A DNA stretch of 35,653 nucleotides from an uncultured Fimbriimonadaceae bacterium (GTDB lineage: Bacteria; Armatimonadota; Fimbriimonadia; Fimbriimonadales; Fimbriimonadaceae). The DNA lies in the NCBI GenBank assembly GCA_937961665.1, contig CALGMO010000125.1, forward strand, positions 1 through 35,653, in the 5' to 3' direction. A program made the position numbers and the translations under genes. The notes under the pieces were generated by a model. It did not search any database. It worked only from the letters and a program-made list of their open reading frames with translations, and was not told the origin of the DNA. Positions 1-35,653 of the stretch are shown here, piece by piece (the first letter of the stretch is position 1; each line of letters opens with the position of its first letter).

Positions 1-17
1 GGTCCGCCGCCTTCTGC

Positions 18-23
18 CATAGT
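18..23 (+). promoter_or_regulatory. candidate -10 element of the first pseudopilin
   Basis: The hexamer CATAGT matches four of six bases of TATAAT and ends five bases before the ATG at 29. No Shine-Dalgarno sequence lies between. If it is the -10, transcription would begin at or next to the start codon, giving a leaderless mRNA. The -35 would fall outside the window. The same 5-nt geometry recurs at 755-760 and 2611-2616. Confidence 0.3.
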
Positions 24-28
24 GGGCC

Positions 29-712
29 ATGCGGGCCCAAAGTCCCAGACGCCTCCGCGCTTTCACGCTGATCGAGCTGCTGGTGGTGTTCGCGATCCTG
101 GCGATCCTGGCGGCGATCCTGCTTCCGGTCTTCGCCTCGGCCAAGGAGCGCGCCAAGTCCGCGACCTGCCAGAGCAACCTGAGGCAGCTGGGGCTTTCGT
201 TCGCGCTGTACGCGTCGGACTGGGACGGCGTGCACCCGCCGGTCTTCGAGTGGAAGGGCCGGCTGCAGCCCTACGTGCGGACCGTCGAGACCAACCGCTG
301 TCCGAGCCGCCCAGGCCTGCCGTGGTGGTACGGGCAGGGCTACAACGTCGGCTTCGCGCCGATGGCCGTCCGGGGCTTCGCGGGCGCCTCTGAGGCGGAG
401 GTGACGGAGCCGGCCTCCAAGCTGTTGGCGGTGGAGTGGGACCGCTGCAACGCCGGGCCTCCCATCGGGCCGCCGGCGCTGCTCGCGGGCGGAGCCACCA
501 GCTACTGGGCCGTGTGCCGGGTGCACCTCGGGTCGTCGAACGCGCTGTTCGGCGACGGCCACGTGCGGAGCCTGAGGCCGGAGGCCTACCACAGCAACAC
601 CGTGCGGATCGACGAGGAGGGCAGGCCCGTGCCGCCGCCGGGCGACGAGCTCCGGGTGGTGGACGAGCGCGTGTGGCGCGCGTTCTGGGACACCGCCGCC
701 CCGGGACTGTAG
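29..712 (+). CDS. type II secretion/pilus-like pseudopilin with N-terminal methylation motif
   Basis: A 227-aa protein with a class III prepilin signal: a short basic leader, then FTLIELLVV and a hydrophobic helix to about residue 35. Processing by prepilin peptidase is expected between Ala and Phe; the -1 residue is Ala rather than the commoner Gly. The C-terminal part has a near-perfect H-X9-DG motif (HLGSSNALFGDG, about residues 165-176), typical of the DUF1559-type pseudopilins abundant in Planctomycetes and Armatimonadota. The length is usual for this group. These proteins are thought to be exported and exposed at the envelope; individual ligands are mostly unknown. The nearest neighbours are the binding-protein genes starting 53 bp downstream, with no shared function evident. 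No Shine-Dalgarno sequence precedes the ATG. Confidence 0.88.
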   Translation: MRAQSPRRLRAFTLIELLVVFAILAILAAILLPVFASAKERAKSATCQSNLRQLGLSFALYASDWDGVHPPVFEWKGRLQPYVRTVETNRCPSRPGLPWWYGQGYNVGFAPMAVRGFAGASEAEVTEPASKLLAVEWDRCNAGPPIGPPALLAGGATSYWAVCRVHLGSSNALFGDGHVRSLRPEAYHSNTVRIDEEGRPVPPPGDELRVVDERVWRAFWDTAAPGL

Positions 713-730
713 ATTCATAGAAAAGAAGGA

Positions 731-760
731 TTCTCAAGCGTGGAGGACTTTTCGCACAAT
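731..760 (+). promoter_or_regulatory. candidate promoter of the first binding-protein pair
   Basis: TTCTCA (731-736) and CACAAT (755-760) are separated by 18 bases and match the sigma-70 consensus at four of six positions each. The -10 ends five bases before the ATG at 766, so the transcript would be essentially leaderless. A GGAGGA at 742-747 is 18 bases from the ATG, too far to be its ribosome binding site. The AT content of 713-760 stands out against its surroundings. Confidence 0.35.
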
Positions 761-765
761 GGGTC

Positions 766-1635
766 ATGGCCCGGCTCAGGGCGATCCTGTGGCCGACGAT
801 CTGCGTCCTGGCGCTTGGATGTTCCGTCGCGGGGCGCGGAGGCCAGACGTCGGCTCCGCGACCTGAAAAGCCCCAGTTCCTAGAGCGGCGGGACGGTCGG
901 CCGGCCCCGCACACCCTCGTTCTGGCCTGCAACGAGTGGTGGCCGTACGCCGGTCGCGCGGGCGGAGACCGCGAGGGCTTCGCCGTGGACCTCGTCCGAG
1001 CTGCGTTGGCGAGGATCGGTTGTCGGCTCGAATACCGCACCCGCCCGTGGGCCCGGTGCGTGCAGGAGATGCGCGAGGGCAAGGTCGACGGCGTGCTGGC
1101 CGCCTACCGGGTGCCGGGCCGAGACTGGCTGTACGGCGAGGTGCCCTTGGGTTTGGGCCCGGACGGCGACGTGGACTTCGTCGTCCTGAAGCGGAAGGGC
1201 TCGGCTTGGCGCTACCTCGGGCCGGAGTCGCTGCGAACCGCCCGTCTGGCCGTCGTCGAGGGCTACCACTACCCCGAACCGATCGAGGGCCGGCTGTACG
1301 GCGCAGAAAGGCGGGGTCTCGTCGTCGTTTCGGGCGACGATCCGACCGACCGCTTGCTGCGCGCGCTGGCAGCCGGCCGAGCGGACGCCGTTGTGGAGAA
1401 TCGGGCGGTGCTGCAGGCCGCTCTGGCCGCGTCGCCCGAGCTTCGCGGCCGCCTCGAGGAGGCCGGCACCCTGCCGGGCTGGAAGGCCTACGTGCAGCTC
1501 CGGCCCGACCTGCCCGGCGCGCGCGAGCTGCTCCGCGAGCTGGACCGGGCGCTGCTCGAGGTGTACCGATCGCCAGACTTCGAACGGATCCTCGCTCGCT
1601 ACGGCCTGCGGCCGACACACGCCCCCCCGCCATGA
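766..1635 (+). CDS. family 3 solute-binding lipoprotein, array copy 1
   Basis: A 289-aa periplasmic-binding-protein-like lipoprotein (SBP_bac_3 type). The signal peptide ends in VLALGC, an approximate lipobox with the acylated Cys at about residue 19. The mature part starts with the ligand-lobe motif ACNEWWPY, then GFAVDLVRAAL, RPWARC and DGVLAAYRVPGRDW, an order typical of polar amino-acid binding folds. Arg119 in PGRDW occupies roughly the place of the ligand-carboxylate Arg of HisJ-like proteins; that alignment was made by eye. Its stop overlaps the next start by four bases (ATGA). Copy 3 (2622-3566) is its closest relative in the array. No permease or ATPase gene is present, so it may be an orphan receptor rather than a transporter subunit. 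The ligand cannot be told. Confidence 0.85.
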   Translation: MARLRAILWPTICVLALGCSVAGRGGQTSAPRPEKPQFLERRDGRPAPHTLVLACNEWWPYAGRAGGDREGFAVDLVRAALARIGCRLEYRTRPWARCVQEMREGKVDGVLAAYRVPGRDWLYGEVPLGLGPDGDVDFVVLKRKGSAWRYLGPESLRTARLAVVEGYHYPEPIEGRLYGAERRGLVVVSGDDPTDRLLRALAAGRADAVVENRAVLQAALAASPELRGRLEEAGTLPGWKAYVQLRPDLPGARELLRELDRALLEVYRSPDFERILARYGLRPTHAPPP

Positions 1636-2513
1636 GAACCCTCGCCGTCCTCCTCGTTGTGCTTTCGATCGGATGCGGCAAGCAGGCGCCGCAAGAGGGC
1701 GCGGAGCCCCAGCCGCCCGTCGCCAAGCCGACCGAATCCGAAAGGCTCCGATCGGCCCCGCCCCGCAGGCTGGTTTTCGCGGGCAACGAGTGGTGGCCGT
1801 GGACCGGCAAGTCCGCCTCGGGGGAGGAGGGGTTCACGGTCGACCTGGTCCGCGCGGCCCTACGGCGGATGGGCTACGAGATGGAGTACCGCGTCCGGCC
1901 TTGGGCCAGGGTGGTGCGCGAGCTGGAGGCGGGGCAGATCGACGGCACCACCTGCGCCTGCAGCGGGCCGGAGCGCCCCTGGCGCTTCACGCGGGTGCTG
2001 ATGGGCCTCGGGCCCGAGTGGGTCAGCGATGTGGTCGTGCTGCGATCCAAGGCCAGCCGCTGGACGTGGAAAGGTGCCGAGTCTCTGCGCACCGCCCGGC
2101 TGGCGCTCGTCGGGAACTACCACTATCCGAGCCCTCTGAAGGAGCGGCTGGCGAGGCCCGACGAGAAGCTCGTGATCGTGAGCGGAGAGGACCCGGCCGC
2201 TCGCATGCTCCAGTTGGCGGCCAAGGGCAGCGTCGACGCCGTGGCCGACGACCGCCTGGTGTTCGAGAACGCTCTGCACCGCCACCCTGAGCTTCGCTCG
2301 AAGGTGGAGGAGGTCGGCACGCTGCCCGCCTGCCGCCTGCACGCGGCGTTCAGCCCCAGACTGCCCGACGGCGAGAGGCTCGCCCGCGAGCTCGATCGGG
2401 CGCTGCTCGAGGTCTACCGCTCGCCGGAGTTCCCGCGCATCCTGGAGCGCTACGGCCTCCGTCCGGCCTCCGGCAGGCGTGCCGCCGATCCGTCTCCGCG
2501 CACGGGACGGTGA
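1632..2513 (+). CDS. family 3 solute-binding lipoprotein, array copy 2
   Basis: A 293-aa paralogue of copy 1. The ATG at 1632 is chosen because it overlaps the previous stop (ATGA) and gives a clean lipoprotein signal ending VLSIGC; the open frame extends far upstream only as a shadow of copy 1. Conserved blocks are GNEWWPW, GFTVDLVRAAL, RPWARV and GLGPEWVSDVVVL. The segment after the hinge differs from copies 1 and 3: CACSGPERPW replaces AYRVPGRDW, but an Arg (Arg115) is kept. It ends with the family-typical tail LLEVYRSPEFPRILERYG, shared with copies 1 and 3. Translational coupling to copy 1 is likely. The protein should be membrane-anchored on the periplasmic side. Ligand unknown. Confidence 0.83.
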   Translation: MRTLAVLLVVLSIGCGKQAPQEGAEPQPPVAKPTESERLRSAPPRRLVFAGNEWWPWTGKSASGEEGFTVDLVRAALRRMGYEMEYRVRPWARVVRELEAGQIDGTTCACSGPERPWRFTRVLMGLGPEWVSDVVVLRSKASRWTWKGAESLRTARLALVGNYHYPSPLKERLARPDEKLVIVSGEDPAARMLQLAAKGSVDAVADDRLVFENALHRHPELRSKVEEVGTLPACRLHAAFSPRLPDGERLARELDRALLEVYRSPEFPRILERYGLRPASGRRAADPSPRTGR

Positions 2514-2586
2514 GGCCCCGGCGGCACCCGCCAGACCGATCTCCGCCGGCTCGGGCCGCCGAAGTTCGCGGACCGCACCGATTCCT

Positions 2587-2616
2587 TTGTTTTTAGGATT
2601 CTGATTGGACGATAAT
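2587..2616 (+). promoter_or_regulatory. candidate promoter of the second binding-protein pair
   Basis: TTGTTT (2587-2592), an 18-base spacer and GATAAT (2611-2616) make the best sigma-70-like promoter in the left part of the window, inside an AT-rich patch of otherwise GC-rich DNA. The -10 ends five bases before the ATG at 2622 and no Shine-Dalgarno sequence intervenes, so a leaderless transcript is predicted. The rest of 2514-2586 is GC-rich and shows nothing clear. Confidence 0.45.
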
Positions 2617-2621
2617 GAAGC

Positions 2622-3566
2622 ATGGCTCGGTCGCGGGCCCTGCTGGCACTCGGGATCACCGTCGCCTCGGGCGGGTGCGCTCCGGTGGCGCGGCCACCGG
2701 AGCGGGTCCGTGCCGATTCGCCGGCCGCGCTCGAGCGAAAGAGGCAGGCGGCTCGCGCCCTTCCGCAGGAGTCCACCTTGCGGCTCGGCTGCAACGAGTG
2801 GCCGCCGTACGTTCTGGGTCCGGGGAGCCTGCACGAGGGGTTCGCCGTGGACCTGACGCGGGAGGCGCTGAAGAGGATGGGGTGGCGCCTGGAGTTCCGG
2901 AACCGCCCTTGGGCCCGATGCCTCCAAGAGATGCCGCGAGGCGAGTTGGACGGCGTGCTGTGCGCCTACCGCGCGCCGGGACGGGACTGGCCGTTCGGCG
3001 AGGTCCCCTTGGGGCTGGGGCCGGATTGGAGCGGCGAGTTCCTGATCCTGCGTCGAAAGGGCTCCGCCTGGCGGTGCCAGGGGCCGGCGGACCTGCGGAG
3101 CGCGCGGCTGGCACTGGTCGAGGGTTACGCCTACCCGGAGCCCTTGGCGAGCCGTCTGAAGGCTGGCGACCCTGGCATCCTGCTCGTAACCGGCGACGAC
3201 CCCATGACGAGGCTGGTCGAGGTGGTGGCTCGAGGGCGGGCGGAGGGCACGGTGGAGCAGAGGCTTCCGCTGGAGGCCGTGCTGAAGCGCAGACCGGACC
3301 TGCGGGACAAGGTGGAGGAGGCCGGGGTTCTTCCCGGCTGGAGGGTGTACGTGGCTTTGCGACCGGACTTCCCCAACGCCGAGGCCGTTCTGAGGGAGCT
3401 CGACCGTCGCCTGCTCGAGGTCTACCGCTCGCCGAGGTTTCGAGCGATCCTCGCGCCGTACGGGTTGGAGCCCTCCGGGGGTGCCGGCGGAGCTCCCACA
3501 GGGAGCGGGCGGCCGACGCGGCCAGGAGGGCAGCGCGCGAGAGAATGGAACGCGCAGTCTGGGTGA
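2622..3566 (+). CDS. family 3 solute-binding lipoprotein, array copy 3
   Basis: A 314-aa paralogue, closest to copy 1 by eye: GCNEWPPY, GFAVDL, RPWARCLQEM, DGVLCAYRAPGRDW and the block GEVPLGLGPD are near-identical in both. The signal sequence is short and hydrophobic with a Cys in SGGC, a weak lipobox. Arg121 sits in the PGRDW motif. The C-terminus extends about 25 residues past the shared YRSPRFRAILAPYG tail in a Gly/Arg-rich stretch that overlaps the start of copy 4 by 22 bases, so the tail may be unselected read-through. Copies 3 and 4 form a second overlapping pair like copies 1 and 2. Receptor or uptake role unknown; no transporter partner is nearby. Confidence 0.83.
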   Translation: MARSRALLALGITVASGGCAPVARPPERVRADSPAALERKRQAARALPQESTLRLGCNEWPPYVLGPGSLHEGFAVDLTREALKRMGWRLEFRNRPWARCLQEMPRGELDGVLCAYRAPGRDWPFGEVPLGLGPDWSGEFLILRRKGSAWRCQGPADLRSARLALVEGYAYPEPLASRLKAGDPGILLVTGDDPMTRLVEVVARGRAEGTVEQRLPLEAVLKRRPDLRDKVEEAGVLPGWRVYVALRPDFPNAEAVLRELDRRLLEVYRSPRFRAILAPYGLEPSGGAGGAPTGSGRPTRPGGQRAREWNAQSG

Positions 3567-4429
3567 GCCGCGGCCGGGTGCTGATCCCCATCGCTCTCGC
3601 CCTGTGGGCGGGTTGCGGCCGGCCTCCGTCGGAAGCGGGCGGACCAGCACCCGCGGCGCCACCCTCGGTCAAGGGGAGACCTCCGCCCGAGAAGAGGCCT
3701 CTCACCCGGCTGGTGGCCGTGGCCGACGCATGGATGCCGTTCACCGGAGAGGCCGGCGGAGAACTCGGGGTTGCGGTGGAGCTCGCCCGGGCGGCGCTGC
3801 TGCCGAGCGGCTACCGCGTCGAGTACCGAGTCCATCCTTGGAGCCGATGCCTCGAACTGGTGCGTGCGGGGCAGGCCGACCTCGCCGTCTGCGCGGTGCC
3901 CGCCGAGGAGCCGGATCTGGTGTTCCCCTCGGAGCCGGTGGCGTACAGCCGGAGGCGCCTGTTCGTCCTGCTTGGGTCCGAGCTGGACCGGCGGGGTTGG
4001 CGCTGTTCGGGGCCGGAGGAGATGGACGGGCTGCGCCTGGTGGTGCCGCAGGGCTACGACCTCGGGCCGGCGTGGCGCCGCTACGCCGACCGGGCGCGCC
4101 GGGCCGGAACGTTGTTGGAGGTGGGAGGAGAAAACCCGTTGGATCGGCAGATCGCGGCGCTGGAGCTCGGGCGGGCGGACGTGGCCTTGGCGAACGCCGA
4201 CGTGGTGGCGTGGCGTCTGCGGCAGCTCCGGCGGGAGGGTCTGCTGGTGCCGGTCGGCGAGGCCGGGCGCGAGCCGCTGTTCGTGGCGGTCAGCCCGAGG
4301 AGAAAGGACGCCAGGGAGCTGGCGGGGCTCTTGACCCAAGGCCTGAGGCGCCTGCGGCGGGAGCGAGCGCAGGAGGAGATTCGAAGACGGTACGGCGTCT
4401 CGCGGGAGGCTCTTCCAGCCGCCCGGTGA
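3545..4429 (+). CDS. divergent family 3 solute-binding lipoprotein, array copy 4
   Basis: A 294-aa protein. The ATG at 3545 lies inside the end of copy 3 and gives a signal peptide ending ALWAGC. It keeps the fold markers in order: VADAWMPFTG, GVAVELARAAL, HPWSRC and the second-lobe LGRADVALANADVVAWRLRQ, but it is much less similar than the other three. The Arg-containing loop of copies 1-3 is here PAEEPDLVF, with Glu122 where the others have Arg, and the NEWWPY motif is DAWMPF. A changed or lost ligand site is a reasonable inference. It is the last gene before the sensor kinase, 115 bp upstream of it, so a regulatory, ligand-presenting role is possible but unproven. Confidence 0.8.
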   Translation: MERAVWVSRGRVLIPIALALWAGCGRPPSEAGGPAPAAPPSVKGRPPPEKRPLTRLVAVADAWMPFTGEAGGELGVAVELARAALLPSGYRVEYRVHPWSRCLELVRAGQADLAVCAVPAEEPDLVFPSEPVAYSRRRLFVLLGSELDRRGWRCSGPEEMDGLRLVVPQGYDLGPAWRRYADRARRAGTLLEVGGENPLDRQIAALELGRADVALANADVVAWRLRQLRREGLLVPVGEAGREPLFVAVSPRRKDARELAGLLTQGLRRLRRERAQEEIRRRYGVSREALPAAR

Positions 4430-4487
4430 TCCCCTGGTCCGCCCTGCGGACGGGGCTAGGCCGACGCCAGCGCCCTTCTGCGGCAGG

Positions 4488-4516
4488 TTTTTTGCACGGA
4501 GACCGGAAAATATCCT
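4488..4516 (+). promoter_or_regulatory. weak candidate promoter before the sensor kinase
   Basis: A T6 run (4488-4493) and TATCCT (4511-4516) are separated by 17 bases in the only AT-rich part of the 115-bp gap 4430-4544. The T run could instead belong to a terminator of the binding-protein array, but the stem before it is poor. A short GCCCT/GGGGC hairpin lies at 4441-4456. Confidence 0.22.
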
Positions 4517-4544
4517 CTGGAAGCGTCCCCGTAGAGGAGCCTGC

Positions 4545-6458
4545 GTGGAACAATCATCAGACTCGCGCGCGAGGGTAGGAGACATGGCAGGAAGGCGATG
4601 GGGCCTGAACACGCGGATCGCTGCCGCCCTGCTGGCGCTGGGGCTCGCGATGCTGGCCGTGCTGGCGGTGCACCGCAGCAGACTCGACCGGATCGAGGCC
4701 GAGGAGGCCGCGCGGGCGGTGGGCCTGCGCAAGGCGCAGAAGCTGTCGGAAACCCTCGTGAGCCCGCTCTACGAGCTCAGCATGCCGTCGGTGGAGTCCG
4801 CGGTGCGCGGCGAGTTCGACGACCCGGCGGTGGTGCAGATCGCGGTCTACGAGGATCCCGAGAAGCCGCCGCTGGCGGTGTTCCGCCGTGAGGGCGAGGC
4901 GGTGGAGAAGGCCTCGGAACTGCGCAGCCATCCTATGGACCTTCGCTTCGATTTTTCCGTCACGCGCCAGGCGCCCGGTTCGGGCGGCGAGGTGCTCGGG
5001 GCGGTCTCCGTCTGGACCTGTCCCGAGCAGGCTCTGTCGGCCATGGCCGGGCGCACCCGCCGGCGCCTGCTGGAGGAGTCGCTCGTCATCCTGGTCCTCG
5101 TGGCTGCGGCGTTTCTCGCCCTGCGTCGGCTGGTGGTCGTCCCGATCGGCCGCGTGACGGCGGCTCTGGAGCGCACGGCGGAGTCCGTGCGGATGGAGGA
5201 GGACCTGGGGACCGTCGCCGAGGAGCTGCACCGGAGCCTGCGCTCGGTGCGCGGAGGATCCCTGGAGTACGAGCGGTTGCTGCACGGCATCCAGGCGCTC
5301 GTCGCGGCGCTGGTCCGCCGTCAGAACGAGCTGGAGCGCATTCTGCAGACCGTGCTTGGAACGCTCAGCGTGGTCGACGCCCGGACCCAGGAGGTGAAGT
5401 TCGCGAACGACGAGTGGCGCGAGAAGCTCGGCATGTGCGCGGTGGAGGGCCGCCTGCGGGACGATTGGATCGAGCGGTTCGTGCACCCCGAGGATCATGC
5501 GACGGTGCTCGGGGCTTTCCAGCAGGTGCTGGAGCGGCGGGTTCAGGCCGGCCCCTACGTGACCCGCCAGATCCTGGAGGACGGCTCGGTCCGGTGGTGG
5601 CGGTGGATCGCCGCTCCGCTGGACATCGACGAGCGGGGAGAGGTGCTGCTCGAGATGAAGCACGCCCTGGACATCACCGACCTGCGGCGCCTGCAAGAGG
5701 AACTGGAGCGGGCGAACACGGTGTTGGAGGAGACCGTCGAGGAGCGCACGAGGGAGCTGGTCGCCGCCAACCGCGAGCTGGAGTCGTTCGCCTACAGCGT
5801 TTCGCACGACCTGCGCGCCCCGCTTCGAGCGATCAACGGGTTCGGCCAGATCCTGATCGAGGACTACTCCGACAAGCTGGACGAGGAGGGCCTGAACTGC
5901 GTGCGGCGGATGGTCGCGGCCGCCGATCGGCTCGGCCAGCTGGTGGACGCGCTGCTGCATCTGTCGCGCGTCACCCGGGCCGAGGTGCGAAGGCAGCCCT
6001 TGGGGTTCGGCGCTCTGGTGGCCGAGCTGATGGCCGAGCTGCGAGAGGAGTCCCCCGAGCGGCATGTGGAGGTGCACGTGGAGCCGGGCCTGACGGTGAA
6101 CGCCGACCCCGTGCTGACCCGCTCGCTGCTGCAGAACCTGCTCTCAAACGCTTGGAAGTACACGCGGGGCAATCCGGATGCGCGCATCGAGATCGGCTCC
6201 TGCACCGTCGACGGCCGGCCGGGCTTCTTCGTTCGCGACAACGGCGTCGGCTTTGACGCCTCGCAGCTGGAGAAGGCGATGAAGCCGTTCCAGCGCCTGC
6301 ACAGCGAGAAGGAGTTCGAGGGCCTGGGCGTCGGCCTGGCCACCGTCCAGCGGATCGTGGCCCGGCACGGCGGGAAGATCGAGGCCGTCTCCGCACCGGG
6401 CGAGGGAGCGGAGTTCCGGGTCACCTTGGAGCCCGGTCCGCCCGGTCCCAAGGGCTGA
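4545..6458 (+). CDS. membrane sensor histidine kinase with periplasmic domain, PAS and HisKA/HATPase
   Basis: A 637-aa kinase. Order: TM1 about 26-43; a periplasmic domain of about 135 residues; TM2 about 178-195; a HAMP-like linker; a PAS domain about 265-380 (VDARTQEVKFAN to MKHALDITDLRRL); a coiled coil about 380-412; HisKA with His421 in SVSHDLRAPLRAI; then an ATPase with N box NLLSNAWKYT, G1 DNGVGFD and G2 GLGVGLATV. All residues needed for ATP binding and autophosphorylation are present. The H-box and ATPase resemble phytochrome/PAS-type kinases. The GTG at 4545 has GAGGAG five bases upstream; ATG 4584 (MAGRRWG) is an alternative with GAGGG eight bases upstream. No response regulator lies in the window. 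Adjacency to four periplasmic binding proteins suggests they might feed its external domain; this is inference. Confidence 0.88.
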   Translation: MEQSSDSRARVGDMAGRRWGLNTRIAAALLALGLAMLAVLAVHRSRLDRIEAEEAARAVGLRKAQKLSETLVSPLYELSMPSVESAVRGEFDDPAVVQIAVYEDPEKPPLAVFRREGEAVEKASELRSHPMDLRFDFSVTRQAPGSGGEVLGAVSVWTCPEQALSAMAGRTRRRLLEESLVILVLVAAAFLALRRLVVVPIGRVTAALERTAESVRMEEDLGTVAEELHRSLRSVRGGSLEYERLLHGIQALVAALVRRQNELERILQTVLGTLSVVDARTQEVKFANDEWREKLGMCAVEGRLRDDWIERFVHPEDHATVLGAFQQVLERRVQAGPYVTRQILEDGSVRWWRWIAAPLDIDERGEVLLEMKHALDITDLRRLQEELERANTVLEETVEERTRELVAANRELESFAYSVSHDLRAPLRAINGFGQILIEDYSDKLDEEGLNCVRRMVAAADRLGQLVDALLHLSRVTRAEVRRQPLGFGALVAELMAELREESPERHVEVHVEPGLTVNADPVLTRSLLQNLLSNAWKYTRGNPDARIEIGSCTVDGRPGFFVRDNGVGFDASQLEKAMKPFQRLHSEKEFEGLGVGLATVQRIVARHGGKIEAVSAPGEGAEFRVTLEPGPPGPKG

Positions 6459-6485
6459 GCGGAGCGGCGGGGCATCCTCGCGGGC

Positions 6486-7418
6486 ATGAAGGTGGCGGTC
6501 ATCGGCGCCGGCAAGGTGGGCTCCGCCGTCGTGGGAGACTTGATGCGCGTCGGCTCGGTGTCCGAGATCGTGCTGGTTTCGCGAGACCGCTACCGGGCCG
6601 AGGGCGAGGTGCTGGACTATCAGCACACCACCTCGTTCACCCACTACCCCTGCGTCGACGTGCGCGTGGGCGGGTACGAGGATTGCGCCGGAGCCGACTT
6701 GGCGGTGATCGCCGCCGGGCCGAGCATCCAGGAGGGTCAGACGCGAACGGACCTGGCCGCGCAGAACGTGCAGGTTCTGAGAGAGATCTTGAACGGTTTG
6801 GGCAGAGTCTGCCCCCGGTGCTTCCTGATCCTCGTCACGAACCCGGTGGACGTGCTCACCTACGCGGCGTGGAGGCTCTCCGAGCGCCCGCGGAGCCTGG
6901 TGATCGGCACGGGCACGATGATCGACACGGCGCGGCTGATCCAGTCGATCGCCAGCGCGTACCGCATCGACCCGAAGAACGTGTTCGCCTACATGCTGGG
7001 CGAGCACGGCGAGACGTCGTTCGCCGCTTGGAGCATGGCCAACATCTGCGGGCTGAGTCTGGAGGAGTTCGGCAAGCTGCACGTGGCCGCGCGCATCGAC
7101 CGGGAGCGGGAGGAGCTGCGGGCCAAGCAGGCTGGCTATGAGATCCTGCGCCGCAAGGGCTACACCAACCACGGGATCGCCGCGGCGGTGGCGCGGCTGG
7201 TGATCGCCATCGCGTCCGACGAGAAGTGCATCCTGCCCGTCTCGGTGCCTCTGGAGGGGGAGTACGGCCTGCGGGACACGGCGCTCTCGGTGCCGTGCGT
7301 CGTGGGCGCGGACGGCGTGGAGAAGGTGCTGGAGTTCCCTCTCTCGCTGGAGGAGCGGCGAAAGCTGCAGGCGAGCGCCGACCATCTGGCGGAAGCGATC
7401 GCGCGGGCGGGCCTGTAG
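6486..7418 (+). CDS. lactate/malate dehydrogenase-family NAD-dependent oxidoreductase
   Basis: A 310-aa enzyme of the LDH/MDH fold. The N-terminal GAGKVGS binds NAD; the catalytic pieces are TNPVDVLTY, GTGTMIDTAR with Asp147 and Arg150, and the proton-relay His174 in GEHGET. The mobile-loop Arg87 (QTRTDL) is kept. The substrate-discriminating position, Gln in LDH and Arg in MDH (residue 102 in dogfish numbering), aligns with Ile81 in AGPSIQEGQTR, so neither lactate nor malate specificity can be assigned; other 2-oxo acids are possible. Length is normal for the family. It starts 27 bp after the kinase stop without a clear Shine-Dalgarno sequence and may be read through from it. No fermentation genes are adjacent. 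Confidence 0.85.
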   Translation: MKVAVIGAGKVGSAVVGDLMRVGSVSEIVLVSRDRYRAEGEVLDYQHTTSFTHYPCVDVRVGGYEDCAGADLAVIAAGPSIQEGQTRTDLAAQNVQVLREILNGLGRVCPRCFLILVTNPVDVLTYAAWRLSERPRSLVIGTGTMIDTARLIQSIASAYRIDPKNVFAYMLGEHGETSFAAWSMANICGLSLEEFGKLHVAARIDREREELRAKQAGYEILRRKGYTNHGIAAAVARLVIAIASDEKCILPVSVPLEGEYGLRDTALSVPCVVGADGVEKVLEFPLSLEERRKLQASADHLAEAIARAGL

Positions 7419-7425
7419 AAGGGGT

Positions 7426-7779
7426 TGGTGGAGGCGGGGAGAATTGAACTCCCTTCCAAAACCGTCGCCTCTCGAGCGTCCACGAGCGTCTCCCCGGTTT
7501 GTTGCTTCGGCGCCGGCGACGCCCCGGGGCGGGCCTGCCGACGGCCTAGCCTGATTGGTTTGAGACTCTCCGCCTCAGGCGGCGGCTCGGAGTCCGATCC
7601 AGCTGGTTTCCACGCCCGCTGCCGACCCTGCTGGCCTAGGTCGGGCGGACGCGCGGTCCTTTAGGCCGCGTAGGCGTAGTTGTTGTTCGCCTTTGCTTTG
7701 TTGCCGCTTTTTACGAGGCCAGCGGCGCCTCGGCTCGCAACCCGAGATCGAACCGGCCCTGTCGAACCCGTTCGCCCCC
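7426..7779 (-). ncRNA. ssrA: transfer-messenger RNA (tmRNA)
   Basis: On the minus strand the gene opens with GGGGGCGAACGGGTTCGACA at 7779, the hallmark tmRNA 5' end. It closes with a T-arm (GGGAG-TTCAATT-CTCCC), acceptor CGCCTCC and an encoded A-CCA at 7429-7426. The 5' GGGGGCG pairs with CGCCTCC with one G-U. The tag reading frame runs from about 7705 to the TAA at 7663-7661 and reads GNKAKANNNYAYAA if GGC is the resume codon. tmRNA rescues stalled ribosomes and marks the product for proteolysis. About 354 nt is normal for a one-piece tmRNA. The terminal AYAA departs from the usual ALAA. Upstream on the minus strand, CATACC at 7795-7790 may be part of its promoter. Confidence 0.95.
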
Positions 7780-7800
7780 AAGTCCTTTTGGTATGACGCT

Positions 7801-7828
7801 CGGGGCGGGCGGTTGGGTTCCCGCCCCG
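7801..7828 (-). terminator. GC hairpin after the sugar isomerase gene
   Basis: A perfect 9-bp stem (CGGGGCGGG / CCCGCCCCG) with a 10-nt loop lies between the isomerase stop (7840) and the tmRNA 5' end (7779). It would end or stabilise the isomerase transcript. No T tract follows directly, so strict Rho-independent termination is uncertain. Confidence 0.45.
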
Positions 7829-7839
7829 GCGCCTCCCGA

Positions 7840-8760
7840 TCATCTTCTTCTCACGAACTGCCGAAGATACGCCGCGCTCTGCCGAAGGGCCTGCTTGCGG
7901 GCTTCCAGCGAGCCCTCGTAGGCGCGGTCTTCGACCTCCACGCACAGCGGGCCGTCGTAGCCGCAGTCGGTGAGCACCGAGACGAACCGGCCCCAATCCA
8001 CCTCCCCCAGGCCCGGAAGCTTCGGCGTGTGGAACTGCAGCGGCGTCGCCAGGATGCCGACCTCGTTCAGGCGCCGACGGTCCACCCGGCAGTCCTTGGC
8101 GTGCGCGTGGAACACCTTGGGCGCGAACTCCCACAGCGGCTCGATCGGGTCGATCTGCTGCCACACCAGGTGCGAGGGGTCGTAGTTGAGGCCGAAGTTC
8201 GGGCTGGGGATCTCGGCGAACATCCGCCGCCAGATCGCGGGGGTGGTGGCCAGGTTCTTGCCGCCCGGCCACTCGTCCGCCGTAAACAGCATCGGGCAGT
8301 TCTCGATGCCGATCCGCACGCCCTTCTCCTCGGCGAGCGCCACCAGCGGCCTCCAGACCTCTAGGAACCGCGGCCAGTTCTCGTCCACCGACTTGGTCCA
8401 GTCCCGTCCGACGAATGTGTTGACCTGGCTCACGCCCACGCGGGGAGCGGCTTCGATCACCCTCTTCAGGTGCTCGAGGCAGGTTTCGGCCTCCGCGGGA
8501 TCGGGGGAAAGCAGGTTCGGGTAGTAGCCCAGGCCGCTGATCTCCGCGCCGGTGCTGCGGACCAGGTTCTGCACCTTGCTGGCCGTTTCTGCGTCGAGCG
8601 CGGCGACGTCCAGGTGCGTCACGCCCGCGTACCTTCTCTCCGCTTTGCCGACGGGCCAGCACATCACCTCGACGCAGTCGAACCCCTCCTCGGCGGCGAA
8701 CTTCAGCAGCTCCTCGAGGCTCAGCTCGGGGAGGATCGCGCTCACGAAACCGAGCTTCAT
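7840..8760 (-). CDS. sugar phosphate isomerase/epimerase (xylose isomerase-like TIM barrel)
   Basis: A 306-aa AP-endonuclease-2/xylose-isomerase TIM-barrel protein. The expected metal-site pieces are visible in order: Glu in IGIENC, Asp and His in NYDPSHL, His in FHAHAKD and Glu in CVEVED. Such enzymes isomerise or epimerise sugars or inositol derivatives, using a divalent cation. No signal peptide, so cytoplasmic. It starts 22 bp after the Gfo/Idh/MocA gene with GGGAGGGAG before the ATG, so the two form an operon. This pairing is common in sugar, inositol and keto-sugar catabolism, where the dehydrogenase oxidises a hydroxyl and the isomerase acts on the product. The exact substrate cannot be deduced. 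Confidence 0.87.
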
Positions 8761-8782
8761 CGTCGTTCTCCCTCCCTGGCGC

Positions 8783-9931
8783 CTACAGGGTCACCCACCG
8801 CTGCTCCGTGTGGCTCTTCAGGATCGCCTCGCACAGCACGATCTCCTTGTGGCCGTCCTCGAAGGTCGGGAACGTGGGCGGGGCGTCGAAGTCGCCGGCC
8901 TGGATGTAGCCGTAGAACGCGCGGAAGCACTGCTTCATCGTGTCCGGGAAGCCCTCGTTGTGGCCTCCGGGGTAGTTGGCGTACTGCCGGGCGTAGTCGC
9001 CCAGCAGGCTGGGATCCCGGACGAGCAGCTCGTTGGCCTTCTCGCGGTGGCCGATCCACATCTCGTTGGGCGCCTCGCTGTTCCAAGCGAGCGACGCCTT
9101 GCTGCCGGCGATCTCCAGCCGCAGGCAGTTCTTGCGGCCGGCGTACACCTGCGACACGTAGAGCGTGCCGCGGGCGCCGTTCTTGAACTTCAGCATCACG
9201 CAGCCGTAGTCCTCGGTCTGAATGTCGATCGGCTCCAGCTCGACCTGCTTGGGCTCCGACTTCCCGCTGAACGTCTCGACCTCGCCCTTGGGGCGCTGGC
9301 GGACCGGCCACACGGTCTTCAGGTCCGCGCACACGGCCTCCACCTCCAGGCCGGTGATGTTGGCCATCAGGTCCAGCCAGTGCGTCCCGATGTCGGCGAT
9401 CGCTCGCAGGGCGCCGCCCTCCTCGGCCAGCACGCGCCAGTTGTAGTCGGTGGGATAGAACAGCCAGTCCTGGGTGTAGCTCCCGCACACGTGGAACACG
9501 TCGCCCAGCTCGCCGGCGCGCACGCGGTCCTTCGCCTCGAGGGCCAGGGGGTAGTAGCGGATGTTGTAGTTCACGCCGGCGGCCTGCCTGCGGCCCTTGG
9601 CGAGCGCGACCAGCTCGGCGGACTCGGTGGAGTTCATGGCCAGCGGCTTCTCGCACAGCACGTGCTTGCCGGCCTCGATCGCGGCCTTGGCCATCGGGTA
9701 GTGCAGCTTGTTCGGCGTGCAGAGGTGCAGCGACTGCGCCTCGCCGTCGGCCAGAACCTCCTCGAACGAGCGGTAGGCCTTCGGGATCGACAGCCTCTCG
9801 GCGGCCGAGCGGGACTCGTTCTCGTCCACGCCGAGGATGCCCACCACGCGCTGTCCGGCCCGGCGCAGCGCCTCCACGTGCACGGGCCCGATGAAACCGG
9901 CCCCGACGACGGCGACTCCGATCTGAGACAT
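8783..9931 (-). CDS. Gfo/Idh/MocA-family NAD(P)-dependent oxidoreductase
   Basis: A 382-aa protein with an N-terminal Rossmann domain ([14 protein letters not shown]) and the family signature EKPLA in [13 protein letters not shown], where Lys is catalytic. A C-terminal alpha/beta substrate domain contains DIGTHWLDL, whose Asp and His are the usual catalytic residues of the family. These enzymes oxidise or reduce sugars, inositols and related polyols. The ATG at 9931 has an excellent AAGGAGG nine bases upstream. It is the first gene of a two-gene operon with the sugar isomerase and is divergent from thrC across 85 bp. A TAGAAT in the minus-strand leader (9968-9963) is a possible -10. Substrate unknown; HGNKEN-type clues are absent. 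Confidence 0.9.
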
Positions 9932-10016
9932 CGTTTCGAACCTCCTTCCGAATCTTCCGCCATTCTATCCCGCGTCGCCCGGCCCCGGTCCAGACGGGCC
10001 AGATTCGGATATCCTC

Positions 10017-11093
10017 ATGGCTCCCATGGCGGTCTGGAGGGGCGTGATCGCGAGGTACGGCGACCGGATGGCCATCCGCGGCACCGATCGCCCGGTGACC
10101 CTGAACGAGGGCGGCACCCCGCTGATCCCGGCTCCCCGGCTGGCGCGGGCGCTGGGCCTGGGCTGCGAGCTGCACCTGAAGTACGAGGGCCTGAACCCGA
10201 CCGGGTCGTTCAAGGACCGAGGCATGACGGCCGCCGTCACGGACGCCTTGGCCGGGGGCGCGCGGGCGGTGATCTGCGCCAGCACCGGGAACACGGCCGC
10301 CAGCGCCGCCGCCTACGCCGCGCGGGCCGGCATGGAGTGCGTCGTGCTGGTGCCCGACGGCAAGATCGCGATGGGCAAGCTGGCCGGCGCCGTGGCCTAC
10401 GGCGCGCGCGTGGTGGCGATCGACGGCTCCTTCGACCGCGCGCTCGAGATGGTGCGGGAGGCCAGCGACCGCGCGCCCGTCGTGCTGGTGAACAGCCTGA
10501 ACGAGGCCCGGATCGAGGGCCAGAAGACCGCCGCCTGGGAGATCGTGGAGGCCTTGGGGGCCGTGCCCGACTGGCTGGCTCTTCCCGTGGGCAACGCCGG
10601 CAACATCACCGCCTATTGGAGAGGCTTCCGCGAGCACCACGAGGCAACCGGGCAGGGCCTGCCCCGGATCCTGGGCGCCCAGGCGCAAGGTGCCGCGCCC
10701 ATCGTCTTCGGCCGGCGGGTGGAGCATCCCGAGACCCGGGCGACGGCGATCCGCATCGGCAACCCCGCCCGGTGGTCGCAGGCCTTGGAGGCGCTGGAGC
10801 AGTCCCGGGGCGAGATCCTGGCGGTCACCGACGACGAGATCTTCGACGCCTACCGCCTTGCCGCCGCGACCGAGGGGGTGTTCTGCGAGCCTTCCTCGGC
10901 GGCGGGCTTGGCGGGCCTGCGCAAGGCCGTTCGGCTCGGCAGGATCGATCTGGAGGGCCGGACGGTCGCGGCGGTGCTGACCGGCCACGGGCTGAAGGAC
11001 CCCTCCTCCGCGCTGGACTGCGACCTGAGGATCGAGAAGGTGCCGGCGGAAACGGAGGCCCTTCTGGACCTGATGCAGGGGGCGCCGGCGTGA
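10017..11093 (+). CDS. thrC: threonine synthase
   Basis: A 358-aa PLP enzyme that converts O-phosphohomoserine to threonine. The PLP lysine lies in NPTGSFKDRGM, the phosphate-binding and substrate loop in ASTGNTAASAAAYAARAG, and the glycine-rich PVGNAGNITAYW holds the cofactor phosphate. The length fits the short bacterial class (about 350 aa). It overlaps thrB by GTGA, so the last two threonine steps are translationally coupled here, although the kinase, which acts first, is the second gene. ATG 10017 and ATG 10026 are both possible starts; neither has a Shine-Dalgarno sequence, and GATATC lies just upstream. Cytoplasmic. Confidence 0.94.
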   Translation: MAPMAVWRGVIARYGDRMAIRGTDRPVTLNEGGTPLIPAPRLARALGLGCELHLKYEGLNPTGSFKDRGMTAAVTDALAGGARAVICASTGNTAASAAAYAARAGMECVVLVPDGKIAMGKLAGAVAYGARVVAIDGSFDRALEMVREASDRAPVVLVNSLNEARIEGQKTAAWEIVEALGAVPDWLALPVGNAGNITAYWRGFREHHEATGQGLPRILGAQAQGAAPIVFGRRVEHPETRATAIRIGNPARWSQALEALEQSRGEILAVTDDEIFDAYRLAAATEGVFCEPSSAAGLAGLRKAVRLGRIDLEGRTVAAVLTGHGLKDPSSALDCDLRIEKVPAETEALLDLMQGAPA

Positions 11094-12016
11094 TCCGCGT
11101 GCGCATCCCGGCGACCACGGCCAACCTCGGCCCCGGCTTCGACTGCATGGGCTTGGCGCTGGACCTGTGGAACACCTTCGAGCTGCACCTCGGCGGCGGG
11201 GGCTTCCGCGTGGAGACGCACGGCGAGGGGGAGGGTCTGCTGCCGGAGGACGAATCGAACCTGGTGGTGCAGACGATGCTCTCGGAGCTGAGCCACCTCG
11301 GGTGCGATGCCCCTGCCGGAGCGCGCGTGGTCGCCCACAACACCGTGCCGTGCACCAGCGGGCTGGGGAGCAGCTCCACGGCCACGCTGGCCGGCCTGCT
11401 GTTCGCGCACGCTTGGGCCCTCGCCCAGTCGGGCCGCTCGCCGATGGAGATCGACCGCCAAGCCGTGCTGGAGCGCGCCGTCGCGTGGGAGGGACACGGC
11501 GACAACGTCGTCCCGGCTCTGCTCGGAGGCTTCGTGATCGTCGTGCCGGACGACGGCCGGGTGCTGACGCAGCGGGTGCCCCACGTTCCGGTCAAGACCG
11601 TGGTGTGCGTGCCGGACTTCCACTACCCCACCACCCTGGCCCGCTCCGTCCTGCCGGATTCGTATAGCAAGCCTGACGCGATCTACAACATTGGGCGCGC
11701 GATGCTGGTGGCCGAAGCCCTGCGCGCGGGCGACGACGCGCTGCTGGCCCAAGCGATGAACGACCGCATCCACGAGCCGTACCGAGTGCCGTCGATCCCC
11801 GGCGCGTCGCAGGCCAAGCTCGCGGCGCTCGAGGCCGGGGCGATCTGCGTGGCGCTCAGCGGAGCCGGACCCGGGCTGATCGCCTTCGCGCGAGAGGGCT
11901 ACGACCGCATCGGGCGGGGCATGAAGGCCGCTTTCGCAGGGGCGGGCCTCTCCGCGCGGTACTGGATTCTGGACGCGACCGACCAGGGCACGCACATCGG
12001 TCTGCTGCCGGTCTGA
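11090..12016 (+). CDS. thrB: homoserine kinase
   Basis: A 308-aa GHMP kinase that phosphorylates homoserine with ATP. The N-terminus IRVRIPATTANLGPGFDCMG and the ATP-binding loop PCTSGLGSSSTATLAG are diagnostic, and the C-terminal motif ALSGAGPGLIAFA completes the active site. The GTG at 11090, overlapping the thrC stop, is the start: it puts the conserved PATTANLGPG about seven residues in, as in known homologues, while the open frame upstream is only a shadow of thrC and earlier genes. Family length is about 300 aa. The product feeds thrC. Homoserine dehydrogenase and aspartokinase are not in the window. Confidence 0.94.
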   Translation: MIRVRIPATTANLGPGFDCMGLALDLWNTFELHLGGGGFRVETHGEGEGLLPEDESNLVVQTMLSELSHLGCDAPAGARVVAHNTVPCTSGLGSSSTATLAGLLFAHAWALAQSGRSPMEIDRQAVLERAVAWEGHGDNVVPALLGGFVIVVPDDGRVLTQRVPHVPVKTVVCVPDFHYPTTLARSVLPDSYSKPDAIYNIGRAMLVAEALRAGDDALLAQAMNDRIHEPYRVPSIPGASQAKLAALEAGAICVALSGAGPGLIAFAREGYDRIGRGMKAAFAGAGLSARYWILDATDQGTHIGLLPV

Positions 12017-12037
12017 GCCGCGCCCCAACGCGCAAGG

Positions 12038-12973
12038 ATGGTCAGGTTTCGGCGGGGTGCGCCGGGCTATGCTCCCCTCGGAGTGCGCAGGAGGACGCGG
12101 GAGGAGTACGAGGAGCGGCTGAGGCTGGTGATCCGCCGGATCGCCGAGAGCCTCGATGCGCCTGCGGACCTGTTCGAGCTGGCGGACCTGGCGGGCTTCT
12201 CCCGGTTCCATTTCCATCGGATCTTCAGCGCCATGACCGGAGAGTCGGTGGCGGGCTTCCAGAGAAGGCTCCGTCTGGAGAAGGCGGCCTGGCGCCTCGC
12301 CGGGGAAGGCTGGAGCGTCGGAGAAGCCGCCTTGGACGCGGGCTTCGACTCTCCGGAGGCGTTCTGCAGGGCCTTCCGCGGGGCCTTTGGAGTTCCGCCG
12401 AGCCGGTTCGCGGCCCACAGGCCGCACGGCCCCTGGCTGCTGGACGCACCGTCGTCCGCCCACTGGCCGGACCCCGCGTCCGGCTGGCGTCTGCCTGCGC
12501 CCCGAGGAGAACCCATGCAAGTCGAGATTCGCAACGAGCCGGGCTTCCGCCTGGCGGCCGTCCGTCACATCGGGCCGTACCACCGCATCGGCGAGGCCTT
12601 CGACCGACTGTTCGCTTGGGCGCGGAGCAGCGGCGTCCCGATCGGAGCGCCGATCGCCGTGTACCACGACGACCCCTCGACCACCCCCGAGGCGGAGCTC
12701 CGAAGCGACGCGGGCATCGTGGTCGACCCCGGCTTCTCCACCGACGACCCAATGATCCATCTGCTGGACGTGCCTCCGCAGCGCTGCGCCGTGGCCATCC
12801 ATCGGGGACCTTACGAGCGCCTGCCGGAAACGTGGGCCAAGCTCCTCGGCGAGTGGCTTCCCCAGAGCGGAGAGGAGGTCGGCGACGGCCTGTGCTACGA
12901 GCGGTACCTGAACGACTGCCCGGGCGTCGCTCCGGACGAGCTCCTCACCGAGGTCGTCGAGCCGCTCCGATAG
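12038..12973 (+). CDS. AraC-family regulator fused to a GyrI-like effector domain
   Basis: A 311-aa protein. Residues about 25-130 form two AraC helix-turn-helix motifs (LADLAGFSRFHFHRIFSAMTG, and GEAALDAGFDSPEAFCRAFRG followed by GVPPSRF). Residues about 160-311 are a GyrI/Rob-like small-molecule binding domain beginning MQVEIRNEPGFRLAAVRHIGPY. This domain order matches Rob- and SbmC-related regulators, which often sense hydrophobic compounds or drugs. It begins 21 bp after thrB and could be co-transcribed, but a threonine role is not implied. GCAAGG just before the ATG is a weak ribosome binding site. Target genes are unknown; no obvious efflux pump lies nearby. Confidence 0.88.
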   Translation: MVRFRRGAPGYAPLGVRRRTREEYEERLRLVIRRIAESLDAPADLFELADLAGFSRFHFHRIFSAMTGESVAGFQRRLRLEKAAWRLAGEGWSVGEAALDAGFDSPEAFCRAFRGAFGVPPSRFAAHRPHGPWLLDAPSSAHWPDPASGWRLPAPRGEPMQVEIRNEPGFRLAAVRHIGPYHRIGEAFDRLFAWARSSGVPIGAPIAVYHDDPSTTPEAELRSDAGIVVDPGFSTDDPMIHLLDVPPQRCAVAIHRGPYERLPETWAKLLGEWLPQSGEEVGDGLCYERYLNDCPGVAPDELLTEVVEPLR

Positions 12974-13006
12974 CGCGCGGACCGCTCCGACGTCCCCAGA
13001 CGGTTG

Positions 13007-13012
13007 TATACT
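13007..13012 (+). promoter_or_regulatory. candidate -10 of ftsK
   Basis: TATACT, preceded by TTG, matches five of six -10 bases in the 84-bp gap before ftsK. No good -35 is seen. Transcription would start near 13019, just before a 9-bp hairpin (CGGCCCGCC / GGTGGGCCG, 13020-13045) in the leader. Confidence 0.35.
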
Positions 13013-13057
13013 GCGTTCGACGGCCCGCCACGGATTCGGTGGGCCGGGCGGCGCACG

Positions 13058-15247
13058 ATGAAGGTCGACACGAAGTCGAAGGCTGCCGTTCAGCCGAGGC
13101 AGGGCGCCCAGAGCCCGGAACTCTGGGAGGACGTGGCCGGGATCTGCCTGATCGCGCTCGGGTTGCTCTGCGTGCTGGCCCTGTCGCTGCCCGACACCGG
13201 CCTGGTGGGCGGGGCGCTGGGGTCGGTCCTGCGCTCGCTGTTCGGCCGCGGGGCGTGGGCGATGCCGCTCGTCACGGTCGGCATCGGGGCCTCGCTGCTG
13301 TTCGGGCGGCGGTGGCGCGAGGTGCCGAAGGTGGTGTGGGGTCTGTCCCTGCTGTACGCGGCGTTGCTGGGCGCGTTCGCCCGGGCCTCGGCGGGCGACT
13401 TCTTCGACCCCGAGGTGGCGGAGTCCTCGGGCGGCTACGTGGGCGCGGTGCTGGGATGGCTGTTCCAGACGCTGTTCGGCTCGGCGAAGTGGGTCGGGTT
13501 GGGCGCGCTGGGCATGATCGGGCTGATCCTGACGCTGGGCGCGCCGTTGCGCTCTCTCGTGGCTCGGCGGCCCAGGAGGCCGGGCGAGGCCCGTCCGGTG
13601 GTCCGCAAGGCCGTGGTGCAGGCTCCGGAGCGGCCGGCGGCGCCGGCGCGAGAGGAGCGGGAGCAGGAGCCCGCGCCGAACGCGGAGACCCGCGCTCCGA
13701 GGAGGCCGCCCGTGATCCGGGAGACCGTTCAGGCCGGCGGTCCGACGCTCGAGTCGATCCCCAAGGAGGGCTACCAGCTTCCGCCGATGAGCCTGCTCGC
13801 ATCTCCGCCGGAGAGGCCCAAGCGCAGCCGCGAGGAGATGGAGCGGAACATCCGCACCCTGGAGGGCACCCTCGAGGAGTTCGGGATCGACGCAACGGTG
13901 GTCGAGGTGGCCACCGGCCCCACGATCACGCGCTACGAGGTCCAGCTCGGCCCGGGCATCCGCGTGGCACGCATCACGGCCCTGGCGGACAACATCGCGA
14001 TGAACCTCGCGGCGTCGAACGTGCGCGTCGAGGCCCCGATCCCCGGAAAGTCCGCGATCGGCGTCGAGGTTCCGAACGTCCACCCCACCACGGTGACGCT
14101 GCGCGACGTGTGCGACACGCCCGAGTTTCGAGACCACCCCTCCAGGCTGTACGTCGCGCTGGGGCAGGACGTGAGCGGCGTGAACAAGTACGCCGACCTG
14201 ACGCGCATGCCGCACCTGCTGATCGGCGGCGCGACCAACTCCGGCAAGTCGATCGGCCTCTCGGCGATCATCATGAGCCTGCTCCTGCGCAACACGCCCA
14301 AGGACGTGCGCATGGTGATGATCGACCCCAAACGGGTCGAGCTGACGCTGTTCGACAACATCCCCCACCTGCTGTGCCCGGTCGTCAAGGACGTGGGCAT
14401 GGCTCCGGCGGTGCTGCGCGCCGTGAAGCGCGAGATGGACCGACGCTACGACCTGTTCAGCCAGGAGGGCGTCAGGAACATCGAGGGGTGGAACGCCCGC
14501 GCGTCGTTCCAAGACCGTCTCAGCTACATCGTGGTCGTCATCGACGAGCTGGCGGACCTGATGATGCAGGCGGCCGCCGAGGTCGAGACGGTGATCTGCA
14601 GACTGGCCCAGCTGGCCAGGGCCACCGGCATCCATCTGGTGATCGCAACCCAGCGGCCTTCGGTGGACGTTATCACCGGCACGATCAAGGCGAACATCGC
14701 CTCCCGCATCGCCTTCACCGTGAGCTCGCAGATCGACTCCAGGACCATCCTGGACCAGGCCGGAGCCGAGAGGCTGATCGGCCGCGGCGACATGCTGTTC
14801 CTGCCGATCGACGCCAGCAAGCCCGTGCGCATCCAGGGTTGCTACGTCTCGGAGCAGGAGATCGACGCCGTGTGCGAGTTCTGGCGGGCCCAGGAGAAGC
14901 CGGCCTACACGCTCCAGCCGGTCGAGGCCTCGGAGGACGGCCGGGAGCGCGGAGGGGGAACCGGCGACGACCAGCTGGACCCGCTCTGGGAGGAGGCCGT
15001 GCGGTGGGTCGTGGAGCGGGGGCAGGCCTCCACGTCGATGCTCCAGCGCAAATTCTCGATCGGCTTCCAGCGCGCCTCGCGGCTGCTGGACGAGATGGAG
15101 GAGCGCGGCATCGTAGGACCCCGCGACGGCCCCCGCCCGCGCGAGGTGCTGGTCGACCCGCTTCAGGTGGAGACGCTGTTCGGCGGCGGCCGGGTCTACA
15201 CCGACGAGGAGATGGGGCCGGATCCGGACGAGGAGGACGGCTACTGA
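13058..15247 (+). CDS. ftsK: DNA translocase FtsK/SpoIIIE
   Basis: A 729-aa septal DNA pump. An N-terminal membrane domain of about four helices (residues about 20-165) is followed by a proline/arginine/glutamate-rich linker (about 170-245), the alpha-beta RecA-like motor, and a winged-helix gamma domain at the C-terminus (ALRWVVERGQAS-like, about residues 645-705). Walker A is GGATNSGKS rather than the usual GATGSGKS; Walker B is VVVIDELADLM. The protein uses ATP to move the chromosome terminus through the closing septum and would be guided by KOPS-type sites through the gamma domain. ATG 13058 is preferred to the in-frame TTG at 13004, which overlaps the -10-like element. The linker is short compared with E. 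coli FtsK. Confidence 0.94.
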   Translation: MKVDTKSKAAVQPRQGAQSPELWEDVAGICLIALGLLCVLALSLPDTGLVGGALGSVLRSLFGRGAWAMPLVTVGIGASLLFGRRWREVPKVVWGLSLLYAALLGAFARASAGDFFDPEVAESSGGYVGAVLGWLFQTLFGSAKWVGLGALGMIGLILTLGAPLRSLVARRPRRPGEARPVVRKAVVQAPERPAAPAREEREQEPAPNAETRAPRRPPVIRETVQAGGPTLESIPKEGYQLPPMSLLASPPERPKRSREEMERNIRTLEGTLEEFGIDATVVEVATGPTITRYEVQLGPGIRVARITALADNIAMNLAASNVRVEAPIPGKSAIGVEVPNVHPTTVTLRDVCDTPEFRDHPSRLYVALGQDVSGVNKYADLTRMPHLLIGGATNSGKSIGLSAIIMSLLLRNTPKDVRMVMIDPKRVELTLFDNIPHLLCPVVKDVGMAPAVLRAVKREMDRRYDLFSQEGVRNIEGWNARASFQDRLSYIVVVIDELADLMMQAAAEVETVICRLAQLARATGIHLVIATQRPSVDVITGTIKANIASRIAFTVSSQIDSRTILDQAGAERLIGRGDMLFLPIDASKPVRIQGCYVSEQEIDAVCEFWRAQEKPAYTLQPVEASEDGRERGGGTGDDQLDPLWEEAVRWVVERGQASTSMLQRKFSIGFQRASRLLDEMEERGIVGPRDGPRPREVLVDPLQVETLFGGGRVYTDEEMGPDPDEEDGY

Positions 15248-15263
15248 GCTCGGCGTCGAGAGG

Positions 15264-15290
15264 CTCGGCCTCCCGCGAGGGGAGGCCGAG
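15264..15290. terminator. bidirectional hairpin between ftsK and the GH44 gene
   Basis: A perfect 10-bp stem (CTCGGCCTCC / GGAGGCCGAG) with a 7-nt loop sits between two converging genes. No long T tract follows on either side; only GGTTCTTCC on the plus side. Position and symmetry support a shared transcription end. Confidence 0.6.
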
Positions 15291-15319
15291 CGCGGGTTCT
15301 TCCGCCCATGCGGGCGCTG

Positions 15320-16843
15320 CTAGCCTCTTCCGCCCAGATCCACGGTCGTGACGCTCCGCGGCGGAGCGTCGAACGAGACCGAGCCCTCCTCGACCTTCGG
15401 CGAGAACTTCACCGGCACGACGAGGTTCGCGCCGTCGCGGCGGTAGCCCAGCGCCGAGCGGGCCCGGAACCCACGGAGGTTGATGCGGAACGGCACCGTC
15501 GCGCCGATCTTGTTGATCGCCACGAGCACCAGGCGGCCCGGGTTCTCCGGGCTGGACGAGGCGTACAGCGACGACACCGCCGGATCGCCGCCCTCGACCT
15601 GAAGCGATCGCGAGCCGAACTTCCCGCCGCGCCCGTCGTAGTCGCGGAAGCACCGGAAGCCGGCGACCGTCGCGGGGCGGTCGGCGGAGATGCCCCAGTG
15701 GCACGCGGCGAACACGCCGTAGCGACCGAAGATGCCGAGCACGTCGGCCTGCGCCACCAGCCCGCTGGCGTCCGCACCGCCGCCATAGTCGTACTCGGTG
15801 ATCGCCAGCCGGGTTCCCGGGTACTGCCTGCGGATCTGCCCGAACAGGCCGGGGAGCAGCGCGATCGGCTTCTTGCCCAGGTTCTCGGCGATCCAGCTGT
15901 CCTCGACGTACGTCGGGTCCCACAGCGACCGGGGCGCCTGCACGCGGGCCTCGACCAAGGCCGGAGTCGCCTCTCTCGACGTGATGCGGACGCCGCCGCC
16001 CCGCGCCTCGGGGTACCAGTGGATGTCCAGCACGTCGAGCAGACGCCTGCCAGCCTCCCTCTCGGCCTCGCGCATGCCGGAGAGATAGAAGTCGACGAAG
16101 TCGCGGCCGTCCGCGTCCGGCGCTCCCTGGAAGGTGCGGAACCCCTGCCAGCCGTAGTTGGCGGGGCCGAACACCAGGCTCTTGGGCGCGACCGCCTTGA
16201 TCGCGGCCGCGTAGGCCTTGCCGATCTCGAGGATCTGGGCGTAGGTGGGGTTCTTGGGCCAGATCCGCTGGTGCGTGTGGCCCCAAAGGTCGGGCTCGTT
16301 GTCGAGGCTGAACCACACGGGCGTGTTCGGCAGGGCGATCTTGGTGATCCACGCGACGAACTCGTCCTGGTACACCGCGTCGTCCTTCGTGTCCGGCGGA
16401 TAGACCGGCGGGCCGGCCTTGCGGGGCAGCGAGCGGACGAAGCGGGTCTTGAGGTAGTCCGGCGTCTGCGCGACGTCGCCGTCGGCCTTCTTGTCGGCGG
16501 CCACGTAGCCGGTGCAGGGCACGGTGAGCAGCACGGCCGCGCCGTGCCTCTGAGCGTCCTGCAGGAAGGTGCGGACCGTCCAGCCCGGCTCGTCGGTCTC
16601 CCCCAGGAATCCGTCGTTCTGGTGGCGCCAGTCGCTACCGGCGTTGCTGGCGTTGTTCTCCCAGTTGTAGGCGGACATGCGGTTGCCGCCTTGGCGAGCC
16701 AGCGGGAAGAGCGCGCCGATGCGGCGCCAATCGGGGAAGTTCGCCCCGTAGACGAAGGGCGAAATCGGTTCGGAGCGGTCCGCGTCGACGGTGTAGGTCT
16801 GCGCCTGCGCCAGCGCGGCCGCCGCTGCGAGAAGCAGAGTCAT
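15320..16843 (-). CDS. secreted glycoside hydrolase family 44 (endoglucanase/xyloglucanase)
   Basis: A 507-aa enzyme. The N-terminus MTLLLAAAAALAQAQ is a short Sec signal peptide. The catalytic TIM barrel carries FSLDNEPDLW with Glu183 as likely acid/base and LAITEYDYGG with Glu350 as likely nucleophile, both in GH44 context. A C-terminal beta-sandwich domain follows (about 405-507). GH44 enzymes cleave internal beta-1,4 bonds of xyloglucan, carboxymethylcellulose or related glucans outside the cell. GGAGGAGG stands before the ATG. It is the last gene of the GH1-LacI-pseudopilin-lipoprotein-GH44 strand. No cellulose-binding module or dockerin is seen, unlike many clostridial members. Confidence 0.88.
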   Translation of the reverse strand: MTLLLAAAAALAQAQTYTVDADRSEPISPFVYGANFPDWRRIGALFPLARQGGNRMSAYNWENNASNAGSDWRHQNDGFLGETDEPGWTVRTFLQDAQRHGAAVLLTVPCTGYVAADKKADGDVAQTPDYLKTRFVRSLPRKAGPPVYPPDTKDDAVYQDEFVAWITKIALPNTPVWFSLDNEPDLWGHTHQRIWPKNPTYAQILEIGKAYAAAIKAVAPKSLVFGPANYGWQGFRTFQGAPDADGRDFVDFYLSGMREAEREAGRRLLDVLDIHWYPEARGGGVRITSREATPALVEARVQAPRSLWDPTYVEDSWIAENLGKKPIALLPGLFGQIRRQYPGTRLAITEYDYGGGADASGLVAQADVLGIFGRYGVFAACHWGISADRPATVAGFRCFRDYDGRGGKFGSRSLQVEGGDPAVSSLYASSSPENPGRLVLVAINKIGATVPFRINLRGFRARSALGYRRDGANLVVPVKFSPKVEEGSVSFDAPPRSVTTVDLGGRG

Positions 16844-16867
16844 CGGATGTCCTCCTCCGGAACGGTT

Positions 16868-16893
16868 CGGGGCCGGCGCGAGCGCCGGCCCCG
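16868..16893 (-). other. 11-bp perfect hairpin between lipoprotein and GH44 genes
   Basis: CGGGGCCGGCG pairs exactly with CGCCGGCCCCG around a CGAG loop. It lies inside the presumed operon, 14 bases after the lipoprotein stop and 25 bases before the GH44 start, so it may attenuate or stabilise the upstream message rather than end the whole transcript. It shares the GGCCGGCG core with the hairpin at 17140-17176. Confidence 0.6.
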
Positions 16894-16907
16894 GGGAGTC
16901 GGGCGGA

Positions 16908-17117
16908 TCAGTTGCCGCCCTGTTGCTGCGCCTGCTGCTCGGCGGCCTTCTGGAGGCCCTCCTGCATGCCCTTGATCGCCTCGGGCGGGGGCTCCTTGAT
17001 GTTGCCCATGTTGCGGAAGGCCTGCTCCTCCTCCTTGGTGGCCTCGGTTTTCTCCGAGCAACCGACCGCGGCGAGGCCCAGGGCCAGCACGGCGACGAAA
17101 GCTGCGATCTTCCTCAT
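16908..17117 (-). CDS. small secreted lipoprotein of unknown function
   Basis: A 69-aa protein. The signal peptide MRKIAAFVAVLALGLAAVGC ends in a good lipobox with Cys20; the mature 50 residues are charged and Gln-rich (EEEQAFRNMGN, then PPPEAIKGMQEG, then a QQAQQQGG tail) with no recognisable domain. GGAGGA precedes the ATG with good spacing. It lies between a pseudopilin and a GH44 glucanase in the same orientation and is bounded on both sides by strong hairpins, which suggests that its message level is set separately. A role as a small envelope accessory of the secretion or pseudopilin system is a guess. Confidence 0.78.
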   Translation of the reverse strand: MRKIAAFVAVLALGLAAVGCSEKTEATKEEEQAFRNMGNIKEPPPEAIKGMQEGLQKAAEQQAQQQGGN

Positions 17118-17139
17118 TCGTTCCTCCCTGAAGGTCTGT

Positions 17140-17176
17140 GGCCGGCGCGGGGGCGGCGGCGCCGCCCCCGCCGGCC
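17140..17176 (-). other. 16-bp GC hairpin between pseudopilin and lipoprotein genes
   Basis: Arms 17140-17145/17171-17176 and 17148-17157/17161-17170 pair perfectly, with a 2-nt bulge and a 3-nt loop. There is no T tract. In the transcript it follows the pseudopilin stop by ten bases and precedes the lipoprotein start, so it could be an intercistronic terminator, attenuator or mRNA-stabilising stem. Confidence 0.6.
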
Positions 17177-17186
17177 GGTCCCTAGC

Positions 17187-18023
17187 TTACTGCCGATAGG
17201 CGTCCCACATGTTGTCCGCCGGCCGGTTCCGTCCGTCCGGGTTGGTGCGGACCGGATCCATCATCGCCGCGTGGCCGTCGGCGAACAGGAACGGCGTCTG
17301 GCCGCTGTAGACGACCGAGCAGCCGCCCCACTTGTCGTTGTTGTTCCACTTGACGTGCGCCTGGTACACGGCACCGGTGCGGTTGCGGCCGGTGACGTCC
17401 TGCGCGCCGCCCTCGGGGGTCAGACCGGGGGCTCCGCCCGTGCCGGCCCAGTCCCACCAGTCGACGCCGGGGAAGTACAGGCCGTTGCCGTAGATGGTGT
17501 TGCCGAAGAACCGGCCCGCCAGCACGATGGTGCTCGACGGCTGGGTGACGGCGGTCTCGGTGGCCATGTTCCGCTTGATCCAGGAGGTCTGGTACAGGCC
17601 CATCACGCCGTACACCGCCCAGCTGCTCAGGCTGCTGTCCCACTTCATCGCGCCGTTGGCGGCGAAGCTCAGGGGCAGGATCTCGGGGATGGTGCGCATC
17701 CAGCCGTCCCAGCTGGCCTTGTCCTTCGGGTCGCTTGGGTCGGTGAGCAGGGCGTAGCTCTTGATGTACGGCTGCGTGTCGACGGTCCAGCCGCCGTCGC
17801 GCGGAGCCCACCAGTCGCGGCCGAGGCCCATCGGGTAGGTGCCGTCCTGGTCCTGCATGTACATCATGATTCCCAGGCCGAGCTGCTTGATGTTCGACAG
17901 GGCGGCGGTCTTCTTGGCGGCGAGCTTCGCCTGCGCGAAGACCGGGAACAGGATCGCGGCCAGGATCGCGATGATGGCGATCACGACCAAGAGTTCGATG
18001 AGGGTGAATGCTTTGCGCTTCAT
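17187..18023 (-). CDS. pseudopilin (prepilin-type N-terminal cleavage/methylation domain) within the glycosidase operon
   Basis: A 278-aa protein with the leader MKRKA and then FTLIELLVVIAIIAILAA, cleavable by prepilin peptidase. The remainder is a DUF1559-like globular part. It ends with a degenerate H-X9-DG site in which the His is Tyr (YSGQTPFLFADG). The next residues of the N-terminal helix (FPVFAQAK) are typical of Armatimonadota pseudopilins. The ATG at 18023 is chosen over an upstream in-frame codon because AAGGTGG lies ten bases before it; that site is embedded in the last codons of the LacI gene, implying translational coupling. Its place between a sugar regulator and a secreted glucanase suggests a surface or secretion role tied to polysaccharide use. 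Confidence 0.9.
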   Translation of the reverse strand: MKRKAFTLIELLVVIAIIAILAAILFPVFAQAKLAAKKTAALSNIKQLGLGIMMYMQDQDGTYPMGLGRDWWAPRDGGWTVDTQPYIKSYALLTDPSDPKDKASWDGWMRTIPEILPLSFAANGAMKWDSSLSSWAVYGVMGLYQTSWIKRNMATETAVTQPSSTIVLAGRFFGNTIYGNGLYFPGVDWWDWAGTGGAPGLTPEGGAQDVTGRNRTGAVYQAHVKWNNNDKWGGCSVVYSGQTPFLFADGHAAMMDPVRTNPDGRNRPADNMWDAYRQ

Positions 18024-18028
18024 TGGAT

Positions 18029-19075
18029 TCAGTCCACCTTTGGATGAGTTGGGGGGGTCGATGTGCTGCCCCGGACGTCGAGGCCGCACGGCAGAACGAG
18101 GTCAAGCGGCTCGGGTGTTTCTCCCCGGATGCAGCGCACCAGGAGGTCGATCGCCTTGGAGCCGATGTCGACGAGCGGTTGGGAGACGGAGGTGAGCGGG
18201 GGCTCGACCTCGTCGCAGAAGGCGGTGGAGTCGAACCCCACCACGGAAAGCCGTTCGGGAACGGGGATGCCTCGGAGCCGGGCGCGGCGCACCACGTCGG
18301 CCGCGACGCCGTCGTGCTGGCAGACGAGGGCAGTGTGGCGCGGGCCCTCGGAGAGGTATCGGTCGATGGCGTCCCAGTCGCCGGCGCCGGGGTAGGTCAG
18401 GATGTCCGCCTCTCCGACCTCCCGACCTAGGTTCGCCATCCAGCGGCGGAAGGCGCCGATTCGCTCGCGGGTCTCGGTGAACGGTCTCGCCTCGCCGATC
18501 ACGAAGCCGATCCTGCGGTGGCCCAGGTTCCACAGGTGCTCCAAAGCCAGCCGGATTCCGCCGTCGTTGTCGCACCGCACGCTCGGGAAGCGGTTCTGCA
18601 GGAGCGAGGAGGGCGTGTGGATGAGAACCAGGGGCACCCTCGAGGCGAGGAGCATGCGAACGTTCTCCTCGGCGGGCATCGTGCTGTACCACACCAGGCC
18701 GTCGAAGCGCCCGTCGTTGATCCCGTCGTCGGGTGCGCCGCCCATCAGCTTCGGGCAGAGCGTCAGGGAGTAGCCTTGCCGGAAGGCGCCCTCGATCAGG
18801 CCGTCCATCAGCGCCGCGAAGTAGCGGGAACCCCTCGAGAAGACCGGCCGCGCGAAGCCGATGCCGTGCAGGATGCCGATGTTCCAGGTCTGGCCGTCGC
18901 GGAAGCTCCGAGCGAACACGTTGCAGCGGTATCCCAGCTCCTGGGCGGCCTGTCGGACCCGCTCGGCCGTGGCGGGGCTCACGCGGACGGTGCTGGCCCG
19001 GCCGTGGAGCACGCGCGACACCACGACGGGAGACACTCCCGCCTTCTTCGCCACGTCGCGCATCGTCACGGCCAT
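18029..19075 (-). CDS. LacI/GalR-family transcriptional regulator
   Basis: A 348-aa protein. Residues 1-50 hold the LacI helix-turn-helix and hinge helix (MRDVAKKAGVSPVVVSRVLHG, then RVRQAAQELGYRCNVFARSF). Residues about 62-340 are a periplasmic-binding-protein-like sugar-sensing core with the family motifs GHRRIGFVIG and LSVVGFDSTAFCDEVEPPLTSV. It should repress nearby glycosidase genes until a released sugar binds. It is the second gene of the operon, 26 bp after GH1, and ends five bases before the pseudopilin start. Its operator may be the AT-rich repeats at 20497-20528. No Shine-Dalgarno sequence of note is seen; MTMRD at 19063 is an alternative start. Confidence 0.93.
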   Translation of the reverse strand: MAVTMRDVAKKAGVSPVVVSRVLHGRASTVRVSPATAERVRQAAQELGYRCNVFARSFRDGQTWNIGILHGIGFARPVFSRGSRYFAALMDGLIEGAFRQGYSLTLCPKLMGGAPDDGINDGRFDGLVWYSTMPAEENVRMLLASRVPLVLIHTPSSLLQNRFPSVRCDNDGGIRLALEHLWNLGHRRIGFVIGEARPFTETRERIGAFRRWMANLGREVGEADILTYPGAGDWDAIDRYLSEGPRHTALVCQHDGVAADVVRRARLRGIPVPERLSVVGFDSTAFCDEVEPPLTSVSQPLVDIGSKAIDLLVRCIRGETPEPLDLVLPCGLDVRGSTSTPPTHPKVD

Positions 19076-19101
19076 CGTCGGCTCCGCTTCGTTTCGTTCC
19101 G

Positions 19102-20457
19102 CTACAGGTTGGTCCCGTTCGCCCGGATCGTGTCCCGGTACCAGTGGAAGGAGTCCTTGGGCACGCGCCGCTGGGTGGCGTAGTCCACGTACACCAGACC
19201 GAAGCGGCGGTTGTAGCCGAAGGCCCATTCGAAGTTGTCGAGGAAAGACCAGTGGAGGTAGCCCTGCACCTTCGCGCCGTCTTCGGCCGCCTTGGCCAGC
19301 TGGCGCAGGTGCCGGCGAGTGTAGTCGACGCGCTGGGGATCGTGGACTCGGCCGTCCAGCGCGATCCAGTCCATGCCGGCGAGTCCGTTCTCCGTTATGA
19401 CGATCGGCTTGCGGTACCGGTTCCAGAAGTGCATCGGCCCCCAGTAGAGGCACCGCTCGTCGACCGTCCAGTCCATCATGGTCTTCGGCGCGCCGACGGG
19501 CTCCGGGGACGCCTGGATGGAGCCGTCCACGCCCGCGGCCACCTCGTAGCCGGTGTAGATGTTCAGCCCCAGGAAGTCGACCGGCTCGGCGATGGTCCGC
19601 ATCTGCTCCTCGGTGATCCGTGGAACCGCGTCGCCGAAGACCTCGAGGGCCTGCTCCGGATAGCGCCCGAAGACGACCGGGTCGATCCACCAGCCCATGC
19701 TCCAGAGAGAGTTCGGGGTGGCGTCGAAGGTTCGGGCCGCGGCGGCCGCCACGTCGGCGGGGTTCTCCGGGTTCTTCGGGATGCCGGGGCCCACGGCGGG
19801 CACGAGGCCGACGCTGCACCCGGAGGAGTGGACCCGCAGAACCCGCGTGGCCGCGCCGTTGGCGACCAGCGTGTGGTGCGAGGCCAGCAGCACCTCGTCG
19901 AAGCGCAGCCTATCGCCGGGCGCGTGGTTGCCCGACTGGAGCCCCAGGTTGATGAAGCACTGCGGCTCGTTCAGGGGCATCCACCGCTTCACGCGGTCGC
20001 CGAGGCGCTTGGCGACGACCTCGGTGTAGTCCGCGAACCAAGCCGGGCTGTCTGGGTTCAGCCACCCGCCCCGGTGGTAAAGGGCGAGGGGGAAGTCCCA
20101 GTGGAACAGCGTGACCCAAGGCTCGATGCCCGCCTCGAGCAACGCGTCCACGAGCCGGTCGTAGAAGCCCAGGCCCTTCTCGTTGACGGCGCCGGTTCCC
20201 TCGGGCAGGATGCGCGGCCAGGAGACGCTGAAGCGGTAGGCGTTCACGCCGAGCTCGCGCATCAGCGCGACATCCTCCTCCCAGCGGTGGTAATGGTCGC
20301 ACGCCACGTCGCCGGTGTGGCCGTGGTACACCGCGCCCGGCTTGCGGCAGAACATGTCCCACACGCAGGGGCCTCGGCCGTCCTCCCGCGCGGCGCCCTC
20401 GATCTGGTACGCCGCCGTCGCCACGCCCCACGCGAACCCTTCGTCGAACCTCGCCAT
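19102..20457 (-). CDS. glycoside hydrolase family 1 beta-glucosidase
   Basis: A 451-aa family 1 enzyme. The N-terminal FAWGVATAAYQIEGA is the family signature; Glu164 in MPLNEPQC is the acid/base and Glu356 in VITENGLAG the nucleophile. It removes terminal beta-linked glucose or galactose from short oligosaccharides and lacks a signal peptide, so it would act in the cytoplasm on imported sugars. ATG 20457 (MARFDEGF) is used because GGAGAG lies five bases upstream; the longer frame from 20502 adds an unconserved Arg-rich leader. First gene of the operon with LacI, the pseudopilin, the lipoprotein and GH44, and divergent from GH42. Confidence 0.95.
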   Translation of the reverse strand: MARFDEGFAWGVATAAYQIEGAAREDGRGPCVWDMFCRKPGAVYHGHTGDVACDHYHRWEEDVALMRELGVNAYRFSVSWPRILPEGTGAVNEKGLGFYDRLVDALLEAGIEPWVTLFHWDFPLALYHRGGWLNPDSPAWFADYTEVVAKRLGDRVKRWMPLNEPQCFINLGLQSGNHAPGDRLRFDEVLLASHHTLVANGAATRVLRVHSSGCSVGLVPAVGPGIPKNPENPADVAAAAARTFDATPNSLWSMGWWIDPVVFGRYPEQALEVFGDAVPRITEEQMRTIAEPVDFLGLNIYTGYEVAAGVDGSIQASPEPVGAPKTMMDWTVDERCLYWGPMHFWNRYRKPIVITENGLAGMDWIALDGRVHDPQRVDYTRRHLRQLAKAAEDGAKVQGYLHWSFLDNFEWAFGYNRRFGLVYVDYATQRRVPKDSFHWYRDTIRANGTNL

Positions 20458-20496
20458 GCAGACTCTCCGCGGCAATCGTCGTGCCGCAACAGCATG

Positions 20497-20528
20497 ATAC
20501 ACCGATATAGTCCAAACAGTATACCGAT
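20497..20528. promoter_or_regulatory. operator-like direct repeats between divergent GH1 and GH42
   Basis: ATACACCGAT (20497-20506) and GTATACCGAT (20519-20528) are near-identical direct repeats with starts 22 bp apart, about two helical turns. They sit in a strikingly AT-rich island between divergent glycosidase genes. AACAGTATA at 20515-20523 also recurs before the GH127 gene (28077-28085). A regulator site is plausible, LacI being the local candidate, but a classical LacI palindrome is not evident. Confidence 0.4.
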
Positions 20529-20627
20529 GAATCGCTCAATTTTGCGGGAATTCCGTTGGCGGCGGCTCCCTCCCGGCCTTGGCGCGCGGGCGCGGGCGGA
20601 AGGTAAGTTGCCGCCGAGGAGCGGCAG

Positions 20628-22637
20628 ATGTCGGAAGGGTGGATCGCTTGGGATCGGATTCTGTACGGCGGGGACTACAACCCCGACCAGTGGCCGGAGG
20701 AGGTTTGGCGGGAGGACGCCCGCCTGATGCGGCTGGCCCGCTGGAACACCGCCACCGTCCCCGTTTTCTCCTGGGCCAGGCTGGAGCCGGAGGAGGGGCG
20801 CTTCGACTTCGGCTGGCTGGACCGCGTCGTCGAAACGCTGGAGTCCGAGGGCATCGGGCTGTGTCTGGCGACCTCGACCGCCTCGCAGCCCGCCTGGGTC
20901 GACGCGAAGTACCCCGACGTGCTGATCACCGATCCGGACGGGGTGCGCCGGCGGCACGGCAACCGCCACTCGTTCTGCCCGAACAGCGCCAACTACCGGC
21001 GCCTCTCCGTCGCCTTGGCCAGCCGGCTCGCAGACCGCTACGGCCGCCGACCGAGCCTCAGGCTCTGGCACGTGAACAACGAGTACGGCACCGTCTGCTT
21101 CTGCGAGAACTGCGCCGCCGCGTTCCGCCGCTGGCTGCAGAGGAGGTACGGGTCGCTGGAGGAGCTGAACCGCCGCTGGTACACCGCCTTCTGGGGACAC
21201 GCCTACAGCGATTGGCGCCAGATCGAGCCCCCTTACCGCCACGGCGAGGGCAGCATCCAGGCGCTGCGCATCGACTACCACCGGTTCCAGTCCGAGAGCC
21301 TGCTGCGGTGCTTCGTCGCCGAGCGCGACGCCATCCGCCGCCGCTCGCCGGGCGTGCCCATCACCACCAACCTGATGGGCACGTTCTTCAACCTGGACTA
21401 CCACCGGTGGGCCAAGGAGCTGGACGTCGTCTCGTGGGACAACTACCCTTGGCCCGAGGCGAAGCCGGAGGACGTGGCGTTCTATCATGCCCTGCACCGG
21501 GGCATGAAGGATGGACAGCCTTTCCTGCTGATGGAGCAGAGCCCCTCGCAGCAGAACTGGCAGCCGTACAACAAGCTGAAGGCCCCCGGCCGGCTGCGCC
21601 TGCAGTCGTTCCAGGCGGTCGCGCAGGGGGCGGACAGCGTGATGTACTTCCAGTGGCGGCGCGGCCGCGGGGGATGCGAGAAGCTGCACGGGGCCGTGGT
21701 GGAGCACGGCGGGTCCGAGGCGAACCGCGTGTTCCGGGAGGTCGCCGAGATCGGTGCCGAGCTGGAGTCGCTGGGCACCGAGACGATCGGCGGGCGGACC
21801 CCGGCGCGCGTGGCCGTGGTCTTCAGTTGGGAGAGCTGGTGGGCGATGCGCTACTCCAGCGGCCCCAGCCGCGACCTGGACTACCCCGCGGTCGTGCGGT
21901 CGTTCTACGCCGCGCTGCACCGCCTCGGCGTCGCCGCGGACGTGGTGGGCCCCGACGCGCCGCTCGAGCGGTACGACGTGATCCTCCTGCCGCTGCTCGC
22001 GATGGTGCCCCGAGAGCTGGGAGAGCGCCTGGAGGCCCGCGTGCGGGAGGGCGCGACGCTCGTCGCCACGCCGTTCACCGGGCTGGTGGACGAGACCGAC
22101 CTGGTGCATCCGGAGGGCGCCCCGGGTCCGCTCTCCGAGGCGCTGGGGGTCTTCGTGGAGGAGACCGACGCGATGCTGCCGCGCGAGGAGAACGCGGTGC
22201 GGTTCGCCGACGGGGACCGCGCCGAGGCCCGGCTGCTGTGCGACCGGGTCCGGCTTCGCGGAGCGGAGCCGATCGGCTTCTACGAGCGCGGGTTCTACTC
22301 CGGCGAGCCGGCCGCCACCCGGAATCTCTGCTCCAAGGGCGTGGGCTACTACCTGGCGACGTACCTGGGCGACGAGGGCCTGCGCCGGTTCCTGAAGCGA
22401 GTCTGCGCCGAGCGCGGGATCGCCTCGCCGCTGGAGGGTGGGGCCGAGCCTCCCGAGGGGGTCGAGGTGGCCCAGCGCGTCCAACCGGACGGGGCCGTGC
22501 TGACCTACCTGCTGAACCACTCGGACGAGGAGCGGACGGTGAGGCTGCCCGCCGCAGGGACCGACCTGCTGACGCTCCAGCCGACAGGGCCGGAGGTGCG
22601 TCTGGCCCCAAGGGCGGTGCGGATCGTCCGGTCCTAG
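20628..22637 (+). CDS. glycoside hydrolase family 42 beta-galactosidase
   Basis: A 669-aa enzyme with the family N-terminus LYGGDYNPDQWPEEVW, the acid/base Glu152 in WHVNNEYG and the nucleophile Glu303 in LLMEQSPSQQNW. A trimerisation-like alpha/beta domain (about 395-600) and a small C-terminal beta domain follow, as in Thermus A4-type beta-galactosidases. No signal peptide, so cytoplasmic. GH42 enzymes act on beta-galactosides from plant polymers and some on alpha-L-arabinopyranosides. GAGGAG lies six bases before the ATG. It is divergent from the GH1 operon and likely under the same control region. It would complete removal of galactose side chains from xyloglucan or arabinogalactan fragments. 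Confidence 0.95.
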   Translation: MSEGWIAWDRILYGGDYNPDQWPEEVWREDARLMRLARWNTATVPVFSWARLEPEEGRFDFGWLDRVVETLESEGIGLCLATSTASQPAWVDAKYPDVLITDPDGVRRRHGNRHSFCPNSANYRRLSVALASRLADRYGRRPSLRLWHVNNEYGTVCFCENCAAAFRRWLQRRYGSLEELNRRWYTAFWGHAYSDWRQIEPPYRHGEGSIQALRIDYHRFQSESLLRCFVAERDAIRRRSPGVPITTNLMGTFFNLDYHRWAKELDVVSWDNYPWPEAKPEDVAFYHALHRGMKDGQPFLLMEQSPSQQNWQPYNKLKAPGRLRLQSFQAVAQGADSVMYFQWRRGRGGCEKLHGAVVEHGGSEANRVFREVAEIGAELESLGTETIGGRTPARVAVVFSWESWWAMRYSSGPSRDLDYPAVVRSFYAALHRLGVAADVVGPDAPLERYDVILLPLLAMVPRELGERLEARVREGATLVATPFTGLVDETDLVHPEGAPGPLSEALGVFVEETDAMLPREENAVRFADGDRAEARLLCDRVRLRGAEPIGFYERGFYSGEPAATRNLCSKGVGYYLATYLGDEGLRRFLKRVCAERGIASPLEGGAEPPEGVEVAQRVQPDGAVLTYLLNHSDEERTVRLPAAGTDLLTLQPTGPEVRLAPRAVRIVRS

Positions 22638-22642
22638 GACGA

Positions 22643-22663
22643 GCCCGCCGGACAGGGGCGGGT
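22643..22663 (+). terminator. weak hairpin after the GH42 gene
   Basis: A 7-bp stem (GCCCGCC / GGCGGGT with one G-T pair) and 7-nt loop lies directly after the GH42 stop. No T tract follows. The gap 22638-22716 otherwise contains only the TGTAGGT stretch before the next ATG. Confidence 0.3.
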
Positions 22664-22716
22664 CTGAGGTACGGTGGCCGGAAGCTCCGACGACGGTTGG
22701 GGCCTGTAGGTGCCCC

Positions 22717-24078
22717 ATGCGATCCCTTCGGTTGCTCTCGCCCTTGCTTCTCGCCTTGGCCGTCCTCTCCCGTGCGGACACGTTCGGAGCGCTCCAGTTC
22801 GACCCGCCGGCGGGAGAGCGGAGGATCTCGCCGCACGCGATCAGCTACTCCTCCGCGGCGGGGAGCGACTTTGTGGTCGTCACGGCCTTTCGGCATGCTG
22901 CCAGCCAAGGCTCACCAGCGTCGGACTTCGCGGCCGAGTGGGCGGCGCGGGTCCGTGACCCGCTCAAGGTCGCCGAGTCGCCCAAGGGAGACCCGCTGGA
23001 GCTGGCCGGGGGCTGGACGTTCAGCTTCGGCATGTGCCAGGCGAAGATCCAAGACGTGGCCTGCTGGGTGACGCTGGGCGTGTACTCCGGGCACGGCGTC
23101 CGGGCCTCCGTCCGGGCCGTCTTCACCAACGACAAGGACATCCAGAAGGTCGCGGACTTCTTCGATCGGGTGAAGCCCCTGTCGGATGCACCCAAGCCGT
23201 CGGAGCCTCTTCCGTGGTCCGGGTTCAGCATGGCCGTTCCGGAAGGCTTCCGGCAGAGCGGAAACTGGCAGGTCAAGACCGTCGTCCGCGAGGTGGAGGG
23301 CCGCAAGACGTACACGTCGCTCCACTTCCGACTGCTGGACCCGGTCCCGGTCAAGGGCAACATGGGCGAGGCGCTGGTGGCCCTGTCCAAGTCGAGCCTC
23401 CCCTCGAACATCCCCGTGGGGACGATCGTGTTCCGGCGGTACGTCGGCGAGGGGCTGGCGTCCTGGTTCCTCATCGGACGGGGAAGGGAGGAGGGCCGCA
23501 AGGCCGACACCCTTTTCTCGCTGCACCTGATCGACTTGGGCACCCTTTGGCAGCCGCTCGTGATCGCACAGACCTACGAGGATCCCGACGGCACCGACGC
23601 GGCCGCCATCGCCGCCCGCGGCGCGGAGAGCTTCGCCCAGAGCGCGAAGCTGGCCGAGGAGGCGCTGAAGGACCTGACCTGCCCCGGCGTGACCAGCAAC
23701 GGACTGGCGACCGACGGCGCGCTGGTCGGGGAATACGAGTTCGGCAAGGCCAACCGGGTCGACTGGGCGAAGATGTCGATCGGGCCGGCGAGGTTCTCGC
23801 CCGCGACGCGATCGGGCTCCCTGAAGCTCGCGGCGGACGGGTCCTACCGATGGACGGAGGAGGGCAAGCCGGAGGAGACCGGCCGGTGGAAGTTCCAAAA
23901 GGACCTGCTGGCGCTCACCCCGGCAGGCGGCTCCGAGCGTCGGCTCCGCCTGGCCGCCCTGTCGCGGTTCGCCTCCGGCGAGAAGTTCCTCGTGCTGCTG
24001 GATCGGCTCGACGATCCGGTGAACGCTCTGACCGTCGGCGACGCCTCCACCTACTTCCTCACCAAGCCGCAGAAGTGA
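22717..24078 (+). CDS. secreted protein of unknown function
   Basis: A 453-aa protein not recognised as a known family. MRSLRLLSPLLLALAVLSRAD is a Sec signal peptide cleaved near residue 20; no lipobox. The mature part has two mixed alpha/beta stretches (about 25-155 and 165-310), possibly repeated, since GWTFSFGMCQAKI and GFSMAVPEGFRQ each open such a stretch. A C-terminal segment of about 90 residues (VGEYEFGKANRVDWAKMSIG to LALTPAGG) reads like a lipocalin-type antiparallel barrel: LKLAADGSYRWTEEGKPEETGRWKF. Two Cys pairs could form disulfides. It follows GH42 by 79 bp and converges on the alcohol dehydrogenase. No Shine-Dalgarno sequence. Function unknown. Confidence 0.75.
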   Translation: MRSLRLLSPLLLALAVLSRADTFGALQFDPPAGERRISPHAISYSSAAGSDFVVVTAFRHAASQGSPASDFAAEWAARVRDPLKVAESPKGDPLELAGGWTFSFGMCQAKIQDVACWVTLGVYSGHGVRASVRAVFTNDKDIQKVADFFDRVKPLSDAPKPSEPLPWSGFSMAVPEGFRQSGNWQVKTVVREVEGRKTYTSLHFRLLDPVPVKGNMGEALVALSKSSLPSNIPVGTIVFRRYVGEGLASWFLIGRGREEGRKADTLFSLHLIDLGTLWQPLVIAQTYEDPDGTDAAAIAARGAESFAQSAKLAEEALKDLTCPGVTSNGLATDGALVGEYEFGKANRVDWAKMSIGPARFSPATRSGSLKLAADGSYRWTEEGKPEETGRWKFQKDLLALTPAGGSERRLRLAALSRFASGEKFLVLLDRLDDPVNALTVGDASTYFLTKPQK

Positions 24079-24091
24079 GGGACGCAGGCTT

Positions 24092-24116
24092 CCGGGGCCC
24101 GGTTGGCGGGCCCCGG
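24092..24116. terminator. bidirectional hairpin between converging genes
   Basis: CCGGGGCCCG pairs perfectly with CGGGCCCCGG over a GTTGG loop, midway between the unknown secreted protein and the alcohol dehydrogenase, which converge. It is very stable but lacks a T tract on either side. Confidence 0.6.
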
Positions 24117-24142
24117 ATTGCGCCTTTCGGGCCTCGGCGGGC

Positions 24143-25291
24143 TCAGGCCGCGCAGAGGCGGAGGATTTCGCGAACCTGGTCCGGGCCGATGTCGCGCCGC
24201 TCGCCCAGCACCACTCCCCGCTGGGCTAGCCTCGGAGGAACCTGCTCCACGGCGTTCTCCGCGCCGTACTCGGCCAGCCGCGTCTTCACGCCGAGCAGGC
24301 GGAAGAACTCCTCCGTCTTCTCGATCGCGGCCCGGGCCTTCTCCTCCTCGGTGCCGAGGACGCCCCACACGCGCTCGGCGTACTGCGCGAGCTTGGCCTT
24401 CTTGTCCGCGAACTTGAACCGCCAGACGGCGGGCATCACGACCGCCAGCGTCTGGCCGTGGTCCATGCCGTACAGCGCGGTCAGCTCGTGGCCGATGCCG
24501 TGGGTGGCCCAGTCCTGCGGCACGCCCAGACCGATGATGCCGTTGAGGGCCATCGTCGCCGTCCACATCATGTTCGCCCGCAGCTGGTAGTCGTGCGGGT
24601 GCTCGAGCAGCTTCGGGCCGATCTCGATCAGTGTGGAGAGGATGGCCTCCGCCAGCCGGTCCTGCAGCGGGGCGTCCGCCGGGTAGGTCATGTACTGCTC
24701 CATGGTGTGCGCGAAGGCGTCCACCACTCCGTTGGCCGTCTGCCGGGGCGGCAGAGTGAAGGTCGTCTCCGGGTCGAGGATCGAGAACTTGGGATAGACC
24801 AGCGGGCTGTAGAACGCCAGCTTCTCCCTGGTCTCGTCGCGCGAGATCACGGAGTTGCCGTTCATCTCGGATCCGGTGGCCGACAGGGTGAGCACGCTCC
24901 TGAGCGGCAGGGCCGCCTCCACCCTCGCGTGCTTGGCGAGGATGTCCCACGGCTCTCCCTGGAACGGAACCGCGGCGGCGATGAACTTCACCGCGTCCAG
25001 CACGGAGCCTCCGCCGACCGCCAGCAGGAAGCCCACGCCCTCCTTGCGGCACAGGTCCACGGCCTTCATGCAGGTCTCGTAGCGCGGGTTCGGCTCGATT
25101 CCGGCGAACTCCAGCACCTCGCGGCCCTCGAGGGCGGCGCGAACCTGGTCGTACACGCCGTTCTTCTTGATCGATCCGCCGCCGTAGGCGAACAGAACCT
25201 TGTCGCCCTGAGGCACCAGGCGGCGCAGCTCCGCGATCGTTCCCTTTCCGAAGACGAGCTCCACGGGGTTGCGGTAGGTGAAGTTGTTCAT
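24143..25291 (-). CDS. iron-containing (group III) alcohol dehydrogenase, butanol dehydrogenase/YqhD-like
   Basis: A 382-aa enzyme of the metal-dependent alcohol dehydrogenase family. The N-terminal half binds NAD(P) (FAYGGGSIKKNGVYD, then VGGGSVLDAVKFIA). The metal ligands are seen as Asp and His in GVVDAFAHTMEQY, His in WATHGIGHELTA and His in GMDHGQTLAV. Sequence context (NFTYRNPVELVFGKGTI, SGSEMN-like LSATGSEMNGNSVIS) is closest to YqhD/BdhA enzymes, which reduce aldehydes with NADPH. No signal peptide. It stands alone between the unknown secreted protein and GH127, so its link to the sugar genes is only positional; removal of aldehydes formed in sugar catabolism would fit. Confidence 0.93.
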   Translation of the reverse strand: MNNFTYRNPVELVFGKGTIAELRRLVPQGDKVLFAYGGGSIKKNGVYDQVRAALEGREVLEFAGIEPNPRYETCMKAVDLCRKEGVGFLLAVGGGSVLDAVKFIAAAVPFQGEPWDILAKHARVEAALPLRSVLTLSATGSEMNGNSVISRDETREKLAFYSPLVYPKFSILDPETTFTLPPRQTANGVVDAFAHTMEQYMTYPADAPLQDRLAEAILSTLIEIGPKLLEHPHDYQLRANMMWTATMALNGIIGLGVPQDWATHGIGHELTALYGMDHGQTLAVVMPAVWRFKFADKKAKLAQYAERVWGVLGTEEEKARAAIEKTEEFFRLLGVKTRLAEYGAENAVEQVPPRLAQRGVVLGERRDIGPDQVREILRLCAA

Positions 25292-25359
25292 GCGTCGACT
25301 CCTTGTGGAGAAGAGGTTACTTCATGAACCCGGGTCGCACCGGCCCCGGGCCCGCCGGA

Positions 25360-25385
25360 GGGGGAACCGGCCCCCCGGTTCCCCC
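25360..25385 (-). terminator. hairpin after the GH127 gene
   Basis: A perfect 11-bp stem (GGGGGAACCGG / CCGGTTCCCCC) with a CCCC loop lies 23 bases past the GH127 stop, in the 117-bp gap before the alcohol dehydrogenase start. A second, shorter CCCGGG/CCCGGG inverted pair lies at 25329-25350. Neither is followed by a T tract. Confidence 0.55.
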
Positions 25386-25408
25386 GTATGAGGAACGCGC
25401 CCGCCGAC

Positions 25409-28057
25409 CTAGGGCGCGGGCATCCAGACCACCGAGCGGCCGCCGCGGTTCAGCCGTGCGTAGTTCGGCACGGCGATCGCGGGGCTGCCGTCGGCGAACC
25501 GGGTCCGCAGCGCCACCACCCCGCCGAGCAGGCCCGGCTCCCAGACGGCCTCGATCGGGGCCGTGGGCGACAGCGGCCGATCCAGGCTCTGGTCTACCGA
25601 CTCGAAGTTGTAGACCAGCGGGCCGTAGCGGAGCGCCGTGCGTCCCACGTTCGCCTTGACCCGAGGGTCGCAGAACACCCTCTGCGGGCGCAGCGGTACG
25701 GAGAACTCCACCGTGTCGCCCTTGCGCCAGACCCGGTCGAGGATGCGGTATCCCTTGGCCGCCTGCGCGCGCACGGGCTTCCCGTTGACCCGGATCGCGC
25801 CCAGCCCGGCGACCTCCGGCTGGTTGCGGTAGAGGGCGCTCGTCTGGCGGTTCGGCTCCCGCAGCCGCAGAACCAGCCGAACGGGCTTCTCCGGCTCGAG
25901 CGTGAGCTTCACGGAGCCCTTCCACGGGTAGTCCGTCTTCTGGGCCACGCGGGTCCGCACGCCGGCCACCTGTCCTAGGTCCGCCGAGCCCTCGAAGAAG
26001 AGGTTCACGAACAGCCCGTCCGGCGCCTTGGAGTAGGCCCATTGCGGGAGCTGGAGCAGGGTGCGCGGGACGTTGCCGACGCAGCAGGGACAGGCGTGCC
26101 ACTTGTAGCGGGCGTGGCTGGAGTCGAGCGCGTTGGTGTAGGTGTAGTTCTCGCCGGCCAAGTCGATCGCCCCGAGCACGTTGTTCATCAGGGTCTCCTC
26201 GTACCGGTCGGCGTGCCTCGCCTCCCGGGTGGTGCGCAGGAGGGCGTTCTCGAAGAACAGCTGCCCGCAGCCGGCGCACGACTCGCAGTAGGAGTTGTTC
26301 GGCAGGGAATAGTCGGCGCCGAATCCCTCGGAGGTCTCGCCGCTGCCGATCCCGCCGGTCAGGTAGTACTTGCGGTGGACGATGCTGTCCTCCAGCGAGA
26401 GCGCGGCGCTGAGCAGATCGACGTCCCGGGCCTCTTGGAACGCCTCCACCATTCCCTGGTACTGGTAGACCGCCCGAACGGCGTGTCCGACCGCCTCGTA
26501 CTGCCTGCGAACCGGCAGGTGGCTCTGGTCGTACTCGCCTCCGCCGCCCCTCTCGCCAAGGAAGTAGAGCGCCAGCAGCCGATACCGGCGCCCTTGGCCG
26601 GGCCCTTGCAGCTCGTCGACGAGCCGGCCGAGCCGGATCAGAGCCTGCTCGAGGCCCTGGTGCTCCACGTGGAAGTGGCGCTTCGGCGAGGGCCCGAGGT
26701 TGCGGTCCCAGCAGTCGGCCGCGCGGATGGCCGCGTCCAGCAGCCTCCGATCCTTGCGGCCGGTGGCCTCGAAGTGCGCCAGGGCGGCCTCGATGAGGTG
26801 CCCCAGGTTGAACGCCTCATGGTTGTGCACGTTCGACCAGCGCGGCGAGCCGGAGTTCGTCTCGAAGTTCTGGATGTACCCGTCCGGGCTCTGGGCCGAG
26901 AGGATCTTCGGAATCCAATCCTCGATGGTTCGGCGGAACAGCCTCTGGGCGGACTGGATCTCCGGGTCTCCCTCCGGATCCAGCAGCAGAGCCAGGCACA
27001 GCGACTCCAAGGCGTCGTAGATGAACGCGTCGGCGAACGGCGGACCCATGTGGGGCTGGTGCGGCTGGCCACGCAGCTTCTTGCCGACCTCCTCGAAGTT
27101 CCGGATGCCGCCCTCGGGCAGCTTCGGGTCGTTGTACTTCTCGATCAGGTACGGCAGCCAGCGCGTGAGGATCGCGCGGAAGCGCGGCCCCCAGAAGGGA
27201 CCGCCCACGGACCAGCGGGCCGCGCCCGGGCGCTCCAGCCAAGGGCCGGCGGGCGCCGGGACAACGTGGACCCGCACCGTGTCCGCGGCTCGCTCCTCGC
27301 CGTCGTCGGCCGTCAGACGGAGGAGGAACGTCCCCGGTCGGTCGAACACGGCCGATGTGTCCGCCTTGGTCTCCGAGGCGAACGTCGCCCTGCCCGGCCC
27401 GGAGGCCTGCTCCCAGCGGACCGAAAGGCGGCCCTCCGGCTTGCCGTCGTCCAGCACCTTGGGCGTGAGGTAGGTGCGCCCGCCGAGCACCACGGTGCGC
27501 TCGGGGCCGGCCTCCACCTTCGGTGCGAAGTTGGGGGAGTTGCCGGAGTCCAGCACGCGCCACTCCAAGATGCCGGTCGACGCCTGGCCAGAGGAACGGA
27601 ACTCCAAACGGAGGCGTTCCGTCCGGACCTCGGGGAACTCCACGACGTTGAATCGGTCGCCGAGCACGCCCACGGACTCGGCCCCCGGCACGGGCCGCCA
27701 ATCCCCATCAATCCACGCCAGCAGCCGGCAGGAGGAGGGCAGGCGCACGCCTCCGCGGTCGTCGAACCAATACACCTCGATGCGGTTCGTGGAGATCGGC
27801 TTGGGCCACCGGTACTCCACCCACTGGGTGCCGGTTCGGGGCCAGTTTCCATAGGCCGCGGGGCCGCGGTCCCACGATCCTCGGGGCTCGTAGCCGTCGT
27901 TCACGGCGGAGAGCTTCTCGTGGGGCGAGACGTAGCTGGTGGCCGGCTCCGCCGAGGCCGCGAGGTTGGCGGGGGCGGGGCGGCGCTGGGACAGGCCGAA
28001 CCCGAACGCCAGCAGCAGCGGCGCCGAGCCGAACAGGAAGAGTTGTCTGAGGGCCAT
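25409..28057 (-). CDS. secreted glycoside hydrolase family 127 (beta-L-arabinofuranosidase-like) with F5/8C and PKD-like modules
   Basis: An 882-aa secreted enzyme. Residues 1-27 are a signal peptide; about 30-170 resemble an F5/8-type-C carbohydrate-binding module (WVEYRWPKPISTNRIEVYW, then RLRLEFRSSG); about 175-266 a PKD/Ig-like domain (FLLRLTADDGEERAADTVRVHV); about 270-882 the GH127 (DUF1680) core. Metal and catalytic residues match the HypBA1 pattern: Glu592 and Cys594 in YCESCAGC, then Cys658 and Cys659 in HACPCCVGN, one of them the probable thiol nucleophile. The family releases beta-L-arabinofuranose from plant glycans. It is divergent from the aldo/keto reductase over a palindrome-rich promoter region. 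Substrate within GH127 is uncertain. Confidence 0.9.
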   Translation of the reverse strand: MALRQLFLFGSAPLLLAFGFGLSQRRPAPANLAASAEPATSYVSPHEKLSAVNDGYEPRGSWDRGPAAYGNWPRTGTQWVEYRWPKPISTNRIEVYWFDDRGGVRLPSSCRLLAWIDGDWRPVPGAESVGVLGDRFNVVEFPEVRTERLRLEFRSSGQASTGILEWRVLDSGNSPNFAPKVEAGPERTVVLGGRTYLTPKVLDDGKPEGRLSVRWEQASGPGRATFASETKADTSAVFDRPGTFLLRLTADDGEERAADTVRVHVVPAPAGPWLERPGAARWSVGGPFWGPRFRAILTRWLPYLIEKYNDPKLPEGGIRNFEEVGKKLRGQPHQPHMGPPFADAFIYDALESLCLALLLDPEGDPEIQSAQRLFRRTIEDWIPKILSAQSPDGYIQNFETNSGSPRWSNVHNHEAFNLGHLIEAALAHFEATGRKDRRLLDAAIRAADCWDRNLGPSPKRHFHVEHQGLEQALIRLGRLVDELQGPGQGRRYRLLALYFLGERGGGGEYDQSHLPVRRQYEAVGHAVRAVYQYQGMVEAFQEARDVDLLSAALSLEDSIVHRKYYLTGGIGSGETSEGFGADYSLPNNSYCESCAGCGQLFFENALLRTTREARHADRYEETLMNNVLGAIDLAGENYTYTNALDSSHARYKWHACPCCVGNVPRTLLQLPQWAYSKAPDGLFVNLFFEGSADLGQVAGVRTRVAQKTDYPWKGSVKLTLEPEKPVRLVLRLREPNRQTSALYRNQPEVAGLGAIRVNGKPVRAQAAKGYRILDRVWRKGDTVEFSVPLRPQRVFCDPRVKANVGRTALRYGPLVYNFESVDQSLDRPLSPTAPIEAVWEPGLLGGVVALRTRFADGSPAIAVPNYARLNRGGRSVVWMPAP

Positions 28058-28076
28058 GGATGATGCTCCTTGATCG

Positions 28077-28133
28077 AACAGTATAACAAGACTGTTATGT
28101 GAATCGCGATTCTGGAACCGGCTCTTCGCGAAG
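28077..28133. promoter_or_regulatory. cluster of inverted repeats between divergent GH127 and aldo/keto reductase
   Basis: Three palindromes lie in one 100-bp intergenic gap: ATAACA-AGAC-TGTTAT (28083-28098), GAATCGCGATTC (28101-28112) and CTTCGCGAAG (28124-28133). AACAGT/ACTGTT at 28077-28096 is an overlapping alternative pairing with the first. The first is AT-rich and adjoins AACAGTATA, which is also found at 20515. Such a set is typical of operator sites for dimeric regulators. Confidence 0.5.
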
Positions 28134-28158
28134 GTAGAGTCGAAACGGAGGAGATTCG

Positions 28159-29142
28159 ATGGAGAAGCGGCAGCTGGGACGAACCGGACGGATGGTGAGC
28201 CCGATGGGCTTCGGATGCTGGGCGATCGGCGGCCCGTTCTGGGCCGGCGAGACGCCGCTCGGCTGGGGGCAGGTGGACGACGAGGAGTCGATCCGCGCTA
28301 TCCACGCCGCCCTCGACCTGGGAATCGACTTCTTCGACACCGCCAACGTGTACGGCTGCGGGCACAGCGAGCGGGTGCTGGGCCGCGCGCTCAAAGGTCG
28401 GTGGGACAAGGTCGTGGTGGCCACGAAGTTCAACGCGGTGTTCGACGAGGCGACGCGCCAGGTGACCGGATCCGACGCCACGCCGGCCGGCATCCGGAAG
28501 GCTTGCGAGGACTCGCTCCGGCGCCTGGGGACCGACGCGATCGACCTCTTCCAGTTCCACGACGGCGGGTACCCGCTGGAGAAGGCGCCTGAGGTCCGCG
28601 AGACCCTGGAGGAGCTGGTCCGCGAGGGCAAGATCCGGACCTACGGTTGGAGCACGGACTCGGCGGAGCGCGCGGAGCTGTTCGCCCAGGGCGAGCACTG
28701 CGCCGCGATCCAGTTCCACCTGAACGTTCTGGACGACAACCCGTCGGTGATCGCGGTATGCGAGAAGCACCGCCTGACGGGCATCAACCGCGGACCTCTG
28801 GCCATGGGCTTGCTGACGGGCAAGTACGGCCCCGACACCAAGGTCGGCGCCGACGACGTGCGCGGCGAGAAGGCTCCCGAATGGATGCGGATCTTTCTAG
28901 GAGGAAAGCCGAACCCTGAATACATCGCCAAGCGGGAGGCGATCCGCGAGGTGCTGACCAGCGGCGGCCGAACGGTGGCGCAGGGCGCGCTGGCGTGGAT
29001 CTGGGCGAGGAGCCCGCAGACGCTCCCGATCCCCGGCATCCGCACCGTGCGGCAGGCGCAGGAGAACGCCGAGGCCATGCGCTTCGGCCCGCTCACTCCC
29101 GCGCAGATGGCCGAGATCGAGAAGATCCTGGGTCGCGGCTAG
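28159..29142 (+). CDS. aldo/keto reductase
   Basis: A 327-aa AKR-superfamily oxidoreductase. The tetrad Asp and Tyr are visible in FFDTANVYGCGHSE, Lys in VVATKFN and His in LFQFHDGG; NADP-binding is in the C-terminal half (IPGIRTVRQAQENAEAM). Such enzymes reduce aldehydes and keto sugars. GGAGGAG stands before the ATG with good spacing. It is divergent from GH127 and tail-to-tail with the second aldo/keto reductase, sharing the CTAG at 29139-29142 that forms the stop of both genes. Resembles YajO/YhdN-type oxidoreductases; the substrate is unknown. Confidence 0.93.
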   Translation: MEKRQLGRTGRMVSPMGFGCWAIGGPFWAGETPLGWGQVDDEESIRAIHAALDLGIDFFDTANVYGCGHSERVLGRALKGRWDKVVVATKFNAVFDEATRQVTGSDATPAGIRKACEDSLRRLGTDAIDLFQFHDGGYPLEKAPEVRETLEELVREGKIRTYGWSTDSAERAELFAQGEHCAAIQFHLNVLDDNPSVIAVCEKHRLTGINRGPLAMGLLTGKYGPDTKVGADDVRGEKAPEWMRIFLGGKPNPEYIAKREAIREVLTSGGRTVAQGALAWIWARSPQTLPIPGIRTVRQAQENAEAMRFGPLTPAQMAEIEKILGRG

Positions 29143-30080
29143 GCGTTCTCCAGGGCTTCCAGCTGCTCCGCCGTGAGGCGCAGGCTCTCCGTGGCGAGGG
29201 CCTCGCGCAGGTGCGCCTCGTTCCCGGTGCCGAGGATCGGGATCGCCGTGGGTCGCTGGCTCAGGAGGTAGGCCAGGGCGACTTGGGCGGTCGTCGCGCC
29301 GACTTCGGTGGCCACCCGGCGGGCCGCCTCGAGACGGCGGCGGTTGCGCTCGGTGTCGTAGGAGCCCGAGGCCCCTCGCTCGAGTTCGGCCACGCCCCTG
29401 ACCGGGGCCCACGCAGCGACCGGAATGCCGGCCTCGGCGAGGCGCTGGCGCTCCTCATCCAGCACGTACCGCACGTCGCCCGGCGCATCCAGCGAGGTCC
29501 AGCTCGGCTGCAGCAGGCTCCAGTGGTTCTGGAGGATCGCGAACGGTCGGAGTCCCTTGCTCCCCGCGCAGCGGTTGGCGGCGAGCAGCCGCTCGGCGGA
29601 CCAGTTGCTCGCTCCGAGGTGCCGGACGCGGCCGCTGTCGGCCAGGCGGTTGCAGGCGTCCACGATCTCGTCCACCGGCACGCGCGGGTCGTCGCGGTGC
29701 AGGTAGTACAGATCGACGCGGTCCATGCCGAGCCGCTCGAGGCTCTCGGTCAGGTCCCTCTCGACGACCTCCGGGGCGAGGAAAGCGTCGGGCCGCGGGT
29801 AGCCGTCGAAGGCGCAGTGCCCGCCCTTGGTGGCGATCGCGAGGCCCTGGCGGCCGAAGCGCCTCACCGCCTCGGCGACCCAGCGCTCGCTCACGCCCAG
29901 GCCACCGGGCACCCAGGCGGAGTAGCAGTGCGCCGTATCGACGAAGTTTCCGCCGGCGTTCCTGTAGATTTCGAAGACGCGGAGGGCTTGGTCCGACGGA
30001 ATCTTCGTGCCGCAATCCGCCGTGCCGAACGCGAAGCGCGAGACTCGAAGGTCCGTGCCGGGAATCAGGATGGTCTCCAT
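29139..30080 (-). CDS. aldo/keto reductase, second copy
   Basis: A 313-aa AKR. FVDTAHCYSAWVPGGLGVSE holds the catalytic Asp and Tyr, ATKGGH the Lys and YYLHRDD the His; ILGTGNEAHLREAL binds the cofactor phosphate. It is more like sugar- or oxidoreductase-type AKRs (IolS/YdjG-like) than its convergent neighbour, with which it shares only the fold and a 4-bp overlap of stops. It begins 6 bp after the UroD-like gene, so the two are co-transcribed. A role in reducing a sugar-derived carbonyl is inferred from the neighbourhood. Confidence 0.92.
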   Translation of the reverse strand: METILIPGTDLRVSRFAFGTADCGTKIPSDQALRVFEIYRNAGGNFVDTAHCYSAWVPGGLGVSERWVAEAVRRFGRQGLAIATKGGHCAFDGYPRPDAFLAPEVVERDLTESLERLGMDRVDLYYLHRDDPRVPVDEIVDACNRLADSGRVRHLGASNWSAERLLAANRCAGSKGLRPFAILQNHWSLLQPSWTSLDAPGDVRYVLDEERQRLAEAGIPVAAWAPVRGVAELERGASGSYDTERNRRRLEAARRVATEVGATTAQVALAYLLSQRPTAIPILGTGNEAHLREALATESLRLTAEQLEALENA

Positions 30081-30086
30081 GGAACC

Positions 30087-31049
30087 TCAGAAGGTCGTTC
30101 GGTGCGCCTCGTCGATCGCGGCGGCCAGGTTGGACCATGGGGTGTCCGCCGGGACGGTGCAGTCCGCGCCCAGGATCATGCCGGGGAACGCGCCCTCCAG
30201 CACGCGGCGCGCCTCCCTGCGGACCTCCTCCTCGGTTCCCGTGGCGATCACGCCGAGGCGGTCCATCCCGCCCAGCACCGGCCTGCCGAACTGGCGGTGG
30301 AGCTCCTCCAACGGGACCTCGCGGCCGCCGATGTGCGGGCTGCAGCTCAGCACCCGGCCGGGGTACCCGAGGAACGGCTCCATGCTCGCGTAGCCACCGA
30401 CCTTCGTCCGGTGGTAGTCGCACACGTGCAGGATGTTGAACGGGAACAGCGCGTCGATCTCCCGCATCACCTTGAGGTCGGAAGGACGGATCGCCTCGTC
30501 GAAGAACCGTCGGTCCGGGAAGCGGCGCTCCTCGCCGCCTTGGGTGGAGTGGTAGAAGCCGTCGAGTCCGGCCTCCTTGCAGGCGCGGACGAACTCGAGC
30601 ACGTCGTCGGCGATCCGATCCAGGCCGGCCGCGACGGCTTCGGGGGCCTCTTGGAGGTCGGCATCCAGCCGCCCGTCGCGCACCAGGTGCGCCGCGATCA
30701 TGTACGGCGAGTAGAGCGTCAGCACGACGACGGCCTCGCTGCCGGCCTCGCGCACCAGACCCTCCACGACCTCGAGCATCGGGCCGTAGAAGTCCATGCC
30801 GAGCTTCGGCACATCGGCCCACTGACGGGCCTCGGTGATCCCGAGGTCGGGCCAAGGCATCTCGAACTGGATCTTCAGCAGGTCCATGCCCGTGGTCCGG
30901 AAGAACTCGAGGTGCTTCTCCACGGCGGCCCGGCCACGGTGGTAGGCGGGCGGGAAGTGCAGGAAGAACGCGGCCGGGACGTAGGGTGGCACGAACCCAG
31001 GCTGCAGCAGGCTGAGCATCAGCTCGCGCTTGTTCGGTGCTTGGCTCAT
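30087..31049 (-). CDS. uroporphyrinogen decarboxylase-fold protein, methyltransferase-like (MtaA/CmuA-type)
   Basis: A 320-aa UroD-superfamily protein without the haem-enzyme active-site Asp/Arg pattern that would mark HemE. It has an H-X-C motif (NILHVCDYH) and a later Cys in ILGADC, the zinc-binding arrangement of corrinoid-methyltransferase members such as MtaA and CmuA. Such enzymes move methyl groups between a corrinoid protein and a thiol, but no corrinoid protein gene is nearby. No signal peptide. The next gene, an aldo/keto reductase, starts 6 bp downstream. Start ATG 31049 lacks a Shine-Dalgarno sequence; CAAACT at 31061-31056 lies six bases before it. The reaction is unproven. Confidence 0.8.
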   Translation of the reverse strand: MSQAPNKRELMLSLLQPGFVPPYVPAAFFLHFPPAYHRGRAAVEKHLEFFRTTGMDLLKIQFEMPWPDLGITEARQWADVPKLGMDFYGPMLEVVEGLVREAGSEAVVVLTLYSPYMIAAHLVRDGRLDADLQEAPEAVAAGLDRIADDVLEFVRACKEAGLDGFYHSTQGGEERRFPDRRFFDEAIRPSDLKVMREIDALFPFNILHVCDYHRTKVGGYASMEPFLGYPGRVLSCSPHIGGREVPLEELHRQFGRPVLGGMDRLGVIATGTEEEVRREARRVLEGAFPGMILGADCTVPADTPWSNLAAAIDEAHRTTF

Positions 31050-31088
31050 GCCCCCAGTTTGGCAGGTCCGAGGGCGGGGATCGCCGGG

Positions 31089-32177
31089 TCAGCGGCCCGA
31101 CCGGCCCAGCAGGTCCGCGGCGGCCTGTGCGATGTCCTCCTCGGTGGCGAGCGAGCCGGGCGCGGCCGCCGCGCGGCCGTCGGCGAAGCCGGCCTCCACC
31201 GGGTCGATCTCCAAGGCGCCGGAGAGCAGCAGGCAGGGCACGCCGGCGGCTCGGCAGGCTTGCAGCACCTCGAACGGGAGCTTGCCCTGCAGGGTCTGGC
31301 GGTCGGTTCTGCCCTCGCCCGTGAAGCAGAGCGAGGCGAGGGCCAGCCGCTCTCGGAAGCCCACGGCCCGGAGGGCCAGCAGCGCTCCGGACTCTACCCG
31401 TCCTCCGAGCGCCTGCAGGATGGCGTAGCCCAGGCCGCCTGCCGCCCCGGCCCCCGGGGTGCCGCTGTGGTCGTGGGGCGCGCGCTCGGCCAGCAGTCGG
31501 GCGAGGTTGCGAAGGCCGCGGTCGAGCAGACGCACTCCCTCGGGGTCCGCACCCTTCTGGGGTGCGAACACGTGCGCGGCGCCGTTCGGCCCGTACAGCG
31601 GGTTCCAGACGTCCGTGGCGGCGATCAGCTCCATTCCGAGCGGCGGTCCGGGCTCGACGGAGCGGATCTCACGCAGGCAACCGCCGGTGGGATGCACGGG
31701 CCGGCCCTCCGCGTCCAGGAAGCGCCATCCCAGCGCGGCGAGCATCCCGACGCCGCCGTCGCAGGTGGCGGTGCCGCCCAGGCCGACGATCGCCCTCCGG
31801 AAGCCCTCGTCGCGCAGGAAGCGGAGCACCTCGCCCAAGCCGTAGGAGGTGGTCCGCAGCGGGTCTCTCCTGTCCGGGGCGAGGAGGGACAGGCCGCAGA
31901 CCTTGGCGGACTCAACGATGGCTCCGCCCTCTCCGTCGCACAGAAAGGGCACCCGGCGCGGCACGAAGTCGGGTCCGGTCGCCCCCGGGTGCCAGGCCCG
32001 GGTTCGGAGCGGTGGGCTTTCCAGGCAGTCCAAGAAGCCGTCACCGCCGTCGGACAGCGGACACAGGTCGAGCGAGCCGCTCGGCACGCCCGCCTTCTGG
32101 AGACCCCTCGCTGCGGCGGAGCAGACCGTCGGAGCGTCCAGCGTTCCTTTGAACTTGTCGAACGCCAGCAGGATCAT
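31089..32177 (-). CDS. glxK: glycerate kinase (GckA/GlxK type I)
   Basis: A 362-aa kinase of the type I glycerate kinase family, phosphorylating D-glycerate with ATP to 2-phosphoglycerate (the E. coli family members give 2-PG). Diagnostic motifs are the N-terminal DKFKGTL, PLSDGGDGF, VGLGGTATCDGGVGMLAALG and FTGEGRTDRQTLQGK. Length is normal (about 370-380 aa). Its ATG overlaps the der stop (ATGA), so it is translationally coupled to an essential GTPase with no metabolic relation, an accident of operon packing or shared growth-linked expression. No other glyoxylate genes lie in the window. Confidence 0.94.
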   Translation of the reverse strand: MILLAFDKFKGTLDAPTVCSAAARGLQKAGVPSGSLDLCPLSDGGDGFLDCLESPPLRTRAWHPGATGPDFVPRRVPFLCDGEGGAIVESAKVCGLSLLAPDRRDPLRTTSYGLGEVLRFLRDEGFRRAIVGLGGTATCDGGVGMLAALGWRFLDAEGRPVHPTGGCLREIRSVEPGPPLGMELIAATDVWNPLYGPNGAAHVFAPQKGADPEGVRLLDRGLRNLARLLAERAPHDHSGTPGAGAAGGLGYAILQALGGRVESGALLALRAVGFRERLALASLCFTGEGRTDRQTLQGKLPFEVLQACRAAGVPCLLLSGALEIDPVEAGFADGRAAAAPGSLATEEDIAQAAADLLGRSGR

Positions 32178-33568
32178 GGGCCCTTCTTGCGCCTCTTGGT
32201 CTGCGGCTGCTCGGTCGGGTCCTTCGGCTTGTGGCTGGACTTCACGATGAAGCGGATCGGCGTGCCCGGCAGCGGGAACTCGGCGCGGAGCCGGTTCTCC
32301 AGGTATCGCCGGTAGGAGAAGTGCAGGAGGTCGGGGTCGTTCACGAACAGCGCGAAGGTCGGTGGCCGGGTGGAGACCTGCGTGCAGTAGTAGATCTTCA
32401 GGGCCTTGCCCTTGGTCGTGTAGGGCCGCTCGTACACGGCGTCTTGGATCAGGCGGTTGATGCGCCCCGTGGAGATGCGGAAGCTGTAGCTCTCCAGAGC
32501 GGACAAGACCGTGTCGAGCACCGGTTCGAGGCCCGCGGACTCGATCGCGCTGGTGAAGCAGGCCTGGGCGTAGTGCAGCTCAGGAAGCTCGTTGGAGAGG
32601 ATCTTCAGAAAGTCCTTCTTCAGCGGGCTCTTGCGTCGGGGCTGGCCGTCCGGCGGCTCCTTGACGTCCCACTTGTTGATGGCGACGACCACGGCCCGGC
32701 CGGCGTCGTGCGCCATCTTGGCGATGCGCTTGTCGCCGTCGGTCAGGCCCTCCGATCCGTCGACGACCACCAGAGCGCAGTCGCAGCGCTCGATGGCGTG
32801 CGTGGCGCGGTTGGCCATGTAGTACTCCACCGAGCCCTGGATCTTGCCCTTGCGCCGCAGGCCGGCGGTGTCGATCAGGCGGAACCGCTCGCCCTTGTAT
32901 TCGAGCAGCGTGTCGATGGCGTCGCGCGTGGTGCCCGGCAGGTCCGAGACGATGGCGCGCCTCTCGCCGGTGAAGGCGTTGAGGAGCGAGGACTTGCCGA
33001 CGTTGGGCCTGCCGACGATCGCGAGGCGGATCTCCTCCTGCTGCTCGTCCGCAGGGGGCGCCTCCGGCAGAAGCGCGACGATGTCGTCGAGGAGGTCGGC
33101 CACGTTGCGGCCGTGCAACCCGGACACGGGTCGGACCTCCCGGCCGATGCCCAGCGCGTAGAACTCGCTGGCCAGCGCGTCGTGGTTGGGATGGTCGCTC
33201 TTGTTGGCCAGCAGGAGGATCGGCTTGTCCAAGCCCCTGAGACGCTCCGCCAGGTCGCGGTCGGCGGGGTTCAGGCCCGAGACGGCGTCGGTGAGGAACA
33301 GCACGAGGTCCGCCTCGGCCAGGGCGATTTCGGCCTGCACTCGGATCTGCTCGATCAGCGGGTCGTCGTCTTGGAACAGGATGCCGCCCGTGTCGACGAT
33401 GGTGAACCGCTTGCCGCGCCACTCGGCCTCGGCGTAGAGCCGGTCCCTGGTCACGCCGGGCGTGTCCTCCACCACGGCGACGCGCTTCCGAACGATGCGG
33501 TTGAAGAGCGTGCTCTTTCCGACGTTCGGGCGTCCCACGATCACGACGACCGGCAGCGACCCCTTCAT
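32174..33568 (-). CDS. der: ribosome biogenesis GTPase Der (EngA)
   Basis: A 464-aa protein with two tandem GTPase domains and a C-terminal KH-like domain. Domain 1: GRPNVGKSTL (P-loop), DTGG (G3), NKSD (G4). Domain 2: GRPNVGKSSL, DTAG, NKWD. The KH-like domain begins about residue 355 (SYSFRISTGRINRLIQDAVYERPY) and ends with a basic tail (PQTKRRKKG). Der matures the 50S subunit and is essential in most bacteria. It starts 30 bp after the amidase stop, and TACGAT at 33585-33580 could be the -10 of an internal promoter. Overlaps the glycerate kinase start by four bases. Confidence 0.97.
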   Translation of the reverse strand: MKGSLPVVVIVGRPNVGKSTLFNRIVRKRVAVVEDTPGVTRDRLYAEAEWRGKRFTIVDTGGILFQDDDPLIEQIRVQAEIALAEADLVLFLTDAVSGLNPADRDLAERLRGLDKPILLLANKSDHPNHDALASEFYALGIGREVRPVSGLHGRNVADLLDDIVALLPEAPPADEQQEEIRLAIVGRPNVGKSSLLNAFTGERRAIVSDLPGTTRDAIDTLLEYKGERFRLIDTAGLRRKGKIQGSVEYYMANRATHAIERCDCALVVVDGSEGLTDGDKRIAKMAHDAGRAVVVAINKWDVKEPPDGQPRRKSPLKKDFLKILSNELPELHYAQACFTSAIESAGLEPVLDTVLSALESYSFRISTGRINRLIQDAVYERPYTTKGKALKIYYCTQVSTRPPTFALFVNDPDLLHFSYRRYLENRLRAEFPLPGTPIRFIVKSSHKPKDPTEQPQTKRRKKGP

Positions 33569-33598
33569 GCGGCAGAGGGATCGTACCCCTTCCGGCCG

Positions 33599-35248
33599 TC
33601 AGACGAACGGGCGGAGATCCGGTCGGCGGCGATGGTGGTCGGTGGCGCGCTGGACGACGTCGGCCGCCGCGACGGCCTTGGACTCCTGATAGGGGCGTGC
33701 GAGGAACGACACGGACCGGCTCTTGCCGTCCGGGTGCGTCCCGAACGGAACGATCGCCTGCGGCAGCCCGCACAGGTTGGCCGGATAGATCGCGGATCCG
33801 CCAGCGTCGGCCAGCACGAGGCAGTCGAACGGGGCCATCGCCTCGTCCCACTGCGCGCAGAGCCTGGCCCTGGCGCGCTCGGCTTGGGCGTACTCCACCG
33901 CCGGCACGAAGCGCGCCGCGCGGAAGTAGAGCGGCCACTCGTTCTCCACGAGGTTCACGCGGCCGTTGCGGGTGATCTCGTCGAACATCGCCGCCGACTC
34001 GACTCCGATGATGTTGCCCAGGCCCGGTGGCGGTTCGGGAAGCGCGGCCTCCCGCAGCTTGGCGCCCGCCTTCTCCAGCAGGTCCAGCGCCGCGCGCTCC
34101 GGCCTGCCGACCACCCCGATGGTCCAGCCGTCGAGCGTCTCCGCCGGAGCGTAGCGGAACGGACGGGACACGGTGCCCAGGTCGCGGGGATCCGGGCCCA
34201 TCAGCGCGGCGAGCACCACCGCGGCGTCCTCGATCGTCCGGCAGATCGGCCCGATCTTGTCCATCGACCACGACAGCGTCATCGCGCCGTGCCGGCTGAC
34301 GGTTCCGAACGTGCTGCGGAGCCCGGAGACTCGGCAGCGGAGCGATGGGCTGACGATGCTCCCGCTCGTCTCGGTGCCGATCGCGAACGGCAGCAGGCCG
34401 GCGGCCACCGCGGCGGCGGACCCGGCGCTGGAGCCGCTCGAGCCCTCCTTCGGGTTCCACGGGTTCAGGGTCTCGCCGCCGAACCACTTGTTGTCCATCG
34501 CCAAGGCCCCCAGGCTGAGCTTGGCCACGATGACCGCGCCCGCCTCGTCCAGCTTCTCCACCACCGCGGCGTCGTAATCCAGCGTCTGTCCGCGGAACGC
34601 CTCGGTGCCCCACTGCGTGGGGTAGCCCTTGGTGGCGAACAGGTCCTTGACGCCGGTCGGAATGCCGTGCAGGGGTCCGCGGAGGCGGCCGGCGCGGATC
34701 TCCTCGTCCGCCCGGCGGGCCATGCGCATCGCCCGCTCCTCCATCAGGGTCACGAGGCAGCGGAGCTTCGGCCCGTAGCGGCGGAGCCGGGCGATGGCCA
34801 GCTCGGTCAGCTCGACGCTGGTGACCTGCCGGGTCCTCAGGAGGTGCGCCAGCTCGGTCAGGCTGAGGAACGCGAGGTCCTCCTCGTCGGAGGGCCGGCG
34901 CAGACGGACCGGGCGGGTGCGGACCGTGATCCGTCCGGGCTTGAGCCGCTCCGCTCCCACCGGGCGGAAGACGCTCCGCGGCACCAGATCGTAGGAGTCG
35001 GCGGCCTTGCGCAGGCCCGCGTACTCGGACACTCCCTCGGCGACTCCGGCCCGCAGGACCTCTTGGATCTCGGCGTCGCTCATCCGGAGGTCGGCGAGCT
35101 TGAGGAACGCCTTCAGGTCCTCGGGCGTGAGCTCCGGCTTGGGGGCCTCCGCCGACTGGGCCAGCCCCCGCCGCGCCAGCGCCAGAGACGCGGCCCCGGC
35201 GGCGACCGCGCGGAGGAAGTCGGAACGGGTCAGGCCCTGCTCCGCCAC
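33599..35248 (-). CDS. exported amidase-signature-family hydrolase
   Basis: A 549-aa amidase-signature enzyme. The Ser-cisSer-Lys triad is visible: Lys in PTGVKDLFATKG, cis-Ser in the EGSSGSSAGSAAAVAAG loop and nucleophile Ser in GTETSGSIV. The N-terminus TRSDFLRAVAAGAASLALARRG resembles a Tat signal (S/T-R-R-x-F-L-K) but has Ser in place of the second Arg, so Tat export is doubtful and Sec is possible. An extra domain of about 100 residues (LTPEDLKAFLKLADLRMSDAEI on) separates the signal from the catalytic core. It is GatA-like but no gatB or gatC is nearby, so it is unlikely to be the tRNA amidotransferase. GTG start with GGGAG seven bases upstream; the ccmD stop is one base away. Confidence 0.87.
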   Translation of the reverse strand: MAEQGLTRSDFLRAVAAGAASLALARRGLAQSAEAPKPELTPEDLKAFLKLADLRMSDAEIQEVLRAGVAEGVSEYAGLRKAADSYDLVPRSVFRPVGAERLKPGRITVRTRPVRLRRPSDEEDLAFLSLTELAHLLRTRQVTSVELTELAIARLRRYGPKLRCLVTLMEERAMRMARRADEEIRAGRLRGPLHGIPTGVKDLFATKGYPTQWGTEAFRGQTLDYDAAVVEKLDEAGAVIVAKLSLGALAMDNKWFGGETLNPWNPKEGSSGSSAGSAAAVAAGLLPFAIGTETSGSIVSPSLRCRVSGLRSTFGTVSRHGAMTLSWSMDKIGPICRTIEDAAVVLAALMGPDPRDLGTVSRPFRYAPAETLDGWTIGVVGRPERAALDLLEKAGAKLREAALPEPPPGLGNIIGVESAAMFDEITRNGRVNLVENEWPLYFRAARFVPAVEYAQAERARARLCAQWDEAMAPFDCLVLADAGGSAIYPANLCGLPQAIVPFGTHPDGKSRSVSFLARPYQESKAVAAADVVQRATDHHRRRPDLRPFV

Positions 35249-35249
35249 C

Positions 35250-35390
35250 TCAGGGCTCCCTGGTGGAGGACTCCAGCTCGCGGAGCCTGCGCTCGGCCTC
35301 AGCGACCCGGCGATTCGTCTGGCTCAGGTAGACGAACAGCACGCACCACACGATCAGCGGAGTGACGCTGGCGAGAATCCAGTTCTGCAT
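35250..35390 (-). CDS. ccmD: small membrane protein, probable haem exporter subunit CcmD
   Basis: A 46-aa protein. One transmembrane helix (LASVTPLIVWCVLFVYLS) is followed by a charged, Arg/Glu-rich cytoplasmic tail (RRVAEAERRLRELESS). This matches the size, topology and tail of CcmD, which helps CcmABC release haem-loaded CcmE during cytochrome c maturation. It starts inside the end of the ccmC frame, overlapping it by 92 bp, which is long for this gene pair. Its stop is one base from the amidase GTG. No strong ribosome binding site is seen. The assignment rests on size, topology and the neighbouring ccmC; sequence conservation of CcmD is always low. Confidence 0.62.
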   Translation of the reverse strand: MQNWILASVTPLIVWCVLFVYLSQTNRRVAEAERRLRELESSTREP

Positions 35391-35653
35391 CGAGTTGCTC
35401 CAGTCGCTCTTCCAGAAGAATGGCGCGGACGCGCTGCCGATAGGCCCAGATCGCCGCGACCATCAAGCAGGCGAACACCATCAGGATCGTTCGCCAGTAG
35501 ATCGGATCGAATCCGCCCTGCTTGCCGATCACCTCCGGGTGGAAGGTGCTGACCTGCGGCAGGCGGGGGAAAACGAAAATCAGGAACAGGTTGGGAAGCA
35601 GGCTGCCTGCGGAGTACGCCGCGGAGTTGCGCGCGCGGCGCTCGGGGTCTTGG
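35299..35653 (-). CDS. ccmC: haem exporter protein CcmC, C-terminal part (5' end outside window)
   Basis: The last 117 residues of a CcmC-like cytochrome c assembly protein. The fragment reads DPERRARNSAAYSAGSLLPN, then a membrane segment (LFLIFVFPRLPQ), the STFHPE stretch whose His-Pro is in the place of the second haem-ligand His of CcmC, a second segment (WRTILMVFACLMVAAIWAYRQ) and a charged tail (LLEERLEQLDAELDSRQ). CcmC loads haem onto CcmE in the periplasm. The last 30 residues overlap ccmD in another frame. The frame runs off the right edge; the gene is partial only because the window ends. Confidence 0.7.
   Translation of the reverse strand, partial: QDPERRARNSAAYSAGSLLPNLFLIFVFPRLPQVSTFHPEVIGKQGGFDPIYWRTILMVFACLMVAAIWAYRQRVRAILLEERLEQLDAELDSRQRHSADRVVRAVRLPEPDESPGR

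Follow-up and report, generated by a model that had tools for sequence, protein, structure and literature searches.

A conserved, transporter-free array of four solute-binding lipoproteins as candidate co-receptors for a neighboring Fimbriimonadales sensor kinase

A stretch of 35,653 nucleotides from an uncultured Fimbriimonadaceae bacterium (the window) encodes four paralogous solute-binding protein (SBP) lipoproteins in tandem, followed by a membrane sensor histidine kinase, in an array that is transporter-free and conserved in its genus. We lean towards the view that the four orphan SBPs are co-receptors for the neighboring kinase and together make up an extracytoplasmic receptor set. Under this mechanism, duplication of an amino-acid-type SBP would have produced four membrane-anchored lipoproteins, each binding a different small molecule; the ligand-closed SBPs would dock on the kinase at its periplasmic Cache domain, docking would alter kinase autophosphorylation, and a response regulator encoded elsewhere would carry the output. 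Ligand classes, docking and signal direction are the parts of this scheme that we infer.

Results

Four SBP lipoprotein genes precede a histidine kinase gene

The window begins at the end of contig C125, in a 2.88 Mb, 95%-complete genome of the Fimbriimonadales; the far-upstream side of the array is unreadable here because of the contig end but can be read in a congener. A pilin-like gene is followed by four SBP_bac_3 lipoprotein genes, and these by a histidine kinase gene:

29-712, pilin-like DUF1559 protein with an N-terminal methylation motif, the immediate 5' neighbor of the array
766..1635, + strand, SBP1, SBP_bac_3 lipoprotein of 289 aa, lipobox LALGC19, class I
1632..2513, + strand, SBP2, SBP_bac_3 lipoprotein of 293 aa, lipobox LSIGC15, class I
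2622..3566, + strand, SBP3, SBP_bac_3 lipoprotein of 314 aa, lipobox ASGGC19, class I
3545..4429, + strand, SBP4, SBP_bac_3 lipoprotein of 294 aa, lipobox LWAGC24, class II
4584..6458, + strand, orphan sensor histidine kinase of 624 aa (from Pfam, N-terminal fold and start-codon analysis)

SBP1 and SBP2 overlap by 4 bp (ATGA), SBP3 and SBP4 by 22 bp, and the kinase gene begins 154 bp 3' of SBP4. The SBPs are separate genes with their own stop codons and signal peptides, not the single polypeptide of a BvgS-type fusion. Complete open reading frames, lipoboxes and above-threshold family scores bear out the original prediction of four tandem homologous SBP lipoproteins in two overlapping pairs: SBP1 to SBP4 score 39.6, 35.2, 29.0 and 32.5 bits against the Pfam SBP_bac_3 profile (PF00497; cut-off 26.4), and all four carry lipobox signal peptides, the ASGGC of SBP3 being less canonical. 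Judged from their pairwise identities (50%, 57% and 34% to SBP1 for SBP2, SBP3 and SBP4), the common ancestry of the four is far beyond chance. Assignment to the Phosphonate-bd family of AioX/PhnD sensing proteins (PF12974) was rejected, as profile scores stayed below the cut-off of 27 bits (18.4 and 20.6 bits, with none for SBP3 and SBP4).

An AlphaFold model of SBP1 (pLDDT 86.6) adopts the two-lobed periplasmic binding protein fold, with PDB matches spanning most of the domain (Z 20-23); the best of these, the kinase sensor domain 3h7m (Z 23.3, rmsd 2.7 over 223), is tied with many transport SBPs. Within the predicted motif R-x-(R/H)-P-W-(A/S)-R, the P-W-x-R portion is invariant in all four proteins; it is not unique to them, being present in Pseudomonas orphan SBPs too, while the leading R-x-R/H is specific to the genus.

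Five bases 5' of four ATGs, those of SBP1, SBP3, the SBP1 ortholog of the congener SKW193 and the pilin, we observed the -10-like hexamers CACAAT, GATAAT, CATAAT and CATAGT (window 755-765 and 2611-2621; L104 9170-9180; window 18-28), an arrangement suggestive of leaderless transcription and of a separate promoter for each SBP pair. A promoter and terminator scan of 600-6600 returned nothing exceeding shuffled sequence.

The array is transporter-free

The original prediction also placed no permease nearby. Indeed, PF00528 is absent from the contig (22 copies lie elsewhere in the genome), and this 95%-complete genome contains no PF00497 gene beyond the four SBPs. TIGR01726, the polar amino-acid permease family with which PF00497 proteins work, is missing from the genome and from both close relatives that we examined, the congeners JAOACB isolate SKW193 and DPBN isolate UBA8783 (Fimbriimonadales/Armatimonadetes MAGs; the three genomes are G000, G083 and G084). 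About 5% of the window's genome may be missing, and the absence of TIGR01726 is repeated in the two further genomes. The same search gave hits above the curated cut-off in 11 of the 14 control genomes and in five other genomes from this taxonomic family. By the measure of a cognate permease, then, the array does not belong to a polar amino-acid ABC transporter, nor was a matching permease found just outside the window: in SKW193, which has 18 PF00528 domains, the nearest pair lies ~28 kb upstream of the array and is not of the TIGR01726 family.

Transport is the commonest role of SBPs, and the PF00528 domains of the two genomes, the SKW193 pair included, offer candidate partners; the four SBPs might thus feed an unlinked transporter, whether an ABC permease encoded at another site in the genome or a carrier of a different kind. 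We regard this as unlikely, given that the type of permease that partners PF00497 is absent, that no permease gene was found beside the array in any congener, and that cross-class pairing of SBP and permease is unusual.

The array is conserved in its genus

When 291 genomes of the phylum were searched with a profile of the four SBPs, strong matches were confined to the three species of this genus; strong matches to the kinase sensor domain were likewise confined to them. SKW193 has pilin, four SBPs, kinase and LDH in identical order, and UBA8783 has SBP3, SBP4, kinase and LDH as far as its contig reaches. The number of SBPs is the same in the window and SKW193 but their make-up differs: SKW193 carries orthologs of SBP1 (S_c1, 61%) and SBP2 (S_c2, 70%) together with two class mates of SBP4 (S_c3 and S_c4), and lacks SBP3. 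The UBA8783 copies are orthologs of SBP3 (U_c3, 73%) and SBP4 (U_c4, 78%). Values of dN/dS were ~0.2-0.35 for the SBPs, ~0.27-0.56 for the kinase and 0.08-0.16 for LDH; the SBP values, obtained with congener orthologs, mark the four at the sequence level as real genes under purifying selection. An SKW193 copy with an internal TGA was considered as a pseudogene and rejected, the reading merely running through beyond the normal stop.

The array thus stands beside the kinase in all three species, although this is a weak test: synteny across the three close relatives extends just as much to the pilin (76% identical and in the same position in SKW193), to LDH and to more of the flanking genes, so that conserved linkage of array and kinase says little about function. 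Because array and kinase sensor match strongly only within the genus, their association by sequence has one origin and is not a repeated one. For LDH, a close ortholog outside the genus was not found.

PF00497 is a frequent kinase input elsewhere in the phylum

The closest relatives that we found beyond the genus are Pseudomonas orphan PF00497 proteins (e.g., L026, L027 and L028), at 25-30% identity. As in the array, PWxR is invariant among them, in a sample biased towards the motif by a locus search built on PWxR-based patterns, and no polar amino-acid permease was detected in the fetched flanks; unlike the array, they are nearly always single copies, and most of their loci lack an adjoining histidine kinase. 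At most of the Pseudomonas loci the orphan PWxR SBP is preceded, at a distance of ~1.5 kb, by a large GGDEF protein (L028-L103, about 4000-6300), a recurrent neighborhood that makes SBP-cyclase signaling conceivable. A PWxR SBP from a Paucimonas (Burkholderiaceae) MAG, L032, is nested within the Pseudomonas set in the tree, possibly through horizontal transfer or misbinning.

Elsewhere in the Armatimonadota, PF00497 often serves histidine kinases as their periplasmic domain, which makes it a common kinase input in the phylum. Such fusions were confirmed by Pfam in G009, G070 and G221 and read from sequence in G071, G028, G140 and G216; the transmitters of those in G070 and G009 are 41-43% identical to the window kinase. 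PF00497-type domains fused to PAS-kinase modules lie at loci L109, L110, L149, L153, L154 and L155 of other Armatimonadota, the last of which (G140) seemingly has two in tandem, in a BvgS-like arrangement. PF00497 also occurs in SBP-permease fusions elsewhere in the phylum. Weak class-level matches in G015, G021, G029 and G030:C53 were set aside as fusions of this kind from a different subfamily, and one in G030:C78 as a chance match to a LacI-type regulator.

The kinase is modeled with a Cache/PDC-like sensor

The kinase comprises a first transmembrane helix, a periplasmic single-Cache/PDC-like domain, a second transmembrane helix, a linker, PAS_3, HisKA and HATPase_c, with no receiver domain. 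Its start is most likely ATG 4584 rather than GTG 4545, a choice favored by an SD and by alignment with the congeners. A model of the N-terminal part (232 residues from base 4599; pLDDT 80.9, from three sequences only) places a long N-terminal helix and a PAS-like sheet, the hallmarks of a Cache/PDC domain, between the two transmembrane helices, and a Pfam search of this part returned no named domain. Structural comparison of the modeled sensor (VIA-align) gave as its best matches CitA 2j80 (Z 10.3, rmsd 2.1 over 96) and, with the higher score, the periplasmic LapD-type output domain 4u64 (Z 11.3, rmsd 3.7 over 118). Between the window and SKW193 the periplasmic domain is 44% identical, HisKA 83% and HATPase 75%; the linker and PAS have diverged as much as the sensor, so the divergence is not sensor-specific. 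No response regulator is encoded on the contig, and 19 receiver domains are found elsewhere in the genome.

The likeness of the modeled fold to ligand-binding Cache domains such as that of CitA raises another explanation, that the Cache domain of the kinase is itself the receptor for a small molecule, with the SBPs being neighbors or regulatory targets that act as periplasmic scavengers or buffers. Published cases in which a kinase and the SBP encoded next to it fail to interact would fit, the sensor domains of AgtS and AruS not being bound by the adjacent SBPs (PMC11113362). We nevertheless consider this improbable, slightly more so than an unlinked transporter: it leaves unexplained why four diverged SBPs were kept without a transporter across the divergence of the genus, and it fits poorly with the frequent SBP-kinase fusions in the phylum.

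The predicted ligand pockets differ between copies

In HisJ and LAO, a pocket Arg holds the ligand carboxylate and an Asp holds the amino group. Reading the pocket columns from an alignment to amino-acid SBPs, we found that SBP1-3 retain the canonical Arg (R119 in SBP1), whereas SBP4 and the other class II copies have Pro in its place. The canonical Asp is retained in SBP2, its ortholog and the Pseudomonas relatives; elsewhere it is Asn, Gln or Gly (Asn212 in SBP1, Gln in SBP3, Asn in SBP4). SBP2 is therefore the copy with both residues, and the amino-acid-anchoring residues are partly or wholly lost in the other three. Such differences in canonical pocket residues point to at least three pocket types and suggest that different copies probably bind different ligands: firstly, that of SBP2 is probably an amino acid; secondly, those of SBP1 and SBP3 are probably carboxylates without a free alpha-amino group; thirdly, that of SBP4 would be something other than these classes.

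It is very improbable that the fold serves otherwise here, as an enzyme (cyclohexadienyl dehydratase-like) or in an envelope structural role: ancestral and modern cyclohexadienyl dehydratases do match the profile by sequence and the canonical anchoring residues are missing from the SBP4 class, but amino-acid-binding proteins and kinase sensor domains match equally well or better, and sensing agrees better with the lipid anchors and with the presence of four copies next to a kinase.

Discussion

Several observations favor a co-receptor role for the four SBPs. The array holds the only PF00497 genes of its genome while TIGR01726 is missing from three of three genomes of the genus; the order of array and kinase is kept in SKW193 and, as far as readable, in UBA8783; the kinase N-terminus is modeled as a Cache/PDC domain in a phylum with PF00497-kinase fusions; and the 3h7m match of SBP1 joins a record in which the genes of characterized SBP-kinase couples are neighbors in 10 of 11 cases (PMC11113362). 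Other observations weigh against it. Adjacency alone can mislead, as AgtS and AruS illustrate (PMC11113362); conserved adjacency adds little given a single evolutionary origin and flanking synteny; the Cache domain could bind a ligand of its own; and SBP4 and the kinase gene are 154 bp apart, on a contig that encodes no response regulator. Together, the lack of a matching permease, a unit kept in three species, the Cache-like sensor and the phylum's fusions partly support the earlier proposal of a receptor set for the adjacent kinase, whose element of contact between array and kinase stays a prediction.

A more elaborate form of the co-receptor reading, which we offer tentatively, is a multi-input receptor, in which four SBPs with different ligands would all dock at the same surface of a single Cache-domain kinase; the kinase would read a metabolite blend, and species would swap inputs by duplication and loss of SBP genes while keeping four. 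If this holds, a conserved set of four SBPs that lacks a transporter would exemplify in nature how one kinase takes input from several ligands, and would offer a rare functional handle on signaling in Armatimonadota. Sister species differ in their repertoire, one having SBP3 and the other a second SBP4-type copy in its stead, which opens the link between SBP set and kinase sensor to testing.

Separate binding proteins that serve signaling rather than transport are known in LuxP, TorT and AioX (PMC5908839), and in RmcA, a c-di-GMP phosphodiesterase, an SBP_bac_3 domain senses arginine (PMC8846402). In LuxP/LuxQ, TorT/TorS and AioX/AioS, as here, a separate SBP gene lies beside that of a membrane kinase with a periplasmic sensor, without a transporter subunit, the gene arrangement of an SBP-activated kinase. 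The sensor of LuxQ is also PDC-type. These three systems differ from the array in having one SBP, from other families (AioX is PhnD-like), where the array has four PF00497 lipoprotein paralogs, and the array kinase, unlike theirs, lacks an adjacent response regulator. To our knowledge, characterized SBP-kinase couples have one binding protein per kinase, and a search of open-access papers for several SBPs serving one kinase gave no match. BvgS-type kinases, including those of other Armatimonadota, likewise take their input through PF00497 modules and have a PAS-HisKA-HATPase architecture, and BvgS structures match the SBP profile; there, however, the SBP lies within the kinase polypeptide, whereas the array SBPs are lipoproteins in their own right and the neighboring kinase has a Cache-like domain. 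The SBPs of PAAT ABC transporters (HisJ, LAO and GlnH) share fold and Pfam family with the array proteins, in contrast to which their partner permease is lacking from the array genome and their anchoring residues are lost, in part or entirely, in three of the four copies. The SBP-activated kinase is thus a known kind of system; the combination of four paralogous lipoproteins with one Cache-like kinase is new.
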